A program made the translations under genes and the position numbers. The notes under the pieces are model-generated. The model ran no database searches and was not told the origin of the DNA. It was given only the letters and a program-made list of their open reading frames with translations. DNA of 59,269 nt from Nitrospira sp. Its GTDB lineage: Bacteria > Nitrospirota > Nitrospiria > Nitrospirales > Nitrospiraceae. The stretch spans positions 1 to 59,269 of the forward strand of contig JARFPM010000036.1 of NCBI GenBank assembly GCA_030444405.1, given 5' to 3'. Below, piece by piece: positions 1-59,269 of the stretch (positions within the stretch are counted from its first letter, which is position 1; the number at the start of each line of letters is the position of its first letter).

Positions 1-230
1 TTCTGCGGTGGTTGCCCCATTCGGGCAAACTGAAAATGCGCATTGACGAGTCCTGCTCGAGCAAATTCCTCTTTGATCTCCGCTTCACGAGCTCGATATT
101 GAGTAGCAAGCACCACCTCAACACGGCTCACCGCCGGCGCCGACGCCTTCTCGCCGAACGAAGGCAGGGCGGTGATTTCACTCACCAGGGCAATGAGTAT
201 CAGACCGATGAAGTGCCGGCGCAGACGCAT
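1..230 (-). CDS. N-terminal part of a secreted protein of unknown function (runs off the window)
   Basis: Reading leftward from an ATG at 228-230, the frame stays open to the window edge, giving 76 residues. The first 25 or so (MRLRRHFIGLILIALVSEI) are a basic start plus hydrophobic stretch typical of a signal peptide. A charged, probably helical stretch rich in Ala, Arg and Glu follows. The start lies only 2 bases past the stop of the cupredoxin-like gene, so the two are almost certainly co-transcribed. I do not recognise the family, and the rest of the gene lies outside the window. Confidence 0.6.
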   Translation of the reverse strand, partial: MRLRRHFIGLILIALVSEITALPSFGEKASAPAVSRVEVVLATQYRAREAEIKEEFARAGLVNAHFQFARMGQPPQ

Positions 231-232
231 AG

Positions 233-1015
233 TTATTTTGCCTTGAACGTAAATTCCACCGAGCTGCTCTCTCCCGCTACCACGGTGAATTCCCGCTCTT
301 GTTCGCCGAGAGTCGGATGCCAGGCTTTGATCCGGTAGGTGCCGGGTGGAAGATCACGGATGTCAAACATCCCCTCGCTTCCCGTCACGGCATAGTACGG
401 GTTATCCACGGCAAGACCGTGTCCCTGCATATAGGGATGCATCCCGCATTGCATGATGACACCACGCCGATCCCCGGTGAAACGAACGAGATCCTGGGTC
501 CCTCCGTTGGTCAGAGCAGGACGGTGAAACATAATAAAGATATGCTCCCAATCCCGTTCATACACTTGAAGATCATGCGCAACGGAATCAAGATTTTTCA
601 CGGTTAGTGGATGCTCGTTCCGCATGACTGAGACATAGGGCACGAATTGACAGATGTTCGCCTCCAACTTGGTTTCTTCCAAGTCAAATGGCTTGCCGCT
701 CTTCACTCCCTCAATCGTGACAATCACGTCCTTGAGTCCACCTTGCGGCCCTACCAGGACTTCACGAAGCAATCGATAGCCGGATCCATCAGACAGGGCA
801 CCACAATAACCTTGATCGGGGTAGCGATGGAGTTTGAAGGCCGACGGCTCCGGCAGATCGCCGGCAAAGTGAACCATCCCCTTGACCGCGCCTCCATTCA
901 CAACCGGTATGGGGTCATACGCCCATACAAGTTCAGCGGCATCCGTGTGAACCATGAGCATAGCGATGGCAATACCAACACACCAACGCACGAGACCAAG
1001 AACGAAGTATTTCAT
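233..1015 (-). CDS. Secreted cupredoxin-like protein with carboxypeptidase-regulatory-like C-terminus
   Basis: 260 residues from the ATG at 1013-1015, which follows a GAGGG ribosome site; an upstream in-frame start would only add translated leader. Residues 1-26 form a signal peptide. The middle resembles a type 1 copper fold: His147 in SVAHDLQVY, then Cys190, His193 and Met196 in CGMHPYM, the usual C-x2-H-x2-M ligand loop. The C-terminus (about 205-260, with DLPPGTYRIKAWHP) looks like a carboxypeptidase regulatory-like beta sandwich. It lies directly downstream of the giant multicopper oxidase. A periplasmic electron-transfer or copper-binding role is inferred; no substrate can be named. Confidence 0.75.
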   Translation of the reverse strand: MKYFVLGLVRWCVGIAIAMLMVHTDAAELVWAYDPIPVVNGGAVKGMVHFAGDLPEPSAFKLHRYPDQGYCGALSDGSGYRLLREVLVGPQGGLKDVIVTIEGVKSGKPFDLEETKLEANICQFVPYVSVMRNEHPLTVKNLDSVAHDLQVYERDWEHIFIMFHRPALTNGGTQDLVRFTGDRRGVIMQCGMHPYMQGHGLAVDNPYYAVTGSEGMFDIRDLPPGTYRIKAWHPTLGEQEREFTVVAGESSSVEFTFKAK

Positions 1016-1030
1016 GGTGACACCCTCATC

Positions 1031-1061
1031 AAAAAACACTGGGGAGCCATGGCTCCCCAGT
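1031..1061 (-). terminator. Intrinsic terminator between the multicopper oxidase and the cupredoxin-like gene
   Basis: A perfect 24-base palindrome (1038-1061) is followed on the minus strand by six T residues (the A run at 1031-1036). It sits about 16 bases before the start codon of the cupredoxin-like gene, so it could terminate most readthrough from the oxidase or act as a conditional element in that gene's leader. Confidence 0.6.
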
Positions 1062-1085
1062 AGTGGTGACATCGGGTGAATTGAC

Positions 1086-1130
1086 ATGATGCTGGCGTAC
1101 CCACCTCATAAGCGGGTACGCCAGCATCAT
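1086..1130. other. Perfect 17-bp inverted repeat just past the multicopper oxidase stop
   Basis: Arms 1086-1102 and 1114-1130 are exact reverse complements with an 11-base loop. It starts 12 bases after the oxidase stop codon. It has no T run in the oxidase direction, so it is more likely an mRNA 3'-end stabiliser or a stem acting with the terminator at 1031-1061 than a terminator by itself. Confidence 0.6.
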
Positions 1131-1142
1131 TTTATACTATTG

Positions 1143-4100
1143 TTACTTCCGTTCCTTCAGCGATGTCGGTGAGGCTTTTGCCTTACCAGACGGCTGCTCC
1201 GCAGTCCTTGTCGGCGGAACTTGCGGCACCAACGGCTTGATCCGTTGATCATCAACCGGAAGAACCTTGAACAGGCCCCACTGTCCGGCGTTGGCAAAAG
1301 CCGGGCGCTGATTCTTCCACAGATAGTCACCCACGATCCTGTTCGGACCACCGGCTCCACCTGTGAGATGGGCGTTGATGACCTCAGAACCGCCGAACTC
1401 CATAGTGCTGACTTGATCAGCCCCTTGCATGTACGGCTCATGTGGCCATTCATGGCCATCGACCGTGAAGAGCTGCACCTGCTCGCTAAACGCGCCCAAC
1501 ACGTGGATGGCTACCGGATCGCCGACATGGGCCTGGAGCAACGGCGTCGACGGTGTTTCACCCGCTTTCACGCAGCTGAAGATTTCAGAGACTTCGCAGC
1601 CCTTCTCTATCCGCCAGGCCGTCGGCTCAGAGCGGTAATTGACCGCCGTGATACCGGCCACTTGTTGGATGTAGGGCATAAAGCTGACACCCACAATGTT
1701 GTCCTCGTCCTGGAACATCAAGGAGAAGTCTCGGTAGTTCTTCCGATTCTCATTCCCTGCAATGGTCCGATCAACAAGGACATCGGCGCGCCAGCTGCTC
1801 TTCATCGTAATATCGTCACCTGTCACCGGGTCACGATACCGCGATCCTTTCGGACCAATGATGATCGAGCCGAAGAGGCCGTTTCGTGGGTTTTCCACGA
1901 CGTTCCCCCAATCCTGAATCAGGGCAGCCAGTTCCCCATATTCCGGGTGTGCATAGTATGTATAGGTCTTGCTCTCGCCGGGACCAACAGTTTGATCACC
2001 GGGGTTGTTACCCACATTGGCCCCGAATGAGTCCTTCGGGTTGAACGCCATCATATCGACGTGGAACCCGGCTCGATCTTTGGCCATCTCATTCTTCAGA
2101 TTGACCTTGACGCAATCGCCGACATTGACGTGCAGAGTCAACGGACTCGGCTTGAGTTCTCCGGCCTTGACCCTTCCGCGATCTCCGTCGAGCACATACA
2201 TCTTGCCCTGTTCATTACCGAAGACCATCTTACGCTCAAGATCGACTTCCATCACACCCGGCGCACCCTCATGGTACCGGATCTGTTGATCGATCGCTGA
2301 GACATTGAACGACTTCACTGGAGCATCAGCCGGACACACTGCCGGTGCAGACTTCTGGATCTGCTCACGCCCAGGTAAGGGCTTCAGATCCTTTTGCAAC
2401 TCGTCATGGACACGGATAATACCCCAGCTTCCTTCTGCGAAGTGGGACGCACGGCCACTATAGTAGAGATAGTCGCCTGCCTGCTTCTGCGGTCCTCCGG
2501 CGGCTGGGATGGCCGGATCATACCGCTCCCCGATCACGAGATGTACTGTACTACGAGGCATTGCTGTAGTGGCATACCGTTCCATTGGGAACCAGTGGCC
2601 CGTGACATGCCAAGTATGCACTTCGTTGGCAGATCCAACCAAAGCACGGACCAAAATAGGATCACCCAGGTAGGTCCGCAGCAATGGTGTCGCTGGATCG
2701 CCATGAATACCCGAAACGAACAACTTCGACGGGTCCGGATTGTTGGCCAGACGTACACTCAACGGTTCGACTCTCATGCTGTAGCCGCTACCGGTTGTCG
2801 CCTCGCCTCCGTTTAAGAACCACATCGCAGACTTATTGATCTTCTCCGGGAATTGATGTGACGGTGGACCATCAACCGTCACCGCTCCCATCTTTGCTTG
2901 GGGATTGTCCGTGGTGATTAGCTCCGCGCTTCGGGCGTTGCTGTCCATGATATGCATCATGACTTCTCGGAAACTACCACGGATATGAGCTGAAACCGGC
3001 TCCAGCGTGTGAATGTCCGCGATGGGGCCGCTCCGGATTTCTTTCCCCGTAACCGGGTCATGATAGGTTGAACGTGGAGGCTCTGTGATCAATGCCGAGA
3101 AGAGCCCATGTCCCCAGGTATCCGTACCAAACACGTGATCGTGCCAGAACACGGTCCCTAAGTCGGCATCGATATACCAGCGTTCCCGAATAAACTCGAC
3201 ACTGGCAATATCATTCTTCTTATGTGCGTACTTCAACGGAGCATCGAATGTGATGGTCTTCCCGTTGATGCTCTTGATCCGTGCAACCTCAAAGTACTTT
3301 GGATCATCCATGCCCACCCCAAGTTCCGTATTCACATGGAACTTAGAGGTGTCCGCGAGGGTAATGCTGCGGGTACCGGCCTTCGAATCTGCCGTCAACA
3401 GGGTATTGGCCGGTAACGGCATACCCTTGGTCGGCTCAGGATCCTTCAACATCGTGAAAGCCCTGAGGGACATGTCATAGGAGAACCCGATTGTCGGTCC
3501 ATCCGATGCACTCGTATCGAACTGGAAGAAGTGCGGATGAAGATTGATCTTGTTGGCCCATCCGGTGCGCGCATCGTCCGGCACTTCGTTTTTGTAGACG
3601 ACGTCAACGCAATCATAGACGTTGGCCCGAATGACCAACGGCACCTGCTTCTCAGGCGTCTTCCGGACTTCCGCCTCTTCTTCATGTAGGACATAGATCA
3701 TGCCGATTGGATCGACGATGGCCGGTGTCTTGGCCGTCGCTTTCTTCAACGTGATCGGCAAGGTAATCGCATGAATATTGAAGTTTTTCCGCGGCGAACT
3801 CTCCGGGCAGAGACTCCATGGCCCCTGCTCACCCGGTTTTGCCGGCTCGGTGCTCTTCGTACCGTCATCTCTCACGTGGAACGGTTCTAACCACGGAGCT
3901 CCGCCGTGATTCGGTGCAAAGGGAGGCCGTTTCCCAAGGTGCGGACGGAGCCACGGAAACGCCAGTTTACCCGTTTGCGGATCGAAGGTGATCGGAGGCC
4001 GCTTCAGAGGCGTTGGCGAAACATAGTCCGCCCACTTATGCGGCGTCTCCGGCTCATTGAGGGCCAGAGCTCCTTCCCACTTCCAATTCACCACCGTCGC

Positions 4101-5888
4101 ATCATTGGCCTGAGCCTGCTTGACCTGATCTTCAGTCTTGCCAGGCAACCCCTGCGGCGGCAACATGTATTCAACCCAGTCCTTGATGGAGACCTTCACT
4201 GGGTTCGCTTTCCAGTCGGTCTTATCCTTCGTGATCTCGTATTTCTTGCCACCATACCAATCCACGGTCGTCCCGACCAACTTATCCGAACTGACGGCGG
4301 ACTTGATCTTGCCAACCCGATCCGGCAATTCGACAAGAGGCTTCATCACATCTGTCTGAGACCCTGGCGACTGCAACGTGTTGTAGACACGCCAAAATCC
4401 CCACATGCCGGTCACATAGTGTTGAGGAATGTGGCAGTGGAACACGAATTCTCCAGCCAATGCCTGCAAGCCACCCGATCCACCCTCAATGACCTCATCG
4501 TAGATTTCAGATGGACCGATCGACTGTACGTCCAACCGATCAGAGGTATCATTGATAAGCGGGAATTTAACCGGCCCGTTCCTCGTCAAGGTAGGATCAA
4601 GCTTGCTGGTACCAGGCTGTCTCGCCCAGCGAATCGATCCACCATGTAAGTGATGGGAATGCACGATCTCTGAACCGCCGATCATACGGAACTTGGCAGG
4701 ATCACCCAAATATGAACGCGGGATCGTCGTTGCAGGATCGCCAAACGTGTACGATCCGTAGCCTTGAGATTCGTCGCCAAAGCCGATCAAATGTGCCTGT
4801 ACTTCCAGCCGCTCTCCATGCGGCTCACTCCGATAGTTGAGCAAACGAGCAGCTGGACGATACGTATCGGTATGGGCATCCCGCTGCGGCAACATGTCGC
4901 CCTTGCGGTTCAACAAGCGGAACGTCTCATCACCGGCCTCATGATAGAAAATGACGAATTCGCGGAAGTCCGCCGCATTCGCCACGTCAATCATCGCCTC
5001 CCACCCACTCTTCATCTCTTCCCCTGTGAAGGGGCTCAAGAACCGAGATCCTCGCGGTTCAACTACCAGAGAACCCAGCAACCCTAACGAGTATTGATCC
5101 CTGCTCGCATGGCTGTGGAATGCGTGTCCGCCCTCTTGCGTATCAGGAGCGATATACCATTCAAACTCACCGGCCTTACCCGTAGGCACCAAGGCGTCCG
5201 GATTGTTGGCCGTCGCTGGTTTGCCGGTGCTGGCCGCCAACATTTGCGACCCATTGATGATCATATTGGTCGCTTCGCCCTCAATCTGATTGCGAAGCGT
5301 AATCCTGAGACAGTCACCCTGATTGGCCCGGATGACCAGCGGCTGAATCAGATCACCCTGCAAACCGTTAGAGACCGCTCCTGCTGCAAACGTCTCGTCC
5401 TCGCTTTCACGAGCCGCTTTATTCTTCGCTTCCTCTTCACGCACTCCCGCGACATTTTCGGTGAGCGCATACATGTAACCTGGATAAAAGTCGCCGAACC
5501 GATTGACCGTGATCTCCACGTTCATCGCGGTCACATCGTAGGAACGGACAGGTGCGTTCGCGGGGCATCGTCCACCCTGCGTCACCTTCACCTTGTCCAT
5601 GTCGTCCGCGACAAGCAAGATCCCCTGCTGCATGGCATGAGCACTGGCCCCTTTGAACGGCCCTTTGCTCTGAACTTCCCGTTCAATCTGGTCAATCGCC
5701 TTCGCCATTCTGTCCTGCAAGGCAGGCCCAGCTTGCGCATGGACCGGCTTCGCCAGATCCTGTGTCGTCTCCTGAGCAATGTGCCCATCGTGCGACACGA
5801 TCGCGCTCGCCGGCAGCGCCCCAGCCAATATCAGGCTGGCTGCCAACCCCCATATAGTTATTCCCGGCCTCTTCGTTGAATCACTCAT
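1143..5888 (-). CDS. Giant secreted multicopper oxidase with three tandem modules (MnxG-like)
   Basis: 1581 residues from the ATG at 5886-5888, preceded by GGGAGGG; an ATG 12 codons upstream is less well placed. A signal peptide ends near ALPASA. Three modules begin with related CPA-x-APV-type segments at about residues 108, 694 and 1185. Module 1 has HSH (258-260), HSHHLHG (near 410) and HCHIPQH with Met495, the T1 plus trinuclear copper pattern HCHxxxHxxxxM. Module 2 has HPH (784-786), HDH (916-918) and HTWH (1091-1094), with a roughly 70-residue beta-rich insertion at about 830-900. Module 3 keeps the fold but has lost most His ligands. The size and His clusters recall MnxG-type metal oxidases; the substrate (Mn, Fe, Cu or other) is unknown. 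It acts in the periplasm or cell surface. A cupredoxin-like gene lies immediately downstream. Confidence 0.85.
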   Translation of the reverse strand: MSDSTKRPGITIWGLAASLILAGALPASAIVSHDGHIAQETTQDLAKPVHAQAGPALQDRMAKAIDQIEREVQSKGPFKGASAHAMQQGILLVADDMDKVKVTQGGRCPANAPVRSYDVTAMNVEITVNRFGDFYPGYMYALTENVAGVREEEAKNKAARESEDETFAAGAVSNGLQGDLIQPLVIRANQGDCLRITLRNQIEGEATNMIINGSQMLAASTGKPATANNPDALVPTGKAGEFEWYIAPDTQEGGHAFHSHASRDQYSLGLLGSLVVEPRGSRFLSPFTGEEMKSGWEAMIDVANAADFREFVIFYHEAGDETFRLLNRKGDMLPQRDAHTDTYRPAARLLNYRSEPHGERLEVQAHLIGFGDESQGYGSYTFGDPATTIPRSYLGDPAKFRMIGGSEIVHSHHLHGGSIRWARQPGTSKLDPTLTRNGPVKFPLINDTSDRLDVQSIGPSEIYDEVIEGGSGGLQALAGEFVFHCHIPQHYVTGMWGFWRVYNTLQSPGSQTDVMKPLVELPDRVGKIKSAVSSDKLVGTTVDWYGGKKYEITKDKTDWKANPVKVSIKDWVEYMLPPQGLPGKTEDQVKQAQANDATVVNWKWEGALALNEPETPHKWADYVSPTPLKRPPITFDPQTGKLAFPWLRPHLGKRPPFAPNHGGAPWLEPFHVRDDGTKSTEPAKPGEQGPWSLCPESSPRKNFNIHAITLPITLKKATAKTPAIVDPIGMIYVLHEEEAEVRKTPEKQVPLVIRANVYDCVDVVYKNEVPDDARTGWANKINLHPHFFQFDTSASDGPTIGFSYDMSLRAFTMLKDPEPTKGMPLPANTLLTADSKAGTRSITLADTSKFHVNTELGVGMDDPKYFEVARIKSINGKTITFDAPLKYAHKKNDIASVEFIRERWYIDADLGTVFWHDHVFGTDTWGHGLFSALITEPPRSTYHDPVTGKEIRSGPIADIHTLEPVSAHIRGSFREVMMHIMDSNARSAELITTDNPQAKMGAVTVDGPPSHQFPEKINKSAMWFLNGGEATTGSGYSMRVEPLSVRLANNPDPSKLFVSGIHGDPATPLLRTYLGDPILVRALVGSANEVHTWHVTGHWFPMERYATTAMPRSTVHLVIGERYDPAIPAAGGPQKQAGDYLYYSGRASHFAEGSWGIIRVHDELQKDLKPLPGREQIQKSAPAVCPADAPVKSFNVSAIDQQIRYHEGAPGVMEVDLERKMVFGNEQGKMYVLDGDRGRVKAGELKPSPLTLHVNVGDCVKVNLKNEMAKDRAGFHVDMMAFNPKDSFGANVGNNPGDQTVGPGESKTYTYYAHPEYGELAALIQDWGNVVENPRNGLFGSIIIGPKGSRYRDPVTGDDITMKSSWRADVLVDRTIAGNENRKNYRDFSLMFQDEDNIVGVSFMPYIQQVAGITAVNYRSEPTAWRIEKGCEVSEIFSCVKAGETPSTPLLQAHVGDPVAIHVLGAFSEQVQLFTVDGHEWPHEPYMQGADQVSTMEFGGSEVINAHLTGGAGGPNRIVGDYLWKNQRPAFANAGQWGLFKVLPVDDQRIKPLVPQVPPTRTAEQPSGKAKASPTSLKERK

Positions 5889-6263
5889 AACGTTCACCCT
5901 CCCATGCATCAGTGTGTCAGGCATGAATCAAACAGAAACCTCCGCATTGTCTTTCAATTGTGAAGTCAGGTTGAACCACAACCATCGGAAGGATCGTTTC
6001 GAAGCAAATATATAGGACGTTCCGGCCCTACCACAACACGGCAGACTACCCTTGCCTAAAGCGGACAATTTATATCCATTCCCATGGAAGATTGCAAGAC
6101 GGATTTTCATGAAATCTTTCATGAGGAGTTGGTGCCCCAGAATCGACCATTGTCACTTTCCGCTCACCCGTACACTTGCAAATCCTACCAAGAACATATG
6201 CCTAATTTCACGCACGATAGAAGCGCCTGCCACTCGATGCCTAAACAACCGAGAGAAAGGCTT
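5889..6263. other. Intergenic region upstream of the multicopper oxidase
   Basis: 375 bases between the multicopper oxidase start and the Memo-like gene stop. It must hold the oxidase promoter, but I see no convincing -35/-10 pair. A short palindrome with 7-base arms (CATGAAA and TTTCATG) near 6108-6123 could be an operator; this is weak. No gene or terminator is evident. Confidence 0.4.
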
Positions 6264-7499
6264 TCAGAAGAACGCCATGCTGGCGTAGGTCACGGTGGAG
6301 TTGTATTGATCCGTAATGCCCCGATCATAGCGGAGAACCTGGCCTTTTTCGGCTTGGATCAATCGCAAAAGGCTATAGATTGGTGAAAAGCCGGAGATTC
6401 GCCGCTGGTCGTTTTCTTTTTGAATGAATCCGGCAAATTCTTCGGGTTTGAGTTCCTCCACGGGCTTGAGCATCTCTAGGTCGCGCTGCATGGAGCGATG
6501 AAACGAGAAATCGGTGGGTGGCGCGCTGTCGCCATAGCGAAGGCCGAGATGGGCCAACTCCCCTGCCGCGATGACACACACAGTCTTTCTCGATGTAGCA
6601 ATCGCTTCTCGCAAAACGTCGAGGAAGCGATCCACCGAGCTCCGAACGGCTGGATCGTTCAGGCTCAGCGCTGAAAATGACGAGAGAATCGGCACAATCG
6701 TGAAGGGCTTGCCGACGATGGTCTGGAGGAACGGCAGTTGAAATTCGATAGCATGCTCCGACTGGTGAACGATATCCTCCTCGAAGAATTCCAGCGCTGC
6801 CGCCTTGAGGCCTTTCACAATTGGCTGGTCTACCGGTACCACACCAAGCGGTGTCTCGAAATCCTTGTCCGTCACCGCAAAGAGAGTCTCTAGCCCCGCA
6901 TGGGCAGTACCGATGATCACATAGACATCCGGCCGTTGAGCTTCTTGTAACTCTTTGTATCCCCAGGCGTAGACCGACCCGGCTTGTTTGAGATCGTAGG
7001 TGGGCGCGACGAGTCCCTTGATTAACTTGTCTCGGTTCTCCGATGGTTTAAAATCCGGCCCCTCGCCCGATGTGAAGAACCCGTCGATCTGCTTCCTCAG
7101 TTTCGCGCCATCCGCCTCGTAACTCCGTCCGGCAAATGCGGCGGGACGGGTCGGCCGCTGTCGATAGTCGACCTGAGCCTGTTGCCAAGCGGCCTCGGTT
7201 CGCGCCCCCTCCAGAAAGAGTTTCTGCTCCAGATCCGACACGAGCTGTTCCACTTTACTCGGCAAGAGAAACTCGCCGAACCGTTTCAGGTACAACGTAC
7301 CGATCTCTTGGAGTGAATGCTCTCCGTCGAAATGTTGCACGATGAAGAAAAAGTTCAACGGCAGGACCAGCTTCTCTTTGCTCAATCCACTTGGGTCCCA
7401 GAGGACGATCAACTGATCTTCCCCCTGTTGAATGGGCGAGAATTGTAAGTTCCGCAGGACCGGATATTGAGTCGAATCTTTGGCGACGCTGAAGCTCAT
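6264..7499 (-). CDS. Memo-like (AmmeMemoRadiSam system B type) protein with extra N-terminal domain
   Basis: 411 residues from the ATG at 7497-7499; a TTG at 7562 overlapping the previous stop, or an ATG at 7511, are alternatives because no clear ribosome site is visible. Residues about 120-411 match the Memo fold, with the family stretch SEHAIEFQLPFLQ and an AHAGLE segment. Residues 1-110 (from YPVLRNLQFSPIQ to KLFLEGA) are an additional domain, probably a small helical or winged-helix module. Memo proteins bind metal and resemble extradiol dioxygenases, but bacterial roles are poorly defined. It is the last gene of the operon starting at 14523, which suggests it serves that membrane system rather than an AMMECR1/radical-SAM trio, neither partner being present. 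Confidence 0.75.
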   Translation of the reverse strand: MSFSVAKDSTQYPVLRNLQFSPIQQGEDQLIVLWDPSGLSKEKLVLPLNFFFIVQHFDGEHSLQEIGTLYLKRFGEFLLPSKVEQLVSDLEQKLFLEGARTEAAWQQAQVDYRQRPTRPAAFAGRSYEADGAKLRKQIDGFFTSGEGPDFKPSENRDKLIKGLVAPTYDLKQAGSVYAWGYKELQEAQRPDVYVIIGTAHAGLETLFAVTDKDFETPLGVVPVDQPIVKGLKAAALEFFEEDIVHQSEHAIEFQLPFLQTIVGKPFTIVPILSSFSALSLNDPAVRSSVDRFLDVLREAIATSRKTVCVIAAGELAHLGLRYGDSAPPTDFSFHRSMQRDLEMLKPVEELKPEEFAGFIQKENDQRRISGFSPIYSLLRLIQAEKGQVLRYDRGITDQYNSTVTYASMAFF

Positions 7500-7558
7500 A
7501 GCGGGGGACATTGTAGGGGACGGAACGCTGAAGCCGCAACCGCTTCGATGAACGCCCC

Positions 7559-8229
7559 TCAATGAGTATTAGGAGGTTGTTCTCGACGCCGTCGAGCTAA
7601 TAGAAAGAGGGCCCCGACCGTGAGCAGCGACAGCCAAACAGTCGGACGGCCATAGGAAGGATCGGAAAATTCGATCAAGTCCGTCAAGCGGCCGATCAAC
7701 AGCGACATACGAGCCATGACGGTGTATCCAAACCCGGCACCGAAGGAAATCATGAGAAAGATGATGCCGGTTCGTGCCACCCCTTTCCCAAGCCCGCTAT
7801 GCTCAATCGATTCATGGAAAAGGTGACGCCGTCCGGCCCTGCGAGCGACAACACCGGGCGAACCGTATCCTCGATCTGCTTCAGGATGAAGGAGGAAATG
7901 GTTCTGGGAATTGCCAACCCTGCGCCCATCCCGACAATGAAGGCAAACGCGTAGCGGGACATCCACGCCGCCTTCGGCACATATCGAGTCAACATGAGCA
8001 TGCCGATGGCCACGGGAATTAGAAGGGCGAATTCCCCGTTTTCAATGATCGGCTTGATGACCAGATGAACAATGACGGTATCGTACGCCTTCACGATCGT
8101 GTATCCGACCGAGACCCCCACATAGAGGTGTTCAGCCAGTTTGAAAAGCGGGTTATCCTTATAAAGGAACGAGAAGATCAACAGGGTCAACCCTGTCGCG
8201 ACCCACGCCCCGAGAATTGTTGCATCCAT
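7559..8229 (-). pseudogene. Multi-pass membrane protein of the MutL/DUF6754 operon, frame broken
   Basis: Two reading frames together make one protein. The N-terminal part runs from the ATG at 8229 to about 7815, with about four membrane segments (MDATILGAWVATGLTLLIFS onward). The C-terminal part runs from about 7815 to the stop at 7559 (VARTGIIFLMISFGAGFGYTVMARMS onward), with two more. Frames switch near VTFS / HESIEHSG, and the total length is 671 bases (2 modulo 3), so bases appear to be missing. The stop overlaps a possible TTG start of the Memo-like gene. I know no function; the position implies a subunit of the membrane assembly encoded by this operon. Either a true pseudogene or an assembly deletion. 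Confidence 0.6.
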
Positions 8230-8245
8230 TCAGATCCCCTACGCG

Positions 8246-9088
8246 TTAACCGATCTGACGCTGCGTTCGAGCCGCCCGTTGGAGCGAGAGGTAAAACACG
8301 TTGCAGATGATCACCAGCACGATGATGGCGAGGTGCGTCGCGGACTGCGCATCCATTCCGGCCACCGCTTTGCCTTTCTGCCCGATCAGACTTTCGTATT
8401 CCGCCGCGCCGCGGAGACCGCCGATAAGGCCGTTGATCTGTCCGCTGCGTAGTAATGGATACAACCCAGGCGCCATGACTCCCGTACAACCGCCGCCGAG
8501 CTCGAACTTATATTTGTCCTTGCCGAAGACATACCACTCTTCTACTCCCGGCCGTCCGGCTCCCAGGCTGACCATGTAGGCAACGTCCTTCAAATTTCGC
8601 ACACCATCTAAAACCGGCAAGTCCTTTGTTGGCTTTCCCCCATAGTCGCTCGGGAAGGCCGAATAGAGGTCCTGGCCCATGTTGATGATCACCGCTTGCC
8701 CTCCCGGGCTCCATCCGAGAAAGGCATAGTCTTTTCCGTATTCCTTCCCCATCTCTTTCGCGACTTGTGTCACCAATTGCTCGGCCATACCGGTGCCGGA
8801 CACCCACAGTGTCATCGCGATCACTCGAAGATCTTTTCTGAAAGCATGCCGCAGCAAAGCGATTGCCTGTGGATGGAGCTCAGGTTTGGAGGCAGGGTCA
8901 AAATCGATCGACAGGAGGAAGACCGATCGTTCTGGAAGCGACTCCATATGGTCGTACACGCCACGCACTTCCGATGAAATCCTGATCGGCAAGCCGACCG
9001 GATAGAGCAAGGGCAGAAGTGTGCAGAGGCCGATCACCAGAAAAATGATCCGCCGGTCGATCTTGAGCATGCGTTCCGCGAGGCTCAT
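8246..9088 (-). CDS. Two-TM membrane protein with a large extracytoplasmic domain, unknown family
   Basis: 280 residues from the ATG at 9086-9088, after a GGAG ribosome site. A transmembrane helix at about residues 14-35 (RRIIFLVIGLCTLLPLLYPVG) and another at about 252-272 flank a domain of about 210 residues. That domain is Gly-rich (GGGCTGVMAPGLYPLLRSGQ) and ends with a short basic tail inside the cell. The alternating strands and helices suggest an alpha/beta fold exposed to the periplasm, but I cannot assign a family. It sits 16 bases before the frame-broken membrane gene and is part of the MutL/DUF6754 operon. Confidence 0.7.
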   Translation of the reverse strand: MSLAERMLKIDRRIIFLVIGLCTLLPLLYPVGLPIRISSEVRGVYDHMESLPERSVFLLSIDFDPASKPELHPQAIALLRHAFRKDLRVIAMTLWVSGTGMAEQLVTQVAKEMGKEYGKDYAFLGWSPGGQAVIINMGQDLYSAFPSDYGGKPTKDLPVLDGVRNLKDVAYMVSLGAGRPGVEEWYVFGKDKYKFELGGGCTGVMAPGLYPLLRSGQINGLIGGLRGAAEYESLIGQKGKAVAGMDAQSATHLAIIVLVIICNVFYLSLQRAARTQRQIG

Positions 9089-9225
9089 GCCTTCTCCGGT
9101 TCCCCCTCGCCCATGAACTGCGGGTGGGGCCGAACAGAAGCCCGGTCGCGCGCAGCGAAAGGGCCCCACCTGGGGATCAGTGGAGCGAGCACGATTGGGC
9201 TGTTCGGCGACAGGACCCGCAATTC

Positions 9226-9876
9226 CTACTCCTTCCCCCCGCCAAGGTACGATCGTTCCACCCCGAAGATGATCTTGAACGACAAGGCCACAGCGCCAAG
9301 GCTGACACCGATCAGAATGGCCCGGCGCACGGACGCGTTCAGCACATTCAAGATCCAGGAGGAGACATCGCCGCTCAGGGGAATCAGATACTCGCCAAGG
9401 GGCACACGCCCCATCATGACGATCATCGCAGCGACCAACAGGACCGCCGCTTCACGACTTTTCGCACGGAACGAGCGATAGGCAGCCGAGGCGATGAAGA
9501 AGGCCAGGATGGCAAACATCGTCCCTTGCAGCGGCACCATCATGTAGTTGTACACCCAGCCGAATGCCGTCATGGCCCCGTCGACACTTTCCTTTCCATT
9601 GGCCCAGAGACCGACTGCGATCGTGCCGATCATGCCCGCATAGAGCACCAGGCTATAGCCCCAGCCCGCTTCTTGACGTCTGATCTTCACCGCATGTTGA
9701 TGAAACAGGCTGGTCACACCGAGGATCAATGCGAACCCACCGATAATTTGCAGCCACTTCGTCGCAGAAGTGAGCATCTGTTCCGAGGCTGGATGCGGCA
9801 CGTAGTACTGGGCTGCAAACAGGAGGCCGGTAATCAAAGTAATCAAGAGGGGGAGCTGTCGGCGTAAAAAAATCAT
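9226..9876 (-). CDS. Multi-pass membrane protein, unknown family
   Basis: 216 residues with about six hydrophobic segments (for example ITLITGLLFAAQYYV, IIGGFALILGVTSLF, VLYAGMIGTIAVGLWA). Short basic loops such as KIRRQE and RSFRAKSRE suggest cytoplasmic faces. The start overlaps the stop of the DUF6754 gene by 4 bases (ATGA), so translation is coupled. The 137 bases after its stop carry no gene that I can see. No catalytic motif is visible; it is probably a structural subunit of the membrane complex of this operon. Confidence 0.7.
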   Translation of the reverse strand: MIFLRRQLPLLITLITGLLFAAQYYVPHPASEQMLTSATKWLQIIGGFALILGVTSLFHQHAVKIRRQEAGWGYSLVLYAGMIGTIAVGLWANGKESVDGAMTAFGWVYNYMMVPLQGTMFAILAFFIASAAYRSFRAKSREAAVLLVAAMIVMMGRVPLGEYLIPLSGDVSSWILNVLNASVRRAILIGVSLGAVALSFKIIFGVERSYLGGGKE

Positions 9877-11147
9877 TTTAGGTCCCTAAAGAGGTCGAGA
9901 ATAATCTGAGGCCATTGCGCGCCGGTGATGGCGCCAAACGTCGCCAACGCAACGCCCATGGCGATTGTACTCAGAACGACCGCCTTCCCGATATCCTGCC
10001 CCCGGAGCGTCCCGATCTGAACCGGCTCTTTGGAGAGGTATGCGCTGGCGGCGTAGAGTTCTTCACCGATCAACGTGTAGTCGCAAGTCGTCACAAAGAA
10101 CGGCAGTTGATGGTCCGAGTCAGTGCCGGCGATTTGAATGGCGCCGGTACTCGCACCAGTCTCCGTCAACAATAACGATTCCGCAAAATAAGCGCCCATG
10201 AAGAAATTGGCGGCCGGTTTCTTCCGCAACATGATACCGTCGACCGCCGCCGTGTAGCTGAACTGATCCGCGGTGATAAAAAAGTTCGCATCTTCCTTGA
10301 AGAGATCGGGTTTACCCGCTTCCAAATAGGCTTGCTTGGTAATCTCCTGGCACACCGCCATCGTGATCGGCTCACGGTGGGGCACGATGAGCTCTGTTTC
10401 ATACAGGGCGGCGCGCTTCGCGACTTTCCCTAGGATGACCGCGGCGGCGATGGTCGAAGGGTCATGCAAGTCGTGCGCACCGGTGAGATACAGGATCGGC
10501 TTGCCCAGTTCAGTCGCACGTCCGATTGCTTCATCAACCGCATCAAGCCCTGGGATACGACGCAGGAAGATCTCGTTTCGTTTCGCGTGACTGATCGTGT
10601 AGAAGACCAGCCCGCCGAACGAGACGGCGATCACGAGATTATTGAGTTGATTCCAGTTAAACCAGTCCGGCGAAGGAGTGGCCACCAAGACCGGGCTGAA
10701 GACTCGCTGGTCGCCTTGAACGGCTGTCACCGCAACGGCATAGGGCGTCCCATCCTTCACTTCGACGCCCTTCCCGCTTCTGACCAGGACCTGATGCCAA
10801 GTTTTGTCGACGTTCCTTGTCCACCAAGCTGTTTTTGCATCTTTGACGTACTTCGAGTTCCCTGGGAACTCCGCGATGATCGTGAATGACGCCGGGTCAG
10901 TCGCAGCCGCATCACCGACCAAGACTTGATACCGTACATCCGGAACATCCCAGGACGAAGGAGCCCACTGCACGGTGAGGCTGCCTCCTTCGTCGCTCGG
11001 CGTGTCGAAGACCCGCACGTCTTGCGGGGGCATCACCGATGACTGTGCAAAGACGGATGAACAGAGCCAGGCGGAACAGATCAGGGTCCAGAACGTTCGA
11101 CCTGTGCTTCGTCTGATCGTTGACACTTGACGGTTGACGCGCATCAC
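9873..11147 (-). CDS. FN3 and DUF6754 membrane protein
   Basis: 424 residues. A signal peptide (to about VFAQS, residue 36) is followed by a fibronectin type III-like beta domain (about 40-155) with VRVFDTPSDEGGSLTVQW. A transmembrane helix lies near 170-190 (NLVIAVSFGGLVFYTI). The cytoplasmic domain that follows (about 195-380: HAKRNEIFLRRIPGLDAVDE, PILYLTGAHDLHDPSTIAAA) matches what I know as DUF6754. A final membrane helix lies near the C-terminus. It overlaps both neighbours by 4 bases. DUF6754 has no established role. With one domain on each side of the membrane, it could link the barrel-sandwich protein and ATPase inside with the periplasmic parts. Confidence 0.75.
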   Translation of the reverse strand: MMRVNRQVSTIRRSTGRTFWTLICSAWLCSSVFAQSSVMPPQDVRVFDTPSDEGGSLTVQWAPSSWDVPDVRYQVLVGDAAATDPASFTIIAEFPGNSKYVKDAKTAWWTRNVDKTWHQVLVRSGKGVEVKDGTPYAVAVTAVQGDQRVFSPVLVATPSPDWFNWNQLNNLVIAVSFGGLVFYTISHAKRNEIFLRRIPGLDAVDEAIGRATELGKPILYLTGAHDLHDPSTIAAAVILGKVAKRAALYETELIVPHREPITMAVCQEITKQAYLEAGKPDLFKEDANFFITADQFSYTAAVDGIMLRKKPAANFFMGAYFAESLLLTETGASTGAIQIAGTDSDHQLPFFVTTCDYTLIGEELYAASAYLSKEPVQIGTLRGQDIGKAVVLSTIAMGVALATFGAITGAQWPQIILDLFRDLK

Positions 11148-12268
11148 GCCCCTTCAATGACTTCGATATTGGTCCGGGGAATCACCACTCGTCTTCCATC
11201 GGGGAACATGACCTCCAACACCCGCACCTCGCTCTCGGTCGGAATCTTGGTGAGCTCGGATGGGAGTGCCGATACCTCCCCGATGCAACCGAACAAGGGA
11301 TCGCGGATGATACGGACTGGATCTCCCACGCGAATTCCATCTCGCTGTGACTGAACGTTCATCCCGATGCCGGCTGCTCCCTGGGGAATGATGATTTCAG
11401 GGCGGATGACGCCGGCCCTGATCTGTGTGGCACCGGAGATCGATGCTTTCCGCCCGACATAGGTGGAGAGCAGTTTGAAAGTCTTGGCCGCCATCGGGAT
11501 CGTCCCGAAGCCCTCGGTGAGGATCAGCGTGAATCCCACTTGCTCGGTTCCTGTGATGGCAACACCGAGGTCATACCCCAACAAGGCTCGCAGATCCTCA
11601 TCGTGAATTCCGCCGACCACCAGGCCGGCCACGCCGACTGTCTTGGCCTGCTTCATCGCATCGGCTGAAAGAAACGAGCCTCCGACCACGACTTTGTCCT
11701 TCATAGCGGTATTGAGGTGACCCGGTGTCAAGGGTTCGTCAGGAGTCTTCACTGCCATGACAATGTCACCGGACGTCTCCCCTCCAATGCCGAAGATGCC
11801 TTGCACCAAGCTACAGGTCGTTTCGACGACGACACCCTGTTGTGGAATCGTTTCGATGATCGTTCCGTCCACATAGGCGAGCAGCTGCAACACTCTCGGA
11901 GGTTCACGCAAGAGCACTTGTCCGGTGACGGACGACACCGATTCGATGGTGCCGGCGACCGGCGAACGAATCTCCGTCTTGAACCATTTGATCAGTGGCT
12001 TGTTCTCGGCGAGAATCTCATCTTTCTCAACGACATCGCCTTCTTTTTTGACGAGATAATCCTTGATTTCGCCAGGCGCTACGCTGAGCTGATTGGCAAG
12101 ATTGACTGGAAAGACTTTCCCCGGTAACTCGGCTCGGGCCACCGCTTGATCAGAACGGACCGCATCACCGACATTGACCAAGACCTTCCCCGGCAATGGC
12201 AGCATGCGCCGACGGTGGATCATCGTGCGATCCGTAACCGTCAGGCCTGGGGTATATGAGTGAGCCAT
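11144..12268 (-). CDS. Barrel-sandwich (lipoyl/biotinyl-like) protein with KOW-like C-terminus
   Basis: 374 residues, no signal peptide. The first 140 residues contain repeated short beta elements with Gly-Asp turns (LPLPGKVLVNVGDAV, VKKEGDVVEKDEILAENK, IRSPVAGTIESVSSVTG), the pattern of barrel-sandwich hybrid domains. No lipoyl or biotin Met-Lys-Met acceptor is evident. A middle alpha/beta domain (about 190-290) follows, then a C-terminal SH3/KOW-like segment (GDPVRIIRDPLFGCIGEV to IPRTNIEVIEGA). The stop overlaps the DUF6754 start. It probably acts as a cytoplasmic adaptor for the membrane subunits; this is inference from context only. Confidence 0.7.
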   Translation of the reverse strand: MAHSYTPGLTVTDRTMIHRRRMLPLPGKVLVNVGDAVRSDQAVARAELPGKVFPVNLANQLSVAPGEIKDYLVKKEGDVVEKDEILAENKPLIKWFKTEIRSPVAGTIESVSSVTGQVLLREPPRVLQLLAYVDGTIIETIPQQGVVVETTCSLVQGIFGIGGETSGDIVMAVKTPDEPLTPGHLNTAMKDKVVVGGSFLSADAMKQAKTVGVAGLVVGGIHDEDLRALLGYDLGVAITGTEQVGFTLILTEGFGTIPMAAKTFKLLSTYVGRKASISGATQIRAGVIRPEIIIPQGAAGIGMNVQSQRDGIRVGDPVRIIRDPLFGCIGEVSALPSELTKIPTESEVRVLEVMFPDGRRVVIPRTNIEVIEGA

Positions 12269-12290
12269 ATAGTTCTAGTTCTGAGTAGCA

Positions 12291-12344
12291 AGTGCTCAGT
12301 GCTGAGTCACGACATGCTGCTGACCTCTCTCAGCACTCAGCACT
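12291..12344. repeat. Near-perfect inverted repeat inside the operon
   Basis: Arms 12291-12306 and 12329-12344 are complementary over 15 of 16 bases with a 22-base loop. The right arm overlaps the last codons and stop of the MutL-type gene. Each arm is internally repetitive (AGTGCTCAGTGCTGAG), like REP-type extragenic palindromes. It could stabilise the upstream mRNA or cause partial termination. Confidence 0.6.
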
Positions 12345-14155
12345 CTGTACTGGATACAGATCAACTGCTTTGAACCATTTCGCGAGCGCCGCCACGCGGC
12401 CTGTTTGCTCAGCAGGGAGTTTCAGCGGTCGCCCACGGCCATCCAGTAAGAGCCCGACGACGCCACCATGGACTTCCCTCGTCACACCCACACCTACCCC
12501 CGCCCCCATGTTGACCTGTTTTGCAGGCCGGACCGTGATCGTTGCCTGTTTGCCTGAGTCCAATGGATAGAGCCGCAGCTCACTGAACCTTAATTGCTCC
12601 TTCGTGGTCTTCCCGTCAGGCCACGCAATCTCATAGTCAGCACAGACCTCTCCATCTTGTCCCTGTCCGATCGGCGCCACGCAGGTCCCGAGATAGATCA
12701 TGCAATCTCGGACGAATACGTCGGTCGCAGCCTTTTCATTGATCGTGGACAAGACACCAAGATGCGGCATCATAAAGATGCTGTCGACCGACAATCTTGT
12801 ACAACCGGTCGGCTCATAGGCATCGACCATCATCAGCATCGACTGGATGCGGCGTGGCGCATGCGAGAGGATGCCGCCGCTTCCGACGATCAAATCCAAC
12901 TTCAACATATCGATCAACGACTTGCCGGAGGTCCGTTGTTCGAAGACATCCGAAATCGTCCGTTCCTGCTGCACGCCCTTCAATCCGGTCGCGAGCGACT
13001 TATGATGAATCAGGGCCAGCCGCAAGGCTTCCCGAGCGATCGCCTGCTCGATTTGCAGTTCATCGAGTGTTTGCGGAATGGTCGTGGGACGGATCATCTT
13101 GTTCTTGATCCGATTCCGCAGGGTCTGCTCGTCAATCGTGAACGGCACCCAGCGCATGATGCTGGCCAGTCCCGCTTCGGCGAGCACGTTGGACACACTG
13201 TAGGACATGCCGAGATTGGCACTGACCGTTCGATTGAATACCCCGTCGAAGACGGAAAAGACGTCCGTGGTCGCCCCCCCGATGTCCACGCCGATCAGGT
13301 TCAGATGATCCCGCTTGGCGATCGCCTCCATGATGAGGCCGACGGCGGCGGGAGTCGGCATAATCGGTGCTCCGGTCATGTCGATGAGCTTCTTATACCC
13401 AGGCGCCTGCTGCATGACATGCTCAAGAAACAGGTCATGAATCTTGTTTCGCGCCGGAGCCAAGTTCTCTCGTTCCAGGACCGGCCGGATATTCTCCGTC
13501 ACGACCAGCGCCGATTTGTCTTCCAAGATCTTTTTGACTTGCGGTTGGGCTTCCTTGTTGCCCGCATAGATCAGCGGCAATTTGTAGGTCACACCGAACC
13601 GTGGTCGTGGCTCCGCCGCCGCAATATACTCAGCCATTTCCACCACGTGAGTCACCGCTCCGCCGTCCGTGCCGCCGGACATCAAAATCATGTCCGGCCG
13701 CATGGATCGGATCCGCTCGATCTTTTCGTGCGGCAACCGGCCGTCGTTGGCTGCCAACACGTCGATGACGATGGCACCAGCGCCCAAGGCCGCACGTTGC
13801 GCGCTTTCGCCCGTCATGCTCTGCACGACACCGGTCACCATCATCTGCAACCCACCGCCGGCGCTGCTGGTCGAGATGTAGATATCTACACCGGTCTTGT
13901 CATCTCGGCAGGGCGTGATGATCTTGTCCCCATCTAAAATCTTACGACCGGAGAGCTCTTCGATTTCCGCAATGGCGTCACATCTTCAAACGGGGCCTCG
14001 ACCGTCGTGGGCGCTTCACCGCGATAGGTCTGCCTATACTCGTCGCCGACCTTTTCGATGAGAATGGCTTTCGTCGTCGTGCTGCCGCAATCGGTGGCGA
14101 CAATCACATTGAGAGGACGATCGATCTTTGGAGGACTGGAGGCAGAAGCCGTCAT
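12330..14155 (-). pseudogene. GlmL/MutL-type actin-fold ATPase, frame broken near its N-terminus
   Basis: The start at 14155 reads IVATDCGSTTTKAILIEK, the phosphate-binding loop of the ASKHA/actin fold, and stays in frame to EAPFEDVT. The rest of the protein resumes in another frame from about 13976 (AIAEIEELSGRKIL, then the long segment from GGGLQMMVTGVVQ to the stop at 12330). The family would place only about five residues at the join, so roughly 13-16 bases seem lost; total length is 1826 bases, 2 modulo 3. Later motifs include LMSGGTDGGAVTH and VDIGGATTDVFSVF. Named relatives are glutamate-mutase accessory proteins (GlmL), but no mutase is encoded here, so a different client, the membrane assembly, is likely. 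Not DNA mismatch-repair MutL. Confidence 0.75.
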
Positions 14156-14523
14156 TGAGCCGTTGCTCCCTTTGGAGCAGACGTGGCTTCAATGATGGCA
14201 ATCAGACGAGTCACCGTGTCCCGACGCTCGAGCAATCGTGCAACCTGCTCAACTTCTTTAGTACTACACACACAATCGATGATCGGCGTGATGAAATGCA
14301 GGGCCTGACTTCCCAGAAAATTCATGGGTCCCATGGATTCCAAGAACATCGTCGCCGGAGCCGCCATGCCACGCTTGACGACCGTCTCGGCAATGCGTTC
14401 CAGTAATTGGACATCTTCGATGGCAAGGGGCTCTGTCTCAGGTTGAACGGCAAACGCATGACGCAGTCCGGCTCGAACTTTCGCCAGTTTTTCAACTACA
14501 TTTCCCTTGAAAAGTGATCGCAT
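14152..14523 (-). CDS. Small conserved protein at the head of the MutL/DUF6754 operon
   Basis: 123 residues, mostly helical, no membrane segment and no recognised motif. It has a basic start (MRSLFKGNVVEKLAKVRAGL), a central Gly/Met-rich stretch (MAAPATMFLESMGPMNFLG) and two Cys (IDCVCSTKE). The stop overlaps the start of the MutL-type gene by 4 bases (ATGA), so the two products are probably made in a fixed ratio. The 5' leader is short, about 35 bases from the promoter. Function unknown. Confidence 0.65.
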   Translation of the reverse strand: MRSLFKGNVVEKLAKVRAGLRHAFAVQPETEPLAIEDVQLLERIAETVVKRGMAAPATMFLESMGPMNFLGSQALHFITPIIDCVCSTKEVEQVARLLERRDTVTRLIAIIEATSAPKGATAQ

Positions 14524-14561
14524 AAGTGCAGGGCGGATAAGGAAAACCTTGAACGGACCGC

Positions 14562-14590
14562 ATTATATGAATGGGGTGAAGGAGAGTCAA
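14562..14590 (-). promoter_or_regulatory. Near-consensus sigma-70 promoter of the MutL/DUF6754 operon
   Basis: On the minus strand, TTGACT (14585-14590), a 17-base spacer and TATAAT (14562-14567). Five of six and six of six consensus positions match with ideal spacing. It lies 39 bases upstream of the first gene, so the operon is probably expressed constitutively and well. Confidence 0.8.
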
Positions 14591-14661
14591 TTCAATGCGA
14601 TTCAGTTGCAAGACTTAATACTCCTATGCCAGCATAGCGCTACAACTCGTAGGAGGTTCGA

Positions 14662-14850
14662 ATGACCTGGCGTGATCGCATCACGGTGGACCCTGCCGTT
14701 TGTCATGGCAAACCTTGTATCAAAGGGACGCGTGTGATGGTGTCGGTTGTCTTGGGCAACATCGCAGCTGGAGAATCACCGGACCACATTGCGGCCACCT
14801 ATCGTCTCGCTAAAGAAGATATCCAAGCTGTCTTGCAGTGGCGGACCTAG
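14662..14850 (+). CDS. Short DUF433 protein (antitoxin-like)
   Basis: 62 residues with a strong AGGAGG ribosome site. It carries the DUF433 signature RITVDPAVCHGKPCIKGTRV followed by helices resembling a small DNA-binding fold. Family members usually run about 70-80 residues and pair with a PIN-like toxin. Here the C-terminus stops after VLQWRT and no such toxin follows, so the gene may be slightly truncated or an orphan antitoxin. It is the first of three small plus-strand genes. Confidence 0.75.
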   Translation: MTWRDRITVDPAVCHGKPCIKGTRVMVSVVLGNIAAGESPDHIAATYRLAKEDIQAVLQWRT

Positions 14851-14899
14851 TGAACAGCCTTGCAGAATTGATAAATCATAGCGAACGCCACCGACAGTC

Positions 14900-15223
14900 G
14901 TGAGCAATACGTTTCAGCGTATTAGACGCCTCGTAAGCGATGGCTCAGTTCGAATTTCCGAGCATGGCTACGATGAGCTCGTGGCCGACGATATTCATTC
15001 TCGTGATGTTATCGAAGGCATCGATAATGGAAGGGTGGTGGAAGACTATCCTGATTATCAAAAAGGGCCTTGTGTCCTGGTGCTGCAAGAAGACAGGAAT
15101 AGAAATCCAGTTCACGTCTTATGGGGTATTCCCAAAGGACATTCAGAGCCAGCTGTTGTGGTTACTGCCTATCGGCCAGACCCTGACCTATGGCAGGAAG
15201 GATTCATGAGGAGACGTACATGA
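14900..15223 (+). CDS. DUF4258 protein, putative toxin
   Basis: 107 residues from a GTG start. The N-terminal half has RISEHGYDELVADDIHSRDV, the DUF4258 helix and His; later come PVHVLWGIP and VVVTAYRPDPDLW, the strands typical of this RelE-like group. Its stop overlaps the start of the next gene (ATGA), as in toxin-antitoxin pairs. It is probably a ribonuclease-type toxin; no activity is proven for this sequence. Confidence 0.65.
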   Translation: MSNTFQRIRRLVSDGSVRISEHGYDELVADDIHSRDVIEGIDNGRVVEDYPDYQKGPCVLVLQEDRNRNPVHVLWGIPKGHSEPAVVVTAYRPDPDLWQEGFMRRRT

Positions 15224-15435
15224 AGAAGCAACAACGAAAGAAGCTGATTCACGAGGGACAGTATCTGGCCGAGGTCAATGTTGAGCTGCTGGTAACTGAT
15301 GATGAATGGTCTCCCTACCTAACAGTGGAAGATGCCTACAAGCTCGACAACGTGCGTGAAGCGCTGAAAAAGGGAGACACCGCGACAGCTGCACGGTACG
15401 GCCGAGTGTTTTCTCTGACTCCCATCGTCGTTTGA
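15220..15435 (+). CDS. Small putative antitoxin paired with the DUF4258 protein
   Basis: 71 residues from the ATG that overlaps the DUF4258 stop. A very basic start (MKKQQRKKLIHEGQYLAEV) precedes a segment with WSPYLTVEDAYKLD and a short helix (NVREALKKGDTATAARYG). This short strand-helix make-up is usual for antitoxins that follow DUF4258 genes. I infer the role mainly from the overlap and the size. Confidence 0.6.
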   Translation: MKKQQRKKLIHEGQYLAEVNVELLVTDDEWSPYLTVEDAYKLDNVREALKKGDTATAARYGRVFSLTPIVV

Positions 15436-15580
15436 TCTATCGCTGCCCACACAAGCAGCACCTCACAAATGCCCCTTCCAAGCTTGCTTTTACCCTCTCT
15501 TTATAAGGGCGGCCTGATTGAATCCAGCACTGCGCGCATGAATTCTCTGTTCTTCTCCCCCTCCCCTCAAAAGAAAGCAT

Positions 15581-15676
15581 GGGGAGTAGTCAGGCTGTCG
15601 TTCACTGCGCGCATCGAACGAGGTCCTTCTGAGGGCGCGCGTTCGGCGAGCAAGAAGGACAGTCTGGCTGCTCCCC
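15581..15676. repeat. 96-bp imperfect palindromic element (MITE- or REP-like)
   Basis: Terminal arms 15581-15599 and 15658-15676 match as inverted repeats with three mismatches in 19 bases. A second short inverted pair (GTCCTTCT and AGAAGGAC) and further complementary GC-rich pieces lie inside. The right end touches the plsY stop codon. It may act as a terminator for the 10-kb envelope operon or be a small mobile repeat. Confidence 0.5.
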
Positions 15677-16281
15677 TAATTCTTCCGCTCCCCCATCTTA
15701 CTCTCCGTCCCCTTCCACAACCGTTCAATATTCCCCTTGTGCTTAATTACGATCAGCCCAGTGATTGCAAGAGAGAAGAGCATGAAGGCAGCACTCGGCC
15801 TCATAAGCGCGGCAATGATAGGAAAGAGTCCAAAAGCAGTGAGCGCACCGCCGGAAGAGTAGCGCCAGAGGGCCACAGCTCCGATCCAGGCCAGCAGCAG
15901 CAAGAGCCCAATCAACGGCGCGACACCGAGAACTGAGCCGAGCGCCGTTGCCACCCCCTTCCCTCCTTTGAATCCGAGAAACGGTGAAAAGAGATGGCCC
16001 AGAAATGGAGCCAGCGCGACGAGCAGAATGGCCCACTCGTCTTGCAGGAGCTGCATCGCCGCGAACCCCATTACCCACCCTTTACCCATGTCTCCAATCA
16101 AGGTCAAAATGCCGGCTTTCTTGCCCGACACACGCAGGACGTTGGTAAATCCGACATTCTTGCTCCCGACCGTGCGGGGATCAGGCAGGCCCATCGCCTT
16201 TGAGATGACGACGCCAAACGGGACCGCTCCCAACAGATATCCGATGATCGCAGGCCCAGCGATGAGCCCCAGTTGCTCCAT
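15676..16281 (-). CDS. plsY: Glycerol-3-phosphate acyltransferase PlsY
   Basis: 201 residues with about five to six membrane helices. PlsY motifs are present: IGYLLGAVPFG near the start, DPRTVGSKNVGFTNVLR (motif with the S-x-N-x-G-x-TN pattern), GDMGKGW and FKGGKGVATALG. The enzyme transfers acyl from acyl-phosphate to glycerol-3-phosphate in the inner membrane, the first step of phospholipid synthesis. It is the last gene of the lepA-led operon, next but one to pgsA, another phospholipid gene. Confidence 0.92.
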   Translation of the reverse strand: MEQLGLIAGPAIIGYLLGAVPFGVVISKAMGLPDPRTVGSKNVGFTNVLRVSGKKAGILTLIGDMGKGWVMGFAAMQLLQDEWAILLVALAPFLGHLFSPFLGFKGGKGVATALGSVLGVAPLIGLLLLLAWIGAVALWRYSSGGALTAFGLFPIIAALMRPSAAFMLFSLAITGLIVIKHKGNIERLWKGTESKMGERKN

Positions 16282-16311
16282 GCTATCTGTCTTCCTGATT
16301 GATCCAGACCA

Positions 16312-17160
16312 TCACAAAAACTTTTCCGGATGCACAAAAAACTCCAGCATCACACGATTGAGATTAGGCCAATCTCGATGGCTGCCGGTTCCTTCGCAGT
16401 AGAGCGTGGCACCGCCAGATGCACATCCTTGGAATGCGCGACATCCACCCTCCACCGGCTTCGTTTTAGTGAGATCACAGCGATTGCAGCCGGCCCACCA
16501 GGCTGCTGTCTGAGCACCCCAACCGGGGAACAAACTGTCGTTCTTGCTGTGCATGATCATGACCGGAATGGGCTCGCGACACTGAAACTCTTCGAGGTCC
16601 TTCCCGGTCCATCCTGCCGCGCTCGGTGCGATGGCCGTCGGGATCTTCTTCGTCTTCTCGAGTACAGCCAGCGCCAACGAGGCAGTCCCTCCGTCGGAAT
16701 GACCGGTAGCATAGACTCTCTTCTGATCGATGCACCAGTCCTTTGCCACAAGGTCGGGAATGGCCCCAAGCTGCTCAATGGCAGGGATGTTCAACTGCAG
16801 ATGATCGGCATAGGCCACCACAAACCCGGCACCGGTCGCTGCGGTCGTGAGACCGGTGAGGCGCTCCGATGCCCAGCGACTCTGTCCGGCCGGAGCATAG
16901 ACCATCAATAAGGGATGAGCAAACATGGCATCATAGTTCGAGGGCGTGCGGACCATATATCGAATGCCGGAGGCGGAGACTTTTCCATCCGTTGCCCCTA
17001 CAGAACCTAGATGTGAGCCGGCGGGACAATGCCCGGTCGGACTCCCGTAGGTAAACGTTCTGAGTTGAGGAGGTTGCTCGTTTTCGCTGCAAGCTAGAAG
17101 GGCGACCTGGAGAAGGAACAACGCGTAGGCAGATCTGAAAAGTCGCACGTTGCCCACCAC
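16312..17160 (-). CDS. Lipoprotein esterase of the PHB-depolymerase/feruloyl-esterase type
   Basis: 282 residues from a GTG start. A lipoprotein signal ends at Cys24 (VALLAC). The alpha/beta hydrolase fold shows the nucleophile Ser155 in GHSDGG, an acidic residue region around SKNDSLFPG, and a late His in GSHRDWP. Many extra Cys residues (such as CNRC and FQGCASGG) suggest disulfides, fitting the periplasm. Family enzymes cleave ester-linked polymers or small esters; substrate unknown. It lies between pgsA and plsY, 30 bases from the latter. Confidence 0.75.
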   Translation of the reverse strand: MVGNVRLFRSAYALFLLQVALLACSENEQPPQLRTFTYGSPTGHCPAGSHLGSVGATDGKVSASGIRYMVRTPSNYDAMFAHPLLMVYAPAGQSRWASERLTGLTTAATGAGFVVAYADHLQLNIPAIEQLGAIPDLVAKDWCIDQKRVYATGHSDGGTASLALAVLEKTKKIPTAIAPSAAGWTGKDLEEFQCREPIPVMIMHSKNDSLFPGWGAQTAAWWAGCNRCDLTKTKPVEGGCRAFQGCASGGATLYCEGTGSHRDWPNLNRVMLEFFVHPEKFL

Positions 17161-17249
17161 GTCGCGGCTAGACTATCAAGATCCCGTTTGCTTCAATATG
17201 AAAGAGAATGCGATGTTGCGGACAGAAACAGAGCTGTGTCGAAGTTCCG

Positions 17250-17846
17250 TCAGAGCCCCTTCGCAAGGACCTGCTTCCAAAAGCTCCACACATATTGACC
17301 ACCTGAGAGATAGCCCAGCACCAGTGACAAATACAATGTGCCGGTGCCGGCTAAATGCATATTGCCGAGTTCGGCTAGCCCTGTCCCTTCCAGTATCAGG
17401 AGAATAATCGCCACGACTTGTAGCGCCATCTTATACTTGCCGGTCGTCTCTGCCGGGATAATCATCCCTTCCCCCGCTGCAATGGCGCGGATTCCAGTAA
17501 CCGCCACTTCACGCCCGATGATCAACAGTGCGACCAACGCACTGACTCGGTCCACGTTCATGAGCAAAATGAGCGCCGACAACACCAGGAGCTTGTCCGC
17601 GATGGGATCGAGTAGTTTGCCGAGCGTCGTCACCTGGCCGGTTCGCCGTGCGATGTAGCCATCCAACATATCCGTCACCGCCGCGACGGTAAAGATAATG
17701 GCCGCCGCCAGCGACTGATCGGGCGTTGGATTGACGAAGAGAATGATGAAGACGGGAATCAAGAGAATGCGGACGAGCGTCAAAAGATTGGGCAGATTGA
17801 GCGACTCCGCTCCGATATCGCGCCATATTTCCAGCACGCGGTTCAT
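17250..17846 (-). CDS. pgsA: CDP-diacylglycerol-glycerol-3-phosphate 3-phosphatidyltransferase
   Basis: 198 residues with several membrane helices and the CDP-alcohol phosphotransferase signature D-G-x2-A-R-x8-G-x3-D-x3-D, seen here as DGYIARRTGQVTTLGKLLDPIAD. The start NLPNLLTLVRILLIPVFI is typical of PgsA. It makes phosphatidylglycerol phosphate in the inner membrane. It follows kdsD by 15 bases in the envelope operon. Confidence 0.92.
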   Translation of the reverse strand: MNRVLEIWRDIGAESLNLPNLLTLVRILLIPVFIILFVNPTPDQSLAAAIIFTVAAVTDMLDGYIARRTGQVTTLGKLLDPIADKLLVLSALILLMNVDRVSALVALLIIGREVAVTGIRAIAAGEGMIIPAETTGKYKMALQVVAIILLILEGTGLAELGNMHLAGTGTLYLSLVLGYLSGGQYVWSFWKQVLAKGL

Positions 17847-17861
17847 AGTCCGATTCGTCTC

Positions 17862-18980
17862 CTAGACAATTCCATTCTTTAGCAAATCATGCAGATGAAT
17901 TACCCCGCGGATGTTCCGCCCATCCTCGGTAACCACCAGAGTTGTGATCGAAAATCGCTCCATCATCTCGACAGCTTTGGCCGCCAGTTCATCCGGCCCG
18001 ATGGTCTTGGGATTCGTGGAGGCCAACTCTTGCGCCGTGGTGTTCACCAGATCAGTTCCTCGCTGGATAAAGCGCCGCAAGTCGCCGTCGGTAATCACAC
18101 CGACCAATCCCCCCTCTTGATCGACCACCGTCGTCATGCCGAGCTTCTTCGCCGTCATTTCAAGCATGGCCGCCATCCCTCCTACGGTGGCTTGCACCAT
18201 CGGAGTCTCCGATTCGGCATGCATGAGGTCTTTCACTTTGACCAGCAACCGGCGTCCAAGCGTGCCGCCGGGGTGGAACCGGGCAAAATCCTCTTCCTTG
18301 AACTCCCGTTTCTGTAGCAGGGCCACGGCCAGCGCATCGCCTAAAGCCAGCGTGGCGGTCGTGCTGGCGGTCGGAGCCAACCCCATCGGGCAGGCCTCTT
18401 CCTCTACCGACACATCAAGCGCGACATCGGCATTTTTCGCCAGGGTCGAATTCATCCGTCCCGTGAACGCAATCACCGGAATGCCTAGACGCTTCACATA
18501 CGGAAGCAATTGAAGCAACTCCTGCGTTTCGCCGCTGTTGGAAATCGCGACCAGCGCATCCCGGCGAGCCAACATGCCAAGATCTCCATGCACGCCTTCG
18601 GCGGGATGCAGGAAGAACGACGAGGTGCCGGTGCTGGCGAGCGTCGCGGCAATCTTCTGCCCGATCAAGCCCGACTTCCCCATCCCGGAGACGACGACTT
18701 TTCCTTTGCATTGAACGAGCAGATCCACGGCCTTCGCAAACTTGGCATCCAGGCGGTCCACAAGCGATTGCACGGTTCGAGCCTCGATTTCGAGGACACG
18801 TCGGCCATCGGCAAGACTTTGCTCCATTTTTGCCGCTTTCGATTCTCGACCAGATGGCTTCAGCGTCATGGTCTTGCTGTGCCTCCTCGCAGCCTTCGAT
18901 ATTGAACTGGCTGCTTTCACCTTCGTGGTTGTACTGCGCCGCGCCGAAGATTTCAGCTGCTTAGTTTTGCCGCGTCGCAT
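17862..18980 (-). CDS. kdsD: Arabinose-5-phosphate isomerase KdsD with basic N-terminal extension
   Basis: Residues about 60-230 form a SIS domain ([26 protein letters not shown]) and about 250-372 two CBS domains ending in [11 protein letters not shown], the standard KdsD layout. The enzyme makes D-arabinose 5-phosphate, the substrate of KdsA next door. As called it has 372 residues because of about 50 extra Lys/Arg/Ser-rich ones. The ATG at 18980 overlaps kdsA by 28 bases. Internal ATGs at 18869 or 18827 would give the family length (about 320) and may be the real start. Confidence 0.9.
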
Positions 18981-19789
18981 ATCCGCATGACCCGCTCCAA
19001 CAAGGACTTCAACTGGTGCAACGGTACCATATTAGGCCCGTCGGACAGCGCCTCATCAGGATTCGGATGGACTTCCATGAAGAATCCATCGACCCCCGCT
19101 CCGGCCGCAGCGCAAGCCAATGGTTCGACAAATTCACGCTGGCCGCTGGATTTGCTCCCTCCACCACCAGGCAGCTGAACACTATGCGTCGCATCGAAGA
19201 CGACAGGATACCCGAAGCTCCTCATAATCGGGAAGGACCGCATATCCACGACAAGATTGTTATAGCCGAAGGATGACCCTCTCTCGGTGAGCAGAATCCG
19301 CTGACTCCCGCACTCTTCAATCTTCTTCACCGCATTGCCCATCTCTCTCGGTGAGAGAAACTGCCCCTTCTTCACGCTCACAACTTTTCCGGTTTGTGCG
19401 GCCGCAATCAGCAGATCCGTCTGCCGACAGAGAAAGGCCGGAATCTGGAGGACATCCACGACTTTCCCCGCTTCTGTCGCTTGCTCTTCCGTATGCACAT
19501 CGGTCAAGACAGGCAGATCAAAGTGGTCCTTGACCTTCTTCAAGATCGCCAGGCCTGTTTTGATCCCAGGACCACGAAACGACTTGATTGAGGTACGGTT
19601 AGCCTTATCGAATGACGACTTGAAGATATATGGGATTTCCAGCGACTTCGCCATCTCGGCGACTTGCCCCGCCGTCTCCATCACCAGTTGCTCGCTCTCG
19701 ATCACACAGGGCCCGGCAATCAGAAACGGACGCTGTCCTTGGCCGACCTTGAAGGAACCGATATCGACAAGCTGTGCCATGGCGTACAA
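18953..19789 (-). CDS. kdsA: 3-deoxy-8-phosphooctulonate (KDO-8-P) synthase
   Basis: 278 residues, normal for the family. It shows [44 protein letters not shown] and [11 protein letters not shown], the characteristic substrate-binding segments. It condenses phosphoenolpyruvate with arabinose 5-phosphate. The stop of pyrG directly precedes its start (no gap) and kdsD overlaps its end. The order pyrG-kdsA-kdsD lets CTP and KDO supply be co-expressed. Confidence 0.95.
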
Positions 19790-21391
19790 TTAATGTCCCA
19801 ATTTCTTGCGCAACGCTGCTCCTACAAACCCACTAAAAAGCGGATGTGGGCGGTGCGGACGGGAACTGTATTCAGGGTGAAATTGAGTCCCCAAGAACCA
19901 GGGATGATCCTTCAGCTCGATGATTTCGACCAATCGCCCGTCAGGAGAGACTCCGCTCAAGACCAGCCCCTTCGCGGTCAATCGTTCACGATAGGCGTTG
20001 TTGAATTCATAGCGATGGCGATGGCGTTCGCGGACCTCGCTCACGCCGTACATCTTCTGCGCAAGTGTCCCCTCCCCCAACTTACAGAGGTACGATCCGA
20101 GTCGCATAGTCCCACCCTTGTCGCTGACGCCATGCTGATCGGGCATGAGATGGATCACGGGATGGGGCGACCGCTCGTCAAACTCGGCGCTGTTGGCACC
20201 GGTCAATCCGGCCACATTCCGCGCAAACTCGATCGCGGCGCATTGCATTCCTAAACACAGACCGAGGAATGGGACCTGACGTTCCCGCGCATACCGAATG
20301 GTCGTCACTTTGCCCTCAATCCCTCTTGTCCCAAATCCACCGGGGATCAAGATGCCGTCAGCCTCTCGCAAGATTCGCTCCGTCCCCTGCCGTTCGATAT
20401 CTTCGGACTCGATCCAATTGATGTTGACCTTGGTTTCATGATCGATCCCGCCGTGAACCAGGGCTTCTCCCAAGCTTTTGTAACACTCTTTCAGTCCCAC
20501 ATACTTGCCCACCAACGCGACAGAGATCTCGTGCTTCGGACGCTTAATCTTCTGCACCATCGCATCCCACTCGCGAAGATTGGGCTGGCCGGTCTCCAGA
20601 TGGAGCTGACGAACGATCAATTCGTCCAACCCCTCTTTTCTGAACACGATCGGCACTTCGTAGATCGTCTCGACATCTTTGGCCGTGATGACGGCGTCAT
20701 TATCCACATTGCAGAACATCGCGATCTTGCCCTTGAGCTCCGGGGGGAGATAGCGGTCGGTTCGGCACAACAGAATGTTGGGCTGGATACCGATTTCTCG
20801 AAGTTTGTTCACCGAATGTTGCGTCGGCTTGGTCTTCAGCTCACCGGCCGTGCCGATGTAGGGCACTAAGGTCAGGTGGACGTACAACACATTGTCGCGA
20901 CCGACGTCGTACGGCATCTGCCGGATAGCCTCGAGAAACGGCAAGCTTTCAATGTCGCCGACTGTCCCGCCGATCTCGACGATCGTGACATCGATGCCTT
21001 TGGAGATCCTCATGATCGCCTGTTTGATCTCATCTGTCACATGAGGGACGACTTGGACGGTCCCGCCGAGATAATCTCCACGACGTTCTTTCGTGATGAC
21101 CGAGTGATAAATTCGACCGGTCGTGTAATTACTCTCCTTGGTCAGCGACAGGGTCGTGAATCGCTCGTAGTGCCCGAGGTCAAGATCCGTCTCAGCTCCG
21201 TCATCCGTGACAAAGACCTCGCCGTGTTGATAGGGGTTCATCGTGCCGGGGTCGACGTTGATGTACGGATCCAACTTCAAAAAGGTGATCTTCAACCCCC
21301 GGCTTTCAAGCAGGTTTCCGATGGAGGCCGAGGCCAGTCCTTTTCCAAGCGATGAGACCACTCCGCCCGTCACGAAGATAAACTTGTTCAT
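19790..21391 (-). CDS. pyrG: CTP synthase
   Basis: 533 residues. The synthetase domain opens with [20 protein letters not shown] and has [12 protein letters not shown]. The glutamine amidotransferase domain has the Cys nucleophile in GLCLGMQ and the late FHPEY with His and Glu. It aminates UTP to CTP. CTP is also the co-substrate of KdsB encoded just upstream, so its place between kdsB and kdsA makes metabolic sense. Confidence 0.96.
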
Positions 21392-21440
21392 GGCTACCCT
21401 CTCTCGTGGACGTCAGACCGCTCCGATCCGGATACGAATC

Positions 21441-22241
21441 TCATGATTTGAAAAACACTCCGCTGTTCTCCAATTCACGCTTGATCGCCGAAAACTGCTG
21501 CAGTCGATCCGCGACACCAGGCACATCCTCCGGTCGATCGACCCGCAGGGAGGCATGTTTGGTTTCCCACACGCGAATGCGAATACCGTGGTCCAATGCT
21601 CGGAGTTGTTCAAGCTTTTCTGCCTCTTCCAAGCGGCTCGTCGGCAGAGCCGCGAATCGAAGCAACGTTTCCTTCGTATAGACGTACAACCCCAGATGAA
21701 TATAGTGAAGCCCACCGATCGTCTGCATTCTCGGATCATCACGGACGAACGGGATCGGAGCTCGTGAAAAATAGAGGGCATCCCCGCGGATATCGGCTAC
21801 GACTTTGACCACTGCGGGATTCAGAAGGTCCTCCGTATGGTCCATCACCCGCTTCAGCGTCCCCATGCCCACACCGCTTTCAAGAAACGGATCGATGAGA
21901 TCGGTCAACAACTCAGGGTTCAAGGGAATTTCGTCGCCCTGCAAGTCCAAGAAGTACTCCCCCGCAAACATACGGGCCACGGCGGCGACGCGGTCCGTCC
22001 CAGTCCGATAATCACCGGTGACCATGATCACGCGCCCACCAAACCGTTCAACAGCTTGTTTGATACGCTCGTCGTCGGTCGCGACCAAGACATCGGAAAC
22101 GGCGGAGCAGGCCATAGCCCGCTCGTACACATGTTGAATCATCGGCTTGCCGTTCAGCTCGACGAGCGGCTTGCCCGGAAACCGGGACGAGCCATATCTG
22201 GCTGGAATCACAACGGTGACCGACCGTGAGGCTCTATTCAT
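21441..22241 (-). CDS. kdsB: CMP-KDO synthetase (3-deoxy-manno-octulosonate cytidylyltransferase)
   Basis: 266 residues from the ATG at 22239-22241, which overlaps the heptose kinase stop by 8 bases. A longer frame upstream is a translation of that gene. Motifs: VVIPARYGSSRFPGKPL at the start (nucleotide binding), LVATDDERI, FLDLQGDEIPLNPE and YIHLGLYVYTKETLL. It activates KDO with CTP for lipid A-core assembly. Confidence 0.94.
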   Translation of the reverse strand: MNRASRSVTVVIPARYGSSRFPGKPLVELNGKPMIQHVYERAMACSAVSDVLVATDDERIKQAVERFGGRVIMVTGDYRTGTDRVAAVARMFAGEYFLDLQGDEIPLNPELLTDLIDPFLESGVGMGTLKRVMDHTEDLLNPAVVKVVADIRGDALYFSRAPIPFVRDDPRMQTIGGLHYIHLGLYVYTKETLLRFAALPTSRLEEAEKLEQLRALDHGIRIRVWETKHASLRVDRPEDVPGVADRLQQFSAIKRELENSGVFFKS

Positions 22242-23301
22242 CTCCAAACGCCTCGGACAACTGTTTCGGCGAGACAGTCGCGGTGCCGACCATTCCCACC
22301 ACGATCCCGGCTGCGTAGTTCGCCATGATTGCTCCAGTCTTGATGCTTGCCCCGGCCGACAGGGCCAGTGCCAGGGTTCCGATGACCGTATCTCCCGCAC
22401 CGGTGACGTCGTAGACCTGCCGAGCCTTCGTCGGCAAATGCCACGAAGTGCCGTCGCCCTCGTACAAGCTCATTCCCTTTTCGCCGCGCGTAATCAGAAC
22501 GGACCGGCACCCAAGACGCTGTCGAATCATTGCTCCGGCTTCGTCGATCGTTTGGTCGCCGTCGCCGTGCAAACCGGAAGCTTGAGCCGCCTCAAGATGA
22601 TTCGGTGTAAGCACTGTGACACCTTTGTAGTAGCTGAAATGTTCAACTTTCGGATCGACGATGACCGGAACTTTCCGCAAGGCAGCGAGTCGTGTGATTT
22701 CGGACATGAGTGCCTGCGACACGACTCCTTTGGCGTAGTCCGACACCACCACGCAGGACAACTCTCGAATTCTTGACTCCACGTACCGGAGAATCTTTTG
22801 GCGCAGCGTTGCTTTCAGTTCGCTCCGCCCCTCGATGTCATACCGCACAATTTGCTGGTTGTGCGCGATGACCCGACTTTTTCTCGTCGTGGGGCGATCA
22901 TGATCGATCAGCACCCCTCCGCGGCTTGATCGTTTATTGCCGAGCTCTTTCATCAAAAGGCGCCCACTTTCATCCGACCCAATCACACCGCAGAGGTCGG
23001 CCTTTCCACCCAGCGCCAAGATATTATTGAACACGTTAGCCGCTCCACCAAGTCGGAGCGATTCCGAATCGACATGGACCACCGGAACCGGCGCTTCCGG
23101 AGAAATCCGGCTGACTCGGCCCATCACATAATGATCGAGAATGAGGTCGCCGATGACGAGGACCGATGCCTGTGGAAATCGTTGAAGATACTGTCGGAGT
23201 GCCTTGGGCGACGGGGCGTCACTCTTCTCATTCGAGTTCTCACTCGGAAGAGAAGCGCTACTGCGTTTCGCTATTGAATCGCCTTGCCGAATCGTTCCCA
23301 C
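22234..23301 (-). CDS. hldE: D-glycero-beta-D-manno-heptose-7-phosphate kinase (HldE kinase domain)
   Basis: About 355 residues. It is a PfkB/ribokinase-type kinase with VLVIGDLILDHYVMGRVSRISPEAPVPV, GGAANVFNN and DVTGAGDTVIG (catalytic Asp). It phosphorylates heptose 7-phosphate for LPS inner core. Only the kinase half of bifunctional HldE is encoded; the adenylyltransferase must be elsewhere. The start is uncertain: no ATG precedes the conserved part, and the GTG at 23301 with GGAG upstream is the best choice, overlapping lepB by 31 bases. Confidence 0.85.
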   Translation of the reverse strand: MGTIRQGDSIAKRSSASLPSENSNEKSDAPSPKALRQYLQRFPQASVLVIGDLILDHYVMGRVSRISPEAPVPVVHVDSESLRLGGAANVFNNILALGGKADLCGVIGSDESGRLLMKELGNKRSSRGGVLIDHDRPTTRKSRVIAHNQQIVRYDIEGRSELKATLRQKILRYVESRIRELSCVVVSDYAKGVVSQALMSEITRLAALRKVPVIVDPKVEHFSYYKGVTVLTPNHLEAAQASGLHGDGDQTIDEAGAMIRQRLGCRSVLITRGEKGMSLYEGDGTSWHLPTKARQVYDVTGAGDTVIGTLALALSAGASIKTGAIMANYAAGIVVGMVGTATVSPKQLSEAFGDE

Positions 23302-24041
23302 CGTACCCACTCCGTCCAATTTCCATGTCCATTCCAAGACCAATAGATACGGAATGCCTTGCCGCGGATCTTTTCTTCGCGCACATACCCCCAGAACCGA
23401 CTATCCAGACTTTGGTCGCGATTGTCGCCCATGACGAAGTAGGATCCTTCGGGAACCGTTACCGGCCCGAAATTATCGCGGGGGTTGATCGTGCCGTCGA
23501 TGATGCCGGGATCGATTCGTTGCGTAAAGGCTTTATCGTTGAGCGGTTGGCCGTTCACAAGCACCGCCTTATTCCGAAGCTGGACGGTATCTCCCGGCAG
23601 CCCGACAATGCGCTTGATGAAATCTTTTTCTTCATCCTCGGGAAACCGAAAGACGATGATGTCGCCCCGCTGCGGCTTACCGAATGCCACCACCGTTTTG
23701 GACGTGTAGCAATTGACCGGAGGGAAAGTCCATTGCATCTGGCAATCCGTCGGCCACTGAAGGCCATAGGAAAGCTTGCTGACCAAAATGTGATCGCCGA
23801 TCAGCAAGGTAGGAATCATCGACCCTGACGGAATCTTAAAGGCCTGCACGACGAACACACGAATGGCGAACGCCAGCAGCATCGCCACGATGATCGCTTC
23901 CGCATACTCCCGGACGATGGACTTCCGTCCCGATTGGTCCGTGTTGTCTGCAAGCTTGGCTCCCGGAAGTGATGCCTGCTCCCCTCTCCGCGGAGAACTC
24001 TGCAGCTTATCCACATTTCTCTGATTCTGATCGAGGCTCAT
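23271..24041 (-). CDS. lepB: Signal peptidase I
   Basis: 256 residues from the ATG at 24039-24041, which overlaps the lepA stop (ATGA). One membrane helix lies at about 46-66. The catalytic dyad is Ser74 in [10 protein letters not shown] and Lys143 in [12 protein letters not shown]; the late box [14 protein letters not shown] is present. It removes signal peptides at the periplasmic face. The lepA-lepB order is widespread. Confidence 0.94.
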
Positions 24042-25837
24042 TCTTCTCCAACTCTCAAGATGGCCAGGAACGCTTCCTGCGGGACTTCGACACTGCCGAC
24101 CGCCTTCATCCGTTTCTTCCCTTCTTTTTGCTTTTCCAGCAACTTCCGTTTTCGCGTAATGTCGCCGCCGTAGCATTTTGCCAGCACGTTCTTCTTCATC
24201 GCACCGATTGTCTCACGCGCAACGATCTTACTTCCGATCGCCGCCTGAATGGCAATCTCGTACATCTGCCGTGGAATCAGCTCCTTCATTTTCTCGGCAA
24301 GCTGACGCCCACGTTGGACGGAACGATCTTTATGCGTGATAAACGACAAGGCATCGACCGCTTCGCCGTTCAAGAGAATATCGAGCCTGACAAGATCGGA
24401 CTCGCGGTAGCCAAGCACCTCATAGTCGAGCGAAGCATAGCCTTGTGTGCGCGACTTGAGCTTATCGTAAAAATCGAGAATGACCTCATTGAGCGGCAAT
24501 TCATAACTAATCACGACCCTGGTCGGATCGAGAAAATGCATGCCCTTCTGGATTCCTCGACGTTCCTGACACAGCTGGAGGATGGCCCCCATGTACCGCT
24601 CGGGGGTGATGATCGAGGCTAAAATAAACGGCTCTTCGAATGAGTCGATGCTACTGGGCGGGGGGAGCTGCGACGGATTATTGACCTCCAACACTTCGCC
24701 CTTCGTGGTCAATACGCGATAGACGACGGTCGGAGCGGTCGTGAGGAGAGTGAGATTGTATTCACGCTCGAGCCGCTCCTGAATGATTTCCATGTGCAGG
24801 AGGCCCAAAAAGCCGCAGCGAAAACCGAATCCCAACGCGAGCGATGTCTCAGGTTCATAGACGAACGAGGAGTCGTTCAATCGTAGTTTGACTAACGCGT
24901 CGCGTAAATCTTCGTATCGGCCAGTGTCTGTAGGATAGAGCCCGCAGAATACCAGCGGCTTCACCTCTTTATACCCGGGAAAGGGCGCGCTCGTGGGCGA
25001 TACTGCATCCGTGAGTGTATCGCCGATTTTGACGTCGGCGACCTCTCGCATGTTGGCACAGAGGTATCCGACCTCGCCGGTCAGCAACTGTGAAGTCTTC
25101 GTCCTTTTTGGCATGAACTGGCCAACTTCCATCACTTCGAAGATCCGATCGTTGGACATCACTTTGATCTTCATGCCAGGTCTGAGGGAACCATCCAGGA
25201 CTCGAATCAGGACAATGACGCCTTGATAGTTATCGAACCAGGAGTCAAAAATGAGCGCCTTGAGAGAGGCCTGTGGATCTCCGGACGGAGGCGGCACTCG
25301 CGCGATAATGGCCTCCAGGACTTCCGGCACGCCTTTTCCCTCTTTTGCGCTTATCGGCATGGCATCGCTCGCATCGAGTTGCAAAACCTCTGAGATGGAA
25401 TGTTTTGTTCCCTCGACGTCCGCACTTGCCAGATCGATCTTATTGATCACTGGAATAATGGTGAGGTTGTTGGCCATCGCCAAATTCACGTTGGCAATCG
25501 TCTGCGCCTGCACCCCTTGCGTGGCATCGACCAGCAAGAGCGCCCCCTCGCAGGCCGCCAGACTCCTGGACACTTCATAGGTAAAATCGACGTGTCCCGG
25601 CGTATCGATCAAGTGCAAGGCATACGTCTTCCCGTCCTGAGCCTTGTACCGGATGGCCACTGCATGGGCTTTGATCGTAATGCCACGTTCCCGCTCGAGG
25701 TCCATGGCATCGAGGATCTGATCTTTCGCCTCTCGAGCAGTGACTGCGCCAGTAGCTTCCAGGAACCGGTCAGCGAGGGTTGATTTGCCGTGATCGATAT
25801 GCGCGATTATGGAAAAATTGCGTATAAGGCTTTGCAA
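24038..25837 (-). CDS. lepA: Elongation factor 4 (LepA) GTPase
   Basis: 599 residues, full length. It shows G1 [21 protein letters not shown] and NKIDLA of the translational GTPase domain, and the LepA-specific C-terminus after [16 protein letters not shown]. It binds the ribosome and back-translocates stalled complexes. It is the first gene of a ten-gene envelope operon, driven by a consensus promoter 29 bases upstream of the start. Confidence 0.96.
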
Positions 25838-25865
25838 ATCCTAGCTCATTCGTGAAAATCGGCTC

Positions 25866-25894
25866 ATTATAGTAAGTGCCTTCTGGGTTGTCAA
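25866..25894 (-). promoter_or_regulatory. Perfect consensus sigma-70 promoter for the lepA operon
   Basis: Minus strand: TTGACA (25889-25894), 17-base spacer, TATAAT (25866-25871). All twelve consensus bases and the spacing match. Its -35 box overlaps that of the divergent bioA promoter. Confidence 0.88.
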
Positions 25895-25916
25895 AGAGAT
25901 CGCTCCCACCTATAAT
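25888..25916 (+). promoter_or_regulatory. Divergent sigma-70 promoter toward bioA
   Basis: Plus strand: TTGTCA (25888-25893), 17-base spacer, TATAAT (25911-25916). The -35 hexamer occupies almost the same bases as the -35 of the lepA promoter on the other strand, so the two polymerases should compete. The predicted leader before bioA is about 120 bases and contains a 20-codon ATG frame (25955-26017). Confidence 0.7.
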
Positions 25917-26046
25917 CACGCGCCGCACCGACCAACGTGGAGAGCTGGCCACCTATGGCCGATGCCACGGCCATGAAGAGGAAGACCAATACTTCTTATT
26001 TCTACCGAACGCAATAAGCCATTCGCTTCGATCTGCACGTACCATC

Positions 26047-27414
26047 GTGACTCATAAACCAACCGCTCGTCAGTTGAAGGACTGGGATCGTCGCTACCTC
26101 TGGCATCCGTTTACCCAGATGCAGGAGTGGGAGCAAGAAGACCCACTCATCATCGAGCGCGGCAAGGGATCCTACCTTATTGATACGGAGGGCAGGAAGT
26201 ACCTGGACGGCACCTCGTCCATCTGGGTGAATCTCCATGGACATCGACATCCAGTTCTTGACCGCGCGCTCAAGAAGCAACTCGACAAAATTGCCCACTC
26301 CACATTCCTCGGTCTCTCCAATCCCCCTGCCATTGAGCTCGCTCGCGAGTTGATTCGAATCGCGCCGAAGGGGCTCACACGCGTCTTCTATTCCGACAAC
26401 GGCTCTACCGCAGTCGAGATTGCGCTGAAGATGGCCGTTCAGTACTGGCAGCAGCGGCGTCCTGAGGCCGGCCCTAAACACACCTTCCTTCATCTCAAAC
26501 TGGCCTATCATGGCGATACAATTGGCGCTGTGAGCGTCGGCAACATCGAGTTGTTCCACGCTCGGTTCAAGCCGCTGCTGTTCTCGACCCTGGAGGTGGA
26601 ACCGCCCTATTGTTACCGCTGCCCGCTTAAGCTGACCTACCCCTCTTGTCGAATGGCTTGCATCGATCCGATTGAACAGACTCTCAAAAGTCGCCATCGA
26701 GAATTGGCCGGGTTCATCATTGAACCGCTCATGCAAGCAGCTGCCGGTATGATCCCCCAGCCTGCTGGGTACCTCAACCGAATTCGTGAGCTGTGCACGA
26801 AGTATGATGTGCTATTGATTTTTGATGAAGTCGCGACGGGATTCGGAAGAACGGGCAGAATGTTCGCCTGTGAGCATGAAGGTGCGACGCCGGATCTGAT
26901 GGCGATCAGCAAAGGGCTCACCGGCGGCTATATGCCCCTGGCTGCAACATTAACAACTGATGAAATCTATCAAGGTTTTCTCGGAGCCTACGACGAGTTC
27001 AAGACCTTTTTCCATGGGCACAGCTTTACCGGCAATCCATTGGGCTGTGCCGTGGCCCTGGCCAATCTCCAAGTCTTTCGCCAGGAGAAGACACTGTCCC
27101 GACTCTCCTCAAAGATCAAGATGGTGACCCAATGGCTGAAGCCAATGGCTGAGATCCCCTATGTCGGCGACGTCCGTCAACGTGGATTCATGGTGGGAAT
27201 CGAATTGGTCAAAGATAAGAAGACCAAAGAGCCCTACCCGCTCAGCGCCAGGGCCGGCCACCGCGTAGCATCGATCGCCCGGACAAAAGGGCTGATCTTA
27301 AGACCGATCGGAAATGTACTCGTGCTCATGCCTCCGCTATCGACATCCACCGAGGAATTAAAGAAAATGGTGGAAATCCTCAAAGAATCCGTGGAGACTT
27401 TGCGCATTGACTGA
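26047..27414 (+). CDS. bioA: Adenosylmethionine-8-amino-7-oxononanoate aminotransferase
   Basis: About 455 residues from the GTG at 26047; no ribosome site is obvious and no ATG lies closer, so the start is uncertain. Family motifs: WHPFTQMQEW at the start, YSDNGSTAVEIALKMA, FDEVATGFGRTG and the PLP lysine in ISKGLTGGYMP. It makes 7,8-diaminononanoate in biotin synthesis with SAM as amino donor. No other biotin gene is nearby; the next gene is an LhgO-type oxidase. Confidence 0.93.
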   Translation: MTHKPTARQLKDWDRRYLWHPFTQMQEWEQEDPLIIERGKGSYLIDTEGRKYLDGTSSIWVNLHGHRHPVLDRALKKQLDKIAHSTFLGLSNPPAIELARELIRIAPKGLTRVFYSDNGSTAVEIALKMAVQYWQQRRPEAGPKHTFLHLKLAYHGDTIGAVSVGNIELFHARFKPLLFSTLEVEPPYCYRCPLKLTYPSCRMACIDPIEQTLKSRHRELAGFIIEPLMQAAAGMIPQPAGYLNRIRELCTKYDVLLIFDEVATGFGRTGRMFACEHEGATPDLMAISKGLTGGYMPLAATLTTDEIYQGFLGAYDEFKTFFHGHSFTGNPLGCAVALANLQVFRQEKTLSRLSSKIKMVTQWLKPMAEIPYVGDVRQRGFMVGIELVKDKKTKEPYPLSARAGHRVASIARTKGLILRPIGNVLVLMPPLSTSTEELKKMVEILKESVETLRID

Positions 27415-27462
27415 GCATCGCATCGATGCCCTGCGAATCTACCAGGAGAGGCACCAAACCAC

Positions 27463-28662
27463 ATGCAGATCTGTGATTTTCTTATCATTGGAGGCGGAGT
27501 CATCGGCCTCAGCATCGCCCGTGAACTCCGTAGACGTCGGACGGACGCCCATGTGTTATTGATCGAAAAGGAACCCTCTTGTGGAGCCCATGCCAGCGGA
27601 CGCAATAGCGGAGTGCTCCATGCTGGTTTCTATTACTCGCCGGACAGCCTCAAAGCGAAGTTTACCCGCCTTGGAAATGAGCGACTCACCGCCTATTGTG
27701 AGGAGAAGCGAATCCCCCTCAATAAATGCGGCAAGCTCGTCGTCGCGAAGGATGCAGCGGATTTGCCGTCGCTCGATGAATTATTCCGTCGCGGACAAAT
27801 CAACGGTATCGAGCTCCAGGGTCTCACGGAGGCGGAAGCCAAGTCCATAGAACCGCGTGTTAAAACATACCAACGGGCACTCTTTTCACCGCGCACCTCG
27901 ACGGTCAGTCCGCTCCAGGTCGTCAACGCGATGCAGCAGGATGCAGTCCGTGAGGGCATTCAGATACAGTGTGGCACCGCCTATCGCGGGCGCGCTAACG
28001 GCGCAGTTCATACGAGCCAGGACGGCATCGAGGCCGGCTACGTCGTGAACGCCGCAGGTCTCTATGCTGACAAGATTGCGATGGACTATGGATTCTCGGA
28101 AAAGTATCGCATCCTGCCCTTTAAAGGCCTCTACCTCTATTCCGATGAACCGCCAGGTGCGATTCGCACGAATATTTACCCGGTTCCGGATCTCAGGAAC
28201 CCATTCCTGGGTGTTCACTTCACGATCACGGCTGATGGGAAAGCTAAGATCGGTCCAACAGCCATTCCGGCTTTGTGGCGCGAGAATTACGAGGGTCTCG
28301 GCAATTTCAACTTGGGTGAACTCGTCGAGGTCGCAAGCCGAGGACTTGGTTTATTGACCGGAGCTGGATTCGATTTTCGACGATTGGCAATGGAGGAGAT
28401 CGCAAAATACTCACGGAGCAAGATGGTGTCGCTGGCATCGGTACTCGCTGAAGGTGTGGAAGAACGTCACTATCGACAATGGGGACGCCCTGGAATCAGG
28501 GCGCAACTGCTCGACATCACGAAGAAGAAGCTTGAGATGGATTTCGTCCTGGAGGGAGACAATCGTTCCATGCACGTACTCAATGCGGTCTCCCCAGCCT
28601 TTACGTGTTCACTCCCGTTTGCAAGCTATGTCTGCGATCATATCGACAAGGCGATAGGCTGA
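27463..28662 (+). CDS. lhgO: L-2-hydroxyglutarate oxidase-type FAD enzyme
   Basis: 399 residues. The dinucleotide-binding motif DFLIIGGGVIGLSIARELRRR is at the N-terminus. The DAO fold continues with SGRNSGVLHAGFYYSPDSLKA, typical of LhgO (YgaF), and PFKGLYLYSDEPPG. It oxidises L-2-hydroxyglutarate to 2-oxoglutarate, usually passing electrons to the membrane quinone pool. It starts 48 bases after bioA and is convergent with the SAM hydroxide adenosyltransferase gene. Confidence 0.88.
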   Translation: MQICDFLIIGGGVIGLSIARELRRRRTDAHVLLIEKEPSCGAHASGRNSGVLHAGFYYSPDSLKAKFTRLGNERLTAYCEEKRIPLNKCGKLVVAKDAADLPSLDELFRRGQINGIELQGLTEAEAKSIEPRVKTYQRALFSPRTSTVSPLQVVNAMQQDAVREGIQIQCGTAYRGRANGAVHTSQDGIEAGYVVNAAGLYADKIAMDYGFSEKYRILPFKGLYLYSDEPPGAIRTNIYPVPDLRNPFLGVHFTITADGKAKIGPTAIPALWRENYEGLGNFNLGELVEVASRGLGLLTGAGFDFRRLAMEEIAKYSRSKMVSLASVLAEGVEERHYRQWGRPGIRAQLLDITKKKLEMDFVLEGDNRSMHVLNAVSPAFTCSLPFASYVCDHIDKAIG

Positions 28663-28748
28663 GGATCCTTCGGCAGTTCTGCATGTATGCGACTCACTCG
28701 CGGTACGCCCAACATGACAGGTTGGGACCGGCCTCAGGCTACCATCCT

Positions 28749-29546
28749 TCAACAGAGACGTACCTCTTCTCCAACGCCGACTTGCAGGCTTTGGGCGGCG
28801 CTTTCTTCCTGGAGAAAGATTTCCAAGTTTCCACTGCTGTTGATCAATGCCGATGGAGTCTGACGGCTCCCTTGGCTGTAACTCCCGACCAAATCGCTGA
28901 TGACATACGTCCCGATATAGATTTCCACGGTTTGTCCCATTGCGGCTCGGAATTCTCGAACCTGCCGCGCCGTGATATTGGAAATGAGATTCCCGAACCG
29001 GTCGACGGAGACGATCTTTCCGATCAACACCTCCTCATGCCACACCGGGATCGCTACGGAACGACGAATTGGATCATGAACCGCCGGCCCAAAAAATGCC
29101 GGCGGGACTCCTTTGCTTAACCACGCAGCAGCCGGTGCGAACACATCTCGACCGTCAAATGTGGACCCGGCCGCCTCCAGACGATACTGAGGGTTGTTGA
29201 TCTGCCACACCTTCGCCCCGGCCTCCTGCTCCAGGATTTCGGTGAACAACCCATTATCGGGACCAACAAAAAACGAGCCGTCCGCAGAAACGAGTAACGC
29301 CCGACGCTCCGTCCCGACTCCGGGATCCACGACGGCAACATAAATAGTTCCTGCCGGAAAATAGCGATAGCAAGACTTGAGAAAATACCCGGCTTCCTGG
29401 ATCTGATGAGATGTGATCTGGTGCGAGAGATCAACGATGGCGGCGGAGGAATTGATCGATAAAATCACACCCTTCATGCTTGCGACAAAACTATCACGCT
29501 CTCCGAAATCTGTCAGCAGGGCGATGAGGGGGCGTGCCTCAGGCAC
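28749..29546 (-). CDS. SAM hydroxide adenosyltransferase (DUF62 family)
   Basis: 265 residues from the GTG at 29544-29546, one base past the greA stop and with GAGGA upstream. Motifs are LIALLTDFGERDSFV, VAVVDPGVGTERRAL, FVGPDNGLFTEIL and VDRFGNLISNI, which define the duf62 group related to chlorinases and fluorinases. Characterised relatives hydrolyse SAM to adenosine and methionine. Its role in the cell is unclear. Last gene of the pyrimidine operon. Confidence 0.88.
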   Translation of the reverse strand: MPEARPLIALLTDFGERDSFVASMKGVILSINSSAAIVDLSHQITSHQIQEAGYFLKSCYRYFPAGTIYVAVVDPGVGTERRALLVSADGSFFVGPDNGLFTEILEQEAGAKVWQINNPQYRLEAAGSTFDGRDVFAPAAAWLSKGVPPAFFGPAVHDPIRRSVAIPVWHEEVLIGKIVSVDRFGNLISNITARQVREFRAAMGQTVEIYIGTYVISDLVGSYSQGSRQTPSALINSSGNLEIFLQEESAAQSLQVGVGEEVRLC

Positions 29547-29547
29547 G

Positions 29548-30024
29548 TCAGCATTCCTCGAATTTGATCTCCAGGACCTCGTACTCGACCATCTTGACGG
29601 GGGTCTTGACCTCGACAAAATCGCCGACTCGTTTTCCGATCAGGGCACGACCGACAGGGGACTGCACCGAAATCTTGTTGAATTTCATGTCGGCTTCGTC
29701 TTGTCCGACCAGGGTGTACTGCTTCTTGGCTTGAGATTCCTGTTCAACGACCATCACGGTCGCGCCGAAGACGACCGTCTCGCTGGTGCGGCCCGTGATT
29801 TCCACCACGCGAGCATCAGCCAACTTCGTTTCGAGTTCAGAGATGCGGGATTCAATAAAGCCCTGACGCTCTTTGGCAGCGTCGTATTCGGCGTTCTCGC
29901 TGAGATCGCCATGGGCCCTGGCCTCCGCGATCGCTTCGATCACTTTCGGCCGCTCAATCTTGCGCAAACGATCCAATTCGGCCTTTAAGGCCTCGTAGCC
30001 TTTCTTGGTAATTGGTGTCGGCAT
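29548..30024 (-). CDS. greA: Transcription elongation factor GreA
   Basis: 158 residues, exactly the family length. The N-terminal coiled coil has ITKKGYEALKAELDRL and ARAHGDLSENAEYDAAKERQ, with the acidic tip. The C-terminal FKBP-like domain ends VEVKTPVKMVEYEVLEI. It rescues backtracked RNA polymerase by stimulating transcript cleavage. It follows carB by 22 bases. Confidence 0.96.
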   Translation of the reverse strand: MPTPITKKGYEALKAELDRLRKIERPKVIEAIAEARAHGDLSENAEYDAAKERQGFIESRISELETKLADARVVEITGRTSETVVFGATVMVVEQESQAKKQYTLVGQDEADMKFNKISVQSPVGRALIGKRVGDFVEVKTPVKMVEYEVLEIKFEEC

Positions 30025-30046
30025 GCTCCGGTCGCTCCTGAACAGG

Positions 30047-33000
30047 TTAGGCCTGATGATACTCCTGCAATGTTCGAATTGCTAAGCCCTTCTGGAGAGT
30101 CGCTTCGATTCCCATCACCGCCGCATGGGCGCCTCTCATGGTCGTGAAATACGGCACGCCTCGGTGGAGGGCCTCCCGCCTGATAGATAACGAATCCACG
30201 TGAGCCGAGGCGGTCCGCACCGTGTTGATGACGAGTGCCACCGCGCCGTTCTTGATATGATCGACAATATGCGGACGTCCTTCCATCACTTTATTGACCG
30301 TACTCACTTCAACGCCGTGCTCTCTCAGATAACCGGCTGTTCCGCTGGTCGCTTGAATCTGAAACCCGAGTGTGCGCAATCGTTTCGAAAGATCCAACGC
30401 AACGGGACGATCCGATTGCTTCACGCTGACGAAGGCGGTACCCGATGTCGGAAGGACTGCTCCGGCTCCTGCTTGGGATTTTGCGAACGCCCATCCGAAA
30501 TCGGCGTCGATGCCCATCACTTCTCCGGTCGATTTCATTTCCGGCCCCAGCAGCACATCGACACCGGGAAATTTGTTGAACGGAAAGACGGCTTCTTTGA
30601 CGGAGAAATGTCTCGGCAGAGGAGCGTCCGTAAAGCCCAGTCCCTTGAGGGTTCTTCCCATCATCACTCTCATCGCCACCTTGGCGAGCGGTACACCGAT
30701 CGCTTTGCTTACGAACGGCACGGTTCGAGACCCACGAGGGTTGACTTCAAGCACGTAGATGGTCTGGCCTTTAACGGCAAACTGTGCATTCATAAGCCCG
30801 ACGACGCCGAGCTCCAGCGCCAGTAAGCGCATTTGCCGCTCGATGTCGCGCACAATGGCTTTGTCGAGTGTATATGGAGGCAGCGAGCAGGCGGAATCGC
30901 CGGAATGAACGCCGGCTTCTTCAATATGCTCCATGATTCCTGCAACCACCACGGTTTCCCCGTCCGAAATCGCATCGGCATCGACTTCGATGGCATCGGC
31001 GAGGTACTTGTCGATCAACACGGGATGATTGGGCGATGCTTTGACCGCCGAGTGCATATATTCCAGCAAGCCGGCTTCGTCATACACGATCTGCATCGAA
31101 CGTCCACCCAACACGTAGGATGGACGGACCATGACCGGATAGCTGATCCGCCGGGCGATCTGCACCGCTTCCTCAACGGATCTGGCCATCCCGCTTTCCG
31201 CTTGCCGCAAGCCCAGTCTATTGAGAAGATCCCGAAATCGTTCCCTGTCTTCCGCTAAATCGATGGCATCAGGACTGGTGCCAAGAATCCTCACGCCGGC
31301 TTTCGAGAGCGGAAGCGCGAGTTTCAAGGGCGTCTGTCCCCCGAACTGCAAGACCACTCCGATCGGCTGCTCCCGATGAACGATGTTGAGGACGTCTTCA
31401 TGCGTCAGCGGCTCGAAATACAGTCGATCCGAGGTATCGTAATCCGTGCTCACCGTCTCCGGGTTGCAGTTCACCATGATCGTGTCGATCGCTTCTTCTC
31501 GAAGTGCCATCGCCGCATGGACACAGCAGTAGTCGAACTCGATCCCTTGGCCGATGCGATTAGGACCTCCGCCAAGAATCACGACCTTTTTCCGATTTGA
31601 TGGTCGGGATTCACACTCCATCCCGTACGTGGAATAGAGATACGGCGTCTGCGCCTCGAATTCCGCAGCACAGGTATCAACCCGTTTATAGGTGACCCCT
31701 CGTGCCCCTGGTTGCGTACGCGCAATCTGGACCACTGCCGCCTCGCATCCGAGCAATCGTGCGAGCCGATCGTCTGAGAATCCAAGCTCTTTTGCGTCCC
31801 AGAGCAACTCACTGCCCAAGACGGCCGCTGGGTTATCGGCATGACCGGCAAGCATTCGTTCAAAGTCCACCAGCTGTCTGACTTGTCCTAAGAACCAGGG
31901 ATCTATTTTTGTCGTTGCAAACAGTTCCTCGTCCGTAAATCCCAGGCGCATGGCGTCGGCAACATACCACAATCGTTCTGGTAATGGCGTCCGCAGCACC
32001 CGATTGAGTTTCTCGATCGCTTCCGTTCGGTTCAACTCGGCTGGAATACCTCGATCAAGTCCAAACCGTGACGCCAACCCATTCAGGTCTAACTCCAGGG
32101 AACGAATGGCCTTCTGCAGAGACTCCTTGAAGGTGCGTCCGATCGCCATCACTTCCCCGACCGACTTCATCTGCGTGGTCAAGGTCGGATCGGCCCCCTT
32201 GAACTTCTGAAAGGCAAATCTCGGGATCTTGACCACCACATAGTCGATCGCCGGTTCGAGGCGATCGGGAATCCGGTGGCCTTCGACGCCAACGCTGAAC
32301 TCCTAGACACCCGAGGATTCATTTCAATGATGACCATCTCCCCGTTGGTAGGGTTGACACCGAACTGAATATTCGACCCTCCAGTATCGACCCCGATCTC
32401 TCGGATGATACGAAGTGCCGCGTCCCGCATCCGTTGGTATTCTTTGTCGGTCAATGTCATGGCTGGCGCGACCGTGATACTGTCTCCTGTGTGTACGCCC
32501 ATCGGGTCGAAGTTCTCAATCGGACACACGATGACGACGTTGTCCTTTAGATCACGCATGACCTCCAATTCATACTCTTTCCACCCAATGACCGATTCTT
32601 CGATCAGCACTTGACTGACCGGGCTCATGACCAACGCCCAATCGATCAGCCTCTCGAATTCTTCCCGATTATAGGCGATGTTTCCGCCGGTTCCCCCCAT
32701 GGTAAAGGACGGACGAATGATCGCGGGGAAGCCGACGGTGTCGAGAATGGTCAGAGCTTCCTGTCGCGTGCACGCCGTACCACTCTTCGGCACCCGCAGG
32801 CCGATTCGATGCATCGCCTGCTTGAACGCTTCCCGGTCCTCGGCTTTATGAATCGCCTCCGCTGAAGCGCCGATGAGAGCGACACCGTATTTCTCGAGGA
32901 CTCCTCGCTTCACCAACCCCATGGTGGTGTTGAGGGCCGTTTGCCCACCCATGGTCGGAAGCAAGGCATCCGGGCGCTCCCGGTCAATCACCTTCTCCAC

Positions 33001-33219
33001 CACATCTAAGGTAATCGGTTCGATATACGTCCGATCAGCCATCTCCGGGTCCGTCATGATCGTCGCCGGATTGCTGTTGATGAGGATGACTTTATAACCC
33101 TCCGCTTTCAGCGCTTTGCAGGCCTGCGTGCCGGAATAATCGAATTCACAGGCTTGGCCGATGACAATCGGACCGGAGCCGATCATGAGGATTGACTGAA
33201 TGTCCGTACGTTTTGGCAT
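30047..33219 (-). pseudogene. carB: Carbamoyl-phosphate synthase large subunit, frame broken in the first half
   Basis: The start at 33219 reads correctly through the first ATP-grasp domain to SKATGFPIA, near 32262. It then resumes in another frame at [19 protein letters not shown] and continues to the stop at 30047. CarB normally has about 27 residues here (the stretch starting KIAAKLAVG), so about 80 bases appear deleted. The total of 3173 bases is 2 modulo 3. The second ATP-grasp and MGS domains are intact. The enzyme feeds carbamoyl phosphate to pyrimidines and arginine and is normally essential for prototrophy, so an assembly deletion is more likely than a dead gene. Confidence 0.85.
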
Positions 33220-33236
33220 CGTGTCGTGATGGTCGG

Positions 33237-34199
33237 TCAGCTGGAAGGAAGCGCGGGGCCAATTTGTGGATGATAGGGGGCCACCGGTGCAGGCTGATCA
33301 TCACCCTGCGCCGCATGGTAGTACTTCATGGCCTCAGGTATCCAAGCCTCAATTTGGTTGATACGTGCCACATCGGAGGGGTGCGTAGACAAAAACTCCG
33401 GGATATTATGTTGCGACCGAAAACAGACCTTGTCGATCATCTGCCTAGGGCACCCGCTCATCCGCTCCCAAAAGGGCACTGCCTCTCGAGGGTCATAGCC
33501 AGCCTGCGCCATCAATTTGAGTCCGATGTAATCGGCCTCGGATTCCTGCTTTCTCCCGAACGGTAGAGAGACTCCGACTCCATAGGCGCTCATCGCAGCC
33601 ATCGCCGCATCCGGGCGTCCGACAGCAGCTCCAGCAGCGAGCGCACCGACTTGGCCGATCGTTTCAAGGATGCTTCGGCTATACCGCTCCGCCCCATGGC
33701 GTTGAAGCGCATGCGCCACCTCATGCCCGATCACAGTCGCCAAACCGTCTTCGTTCTTGGTGATCTTCAGTATCCCCGTGAAAACGGCAACCTTACCGCC
33801 CGGAAGCGCGAAAGCGTTGATCGTGCGGTCATCCCTGATAATGGCGAACTCCCACTCGTACTCCGGCTTATTGGCCACCGCCGCAATTCGCTTACCGACC
33901 CGATTGACCATCTCATTTAACTCAGGATCATCACTGACCGGAGCTTTGCGCAGCAATTCACGATAGGCGCCGATGCCCATCGCAATTTCTTTCTCCTCAG
34001 ATATATAAATGAATTGATCTCTCGCCGTTCCCGGCGCGCGGACGCATCCTCCTAGAGTTGACACCACGGCGCCCACTGCTCCCAGGTTCAGAAGCCAACC
34101 CAACCCCAGCATCCCTCGAGCCCCATGCAGAAGCACGGCACGCCGATCGACGGGTTTGGAGAATAGTCTGTCGATTTCCTGATCTGCCGGCTGTGTCAT
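33237..34199 (-). CDS. M48 family metallopeptidase lipoprotein
   Basis: 320 residues. The N-terminus has an arginine-containing segment and a hydrophobic stretch ending at lipobox Cys52 (STLGGC). The zinc site is HEVAH (159-163), with a downstream ESEAD supplying the third ligand. A C-terminal tail rich in Pro follows. Family members (Oma1/LoiP/BepA-like) degrade or chaperone misfolded envelope proteins. It lies between sppA and carB within the pyrimidine operon. A TATAAT on the minus strand at 34229-34234 could start a separate transcript, though its -35 is poor. Confidence 0.88.
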
Positions 34200-34277
34200 C
34201 CTGAATTCCTCGATCGAAGCCGATCACGATTATATCACCAGTTATGATACTACCAGTCATGCGATCGGCCTCCCCAG

Positions 34278-35228
34278 CTATGGCATCCACAGGTACATGA
34301 ACTGGGGAGTGCCCCCTCGAACAAACGACATGAGGTCGAGATCGGCAAAACCGGCGAGCCCGCTCGGCGCCAACACCTTGGAATACACATTGTTGGAATA
34401 TTCACCTGGACGTTGGTACGTCACAACTCGGGCTTCCGTCAGGCCGGCTTTTTTCTTGGCCAATTCAATCGCGTCTTCGAGATAGCCGATCTCATCGACC
34501 AACCCAGCCGCCTTTGCTTGCTCACCAGTATAGATTCGCCCATCAGCCAACCGTTTGATCTGCTCCATCTCTAAATTGGAGCGGCCCTCCTGTACGATGT
34601 TCAAGAAGCGCGAATAAAACGAATCGATCAGTCCTTGGAAGATAGCTCGTTCTTCCGTTGTCATGGTTCGAAACGGCGAGCCCATATCCTTGCGAGGACC
34701 GGATGTCACTGCCGTAGCTTCGACTCCTACTTTCTCCAAGAGCCCTCGCGCATTGATGGTCAACATGATCACGCCGATACTGCCGGTAACGGACGAAGGG
34801 TGTGCCAGTACCGTGTCCGCTGCCGCAGCGATATAGTACCCCCCCGATGTGCCCAGATCCATGATAGATGCAACGATGGGGACCTTGCGACTGGCTTTGA
34901 ACGTTTTTAGCTCATGATAGATAATATCCGACGCCGTCACCGTTCCCCCAGGCGTATTAATGCGAAGCACGACGGCTTTGACGTTCTCATCCTTTGCCGC
35001 CCGGGTCAGCTGTTCTTTCACGCTTGCAATCATGCTGGGCGCAGGTCGCAATCCTTCTTTTTCCTGAGAGCTGATCACCCCGGAGATTTCAATCAACAGC
35101 ACTTTTGCTTTGCCGGTCCCATCGACCTGAGCTTCTTGCAGAGGCCCCTGGCCGGGGAATAGCGGGAAATTAAACGTACAGCCGGACAGCATTAGTCCGA
35201 TCACTCCGATCACGAAACGATTAGGCAT
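34278..35228 (-). CDS. sppA: Signal peptide peptidase SppA (36-kDa type), lipoprotein
   Basis: 316 residues from the ATG at 35226-35228, overlapping the carA stop by 8 bases. Lipobox Cys17 (LMLSGC). The S49 protease fold has [11 protein letters not shown], nucleophile Ser128 in GTSGGYYIA and general-base Lys180 in SGPRKDMG. The 52-residue gap between them equals that in Bacillus SppA. It cleaves leftover signal peptides in the membrane. Because of the carA frame break, this gene appears fused in frame to carA in the raw sequence; the fusion is an artefact of that break. Confidence 0.92.
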
Positions 35229-36260
35229 GATGGGTCTCCATAAGATGGACGAATTCATCGAACAAATAGGCAGCATCATGAGGACCCGGCGCCGCCTCCG
35301 GGTGGTATTGGACGGAGAAGAGAAATTATGGTTCTGCGAGGTAATTTCGACTTTTCTCGTCCGAAGATCCATCACAGGATGATTGGCTCCATGGTGACCG
35401 AACTTCAGCTTGTATGTCTTGAGGCCGAAGGCCAAGCAGAGAATCTGATGGCCCAAACAAATGCCAAAGATCGGATAGCGCCCGATCAGCTTCTCCATTG
35501 CCTTTGCGGCATAGGGAAGGCCTTCCGGGTCGCCCGGACCGTTCGAGAGAAAAATGCCGTCGGGCTTGAGTGCCTCGACTTCAACGGCTGATGTCGCAGC
35601 AGGCACCACCGTAATCTGACAGCCGACATCCACCAATCGTCTCAGAATGTTGTGTTTGATGCCGAAATCATAGGCTACGACTCGCCAGCGCTTGGACTTC
35701 CCACGTTCCCTGCTGTTTGTCGACGGTGCCCAATCGCCGCTGCTCGCCGTCCAGTCATATGGACGTGCGCAGGTTACCTCCGCTGCTAAATCTCGACCGA
35801 TGATGGCGGGAGCTTGCCTGGCATGTCGTACAGCCCGATCAGGGTCGAGATTGAGATGGGTGATGAGTCCTTGCTGTGATCCATGCTCGCGCAAATGCCT
35901 CGTTAAGGCTCTTGTATCGATTCCTTCGATTGCGACGACCTTTGCCTCCTTCAATGATTCCTGAAGGGTCTGCTTGCTTCTCCAGTTGCTGACAAGACGG
36001 CTGGCTTCCAGTACCACAAACCCTTCTGACCAGGCGCGACGGGATTCCACATCTTCAGGCGTGATCCCATAGTTACCGATATGCGGACAGGTCATCGTGA
36101 TGATCTGCCCTTTATAGGACGGATCAGTCAGTATCTCCTGATAGCCGGTCATGGCCGTATTAAAGACGACTTCCCCAACCGTCTCTCCCTCATAACCCAG
36201 AGCCCGGCCTTCGAACACCGTTCCATCCGCCAGAGCCAACAACGCATTTTTCACGGTCAT
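35221..36260 (-). pseudogene. carA: Carbamoyl-phosphate synthase small subunit, internal deletion and frame break
   Basis: From the ATG at 36260 the small-subunit domain and the amidotransferase with [10 protein letters not shown] (Cys nucleophile) read normally to EITSQNHNF near 35320. The final segment, [21 protein letters not shown] with the catalytic His and Glu, lies in a different frame and ends at the TAA at 35221-35223. About 35 family residues between are absent (roughly 100 bases); total length 1040 is 2 modulo 3. It supplies ammonia from glutamine to CarB. It follows the DUF4149 gene by 3 bases and overlaps sppA. Confidence 0.85.
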
Positions 36261-36263
36261 CTT

Positions 36264-36749
36264 CTACCTTTGGTCGAGCGATCGCTTTGCTTTGATTCCA
36301 ATAAGCACTACGCCCAATAGAAGGTTGAGCATATACAAGGCTCGGATCGGCAGGAGGACACGAAACAGCCCCTCCAAAGCCGCTTTCCTGATCGTCTCGT
36401 CTTTTGTCGCGAATGCCTGCGCTTGGAGTGCCGCAGCATTTGGGTGCAGAACGACAATAATGAGCCCGGCGATCATCACCATGAGGGCCAAGACGACCAT
36501 CTCACTCCGACCGACCTTCACGATCGGATCGCCGCTCCACCGACGATACCAGAGTGTGGCAGAGAGGACGACACCGGCCCCGAAGACAAAACGATGATAG
36601 CCTTCAAACGCCCGGGTTAAAAACATGCCTCCGGAATCCTGTCCGCCGAATGTGTTGAACACTGCTGGGATCACTGCTCCGCTCAGTACGACCATGCCTC
36701 CAACCCAAACGGCGAGCGCAACCCACTCAAGCGCAAGACACCCAACCAT
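36264..36749 (-). CDS. DUF4149-type membrane protein
   Basis: 161 residues from the ATG at 36747-36749 with GGGGG before it; a GTG 24 bases upstream is possible. Four membrane helices: WVALAVWVGGMVVLSGAVI, FVFGAGVVLSATLWY, MVVLALMVMIAGLIIVV and the C-terminal LYMLNLLLGVVLIG. The layout and the short Gly-rich start fit DUF4149. Function unknown. It sits between pyrC and carA in the operon. Confidence 0.7.
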   Translation of the reverse strand: MVGCLALEWVALAVWVGGMVVLSGAVIPAVFNTFGGQDSGGMFLTRAFEGYHRFVFGAGVVLSATLWYRRWSGDPIVKVGRSEMVVLALMVMIAGLIIVVLHPNAAALQAQAFATKDETIRKAALEGLFRVLLPIRALYMLNLLLGVVLIGIKAKRSLDQR

Positions 36750-36777
36750 CCCCCAACGGGACAGCCGTCGCACAGCA

Positions 36778-38064
36778 CTACCGCTCCACCAGAGCGGTCT
36801 GGAACACCACGCTGCCGCCCACAATGGTTGCATTGACTCGCCCTTTTACTTTCCATCCCGCAAACGGCGTATTGCGGCTTTTGGATCGGAACTTGGAGGG
36901 ATCGACTTCCCACTGTTCTTGCGGATCCACGATGACGACATCGGCATCGGCACCGACCGCCAGCGTCCCCTTCTTGAGCCCGAACGTCGCGGCCGGAGCT
37001 GAGGTCAGCTTCTGGACCGCTTGTTCCAGCGACAAAACCCCTTCCTCCACCAATCCCAGCGTCAGCGGAAGCGCCGTCTCAAGTCCGACGATTCCGAATG
37101 GAGCCTCGGTGAAATCCTGCTGCTTCTCCTGCGTAGCATGGGGGGCATGGTCGGTCGCAATGACATCAATCGTGCCGTCGCGCAATCCTTCCTTGATCGC
37201 CTGAACATCGGCCCAGGTGCGCAAAGGAGGGTTCATTTTCGCGTGGGTGTTGTAGCCTCGCACCAGTTCCTCCGTCAGGAGAAAGTGGTGAGGACATGCT
37301 TCCGCCGTCACCTTAATCCCACGGGCTTTCGCCTCCCGCACCATTCGAACCGACCCGGCTGTGCTGATGTGTGCAAGATGCAGGCGGGCTCCGGTCAGCT
37401 CCGAGAGCGAGAGATTGCGCGCCACCATCACGTCTTCAGCCGCTGACGGGATCCCCGGCAAGCCAAGCTCGGTCGAGACCAACCCCTCATTCATACAGCC
37501 GCCTTCTGCCAGATGCAGATCCTCGCAATGGTCGACGACCGTCAGATCGAAGGCCAAGGCATATTCCATCGCTCGCCGCATCACCAGGCTGTTCATCACA
37601 GGCTTGCCATCGTCAGAAATGGCCACACAGCCAGACCGCCGTAAGTCACCGATCTCCGCCAGCTCCTTTCCTTCCGATCCTTTTGTAATGGCGCCGACCG
37701 GCAGCACGTTTGCTAGACCAGCCAACCGTGCTCGTTCCAATATGAATTCCGTGACGGCTTGATTGTCGTTCACCGGGTTCGTGTTGGGCATGCAACAGAC
37801 CGTCGTAAATCCGCCCGCAACGGCCGCAGCACTGCCGCTCTGAATCGTTTCCTTGTACTCGAACCCAGGCTCGCGAAAATGGACATGCAAATCAACGAAC
37901 CCCGGCATCACAAGTTTCCCGTTGGCTTGAATGGTCCGCCCGCCGACGGATGCGGAAAGATTCGGTCCCACCGCGGCTATCTTGCCGTTGTCGATCAGCA
38001 CATCGGCGACACCGACAAACCTGTCTGGATCGACGACGCGACCACCTTTAATCAGAATCGACAC
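36778..38064 (-). CDS. pyrC: Dihydroorotase
   Basis: 428 residues, a class I dihydroorotase by length and motifs. Metal ligands DLHVHFREPG, then HCEDLHLAEGG, LHLAHIST and TDHAPH with the catalytic Asp. It cyclises carbamoyl-aspartate to dihydroorotate. It follows pyrB after a 117-base gap that holds an inverted repeat. Confidence 0.94.
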   Translation of the reverse strand: MSILIKGGRVVDPDRFVGVADVLIDNGKIAAVGPNLSASVGGRTIQANGKLVMPGFVDLHVHFREPGFEYKETIQSGSAAAVAGGFTTVCCMPNTNPVNDNQAVTEFILERARLAGLANVLPVGAITKGSEGKELAEIGDLRRSGCVAISDDGKPVMNSLVMRRAMEYALAFDLTVVDHCEDLHLAEGGCMNEGLVSTELGLPGIPSAAEDVMVARNLSLSELTGARLHLAHISTAGSVRMVREAKARGIKVTAEACPHHFLLTEELVRGYNTHAKMNPPLRTWADVQAIKEGLRDGTIDVIATDHAPHATQEKQQDFTEAPFGIVGLETALPLTLGLVEEGVLSLEQAVQKLTSAPAATFGLKKGTLAVGADADVVIVDPQEQWEVDPSKFRSKSRNTPFAGWKVKGRVNATIVGGSVVFQTALVER

Positions 38065-38101
38065 GATAAGCCCTCTCTAAAATTTGGCAGAATCTCTTGA
38101 T

Positions 38102-38171
38102 CTGATGATCTGTTACGGAACCCACCCTATCCAAGCTCGGCCGATAGCTCACCCACTCGACAGATCATCAG
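38102..38171. repeat. Inverted repeat in the pyrB-pyrC gap
   Basis: Twelve-base perfect arms, CTGATGATCTGT (38102-38113) and its complement (38160-38171), are separated by 46 bases. Related short TCATCAG pieces follow. It resembles the extragenic palindromic repeats seen elsewhere in the window and may modulate downstream expression. Confidence 0.5.
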
Positions 38172-38181
38172 GTCATCAGAT

Positions 38182-39105
38182 TCACGAATTCGCTCCTGAC
38201 ATGAGGTACAGGATTCCCATTCGCACCGCCACGCCGTTCGCCACCTGTTCGAGAATCACCGAGGACAAACTATCGGCAACATCCGGGGCAATTTCCACCC
38301 CTCGATTGATCGGCCCCGGATGCATGACGATGGCGCCGGCGTCGGCTAGTTGCACTCGCTCGGCCGTTAAGCCATAGAGCCGCGAATACTCGCGAATCGT
38401 GGGGAACTGCGCACGTCCCTGCCGCTCCAGCTGCAGCCGAAGCATCATGATGACATGGACGTCGCGCAATCCTTCATCCATGTTGTAGTACACCTTCGCG
38501 CCGAGCTTCTCCACGCCACGCGGCATCATCGTCGGCGGTCCCACCAGACGCACCTCGGCACCAAGCTTGAGAAGCGCATAGATATTCGAACGCGCCACGC
38601 GGCTGTGCGCCACGTCGCCGACGATCGCGACGCGCAATCCACTGAAATTCATCCCCCGTTGCCGAATCGTGTACAGGTCGAGCAATGCTTGCGTGGGATG
38701 CTCATGCCATCCATCGCCGGCATTGATGACGGACGACTTGACGCCGTTCGCCAGCGTTTCAGCGGCTCCCGCCGAAGAGTGACGCAGAACGATGATGTCC
38801 GCCTGCATCGCTTCAATATTCCGAGCCGTATCAAGAAGGGTTTCCCCCTTCACCACGCTGCTGGCGGAGGGAGAAAAGTTGATCACATCGGCGCTCAGAC
38901 GCTTGGCCGCCAGCTCAAAGGACGTGCGGGTTCTGGTGCTCGGTTCAAAGAAGAGATTCACGACGGTCTTGCCTCGGAGAGCCGGAACTTTTTTGATTTC
39001 GCGCCCGGTCACTTCCTTGAAGGAATCTGCCGTGTCAAGGACGAGCATGATCTCATCCACCGACAAGAGAGCGAGACTCAGCAGATCTTTGCGCTTGAGG
39101 CTCAT
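38182..39105 (-). CDS. pyrB: Aspartate carbamoyltransferase catalytic subunit
   Basis: 307 residues with carbamoyl-phosphate motif [22 protein letters not shown], the aspartate-binding [13 protein letters not shown] and the C-terminal [12 protein letters not shown]. It starts pyrimidine synthesis proper. No regulatory pyrI is present, as usual when PyrR controls the operon. It starts 13 bases after pyrR. Confidence 0.95.
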
Positions 39106-39118
39106 GGGATTCTCCGCT

Positions 39119-39769
<651 letters not shown>

Positions 39770-39815
39770 TTAAAACCGGCCAAGGCCGGACCGCAATTCA
39801 TGACTTGGCTCCTTG

Positions 39816-39830
39816 CTCACCTCGCTGGAT
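39816..39830 (-). promoter_or_regulatory. PyrR-binding loop in the pyr leader RNA
   Basis: The leader RNA reads AUCCAGCGAGGUGAG, a good match to the conserved UCCNGNGAGG loop recognised by PyrR. It lies about 13 bases after the expected transcription start and upstream of the terminator, as in known PyrR attenuators. Confidence 0.7.
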
Positions 39831-39849
39831 GAGCGTTAAAGGTTTCATC

Positions 39850-39878
39850 ATCCTACTGAAAGACTCGAAACCTGTCAA
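39850..39878 (-). promoter_or_regulatory. Promoter of the pyr operon
   Basis: Minus strand: TTGACA (39873-39878), 17-base spacer, TAGGAT (39850-39855). The perfect -35 with ideal spacing and a partial -10 place the start near 39843, just ahead of the PyrR-binding loop. Confidence 0.7.
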
Positions 39879-40010
39879 GCGCTCGAAGACAGTACGAGGC
39901 AGTTTACGAGGTAATATATAAGCTATGACGTTCAGGAGTCCGCTCGCGGTCGGCCTTAGCGGTAGGCGGCTGACTTCCACCTTGGCAAGAACGATCAGGG
40001 ACCATATCCG

Positions 40011-40886
40011 ATGAATGGCTTGAAAGCCTGGCGCTGCCAGACCATGCTCCTCAGCTTCCTACTTACCACGTCCGCCTGCACGCAAGCGTCATTCACGGCA
40101 GCCAATCTCCCTACTCATTTCGACAACGTAATAAGGGTTGTGCGTGATAAGACCTATGGGCCCGAGCCTTCGCAGAAACTGGATATCTATATTCCCGCTG
40201 ATGCCAAGGACACACCATTCGACGTCATCGTGTTTTTCTACGGTGGGCGCTGGACTTATGGGGCAAAGGAGGACTATCGGTTTGTCGGTGCGACATTCGC
40301 GAAGAGGGGCTTTCTTGTCGTCATTCCCGACTACAGAAAGTATCCCCAAGTCCGCTTTCCGCTGATTGTGCAAGACGGGGCAAAGGCTCTTGCCTGGGCC
40401 TATGATCACATCGCGGAGTCACACGGCAATCCTGCGCGAATCCATGTGGTGGGGCATTCCGCCGGAGCTCATATCGGCGCGCTACTCGCGGCTGATCGTC
40501 ACTATCTTGCCGAGGAAGGACACGATCGATTGCTCATCCTTCGCGATTTTGTCGGTCTGGCAGGTCCCTATGCCTTTACGCCGGATGAGCCGGATCTCGA
40601 AGACATGTTCGGCCCGCCGAAGAACTGTCCGAACATGCAGGTGACCACATTTATTGACGGCACGCAACCGCCGATGTTGCTGCTATACGGCGACAGGGAC
40701 ACGGCGGTGAAACTCGCCAATCTTGAAAAACTGGAACAACGAATCAAGCAACGAGGCGGCTGCGTGCGATCACACATCTACCCTGGAGTGGATCATACAG
40801 ACCTCATCGGGGCCCTGACATGGTGGAACCTACAGAAGGTCCCCGTCGCTGATGACATCACAAGATTCTTCGATTCATGTCACTAG
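40011..40886 (+). CDS. Alpha/beta hydrolase lipoprotein (carboxylesterase-like)
   Basis: 291 residues. Lipobox Cys23 (LTTSAC). The esterase fold shows an oxyanion segment FFYGGRW, nucleophile Ser150 in GHSAGAH, an Asp region LLYGDRDTAV and a late His in GVDHTDL. It resembles BD-FAE/kynurenine formamidase-like esterases in arrangement. It is transcribed away from the pyr operon. Substrate unknown. Confidence 0.82.
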   Translation: MNGLKAWRCQTMLLSFLLTTSACTQASFTAANLPTHFDNVIRVVRDKTYGPEPSQKLDIYIPADAKDTPFDVIVFFYGGRWTYGAKEDYRFVGATFAKRGFLVVIPDYRKYPQVRFPLIVQDGAKALAWAYDHIAESHGNPARIHVVGHSAGAHIGALLAADRHYLAEEGHDRLLILRDFVGLAGPYAFTPDEPDLEDMFGPPKNCPNMQVTTFIDGTQPPMLLLYGDRDTAVKLANLEKLEQRIKQRGGCVRSHIYPGVDHTDLIGALTWWNLQKVPVADDITRFFDSCH

Positions 40887-40978
40887 GCAACGCAGAGTGA
40901 TCGACTCGAACGTGATAGGTCGCTCAATAAGGCAGGAGCCGGATGGCGCACAACTGAATTCGGCTAGATTGAGCGCAG

Positions 40979-42697
40979 TCAGGAATCCCGTCCGTGCTTG
41001 GTCTTCCACACGGCCAGCAACGCCGCAAGCTTCTCTTTGGGCGACCGATGCTCCTCGGCAAGTGTCTCCAGAAAATCTGACAGACGTCTGGACTTCAACA
41101 CCGTATAGAGCGTCACGGCGACGACGGGAATCAGAACCAGCAGGAAATAAACGACCCGCGCCATCGCCGGCTCTTCCCCCAGTGCGAACAAATTCATGCC
41201 CAGCACACCGGTGGTCGCCACACCGATCAAGCCGACTGTGGCCACGACAGTCAGGCGGACCATGGTTTCGCCTTGCCGACGCAGCGCATCGCTGTCGAGG
41301 TATTGGCTCATATCCTCCAGCTCCGACCGGAGTTCTTCGTAGAGTCGACCGGTGCCCAGATGCTCGCTGATCATCCGATAGAGTTCCTTCACCTGTCCAT
41401 GATCCGAAACCTGATGGGACCAGTAGCGATGGGTGAAGCGCAAAAAAATGCCTAACGTTTGGCGAATCACACGACGGAACTGCCGGACCGAATCCAGTTT
41501 GGTGAGATCGAGCTGATTCATGGCCTCCACCAGACGATTCGTCAGCATCAACAGAGCGGCTTTGTGAAAATGCGGGATCAGAAACAGCAGAAAATATTCG
41601 TGACGGAACTGCTCCAGGTTGGTCTTGCGGTCCTCAAACGCCGGTTCTCCGGCCTCCCCTACCATCGTAAACACCCGGCCTGTACACATGAACCGGGTTC
41701 CTGCAGCATTCCTCCCCTGTCCGTTCCAATACCGGTCGTAACAATAGCGTTCCTCAAAGTCACTGAGATAGCGCTCCGAAAAGGGCAACGTGTCGGATCT
41801 ACCCGGTGCCGCGGCCAATGCAGTTCGTGCGAACTCCCCCCGAGTCAGCGCCCCCGGATCGTCCAGGGTGAGATACGCCATCACCGGCATCAGATGGTAT
41901 TCAATCTGTCGATACCGAATCGGACCTGCTTTTTCTGAATGGTGCAGCACCAACGGTTCGAGCAGAAATTCCCAGTGAGAGGCGAGACTGAGCGACCGAT
42001 GCTGGCAGACAAACGAGAGGTATTTCTCGCGGTGATCATAGTCCGACACAGCGAGCACCTTGCCTTCCGAGGAAAGCCATTCCACATGTTTGGGGCAATG
42101 GCCACCGTGCCCATCGGGCTCCCAATAGGTGGGATAGCATCGGCCAAAGCGAAAGAGCGAGTTCTGTACCTGCGACAGCGGCAAGTTATCGGCATAGATC
42201 TCGACGACCAGAATCGCCACATCGATGTCGTAGAAGAAATACAGATCCACGTGCGCCACGGTCAAGGTCGCCGGCGCTGCATTGGGACCAGGAAATACCA
42301 TCCGCACCCTGGCGATATCGTCACGACGAAAGACACGGATCGCGGCTTCCTCGCGGACGTCCGAGCTGGTTCTCTTTCCTTCACCATAAAGAAAGCGCTG
42401 GACATAGGGCAGAAACGTCACGAACTCACTGTAATGTCGCTCCTGGAACTGACGAGGATCGCCGGTAAATTCATCGACCAACTCCCTCCAGGGATTGTTC
42501 GAATTAGTTGCCTCCAGGAGTTCCCAGTGCTTTTGGATTGGCGCATCCTCACGGATGGGCGTGAGTTGCATCGGCCACAGCAGGATTTGCCGGAAGTGCC
42601 GAACGATCTTCGTCACGTCAGACACGTTAACGCCCCCTTCACCATCGCAAGCATCGCCCACCGTCAACCTTTGGGCGTCCACTTCTTCGCCCATCAC
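40979..42697 (-). CDS. Divergent CorA-like membrane protein with large N-terminal domain
   Basis: 572 residues. Two transmembrane helices lie near the C-terminus (LTVVATVGLIGVATTGVLGMN and VVYFLLVLIPVVAVTLYTVL). The first ends in Gly-Met-Asn (500-502), the hallmark of CorA ion channels. The preceding long helices (about 390-470) fit the CorA stalk. The N-terminal 380 residues are larger than in CorA and contain WEPDGHGGHCPKH and other His/Cys. Cation transport is plausible, but the gene could also be a sensor built on the CorA scaffold. No partner gene is evident. Confidence 0.65.
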   Translation of the reverse strand: MMGEEVDAQRLTVGDACDGEGGVNVSDVTKIVRHFRQILLWPMQLTPIREDAPIQKHWELLEATNSNNPWRELVDEFTGDPRQFQERHYSEFVTFLPYVQRFLYGEGKRTSSDVREEAAIRVFRRDDIARVRMVFPGPNAAPATLTVAHVDLYFFYDIDVAILVVEIYADNLPLSQVQNSLFRFGRCYPTYWEPDGHGGHCPKHVEWLSSEGKVLAVSDYDHREKYLSFVCQHRSLSLASHWEFLLEPLVLHHSEKAGPIRYRQIEYHLMPVMAYLTLDDPGALTRGEFARTALAAAPGRSDTLPFSERYLSDFEERYCYDRYWNGQGRNAAGTRFMCTGRVFTMVGEAGEPAFEDRKTNLEQFRHEYFLLFLIPHFHKAALLMLTNRLVEAMNQLDLTKLDSVRQFRRVIRQTLGIFLRFTHRYWSHQVSDHGQVKELYRMISEHLGTGRLYEELRSELEDMSQYLDSDALRRQGETMVRLTVVATVGLIGVATTGVLGMNLFALGEEPAMARVVYFLLVLIPVVAVTLYTVLKSRRLSDFLETLAEEHRSPKEKLAALLAVWKTKHGRDS

Positions 42698-42889
42698 TCA
42701 GCAGGGCGGACACCATGACTTATACCATAAGGTTGATCAGAACACGTGAAACTTGGAAGATAAAGAACGGCTGCTACCTGCCAGCTGAAGCCCGGTCACA
42801 CCGATGTAGCAATGGCGGAGTCTGAAAGAATTATTAGCTGTGCGTCATGGGCTGTAAATCGTGCGCCCGCACTCTTTCCAGGCGCGGCA

Positions 42890-44062
42890 CTACTTCGGGG
42901 TCGTGAGCGCATCCTGAGCGACGTGGCCGGTCTGGGACTTCTCGACGATGTTCTGTTGGATTTCCTTGGCAATGACGAGCGCCAACTGGTCGGTGGACAG
43001 CGCACCCATCGGGAGATGCTTCGTATCGCCATAAAAGGGATCGTCAGGAACTGCGGCCCGATGGAGATTCAGGAGAATCGCGGCTGGTTGAATCGACCGT
43101 CCAGGCTCTCCGACTATCACAGCTTTATCTGCAGGCTGCACCCTGGTTCTCGTTGCCCAATCTCGCTGCTCGATCTTCACGAATGCCACGTTCCAGATGG
43201 CTCCGTTCAGGAGGCTGATTACAGCAAGCGGTGTACGTTCAAGAAATACAGGCTCCCGCACGATCTTCTGCAACGCCTCGCGAACCCGAATATCATAAAA
43301 CTTGGTCGTAGAATCCGTCTGACTTGGAACAACCAAGTTGGTGGTACCCACCTCATAGTAGGACTGGCTATCCAAACTGTGTTGATCGTCGACCGTCCGC
43401 AAATATGTTTCAAAAAGTTGTCGCAGCAGCAGTACACGTTCCTCACCGGAAAGGGCTCGAATGTCCTTGTCGGCTCGAATCAGTGCACGCCGAAAGTCTC
43501 GCTCGACGGCGACTGTCTTCGGCTTCTGACTGGTCTCCGCTTTACCAACCACCCATTGAAACTCTCGCGCCAGCACCGGAGCAAACCGTTCAACCTCCCC
43601 GATGTAGCCACCCTCTTTCATCGACGATGCACTGATCAGCAGCCTCACACGACCTGGATCCACCGTCCTCACGACCAGGAAAGGGAAGGACTTTCCCTCG
43701 TGATTGCTTACGCTCGGTTGAATGATGACGCGATCGAGAAAACCCTTGCTCACTGTTTCGTCGTACCGTGAATAGGCATTCCGATGCTGATTCAGATAGG
43801 AAAAGGTTTCGATCACCGTCTGAAGAACGGCGTCTGCTTGGGATTGGTCGAGAGCCCAGCCCGCCGCCTCTCCCACTCCTCGATCAACAAACACTCGGAA
43901 CGAAAGACCTGGAACCTCGTGGTCTGATGCTGAGGGATCACGGATCTCTACAGCAGACCGCCCATCATTGTTTGCATGCGTTACATAGCCATCGGCGGTA
44001 AAGCAGGCCCCCACCACACGCATCAAGAACAAAGCCCCCAGATCTAGCATCCAACGAGACAT
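42890..44062 (-). CDS. Putative lipoprotein of unknown function
   Basis: 390 residues. A hydrophobic start (LGALFLMRVVGAC) carries a possible lipobox with Cys20. The rest has mixed alpha/beta character with FRVFVDRGVGEAAGW, SVSNHEGKSFPFLVVRT and a regular C-terminal helix region. I do not recognise the family. It starts about 400 bases away from the secreted AlgH-like gene on the same strand; the two are separated by a hairpin. Confidence 0.6.
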   Translation of the reverse strand: MSRWMLDLGALFLMRVVGACFTADGYVTHANNDGRSAVEIRDPSASDHEVPGLSFRVFVDRGVGEAAGWALDQSQADAVLQTVIETFSYLNQHRNAYSRYDETVSKGFLDRVIIQPSVSNHEGKSFPFLVVRTVDPGRVRLLISASSMKEGGYIGEVERFAPVLAREFQWVVGKAETSQKPKTVAVERDFRRALIRADKDIRALSGEERVLLLRQLFETYLRTVDDQHSLDSQSYYEVGTTNLVVPSQTDSTTKFYDIRVREALQKIVREPVFLERTPLAVISLLNGAIWNVAFVKIEQRDWATRTRVQPADKAVIVGEPGRSIQPAAILLNLHRAAVPDDPFYGDTKHLPMGALSTDQLALVIAKEIQQNIVEKSQTGHVAQDALTTPK

Positions 44063-44279
44063 GATCGATCGATTAAGTCGAGGGACTAGGCGAAGCGCTC
44101 AAGACGATTATGTCATGGTGGCTTCGAGAGTGCCAGGCAGGAAGCGATAGAACCCATCGGTTCAAATAGAAGGGTCTTCAGTGCAACGTACAATGGCAAT
44201 AAACCATTCAGATCCTCCTTAGGTACAACTTGCCTCCATCTGCAACAGCCTCGCAGCGAGCGAAACATCCCGTCAAGAT

Positions 44280-44302
44280 GAGCCGGCTTCACTAGCCGGC
44301 TC
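44280..44302 (-). terminator. Hairpin after the secreted AlgH-like gene
   Basis: A perfect 9-bp stem (44280-44288 with 44294-44302) and 5-base loop lie 19 bases past the gene's stop. The T run on the minus strand is weak (ATCTTG), so termination may be partial. Confidence 0.45.
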
Positions 44303-44320
44303 AAAGAACTTTTCTATTGC

Positions 44321-44923
44321 TCAATAGGAAATCGTTCTGGTGGCCTGCAGACGACTGATGCTGTCCGTCCAGAGCGTGGCCGGGTCTTTATCGAAAATAG
44401 TGAAGGCATCTGACGGCAAGACGCCCCATGCTCCTTCGAGCATTTCATGTTCGAGCTGTCCCGGTGCCCATCCGGCAAATCCGGAAAACGCTCGAAACGT
44501 CTCGGTCGGTTGAGGTTGAGTGATAATACGCTCCAGGACGCGAGGTGTGCCCAGATAGATTCCAGCGACGATCTGACGTGTATCAGGCAAGAGCTGCGTG
44601 AGCCGGAACAACAGGACCAGCTGCGTTCGTTCGACCGGCCCCCCGGCAAACAACCGATGGTTGGTTCGCTTAAGTACAGTAAAGTCCGGCAAGGCCTCGG
44701 ACAAGAGCACGTTCGTAGGGCGGTTCAGAATGAGCCCGACTGTCCCGCCTCGTCCATGTTCGACAATGAGCAGAACGGTTTGATGGAAATTGGGGTCACC
44801 CAGCGAGGGGCTGGCAACCAGGAGCACGCCCTTCTCGACCGACATAGGCGAAAACTCTTGCTGCGCCTGAGCCGAGAAGGCGGACATGAGGAACAAAATA
44901 CTCACAAGGAGGGTGTTTCTCAT
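44321..44923 (-). CDS. YqgE/AlgH family protein with a signal peptide
   Basis: About 200 residues from the ATG at 44921-44923; an ATG nine codons earlier is possible. The family core is clear: VEKGVLLVASPSLGDPNFHQTV, GLILNRPTNV, FAGGPV and FSGFAGWAPGQLEHEM. Unusually it begins with MRNTLLVSILFLMSAFSAQA, a signal peptide, whereas typical AlgH/YqgE proteins are cytoplasmic. The function of the family is unknown despite its wide spread. It is probably exported to the periplasm here. Confidence 0.85.
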   Translation of the reverse strand: MRNTLLVSILFLMSAFSAQAQQEFSPMSVEKGVLLVASPSLGDPNFHQTVLLIVEHGRGGTVGLILNRPTNVLLSEALPDFTVLKRTNHRLFAGGPVERTQLVLLFRLTQLLPDTRQIVAGIYLGTPRVLERIITQPQPTETFRAFSGFAGWAPGQLEHEMLEGAWGVLPSDAFTIFDKDPATLWTDSISRLQATRTISY

Positions 44924-45156
44924 GATGTTCCGCGCAGCAACATGAGCCAAGATTTCACCTGGTGCTAACGTTAACAGATATCTTTTCTGTTCAGTGAAAG
45001 CAACAGAGCATTGAAGAATAAGGTCATGATGGTACCTAGGTTTGGTAGCTTTTTAGAGAACGAGATGTGCTAGAGTAGATTGTGCGTTCATTGCTTGGGT
45101 GATGTGAACCACCAAGGCAACTGACGCAGAATCAGTTCGAAGGAGAAGACATTATT

Positions 45157-45744
45157 ATGAGGGGCTGTTTGCGATATCTCATCATGATGATCATCCTCTG
45201 CACCCTGTCGGGATGCATCGATCCTCCTAAGTCTCCCTACGTCGATGTGCATGACACGGTGTCACGAATCGACGAGTTACAGTCAGCCGCAGAACAAGGA
45301 AGCGCCGAGGATCAATACAATCTTGCCATGCGATATGAGCACGCCTTGCCTAAAGACCACAGGGAGGCCGTTCGGTGGTATCGCATGGCGGCTACCCAGC
45401 GACATGTCGGTGCTTTCTATCGGCTCTGCGTGCTGTCGGACATCGGTCGCGGGATGCCACAGGATTATCAGGAAGCTCTACGGTGGTGCCGCCTTGCCGC
45501 AGACCAGGGGCATGGAGCGGCGATGTTCGTCATCGCCACATATTATGAAAAGGCACGGGGAGTTCCCAAGGATGTAGTCCAAGCCTACCAGTGGTATAAT
45601 TTGGCGGCGGCCAATGGCCATGAAGAAGGAGCGAAATGGCGAGATCGTCTGGCAACGAACATGACGCCGACCCAAATCGCACAGGCACAATTTCTCGCAC
45701 GGAATTGGAAGCCCAAGGCCCAAAATTTAGTTCAGGAGCAATAG
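45157..45744 (+). CDS. Sel1-repeat lipoprotein
   Basis: 195 residues. Lipobox Cys20 (LCTLSGC). From about residue 45, three to four Sel1/TPR-like repeats follow: AEDQYNLAMRYEHAL, EAVRWYRMAATQRHVGAF, EALRWCRLAADQGHGAAM and QAYQWYNLAAANGHEEGA. Such repeats mediate protein contacts. The next plus-strand gene is a paralogue, so this pair arose by duplication. Confidence 0.85.
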   Translation: MRGCLRYLIMMIILCTLSGCIDPPKSPYVDVHDTVSRIDELQSAAEQGSAEDQYNLAMRYEHALPKDHREAVRWYRMAATQRHVGAFYRLCVLSDIGRGMPQDYQEALRWCRLAADQGHGAAMFVIATYYEKARGVPKDVVQAYQWYNLAAANGHEEGAKWRDRLATNMTPTQIAQAQFLARNWKPKAQNLVQEQ

Positions 45745-46005
45745 CTGACACAGGCTTCTTCGGCGTATGCTCTGGTATCGAAAGCTACCAACCAAGATGT
45801 ACCCGCTCGAAGCCTTCACATCCGTGTCGACGCTCCCAAGTTGGGCTAGGCGCAAGCCATTAGGAGACCGTAACATCCTTCAGGACTTCATCAACAGCTC
45901 GTTGCGACAATTCGTGCTTGAAGTCGCGCCCTTCCGCTGCGTAGGATAGCTCTCCATGGCTTGCTAACCAACCAGTAGATATCCGTCGCGGTAACAATCT
46001 TCAAA

Positions 46006-46596
46006 ATGGCTCACCGGCTGTCACCCTACCAGCGTGTGACTCTTGTAGGATTGCTCTTGGTGTCCCTTTTCGCGTCAAGCTGCGCCGCTCCCCCTCCCGG
46101 TACGCCACAACCACTCATTGGCGGACCAGCCGTGAGTGAAGTCCTCAAACGCGCTCAGACCGGCGAACCTAATGCTCAAAATGAATTGGGCTTGATGTAT
46201 AGCGAAGGGCGAGGTCTTCCACAAAACTACCTGGAGGCAAAGGATTGGTTCAAAAAGGCGGCTGACCAGGGACATGCAGGCGCACAGGTCAATCTTGGAA
46301 CCCTCTACTTTCTTGGACGGGGCGCACCGTACAGTGACCACATGGCGTTGTTCTGGTTTCAGAGGGCTGCAGAGCAACGAAATGCGCTGGCCTTCGCGAA
46401 GCTTGGGATGATGTATGAACGAGGGCGCGCTGTGCGTCAGAGCCTTGTAGAAGCCCATATGTGGTACAACCTTTCGGTTGCCTACGGCGAAAAACGTGCG
46501 GCCGAATCTCGTGACGCGGTGGCCACACAGATGATGCCAGGACAGATCGCGGAGGCGGAAGACCGGGCGAAGAAATGGATGCCCAAGCGACAATGA
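46006..46596 (+). CDS. Sel1-repeat lipoprotein (paralogue)
   Basis: 196 residues with a signal region ending near LFASSC. Sel1 repeats include AQNELGLMYSEGRGLPQNY, EAKDWFKKAADQGHAGAQ and ALFWFQRAAEQRNALAF. The ending AHMWYNLSVAYGEKRA plus MMPGQIAEAEDRAKKWMP mirrors the end of the preceding paralogue. The 261 bases between the two contain no gene I can support. It is convergent with the cytochrome c gene. Confidence 0.83.
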   Translation: MAHRLSPYQRVTLVGLLLVSLFASSCAAPPPGTPQPLIGGPAVSEVLKRAQTGEPNAQNELGLMYSEGRGLPQNYLEAKDWFKKAADQGHAGAQVNLGTLYFLGRGAPYSDHMALFWFQRAAEQRNALAFAKLGMMYERGRAVRQSLVEAHMWYNLSVAYGEKRAAESRDAVATQMMPGQIAEAEDRAKKWMPKRQ

Positions 46597-46644
46597 TCGG
46601 TCGGATCGCTCTATGGATGAATGGGGAAAGACGTATTGGGAGGA

Positions 46645-47040
46645 TCAAAAAATTCCGGCTTGTTTTTGTAGCCAGCGGACATATTTTACGATGTGACCCA
46701 CATCCTCTGGTTTAACCGCATCGATCCTCGGCATGTCGCCGAACTGCCAATGATGCGCCTTTACTCCGTTGGTCGCCGCTCGCTGAAACGCCTCGTCACC
46801 GTGATGATTCGGTTCATAGACCTTGTGAAGAAACGGTGGGCCTTGGGTGGTACCGGCTCCTCCGATCCCATGGCAGGTTGAACAGTAAGCGTTGAATTTT
46901 TGCTCTCCTTCCCGTAACTCCGCCGGAGCAGAGGCCACGGCTCCCGCCCTCTTTGGTTCCACCCCGTCTTGGCTGCATGATGATGCGCTACTGAGGATCA
47001 ACGCAAGGAGGCTCACCAACAACATTCGTGAAGACTTCAT
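46645..47040 (-). CDS. Small c-type cytochrome lipoprotein
   Basis: 131 residues from the ATG at 47038-47040; the upstream in-frame extension overlaps queC and is not likely used. A lipobox lies at LSSASSC. One heme site, CSTCH, lies in YCSTCHGIGGAG, and the distal Met is probably in FGDMPRI. A short single-heme cytochrome anchored to a membrane, facing the periplasm, and likely an electron carrier. Confidence 0.85.
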   Translation of the reverse strand: MKSSRMLLVSLLALILSSASSCSQDGVEPKRAGAVASAPAELREGEQKFNAYCSTCHGIGGAGTTQGPPFLHKVYEPNHHGDEAFQRAATNGVKAHHWQFGDMPRIDAVKPEDVGHIVKYVRWLQKQAGIF

Positions 47041-47075
47041 AGAGCAAGACCGCATATCCACGTCGGACATCTGGC

Positions 47076-47774
47076 TCACCATACCGCATACTGAATCGGA
47101 TCTACAACTCCCGCCTCCGCAAATCCCTGTTTCCGAATCAGACAGCTGTCGCACTGCCCGCAGGCAATCGGCCCGATTGGGTCATAACAACTATGCGTGA
47201 GGTGAAAGGGAACGTTCAGCGTGAGGCCAAGCCTTATGATCTCTGCCTTAGTCATCCGGAGCAGCGGCGCTCGAATCTCAATGCCCATGCCCTGCATGCC
47301 TGCCTTCGTTCCCGCTTGAAGTGCTGCCTCCACGGCCTCAATGAATTCGGGGCGGCAGTCGGGATAACCGGAGTAGTCGATCACGTTAGCGCCGAAATAG
47401 ACGATCGAGGCTCCCAGTACTTCCGCGTGGGCCGCAGCCAGAGATAGAAAAATCAGGTTTCGGCCCGGCACGTAGGTAACGGGCACATCCTGTTTCCGTT
47501 CTGATTCAGTCCGATGCTTCGGCACCGACATGTCGCCGGTCAGAGCCGATCCACCAATCGCCCTCAAATCGACCTCCAGCACCACATGCTGGTGAGCTCC
47601 CAGAGCCGTCGCCACCTGTCTCGACCGCTCAACCTCCACCGCGTGACGTTGTTGGTAGGCGATAGTCAGCAAGTACAGCTCGTATCCATCACGCCGTGCG
47701 ATGGCCGCCGTAACAGTGGAATCCAACCCGCCACTGGCAAGAACGACCGCTCGTTCTAAAGTCTGCCCATTCAT
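47076..47774 (-). CDS. queC: 7-cyano-7-deazaguanine synthase
   Basis: 232 residues. P-loop AVVLASGGLDSTV, FVPGRN-like YVPGRNLIFLSLAAA, and the zinc knuckle SCYDPIGPIACGQCDSCLIR. It makes preQ0, the precursor of queuosine in tRNA. No other queuosine gene is adjacent. Confidence 0.95.
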   Translation of the reverse strand: MNGQTLERAVVLASGGLDSTVTAAIARRDGYELYLLTIAYQQRHAVEVERSRQVATALGAHQHVVLEVDLRAIGGSALTGDMSVPKHRTESERKQDVPVTYVPGRNLIFLSLAAAHAEVLGASIVYFGANVIDYSGYPDCRPEFIEAVEAALQAGTKAGMQGMGIEIRAPLLRMTKAEIIRLGLTLNVPFHLTHSCYDPIGPIACGQCDSCLIRKQGFAEAGVVDPIQYAVW

Positions 47775-47821
47775 GATGAGGAGGGAACGATGCAGGGTGA
47801 AGGGAGAGAAAACTTTTGGAG

Positions 47822-48385
47822 CTAGTCGCGATCCTCTTCGCGTTCAATCTTCTCCAACAATTCCGCGCGCGATTGGCACTCCACACACAGCTTAGCGAAG
47901 GGAACTGCCTGGAGACGCTTCTCGCTGATTTCGATCCCACACTCGGCACAAATCCCGTAAGTCCCCTCGTGTAGCCGGGTGAGGGCCTCATCGATCGACT
48001 GCCGTCGGCGGTTACGCATCTCCATCAATGAAATACCAAGTTCGCGCTCAAGATCCATTAGGGCTTGGTCGCCGACATCACGAGCTGACTCCAGACGCCG
48101 CTGCTGATCTTCGGTCAAGGACTGCCCCAGACTCTCTTCAATCTCCTTAATGATCTCTTGACGTTTGCCGATGAGCATCTTGTGAAGCACTTCTTGCCGC
48201 CGTTCCCGTGCTTCCCGTTCTTTTGCCGTTTCCTTAGGCCGCACAGGCACCTCTATTTCAACCTCAGATGGTGCTTTGAGCGCTGCAGCAGCTCCTGTCG
48301 TCACCGGCTGAGATTTCTTGGCCGCGGAGGCCGCAGATTTCGTCTTGGCCTCGCCCTTTTTCTTCGCCTGTGCTTTCGTTGCCAT
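47822..48385 (-). CDS. DksA/TraR-type zinc-finger protein with long N-terminal tail
   Basis: 187 residues. The first 60 are Ala/Lys-rich and probably disordered. Then comes a coiled coil (RRQEVLHKMLIGKRQEIIK and the helix around ESARDVGDQALMDLE). The C-terminal zinc finger uses Cys146, Cys149, Cys167 and Cys170. Family proteins bind the RNA polymerase secondary channel and tune transcription with ppGpp. It lies downstream of apt and the sigma factor gene. Confidence 0.85.
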   Translation of the reverse strand: MATKAQAKKKGEAKTKSAASAAKKSQPVTTGAAAALKAPSEVEIEVPVRPKETAKEREARERRQEVLHKMLIGKRQEIIKEIEESLGQSLTEDQQRRLESARDVGDQALMDLERELGISLMEMRNRRRQSIDEALTRLHEGTYGICAECGIEISEKRLQAVPFAKLCVECQSRAELLEKIEREEDRD

Positions 48386-48495
48386 AGAGAGTCCGCTCCA
48401 GAAATAAATAAGTGGTTGGAGTGTCGAAAAATTTCGGCTTCTATATCACGCCCTGAGCCCCTTGAACAAGAGGTGGTGAAGGGTACGCTCAAACC

Positions 48496-49020
48496 CTACG
48501 GATAGGTAATGGCCGAATGGACATCGTAACCAACGAGTTTGTCACGTCCCCTCAAACTCTTCAGTTCAACCAGAAAATCGAGCCCGACGATCGTGCCGCC
48601 AAGCTGACGAACAAGATGAACCGTTGCTTCTGCCGTCCCTCCGGTCGCCAACAGATCATCGACAATCAGCACATGCTCTCCGATTTCGATCGCGTCACGG
48701 TGCACGGATAAGCTGTTGTTTCCATACTCGAGGCTGTACTTCACTTCATAACAATCAGCCGGAAGTTTCCCAGGCTTACGAACCGGGACAAATCCGGCAC
48801 CGAGACGCGCCGCGAGAATCCCACCGAAAATAAATCCCCGGGACTCAATTCCTACAACTTTGGTGATCCCCCGATCATGATACCGAGTTGTCAATTGGTC
48901 GGCAAGACTCCGAACTGCGGCAGGATTCTTCAGGAGCGTGGTAATGTCATAAAAGAGAATACCGGGCCTCGGAAAGTCCGGCACTTCTCGAATGAGTGCT
49001 TTATAGTTGACGGCTGTCAC
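48496..49020 (-). CDS. apt: Adenine phosphoribosyltransferase
   Basis: 174 residues with the PRPP motif [29 protein letters not shown] and [14 protein letters not shown]. It salvages adenine to AMP. It starts 4 bases after the sigma factor stop. Confidence 0.95.
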
Positions 49021-49024
49021 GGGG

Positions 49025-49978
49025 CTAGAGCAAGTCTGCCTGTGTCATAGTTTTTCGCGCGATGGTGTGACGAAGCCGAACTAAAGCCGCCATCTCGATC
49101 TGCCGGACACGCTCACGAGTCAGCCCCATAGTACGGCCGATTTCCTCGAGCGTTTTGGCTTCGTCTCCGTCGAGCCCGAACCGTGACACAATAACAGTTT
49201 GCTCTTTCTCAGGCAACTCCCTCACCCAGGCCATCAGTTCCGTCCTCCGCCGAACCCCGTCGGCGGTCTCATCTGGTGAGAGCCCAGCAGAATCTTCGAT
49301 CACATCACGCAGGAAGGTATCAGTGCGGTCGTTGAGCGGGCTATCGAGCGAACAGGTTGTGCGCACCAACTGCTTCAGGTCCACGATTTCTTCTTCGGAT
49401 GTCTTCATCTTGGCGGCCACTTCGGCCGCCCTCGGCTCCCGTCCAAGCTCCTGCACCAATTGCTCGACACGATTCAAATAACGATTAAGGCGCTCTACCA
49501 CGTGCACCGGCAAACGCACCAGCTTGCCTTGATTAATGATCGCCCGCTCGATGTACTGCCGTATCCACCAAGACGCGTAGGTGCTGAACCGGAACCCCCG
49601 CTTGTAATTGAATTTCTCGACGGCTTTGATCAAGCCCAAATTGCCTTCTTCCACGATGTCGGAAAACGGAAACCCCCGGTGCATGTAACGCTTCCCGATG
49701 CTGATGACAAGCCGCAGATTCGATTCGATCATCTGTTGCCGAGCTTGCTCATCGCCGGCCATGACCCGTTTACCGAGCTGCTGTTCTTGTTTGAAGGTCA
49801 GCAAGGTCGATCGGCGGACCTCCCGCAAATAGCTCCTGAGGGTATCTAGACCCTCCGACCGACCCGTTTCCCGTTCCCCCTGATCAGGTGTGCTCGCAGA
49901 TTCTGAGGCATCCATGTCGTCGACGGTTTGCCTTCGAGCTTCGCTCAACTCGGACTCCTCGTCATGCGGTCGACTCAT
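49025..49978 (-). CDS. Sigma-70 family factor (RpoS/RpoD-like group)
   Basis: 317 residues. Region 1.2/2: [50 protein letters not shown] and [17 protein letters not shown]. Region 3: [17 protein letters not shown]. Region 4: [20 protein letters not shown]. Too short for the primary RpoD (no region 1.1 or long spacer), so it is an alternative group 2-like sigma, akin to RpoS. It follows the acylphosphatase gene by 12 bases. Confidence 0.9.
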
Positions 49979-49990
49979 GATTCCTCGTTT

Positions 49991-50287
49991 CTAATACCAA
50001 ATACTGAAGTTTGAATATCGCCCGGTTGCGGTACTCCACTCTGTCTCAATCTTTGTGACACGGGCGGCAGGAGGACCGGTCTTCAATTCACGTAGAAGTA
50101 CTTCGATTACCGTTCTTCTTCCCTCCACGTCCAGTTCGACCGGACCATCGTCGAGATTGCGGACGCCACCTACTAGATCTAGTCGTGTGGCGGTTCGTGC
50201 CACAAACGCGCGAAATCCCACCCCCTGCACACGACCACTCACCAGGATACGCACTCGAACCGGCAGTTTATCAACCGATTGAGTCAT
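49991..50287 (-). CDS. Acylphosphatase
   Basis: 98 residues. The phosphate-binding loop SGRVQGVGFRAFV with its catalytic Arg and the later VRNLDDGPVELDVEG with Asn define the family. It hydrolyses acyl-phosphate bonds. It appears to be the first gene of the sigma factor-apt cluster. Confidence 0.9.
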   Translation of the reverse strand: MTQSVDKLPVRVRILVSGRVQGVGFRAFVARTATRLDLVGGVRNLDDGPVELDVEGRRTVIEVLLRELKTGPPAARVTKIETEWSTATGRYSNFSIWY

Positions 50288-50514
50288 CTGGCCTTACCAA
50301 GATCCTTGAATGCAAACAGCCACTTGCGGGTTCGCTCAGCGGATATTCTCACACCTCTTCCGATGCGTCACGCGTTTTACAAATCTGCGCCGGAAACTCG
50401 GCCCGGAACATAGAATTTATGAATAATCGACTCTAGACATGTGCAAGACCAGAATGGATGGGCAATTCACACGAAATGAGGTTTGGAATGAAGAACAACA
50501 CCGGGGAGTCTTAT

Positions 50515-50555
50515 CCGCCGGCGTCAATTACGATAAGACGCTAAATAGCCGGCGG
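50515..50555. repeat. Hairpin copy A with covarying arms
   Basis: Arms CCGCCGGC (50515-50522) and GCCGGCGG (50548-50555) pair perfectly around a 25-base loop. The loop matches copy B at 19 of 24 positions, and two base pairs in the stem differ between the copies in a compensating way. Confidence 0.7.
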
Positions 50556-50607
50556 TACGAACAAGCTTGGTATGACTAAAGAAACGAGGATTACTGGATG
50601 TGTTTAT

Positions 50608-50647
50608 CCGGCGCCTCAATTTCGATACTGCGATAAATAGGCGCCGG
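50608..50647. repeat. Hairpin copy B with covarying arms
   Basis: Arms CCGGCGCC (50608-50615) and GGCGCCGG (50640-50647) pair perfectly around a 24-base loop. Both copies are preceded by TTAT. It begins 19 bases past the encoded CCA of tRNA-Pro and could also act as that gene's processing or termination signal. Confidence 0.7.
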
Positions 50648-50665
50648 TTCACACGAAGTGCGGTG

Positions 50666-50742
<77 letters not shown>

Positions 50743-50778
50743 ACAAGACCGACCCGAGAAAACAGAGGTCTGATTGTC

Positions 50779-51882
50779 TTACAAGACAGGGGTAAAAGGC
50801 AACCCATGAGCCTCCGCCACACCCCGATGAGCAACCCTCCCGTCCTTGAGATTGACTCCCTTGGCCAGGCCGGGATCAGACCGGATCGCTCGATCTACAC
50901 CGTCAGACGCGAGCCGAAGTAGATACGGCAATGTCGCATTGGTGAGGGCGTAGGTAGATGTGCGGGGAACGATTCCGGGCATATTGGCCACACAATAGTG
51001 CACGACTCCATCGACGACATAGACCGGCTCCGAGTGAGTCGTCGGTCTCGTCGTCTCAATACAGCCGCCCTGATCCACAGAGACATCGACGATGACGGAG
51101 CCAGGTTTCATCCGCGAAACCAGCGAACGTGACACCAGCTTGGGTGCCTTGGCACCTGGGACAAGCACCGCACCGATGACAAGATCAGCTGAGCACAAAG
51201 TCTCCTCGATGGTAGCGGGGCTCACAGCGCGCGTGACAATCCGGCCCTGGTACTGATCATCGAGGTACCGCAGCCGTTCAACATCCAAATTGATTACAGT
51301 AACCTGGGCTCCCATGCCGACGGCGATACGAGTCGCCGAGCTTCCCACTATCCCAGCGCCAAGCACGACGACCTTGCCTGGCTCCGCTCCCGGAACCCCT
51401 CCCAATAGGACACCGCGCCCCCCATGGATTTTTTCCAGGTACTGCGCGCCGATCTGGACTGACATTCGGCCCGCGATCTCGCTCATCGGCTTGAGCATGG
51501 GAAGACTCCCGTCTCTTGCTTCAGTCGTCTCGTAGGCGATAGCGGTAACCTTGCGGCTCAGAAGCTCCTTGGTCACATCCGGCAGTGAAGCAAGATGCAA
51601 ATAGGTGAACAGGACCTGGCCTGTACGAAACAGATGACATTCGGAAAGCAACGGCTCTTTCACCTTCAGAATCAACTCAGCTTCCTTGAATACCTCGTCC
51701 TTTGAATCGGCAACCAAGACTCCGGCCTTACGATATTCGTCATCGCTGAATCCGCTGCCCTCCCCTGCAGCCGGTTCGAGCCAAACCTCATGCCCGCTCT
51801 GACGGAGGATTGCTGCGCCATCCGGGGTAAGACTGACACGATACTCGTGATCTTTGATCTCCTTTGGGACACCGATGACCAT
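50779..51882 (-). CDS. ald: Alanine dehydrogenase
   Basis: 367 residues. MVIGVPKEIKDHEYRVSLTP, the catalytic-region segments LKVKEPL and FTYLHLAS, and the NAD-binding VVVLGAGIVGSSATRIAVGMGA. It interconverts alanine and pyruvate plus ammonia. A TATAAT on the minus strand at 51930-51935, 48 bases from the start, is a likely -10, with a weak -35. tRNA-Pro follows 36 bases after its stop. Confidence 0.94.
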   Translation of the reverse strand: MVIGVPKEIKDHEYRVSLTPDGAAILRQSGHEVWLEPAAGEGSGFSDDEYRKAGVLVADSKDEVFKEAELILKVKEPLLSECHLFRTGQVLFTYLHLASLPDVTKELLSRKVTAIAYETTEARDGSLPMLKPMSEIAGRMSVQIGAQYLEKIHGGRGVLLGGVPGAEPGKVVVLGAGIVGSSATRIAVGMGAQVTVINLDVERLRYLDDQYQGRIVTRAVSPATIEETLCSADLVIGAVLVPGAKAPKLVSRSLVSRMKPGSVIVDVSVDQGGCIETTRPTTHSEPVYVVDGVVHYCVANMPGIVPRTSTYALTNATLPYLLRLASDGVDRAIRSDPGLAKGVNLKDGRVAHRGVAEAHGLPFTPVL

Positions 51883-52026
51883 AATAGGTTCCCCCTTCTC
51901 GCTATGGGTGCCGCGCGTCTAATCTTGTCATTATACCTCGATATGCGGAGAGATCGCTTGGCCTACCACATCATCCGCCCGTGGACAGCCTGGAAAAGCC
52001 TGTTGTAAAATGCAGCCCTCAGTGTC

Positions 52027-52425
52027 ATGGAGAATGTGGGTGTGGACTCTTGGAACGAATCTTGTCAGGCCTGCGGCTCCGCCGGCGGCCCGCTAACCAA
52101 GTTTTCTCTCGGGAAAGATTTTTTCGGCCGCCCCTATGATCGTTTATCGCCATTATCAGATCAAAATCCGAACTGGTATTGCGCCACCTGTTCGATGCAC
52201 AAGTACTTGCAGCGAGACTTCCGCGACATCCGTGCCGAATTCGACAAATTACGCGCCTGCCAAGGATCGGAACTATTGAAGGGCGACGAATTCCGACGAG
52301 CCTCATTGCGGCTGCATGAAATGATGACGATTCTAAATGCGCCTCAACAACGGTCTCCGTTCTTAAATGGTCACGATGTCACGCTGCTGATCGAGCGGCT
52401 CAATACCCTGACGATGCCGGCATAA
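52027..52425 (+). CDS. Small protein with two CxxC pairs, unknown function
   Basis: 132 residues. Cys13/Cys16 and Cys52/Cys55 suggest a zinc ribbon or a metal site. The rest is helical (FRDIRAEFDKLRACQGSELL, LRLHEMMTILNAP). No ribosome site is clear, and GTG codons a few positions in could be the real start. First of four closely spaced genes (gaps of 12 and 28 bases, then an overlap), three of them Cys-rich. Confidence 0.6.
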   Translation: MENVGVDSWNESCQACGSAGGPLTKFSLGKDFFGRPYDRLSPLSDQNPNWYCATCSMHKYLQRDFRDIRAEFDKLRACQGSELLKGDEFRRASLRLHEMMTILNAPQQRSPFLNGHDVTLLIERLNTLTMPA

Positions 52426-52437
52426 CCGCTAAGCCTT

Positions 52438-52791
52438 ATGCCACCGTTTCAACGACATATCTTCATCTGCACCAACCAGCGCCCAAAGGATGATCCACGC
52501 GGCTGTTGTGCCAACTTGGGATCAGAAAAGCTTCACGCACACTTCAAGAGCGAAACCAAGCGGCTCAACCTGAAGGGTGTCGTTCGCGCCAACAAAGCCG
52601 GCTGTCTGGACCATTGCGATCTGGGTCCCAGTGTGGTCATCTATCCTGAAGGAGTGTGGTACTGGGTCGGTACGGAAGACGATGTCACAGAGATCCTGGA
52701 GCGGCACGTGCTGAAAGGCGAAATCGTTAGCCGATTGCTCATGCCCGACCATCCAGTTCCGGAACAGCTGGCACCCCTCAAGAGACCGTAA
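52438..52791 (+). CDS. Thioredoxin-fold [2Fe-2S] ferredoxin
   Basis: 117 residues. HIFICTNQRPKDDPRGCC and AGCLDHCDLGPSVVIYPEGVWY match the thioredoxin-like [2Fe-2S] ferredoxins, with cluster ligands among Cys11, Cys23/24, Cys56 and Cys60. A soluble electron carrier; partner unknown. Starts 12 bases after the CxxC protein gene. Confidence 0.85.
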   Translation: MPPFQRHIFICTNQRPKDDPRGCCANLGSEKLHAHFKSETKRLNLKGVVRANKAGCLDHCDLGPSVVIYPEGVWYWVGTEDDVTEILERHVLKGEIVSRLLMPDHPVPEQLAPLKRP

Positions 52792-52819
52792 GGCTTCCCT
52801 TCGATACCTCTATATATCC

Positions 52820-53233
52820 ATGCCAACCGAAGACAAATGGAAGGCCAACATGGAAAAGGTGGCCTTCACTAAACGGTTTCCAGGACTGACGCTGGACTGG
52901 AAAGTCTGCGAACGGAAAACGATCGAAGCCGTGGTCCCGTTGACCGGTAAGCCAAGTGCCTCGGTGATCGTATTTACCGATGGTTCGTTTACGGTCGCTC
53001 CCCTCCTGGCACCGGAGCCCTGGGAATTGGGCCAGGCCCTACTGGATGCCAGGCAACACCTGGAACCCAAACACCGAGCAGCGTATGAGGACTATGACCG
53101 GCTGGCGAAGCAGGATAAGGAAGCGCTTCGCTCGGCTCGGCTGGAAAAAATCATCGGCGCGATTCAGAATAATCTAGAACAGATTCCTGAGCTCAAGGAT
53201 CGGCTCAAAGAACTCGTGAAGGGCTGGAAGTGA
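52820..53233 (+). CDS. Hypothetical protein in a small redox cluster
   Basis: 137 residues. A beta-rich first half (TKRFPGLTLDWKVCERKTIEAVVPL, SVIVFTDGSFTVAPL) precedes a helical, charged second half (KHRAAYEDYDRLAKQDKEAL, LKDRLKELVKGWK). No motif recognised. Its stop overlaps the GTG start of the following 4Fe-4S ferredoxin, so the two are coupled. Confidence 0.6.
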   Translation: MPTEDKWKANMEKVAFTKRFPGLTLDWKVCERKTIEAVVPLTGKPSASVIVFTDGSFTVAPLLAPEPWELGQALLDARQHLEPKHRAAYEDYDRLAKQDKEALRSARLEKIIGAIQNNLEQIPELKDRLKELVKGWK

Positions 53234-53526
53234 GCAGTCTGCCGAAGAAGAACATGTTCGAGATCTTTTCGCAGGGTCTCTTTGAAGGAGTCAAACCCAT
53301 GTTGGTCGTTCGTGATCATCTCGTCCGTCATCCCGACCGCTGCACTCATCAGGCTGTCTGTGTGCCGATTTGCCCGACCGGCGCCTGGCTCTCGACACCT
53401 CCCTACAAGTTCGATCCATCTCGCTGCCTCGAAAGCTGCCGGCTCTGCCTGGACGCCTGCCCCTCACAGGCGATCTATGCTGTTTTCAAAAAGGGCGATA
53501 AACTTTTGGAACCGCAGAAGAGGTAG
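53230..53526 (+). CDS. 4Fe-4S ferredoxin-type protein
   Basis: 98 residues from a GTG. One half-motif has Cys38, Cys44 and Cys48 (VCVPICPTGAW) and the other Cys66, Cys70, Cys73 and Cys77 (CLESCRLCLDACP). Seven cysteines can hold one full 4Fe-4S cluster and perhaps a second, incomplete one. Coupled by overlap to the hypothetical gene before it. Confidence 0.8.
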   Translation: MSSLPKKNMFEIFSQGLFEGVKPMLVVRDHLVRHPDRCTHQAVCVPICPTGAWLSTPPYKFDPSRCLESCRLCLDACPSQAIYAVFKKGDKLLEPQKR

Positions 53527-53717
53527 GGAGCGAGGCGGTGCGGTCAATTACCTGTGCTCGCTGACCGTGCACGCAAGAATCGATGCAAGGATAGATGGAG
53601 GGTGGTGCTCGGTCAATGCGCGCAGTCTTGTGATCGACCGCTCCACCTCGCAAGAGGAGAAAGGAATAATGAAACGGCGCAGCCGCTCGCCCATTATTTC
53701 AAGGGAAAGATGGATAA

Positions 53718-54770
53718 TCACACGATCTGCTTCCGCAAATGTCCCCAGTAGGCAGTCCCCGCATATCCGCAACCAACTGTGCCTGTCGACATGGCAATGA
53801 TCTTATAGACCTTGCTGCGCGGGATTTTGACTTTCACGGCAGGATTCAAAAGATCGGGGGAGTTCATGACCAGCTTGAGCGATTCCCCGGCGGATAGGAT
53901 CGGCCACATGCAAGAGAGCCGCAGCCGGGTTTCATAACGCGGAATCGTCATCGTGTAGAGCCAGCCCTGATCAAGGTGCTCGACCGCCAAGCGAACAAGC
54001 TTGCTGAGAACAGGCCTAAAGCGAGAGAGGTTGTTCTGATCCAGCAAATCGTGAGGTTCAAGCCCAGCTTCTGTGAGCATCATTTCAGGAATGTAACAAC
54101 GCCCCTTCTGGAGATCGTGGGCGATGTCTTTGACGATGTTCGTCAGTTGCAGCCCCTTTCCAAACCTTACTCCAACTTCTGACATCTGTTGAATGTCCCA
54201 ACTCGCAAGTGCTTTACGATGGGCACACATCAGATCGGTCCAGAATTCACCGACACATCCTGCCACATGATAGGTATAGCGATCTAAGTCATCGAGCGTC
54301 TTGAGCGCCGTGAGATCCGCCACAGAAGCTCCAGGGAACGTGGTCAGATCCATTTCCATTCCTTGTGTCAGGGTTGTCATCACCCGCTGAATCCGACGTC
54401 GGTCATCGGGCGAACAGGTGAGAAAAAGTTGGAAGCACTCGTCCAGCCGTTCGAGCAGGGTTCGCTCAGCCGAATCTTGTTGGAGCGGACCCATGGCCTG
54501 CTGGATGGTACGGATCTGTGCCCAATCGATCTGATCACCGACAAACTGCTCTCTGAGCCGGTTGAGAAAACCTAAGCGGCGCGGTCTGTCGATCAGTTCC
54601 GTATCGGCAATCGTATCGGCGGCCCGGGCAAAGAGATACGCCAATCCCACTTGATCACGCACATTCGCCGGCACGACAACCAATGTCGTGTAGAACAGAC
54701 GCGAGACCTTCTTGAGAAGATCGCGGAGCAGCTCATGCCTAGAAGAGACGGTCGTCGTGGAAAGATCCAT
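53718..54770 (-). CDS. Squalene/phytoene synthase family protein
   Basis: 350 residues. First Asp-rich motif AADTIADTE (52-56), second QLTNIVKDIAHD (about 215), both needed for prenyl diphosphate binding. A hydrophobic C-terminus suggests membrane association. It could be squalene synthase in a hopanoid route; no other hopanoid gene is nearby. The start overlaps the stop of the cupredoxin gene by one base. Confidence 0.85.
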   Translation of the reverse strand: MDLSTTTVSSRHELLRDLLKKVSRLFYTTLVVVPANVRDQVGLAYLFARAADTIADTELIDRPRRLGFLNRLREQFVGDQIDWAQIRTIQQAMGPLQQDSAERTLLERLDECFQLFLTCSPDDRRRIQRVMTTLTQGMEMDLTTFPGASVADLTALKTLDDLDRYTYHVAGCVGEFWTDLMCAHRKALASWDIQQMSEVGVRFGKGLQLTNIVKDIAHDLQKGRCYIPEMMLTEAGLEPHDLLDQNNLSRFRPVLSKLVRLAVEHLDQGWLYTMTIPRYETRLRLSCMWPILSAGESLKLVMNSPDLLNPAVKVKIPRSKVYKIIAMSTGTVGCGYAGTAYWGHLRKQIV

Positions 54771-55207
54771 TACTTGACTTCCAATAGTCCTTCCATCCCT
54801 TTATTTCGATGACTGGGCATAGGCCACAATCGTTTGTCGCAAAAGAACAAAAAGAGGCCAGGCTGAGTCGGGACGAATCTGGCCATGACGGTCCTCCCGG
54901 CTCCGACGTCCTGTTCAACTAACAAGCTACCGGCTGAGTCTTTGATGATAAAGTTATGCGGCGTAATCATAGTGATGCTGGCCAGCGTCAACTCGACCTC
55001 CTTCCCGCTTTGGACGACCAAATGGTTCGGCGAGTAGGAGTAGCTGTCAAGAATGACCTTCGCACGCTGAACCCCATCAGGCGAAACTGGAACGACGATC
55101 GGTGGGCCCGGCTCTGAGCCGTCGGCAGCCTGCCCGACCGCCACGAGCGCTACGATGAACCATCCCACCATGCCAAACATACCAAGAGACCTCCTGGTGA
55201 GTTTCAT
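54770..55207 (-). CDS. Secreted cupredoxin-like protein
   Basis: 145 residues with a signal peptide (MVGWFIVALVAVGQA). The copper ligands appear as His84 (TPHNF), Cys123, His133 and Met138 (FFCDKRLWPMPSHRNKGM), a slightly stretched Cys-x9-His-x4-Met loop. A periplasmic electron carrier or copper-binding protein. Its overlap with the squalene/phytoene synthase gene suggests co-expression but no obvious shared chemistry. Confidence 0.8.
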   Translation of the reverse strand: MKLTRRSLGMFGMVGWFIVALVAVGQAADGSEPGPPIVVPVSPDGVQRAKVILDSYSYSPNHLVVQSGKEVELTLASITMITPHNFIIKDSAGSLLVEQDVGAGRTVMARFVPTQPGLFLFFCDKRLWPMPSHRNKGMEGLLEVK

Positions 55208-55419
55208 GAGAACTTTCTAACAGGAATTACTGGAAGGGGTCAACTTTACCTCGTACTTTCAGTGACTTCGAACGTCTTGACTTTCACCCACACGTTCTTA
55301 TTTGATGAAATCAATGATCGCTGAATGGTGTAATACTCAAGAACAGTTTATGTATAATAAGTCCTGTTCCGTCTTTGGTTGAATGCGTAGGCGAAAGCTT
55401 ATCGCGAAGGAGGATCTCA

Positions 55420-56340
55420 ATGAAGTGGCTTAAAGGTATTGGCCTGTTCCTGATTGCAAACTTTCTCATCTATATCACGCTGTCGTTCACGGCCAATTTA
55501 TTGATAAACGTCGTCCTGCCGGCGTTCGGAATCGATGTGCGGGGAGTCTTCAATCAGCAGCTCTTGGTTTGGTCGTTGGTGATCGGATTCGGCGGCGCGT
55601 TCATCAGCTTGGCATTCTCCAAGCAGATGGCCCGCGCGATGCTGAGTTGTCAGCAGATTACTCAGCCCCGGTCGCACGCAGAGCACGTCATTTATGGGTC
55701 GGTCCAGGAGATTGCTCAGCGGCTTCACATTACCATCCCGGAAGTCTGGGTATATGAGTCGCCGGACCCTAATGCCTTTGCCACCGGCCCAAGCAAGAAC
55801 AATTCGATGGTGGCGGTTTCTACCGGCCTGCTGCAGAATCTGAAAGAAGATGAGGTGAAGGCGGTGCTCGCCCACGAGATGGGGCATGTCTACAACGGAG
55901 ACATGTTTACGACGACCGTCCTCTCCGGGCTGATGAACACCTTTGTCTACTACATCAGCAACTTCCTGGCACAACTGGTTGGGCAACCTCAGGGAGACCG
56001 AGAAGAAGGAAATGCGGGGAATCCAATTCTGGCCTTTGTGGTCTATATCTTCTTGCAGGTTGTCTTATCTTTTCTCGCTATGCTGGTCGTCAGTTGGCAT
56101 TCCCGTCGCCGAGAATTCGGTGCGGACGCATTCGCCGCACGGGTGTATGGCAAGGGCGCAATGATCTCAGCCTTGGAAGGGATCAATCGGTGGGTCACCA
56201 GAGCGCAGCCTGAATACGGCACGCAGGATCCCCTGGCGACCTTTAAAATCTCGGGCAAAACATCTGGATTCATGCACCTCTTCGCCACTCATCCGCCCAT
56301 TGAGGAGCGGATCGCGGCTTTGCAGCGACTGCCGGTCTGA
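55420..56340 (+). CDS. htpX: Heat-shock protease HtpX
   Basis: 306 residues from the ATG after GAAGGAGG. Two N-terminal membrane helices precede the zinc site HEMGH (152-156), then two more helices and REFGADAFAARV with the third ligand. It is an inner-membrane protease for misfolded membrane proteins. A TATAAT lies at 55353-55358, about 60 bases upstream, with no good -35; a heat-shock or activator-dependent promoter is possible. Confidence 0.93.
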   Translation: MKWLKGIGLFLIANFLIYITLSFTANLLINVVLPAFGIDVRGVFNQQLLVWSLVIGFGGAFISLAFSKQMARAMLSCQQITQPRSHAEHVIYGSVQEIAQRLHITIPEVWVYESPDPNAFATGPSKNNSMVAVSTGLLQNLKEDEVKAVLAHEMGHVYNGDMFTTTVLSGLMNTFVYYISNFLAQLVGQPQGDREEGNAGNPILAFVVYIFLQVVLSFLAMLVVSWHSRRREFGADAFAARVYGKGAMISALEGINRWVTRAQPEYGTQDPLATFKISGKTSGFMHLFATHPPIEERIAALQRLPV

Positions 56341-56346
56341 CGAACA

Positions 56347-56631
56347 TCAACGCATTCTGTAGAACAGGATGTGCTGACGATATTCCTGGACGGCCGCCCA
56401 CAGGGCGGCCGCCCCCCGAGCGATGTTCACCTCAAGAGCAGCCTCTATCTCAGGATCGTCAATCTCAACCTCATACCGATCCTGGATATTCGTCCGAACC
56501 GGACCCTGTACCATATCGCGAGGCATGAAGATTTCCTTCCAGACTTCCTTTTCAACCAAACAGACATCCCGAAATCGCTCGTACAGTAAGCTCAACTTTT
56601 CAGAGTCGGTAATCTTAACGCGCTCTCCCAT
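56347..56631 (-). CDS. Small hypothetical protein
   Basis: 94 residues, mostly helical and acidic in the middle (YEVEIDDPEIEAALEVNIARG). No membrane segment, no Cys motif. Not recognised. It is convergent with htpX and 20 bases downstream of the secreted hypothetical gene, probably one transcript with it. Confidence 0.55.
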   Translation of the reverse strand: MGERVKITDSEKLSLLYERFRDVCLVEKEVWKEIFMPRDMVQGPVRTNIQDRYEVEIDDPEIEAALEVNIARGAAALWAAVQEYRQHILFYRMR

Positions 56632-56651
56632 GAAACCCTTTCTTCCTGAAC

Positions 56652-57305
56652 TTACCTCGCCGATTTCTCATCCTGAGACAAGGCAGGCACAACATCCTTG
56701 ATAGTAAAGCGCATCGTGCCGACCTGATTCACGGCATGAAACGGCTGCTGCCCCAATGGCGCAATATAGATCTTCACCAGATAATTGCCTACCGGCCATC
56801 TTTCGGCCGACCTTTTCAACTCAAGGTAACCATATCGTTCATGGCCCGGCACTTCGAGCACGTCCTTGCCCAACGGATGCTCGTTTAGGAGCCCGCTCGG
56901 CTGTTCCAGATACCATTGCACTGCAAACTGTGCCGGATCTTCCAAGGGGGCTACCTCAAAGATGAGATAGATCGCCGGAATATCCGGGGTAAATGTTGAA
57001 CCCGCCTCGATTGGTTTCAGCCGTGGATCCTGGGTATACCATCCTTTTCGTCCAAACGTATCCCATTCTACTTCAAAGCCCTTGGCCATTCTGATCCATG
57101 TAAAAAGCGACAGCGGAACGCCTTTTTCCTGATAATCGAATGACGGACTTTGAGTTGATCCAATCTCCGTAGTCTCCTGCTCCTTGGGAGTTAGAAGATC
57201 TCTAGCGATCCCTGCTCGCCCAGAGAATAGGATGACGCACAGAAGACCAACAGCAACCCAGCTTCCGGGCAATAGCCTTGTCGGAACATCATCAGTCTCA
57301 GTCAT
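56652..57305 (-). CDS. Secreted hypothetical protein
   Basis: 217 residues from the ATG at 57303-57305. A signal peptide (WVAVGLLCVILFSGRAGIA) precedes a domain with regular beta strands (IYLIFEVAPL, FAVQWYLEQPSG, YLVKIYIAPLG, TMRFTIKDV). The periodic pattern suggests an immunoglobulin-like fold. Family not recognised. Divergent from the MFS transporter gene. Confidence 0.65.
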   Translation of the reverse strand: MTETDDVPTRLLPGSWVAVGLLCVILFSGRAGIARDLLTPKEQETTEIGSTQSPSFDYQEKGVPLSLFTWIRMAKGFEVEWDTFGRKGWYTQDPRLKPIEAGSTFTPDIPAIYLIFEVAPLEDPAQFAVQWYLEQPSGLLNEHPLGKDVLEVPGHERYGYLELKRSAERWPVGNYLVKIYIAPLGQQPFHAVNQVGTMRFTIKDVVPALSQDEKSAR

Positions 57306-57477
57306 GGAAGTTATCGTACTGAGAGGCATCGCAGGGGGTCAATTACTACCGCCATCATCCGATGAATCCTTGTGCCATATGTGTTCTATGGTAAAGTGCT
57401 CTTGGCTTTGGATGATGAAGGCCCAACCAGCATCGACACATTCAGCAGAACAGGTTCCTGTCAACCATCCTGCTTCT

Positions 57478-58821
57478 ATGAATCCACACGAATCCGGCCG
57501 GCGCTTTGGCATTCGTGATGGGCTGTTCCAAGCCGTCGCCCAAGGCGGAGGTGAGCAGTATCTCTCGGCCTTTGCCTTACTCCTCCACGCGACGCCATTC
57601 CAATTAAGCATCCTCTCCGCCATTCCCCAACTCTTAGGCACATGGGCTCAGTTGGTTTCCGTCAAAGTCTCCCACTGGTTCCCCAGCCGAGCCACTCAGG
57701 TTTTCTGGGGCATCATCGGACAATCAGTTGCCTGGATACCCATTCTTGTGTTGCCGTTACTCTGGCCTCACCAAGGGCCGTGGCTGCTCATCGCCGCCGT
57801 CGCTGTGTATTTCACCTTCACTCATTTCACCTCTCCTGCATGGAATAGTCTTATCACTGACTTGCTCGAGCCCAACGAACGGGGCATGTACTTCGCCAGA
57901 CGATCTCGGGCGATTGCAATAACCAGTTTTGTCGCACTTGGTCTGGCGGGAGTTTTGTTGAGCTTCTTCGAAGAACGGCAACTGCTTTGGGTCGGCTTCG
58001 CCATCATGTTTTTCACAGCCGGTCTCTGCCGTAGCGCATCAGCCCTCTTGCTTCGGAATGTACGCGGCTTACCAGAGCATAACCCAGGCAGCAACCCAAC
58101 GGGTTTTCTGGTCTTTCTCCGTACCGGCATGTCCGAGAATTTTCGCCACTTCCTCCTGTTTTCAGGGCTCATGCATGCTGCTGCGCTGGTTGCCGGTCCG
58201 TTCTTCGTCATCTACCTGCTTCAGGATCTTCACCTTGCTCATTGGCAATATGGAACCTGGCTGGCCGCCGGCATCATCGGCCAATTCCTGACTTTTCCGG
58301 CCTGGGGCCACTTCGGCGATCGTTTTGGGAATAAGGCATTGCTCACCTTCACCGGGCTACTCGTCTCGTTCCTGCCGATGCTGTATCTGTGCGGGACGAC
58401 GTGGCCATTCCTTGTCACAGTGAATTTCTTCGGAGGTGTGGTCTGGGCAGGACTGGGACTTGGACTGAACAACTATGTCTTTGATGCGGTACAGCCAACG
58501 GATCGGGCCAAGGCGGTTGCCGTTTCAAGCGTTGTCAACGCCATCGGGTGGACCATGGGAACAATAATTGGAAGCTGGCTAATCGGCACCGTCCCCGCCA
58601 ACCTGCAGGTTGGGGCTTTGACTTTGGATCCCCCCTCCAATCTTCCGTTTATCTTCTTTCTTTCCGGTCTGCTCCGCTTGATCGTCTCGGCGACACTCCT
58701 CAGAACCTTTCATGAACCTCGTCAAGTGGAACAACGCGCCCACCACCGATTGCTATGGGAACTGCCGCTGTTGAAGCCCTTGCGGCAACTCTCACGCCGG
58801 GCGACCAGCGCCAATCAATAA
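57478..58821 (+). CDS. MFS transporter
   Basis: About 447 residues with around 12 membrane helices, for example LLIAAVAVYFTFTHF, FVALGLAGVLLSFF, VTVNFFGGVVWAGLGLGL and FIFFLSGLLRLIVSA. A short charged loop with EPNERGMYFARRSRAIA lies mid-N-half. Substrate unknown. The start is uncertain; an ATG 22 codons earlier (57412) is possible. Its end overlaps the convergent lipoprotein gene by 7 bases. Confidence 0.82.
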   Translation: MNPHESGRRFGIRDGLFQAVAQGGGEQYLSAFALLLHATPFQLSILSAIPQLLGTWAQLVSVKVSHWFPSRATQVFWGIIGQSVAWIPILVLPLLWPHQGPWLLIAAVAVYFTFTHFTSPAWNSLITDLLEPNERGMYFARRSRAIAITSFVALGLAGVLLSFFEERQLLWVGFAIMFFTAGLCRSASALLLRNVRGLPEHNPGSNPTGFLVFLRTGMSENFRHFLLFSGLMHAAALVAGPFFVIYLLQDLHLAHWQYGTWLAAGIIGQFLTFPAWGHFGDRFGNKALLTFTGLLVSFLPMLYLCGTTWPFLVTVNFFGGVVWAGLGLGLNNYVFDAVQPTDRAKAVAVSSVVNAIGWTMGTIIGSWLIGTVPANLQVGALTLDPPSNLPFIFFLSGLLRLIVSATLLRTFHEPRQVEQRAHHRLLWELPLLKPLRQLSRRATSANQ

Positions 58822-59036
58822 GGATCCTCTCCAAGACCTCCGGCACGATTCCTCTGTTCCTGTTTCAACTTTTCAAACGCTTTATCGGCATTGTTTCGAA
58901 CCTGGTCCTGTGTCATCGTCGGCGCAGGCTTCGGCGCATCGCCGGCGCAGCCTCCCATAGCCATCAGCAATGCCCCTATTCCAGCCGTGACCAACCCATT
59001 CTTGTGCCCCGTCCGCCATGTCGCCTTCTCCACCAT
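58815..59036 (-). CDS. Small lipoprotein
   Basis: 73 residues from the ATG at 59034-59036, which follows a GGGGG-type ribosome site. Lipobox at ALLMAMGGC, then a Pro/Ala stretch and a charged helix (DQVRNNADKAFEKLKQEQRN). Function unknown. Convergent with the MFS gene. Confidence 0.7.
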   Translation of the reverse strand: MVEKATWRTGHKNGLVTAGIGALLMAMGGCAGDAPKPAPTMTQDQVRNNADKAFEKLKQEQRNRAGGLGEDPY

Positions 59037-59121
59037 AGCTAGTTCCCCCTTCTGCATGATAGCCTTTCGATTCGAGTCGTATCATACCATTCCTTCGTCT
59101 GAATACTACTCCGAACCCATC

Positions 59122-59269
59122 TCGTGTAATCCCAAAATGATAATGTCCGCTTTGCCCAAAATAGAAATGTCCTCTGCGTTGATAGACTCCCCACTCTTAG
59201 AAGGAGGGGGGGATGGTCAGAGAGGATACGGTGACGATGAGTGCGAAAGAGTTGCGGCGGGTCCATGTG
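59122..59269 (+). mobile_element. Left end of an insertion sequence (ISNCY/IS1202-like), cut by the window
   Basis: From about 59124 the sequence holds two near-identical 18-base pieces starting CCCAAAAT and ending AATGTCC (59131-59148 and 59155-59172; 15 of 18 bases match), typical of transposase-binding repeats near an IS end. A transposase start follows at 59213. The exact tip and target duplication cannot be fixed without the other end. Confidence 0.65.
59213..59269 (+). CDS. Transposase, N-terminal fragment (runs off the window)
   Basis: From the ATG at 59213, after a strong AAGGAGG site, 19 codons are visible: MVREDTVTMSAKELRRVHV. This start is characteristic of ISNCY-family transposases with an N-terminal helix-turn-helix. 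The remainder lies outside the window. Confidence 0.7.
   Translation, partial: MVREDTVTMSAKELRRVHV

Follow-up and report, generated by a model that had tools for sequence, protein, structure and literature searches.

The 59,269-nucleotide stretch of Nitrospira sp. DNA analysed here, which we call the window, carries immediately 3' of its tRNA-Pro (CGG) gene two tandem copies of a repeat. On balance, this repeat is probably a double-hairpin element of the Nitrospiraceae that is site-specific, non-autonomous and either mobile now or formerly so. The parts of the locus, all on the minus strand, are as follows:

50666..50742, minus strand: tRNA-Pro (CGG), found by ARAGORN (Rfam RF00005, 64.1 bits), CCA encoded
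50591..50665, minus strand: unit 1 (= copy B), covariance model R1, E 1.6e-15, a copy in the training set
50650-50662, minus strand: small hairpin H1 of unit 1, read from the sequence
50608-50647, minus strand: GC hairpin H2 of unit 1, with the tail GGATAAACACATCCAGTAA, read from the sequence
50498..50573, minus strand: unit 2 (= copy A), covariance model R1, E 2.6e-19, a training copy
50515-50555, minus strand: GC hairpin H2 of unit 2, which also has an H1-like part, CCAAGCTTGTTCG, and the tail GGATAAGACTCCCCGGTGT
50574..50590, minus strand: pyrimidine-rich linker at the 3' end of unit 1, read from the sequence (tandem period 93 bp)
50461..50487, minus strand: third-unit remnant (CCAAACCTCATTTCGTGTGAATTGCCC; H1 of a decayed unit), with the same remnant in the orthologous position of G044, G012, G018 and G047
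49991..50287, minus strand: acylphosphatase gene, the syntenic anchor outside the element

Along the tRNA strand, which is also the natural orientation of the hairpins, the order is CCA, unit 1, pyrimidine-rich linker, unit 2 and third-unit remnant. Unit 1 starts immediately 3' of the CCA of tRNA-Pro, unit 2 stands in tandem to it, and both hairpins lie inside the 378-bp gap between the tRNA gene and the acylphosphatase gene. The first-pass annotation of this DNA had described copies A and B downstream of tRNA-Pro, and they are present in the sequence as it said: copy A (50515-50555) and copy B (50607-50648) have the stems CCGCCGGC/GCCGGCGG and CCGGCGCC/GGCGCCGG, their two stem differences are both compensated, their 24-base loops (TCAATTACGATAAGACGCTAAATA and TCAATTTCGATACTGCGATAAATA) are identical at 19 of 24 positions, and TTAT precedes both on the plus strand. 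A 21-base element, TTCACACGAA, had been set apart from the hairpins. It does occur twice, at 50648 and 50465, but it is the antisense of the unit's H1 and not a separate element, the first copy being H1 of unit B and the second the H1 remnant of the third unit.

The unit measures about 76-90 bp and consists of two hairpins, the small H1 and the GC-rich H2 with a conserved loop. It starts with A-W-ACC, and H1 takes the form CGCAC-TTC-GTGCG, CAACC-TTC-GGTTG or AAGCTTGCT. The H2 stem is 8-9 bp long and GC-rich; its commonest loop type has about 25 nt (TATTTATCGnnnTATCGTAATTGA), the loops spanning 8-33 bases altogether. According to the column frequencies, H2 is followed on its 3' side by GGATAAACACCTCCAGTG and then by a pyrimidine tract, the right end of the unit being placed to about +/-5 bp. 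Spacing within arrays is mostly 71-96 bp or double that in four genomes. A possible third hairpin, around CTCCA in the unit tail, was spotted by eye. The likeness between the tail GGATAAACACCTCC and the 16S 3' end GGATCACCTCC was left as chance because the tail varies too much (CCTTC, CCACC, CATCC). A match between the nucleotide that follows the stem (GGAG vs GGAT) and the target (CCTCC vs NCC) was likewise rejected, the G/T counts of 11/21 vs 25/106 being weak and confounded by phylogeny.

A compensated stem seen in two copies alone is weak evidence, and it is the family-wide data that settle the fold. Compared with dinucleotide shuffles, copies A and B both have the better fold (z -2.4 and -3.9 on the plus strand, -2.4 and -4.9 on the minus strand). 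Over 115 distinct copies, 94.3% of the H2 pair cells are standard pairs, and changes on both sides number 147 vs 36 +/- 4.5 in shuffles, which are the fairer control because the H2 alignment was fitted to the model. When the structures were slid as a control, pairing fell to 26-55%. In H1 of the TTC type the arms pair at 81% of positions vs 64% when re-dealt (22 distinct arm pairs); covariation is weaker here than in H2, with fewer distinct arms. The claim that the fold is kept while the stem changes thus holds across the 115 copies. The selection on RNA or single-stranded DNA structure that had been read from it is plausible but unproven, because mobile hairpins and quasi-palindrome correction also yield compensated stems.

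A search for the loop pattern with at most three mismatches gave nine matches in the own genome (G000) and none with the reversed control. The covariance model, built from nine own-genome copies, found 34 matches there at E up to 1 and matched 22 of the 23 genomes sampled in the genus. Across the phylum, 67 of 295 genomes matched at E<=1e-5, all within Nitrospiraceae, and another family of the same order gave a few single weak matches (E ~1e-4). An exact-pattern search of 84,980 species genomes returned 33 stretches, every one labelled Nitrospira, Nitrospiraceae or Nitrospirae; N. moscoviensis (NZ_CP011801) is among these genomes. The plasmids and phages searched for the unit gave no match, and an Rfam scan of the window reported the tRNA only, the best sub-threshold match reaching 18.4 bits vs a gathering threshold of 95. 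At the loci examined, 315 distinct, dispersed units were detected by their stem. As in MITE- or REP-like repeats broadly taken, the copies are many, dispersed, intergenic, short, structured and without coding capacity. The covariance-model search of related genomes that the first-pass annotation had proposed found further copies adjoining tRNA genes, and its counter-case, that relatives would hold no more copies, falls away.

Starts at tRNA ends are not confined to tRNA-Pro: most arrays begin at the final base of a tRNA or tmRNA gene. In G000, G012, G018 and G021, the distance between the array start and the end of such a gene is 0-1 base for 37 of 77 arrays, and the exact 3' junctions in these four genus genomes involve many isotypes. 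The rest comprise 7 arrays at most 300 bp from such a gene, 12 that follow a tRNA 3' fragment recognised by a simple pattern, and 21 others. Inspection of these 21 by eye placed L022, L090, L104, L114 and L100 at tRNA 3' ends or fragments; L054 lies antisense to a tRNA-Ser 5' end, and five belong to a MITE-like repeat. Counted by eye, a unit is carried by about 14 of the roughly 39 tRNA genes of G000 and by about 19 of the 46 of G018. Among ten genera sampled, 32 of 67 array starts are exact tRNA or tmRNA ends (by eye); such ends occur in the nine other genera sampled, with few in g11 and g19.

Other site classes were also found. In the genera g13, g18 and g19, many units stand immediately 3' of CCTCCA, the antisense of a divergent gene's Shine-Dalgarno sequence; this CCTCCA|TACC class comprises 11 genes that have GGTATGGAGG-N-ATG or a sequence close to it, among them zapA (ZapA), mscL (MscL), a gene for UDP-glucose dehydrogenase and one for an HU-like protein. 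In G113, G283 and G012, units are found antisense to the 5' end of tRNA-Ser (CCCCTCCA). Others, antisense and downstream of 5S rRNA 3' ends, are preceded by GGTCCA. Five units occupy the apex of the MITE-like repeat (GTAC-A|TACC...GTACG; L034, L035, L117-119), of which copies without a unit exist at L163, L286, L272, L072, L262 and L275. The common rule is a CCA directly before the left end (NCCA at tRNA and tmRNA genes), or ACA in the MITE-like repeat, and it is missing at a few array starts.

The MITE-like sequence is itself a second Nitrospira repeat, with inverted ends GCAGGATGCTGAAAAAGTCCGCC and a variable apex GTAC-N-GTAC. Downstream of 5S rRNA or the rRNA operon, L015, L080 and L103 hold pseudo-5S 3' ends (TGGACCTCTGCCGGGTTACA) in arrays together with terminator hairpins and antisense units, and a shortened 5S copy followed by a short unit is also present in the 5S region. 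At L214 (G018:C1:1141964-1145874), a 3.8-kb segment holding a PIN-like gene lies between a tRNA-Lys gene with its unit and a tRNA-Lys 3' fragment with its unit, and about 300 bp of the flanks are duplicated. At L216-L217 and L222 (G012:C5:187-218 kb and G012:C1:146-165 kb), 3' fragments of tRNA-Thr are repeated, every one of them with a unit; these regions encode very large proteins (1300-1960 aa) and are likely tRNA-Thr islands. The proteins scanned in the inter-unit islands (tRNA-Lys of G018, tRNA-Thr of G012) included no recombinase. At L218 (G021:C2:892-2342), on the downstream side of tmRNA, an MNT/HEPN toxin-antitoxin-like gene pair lies cassette-like between two near-identical units.

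The tRNA-Pro locus can be followed between species, since acylphosphatase orthologues were found in 37 of 39 genus genomes, with tRNA-Pro upstream in 28 of the 30 loci examined. Nearly all these loci begin with CCA-AACC or a close variant, decayed arrays included. The number of units ranges from 0 intact to 4, loop types differ between species, and units are gained and lost as modules (G012, G047, G018). The block TTGTAAAACGCGTGACGCATCGGAAGAGGTGTGAGAATATCCGC (50310-50400), in the minus-strand leader of the acylphosphatase gene, is strongly conserved genus-wide and is a possible promoter or structured leader. Elsewhere, near-identical cores lie in different flanks (95% for L330/L334 of G283, 97% for L352 of G173). 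The 95-97% cores and the modular gain and loss fit a mobile or recently mobile element. Candidates for filled and empty versions of a site are the MITE-like copies with and without a unit and, in comparisons between species, the changes at tRNA-Pro. No target-site duplication was visible at the units.

We propose that the copies would have spread by DNA insertion, through an enzyme recognising the folded unit and a CC/CCA target, the substrate probably being single-stranded DNA. A copy that lands right outside a tRNA gene, or right upstream of a Shine-Dalgarno sequence, would not disrupt the host gene, and this would account for the places where copies persist. Arrays may lengthen and shorten as further units insert at the end of one already present, or through tandem recombination. 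The dominance of tRNA ends in Nitrospira may reflect survival, the gene being left whole, or a real tRNA preference. Against mobility, a target of CCA only would predict non-tRNA sites in far greater number than Nitrospira shows. Only tentatively do we go further and suggest a bacterial mobile element of a new class that lacks any recognisable transposase, landing at the tRNA or tmRNA 3' CCA (CCTCCA elsewhere), with the folded unit as substrate of a candidate Nitrospiraceae enzyme; this is possible rather than likely.

Could the units instead be functional RNA, that is, 3' external transcribed spacers of pre-tRNA and pre-tmRNA, co-transcribed and processed, and serving 3' maturation or acting as small regulatory or sponge RNAs? 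The leuZ 3'ETS of E. coli is a reported precedent for such a sponge or regulatory RNA, and the unit would then be a systematic family of pre-tRNA trailers. The shared strand with the tRNA or tmRNA, the exact abutment to CCA, the covariation, the conserved loops and the about 14 and 19 tRNA genes with a unit mentioned above all agree with this idea. However, the majority of tRNA genes, isoacceptors included, have no unit, in many species (G004, G043, G053, G006) the orthologous site has decayed, and loop types interchange freely at one locus. Moreover, in other genera the unit is found in mRNA leaders and at tRNA-Ser 5' ends, antisense in both cases, as well as within the MITE-like repeat, and no single RNA role accounts for these placements. 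Units antisense to a Shine-Dalgarno sequence and to a tRNA 5' end argue for a DNA-level element over one conserved RNA; taken with the nesting in another repeat, they indicate DNA insertion at a CC/CCA target, a single function as RNA being unlikely. Quite unlikely, in our judgement, is spread without transposition, in which an ancestral trailer of a tRNA was copied along with tRNA 3' ends and distributed by recombination or gene conversion from one tRNA gene to another, quasi-palindrome correction keeping the stems paired. Such trailer duplication has a model in the rtT tandem repeats of the tyrT operon in E. coli; like them, the units are tandem repeats directly 3' of tRNA, some with a tRNA 3' fragment, but they occur genome- and family-wide, with a period of about 90 bp, and at non-tRNA sites too. 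The tRNA 3' fragments before several units, the tandem periods and the tRNA-Lys duplication of G018 (3' end, unit and about 300 bp, around the 3.8-kb segment) suit this scheme, whereas no tRNA sequence is common to the donors and the units that lie at CCTCCA, in an unrelated repeat's apex or antisense to 5S.

Mobilisation in trans by a Y1 (HUH) transposase, as for palindrome-associated elements of the IS200/IS605 or REP/RAYT type, is very improbable. Both halves of the unit have hairpins, a fixed short sequence stands 5' of the left end, no duplication is visible, and Y1_Tnp is present in 36 of 60 family genomes; its relation to unit number is weak (rho 0.31, p 0.055, unit counts of at least 16 scored as 16). 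The first-pass annotation had raised a link to Y1/REP-type transposases, and none emerged: the unit-rich genomes G271, G113 and G318 lack a Y1_Tnp match, and no unit lies in any of the 30 Y1 loci examined. The loops of 8-33 bases also speak against it, and no GTAG-like REP tetranucleotide was found 5' of the hairpin in the column frequencies of the unit head. Reverse transcriptase, with tRNA-primed copying, was rejected for want of correlation with unit number (rho 0.14, p 0.39), and neither of the two candidates examined, Y1_Tnp and reverse transcriptase, is a mobilising gene linked to the units. An integron attC site or another tRNA-anchored cassette system would account for arrays of variable-stem hairpins and for the MNT-like/HEPN-like pair of G021, but is scarcely credible: RYYYAAC/GTTRRRY ends flank 0 of 315 units (shuffles 0.25) and nearly all arrays have no genes. 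The earlier judgement that neither CRISPR nor attC fits is thus borne out.

The unit is of the non-autonomous palindromic repeat kind and fails the REP/RAYT and attC tests; its closest kinds, which it resembles in its workings, are mitochondrial double-hairpin elements, tRNA-flanking palindromes and bacterial REP/PATE repeats. Two adjacent hairpins with covarying stems, which the unit has, are the mark of the mitochondrial type, described as double-hairpin elements in Allomyces (Paquin 2000, cited in PMC2800124) and as GC palindromes flanking tRNA genes in Neurospora (Yin 1981, cited in PMC2800124). These elements are short, with one or two GC hairpins, beside tRNA genes in Neurospora, their mobility likewise inferred without target duplication and with no enzyme assigned. 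Unlike them, the unit lies in a bacterial chromosome, has an exact CCA junction, fixed-orientation tandem arrays, and a conserved loop and tail, and uses a second site class antisense to Shine-Dalgarno sequences. The likeness to the fungal elements is a resemblance only, the unit being too short for descent to be inferred. With RAYT-associated REP/REPIN sequences it shares short, palindromic, intergenic, high-copy, non-autonomous copies with covarying stems, but it has no REP 5' tetranucleotide, a large loop, a tRNA-end target and no Y1 transposase link. PATE-like elements of the IS200/IS605 kind have similar hairpin ends, insertion by a fixed short sequence and no obvious target duplication; the unit differs in its tRNA specificity and tandem arrays, and no transposase-carrying relative was found. 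Arrays of structured sites with variable stems recall integron attC, whose core motifs are absent here, as are cassettes as a rule.

This Nitrospira repeat appears to be undescribed so far. In the open-access literature we found no paper describing it in the genus; RepRanger (PMC12306157) includes N. moscoviensis among its tabulated palindrome counts, and its text is silent on tRNA genes as sites. The target rule, an exact CCA junction and a second class antisense to Shine-Dalgarno sequences, is sharp and testable. The enzyme behind the unit, once found, would add a new route of mobilisation. A large proportion of the tRNA genes have their 3' flanks filled by this repeat, in a genus that is environmentally central, its members being nitrifiers that include comammox bacteria.
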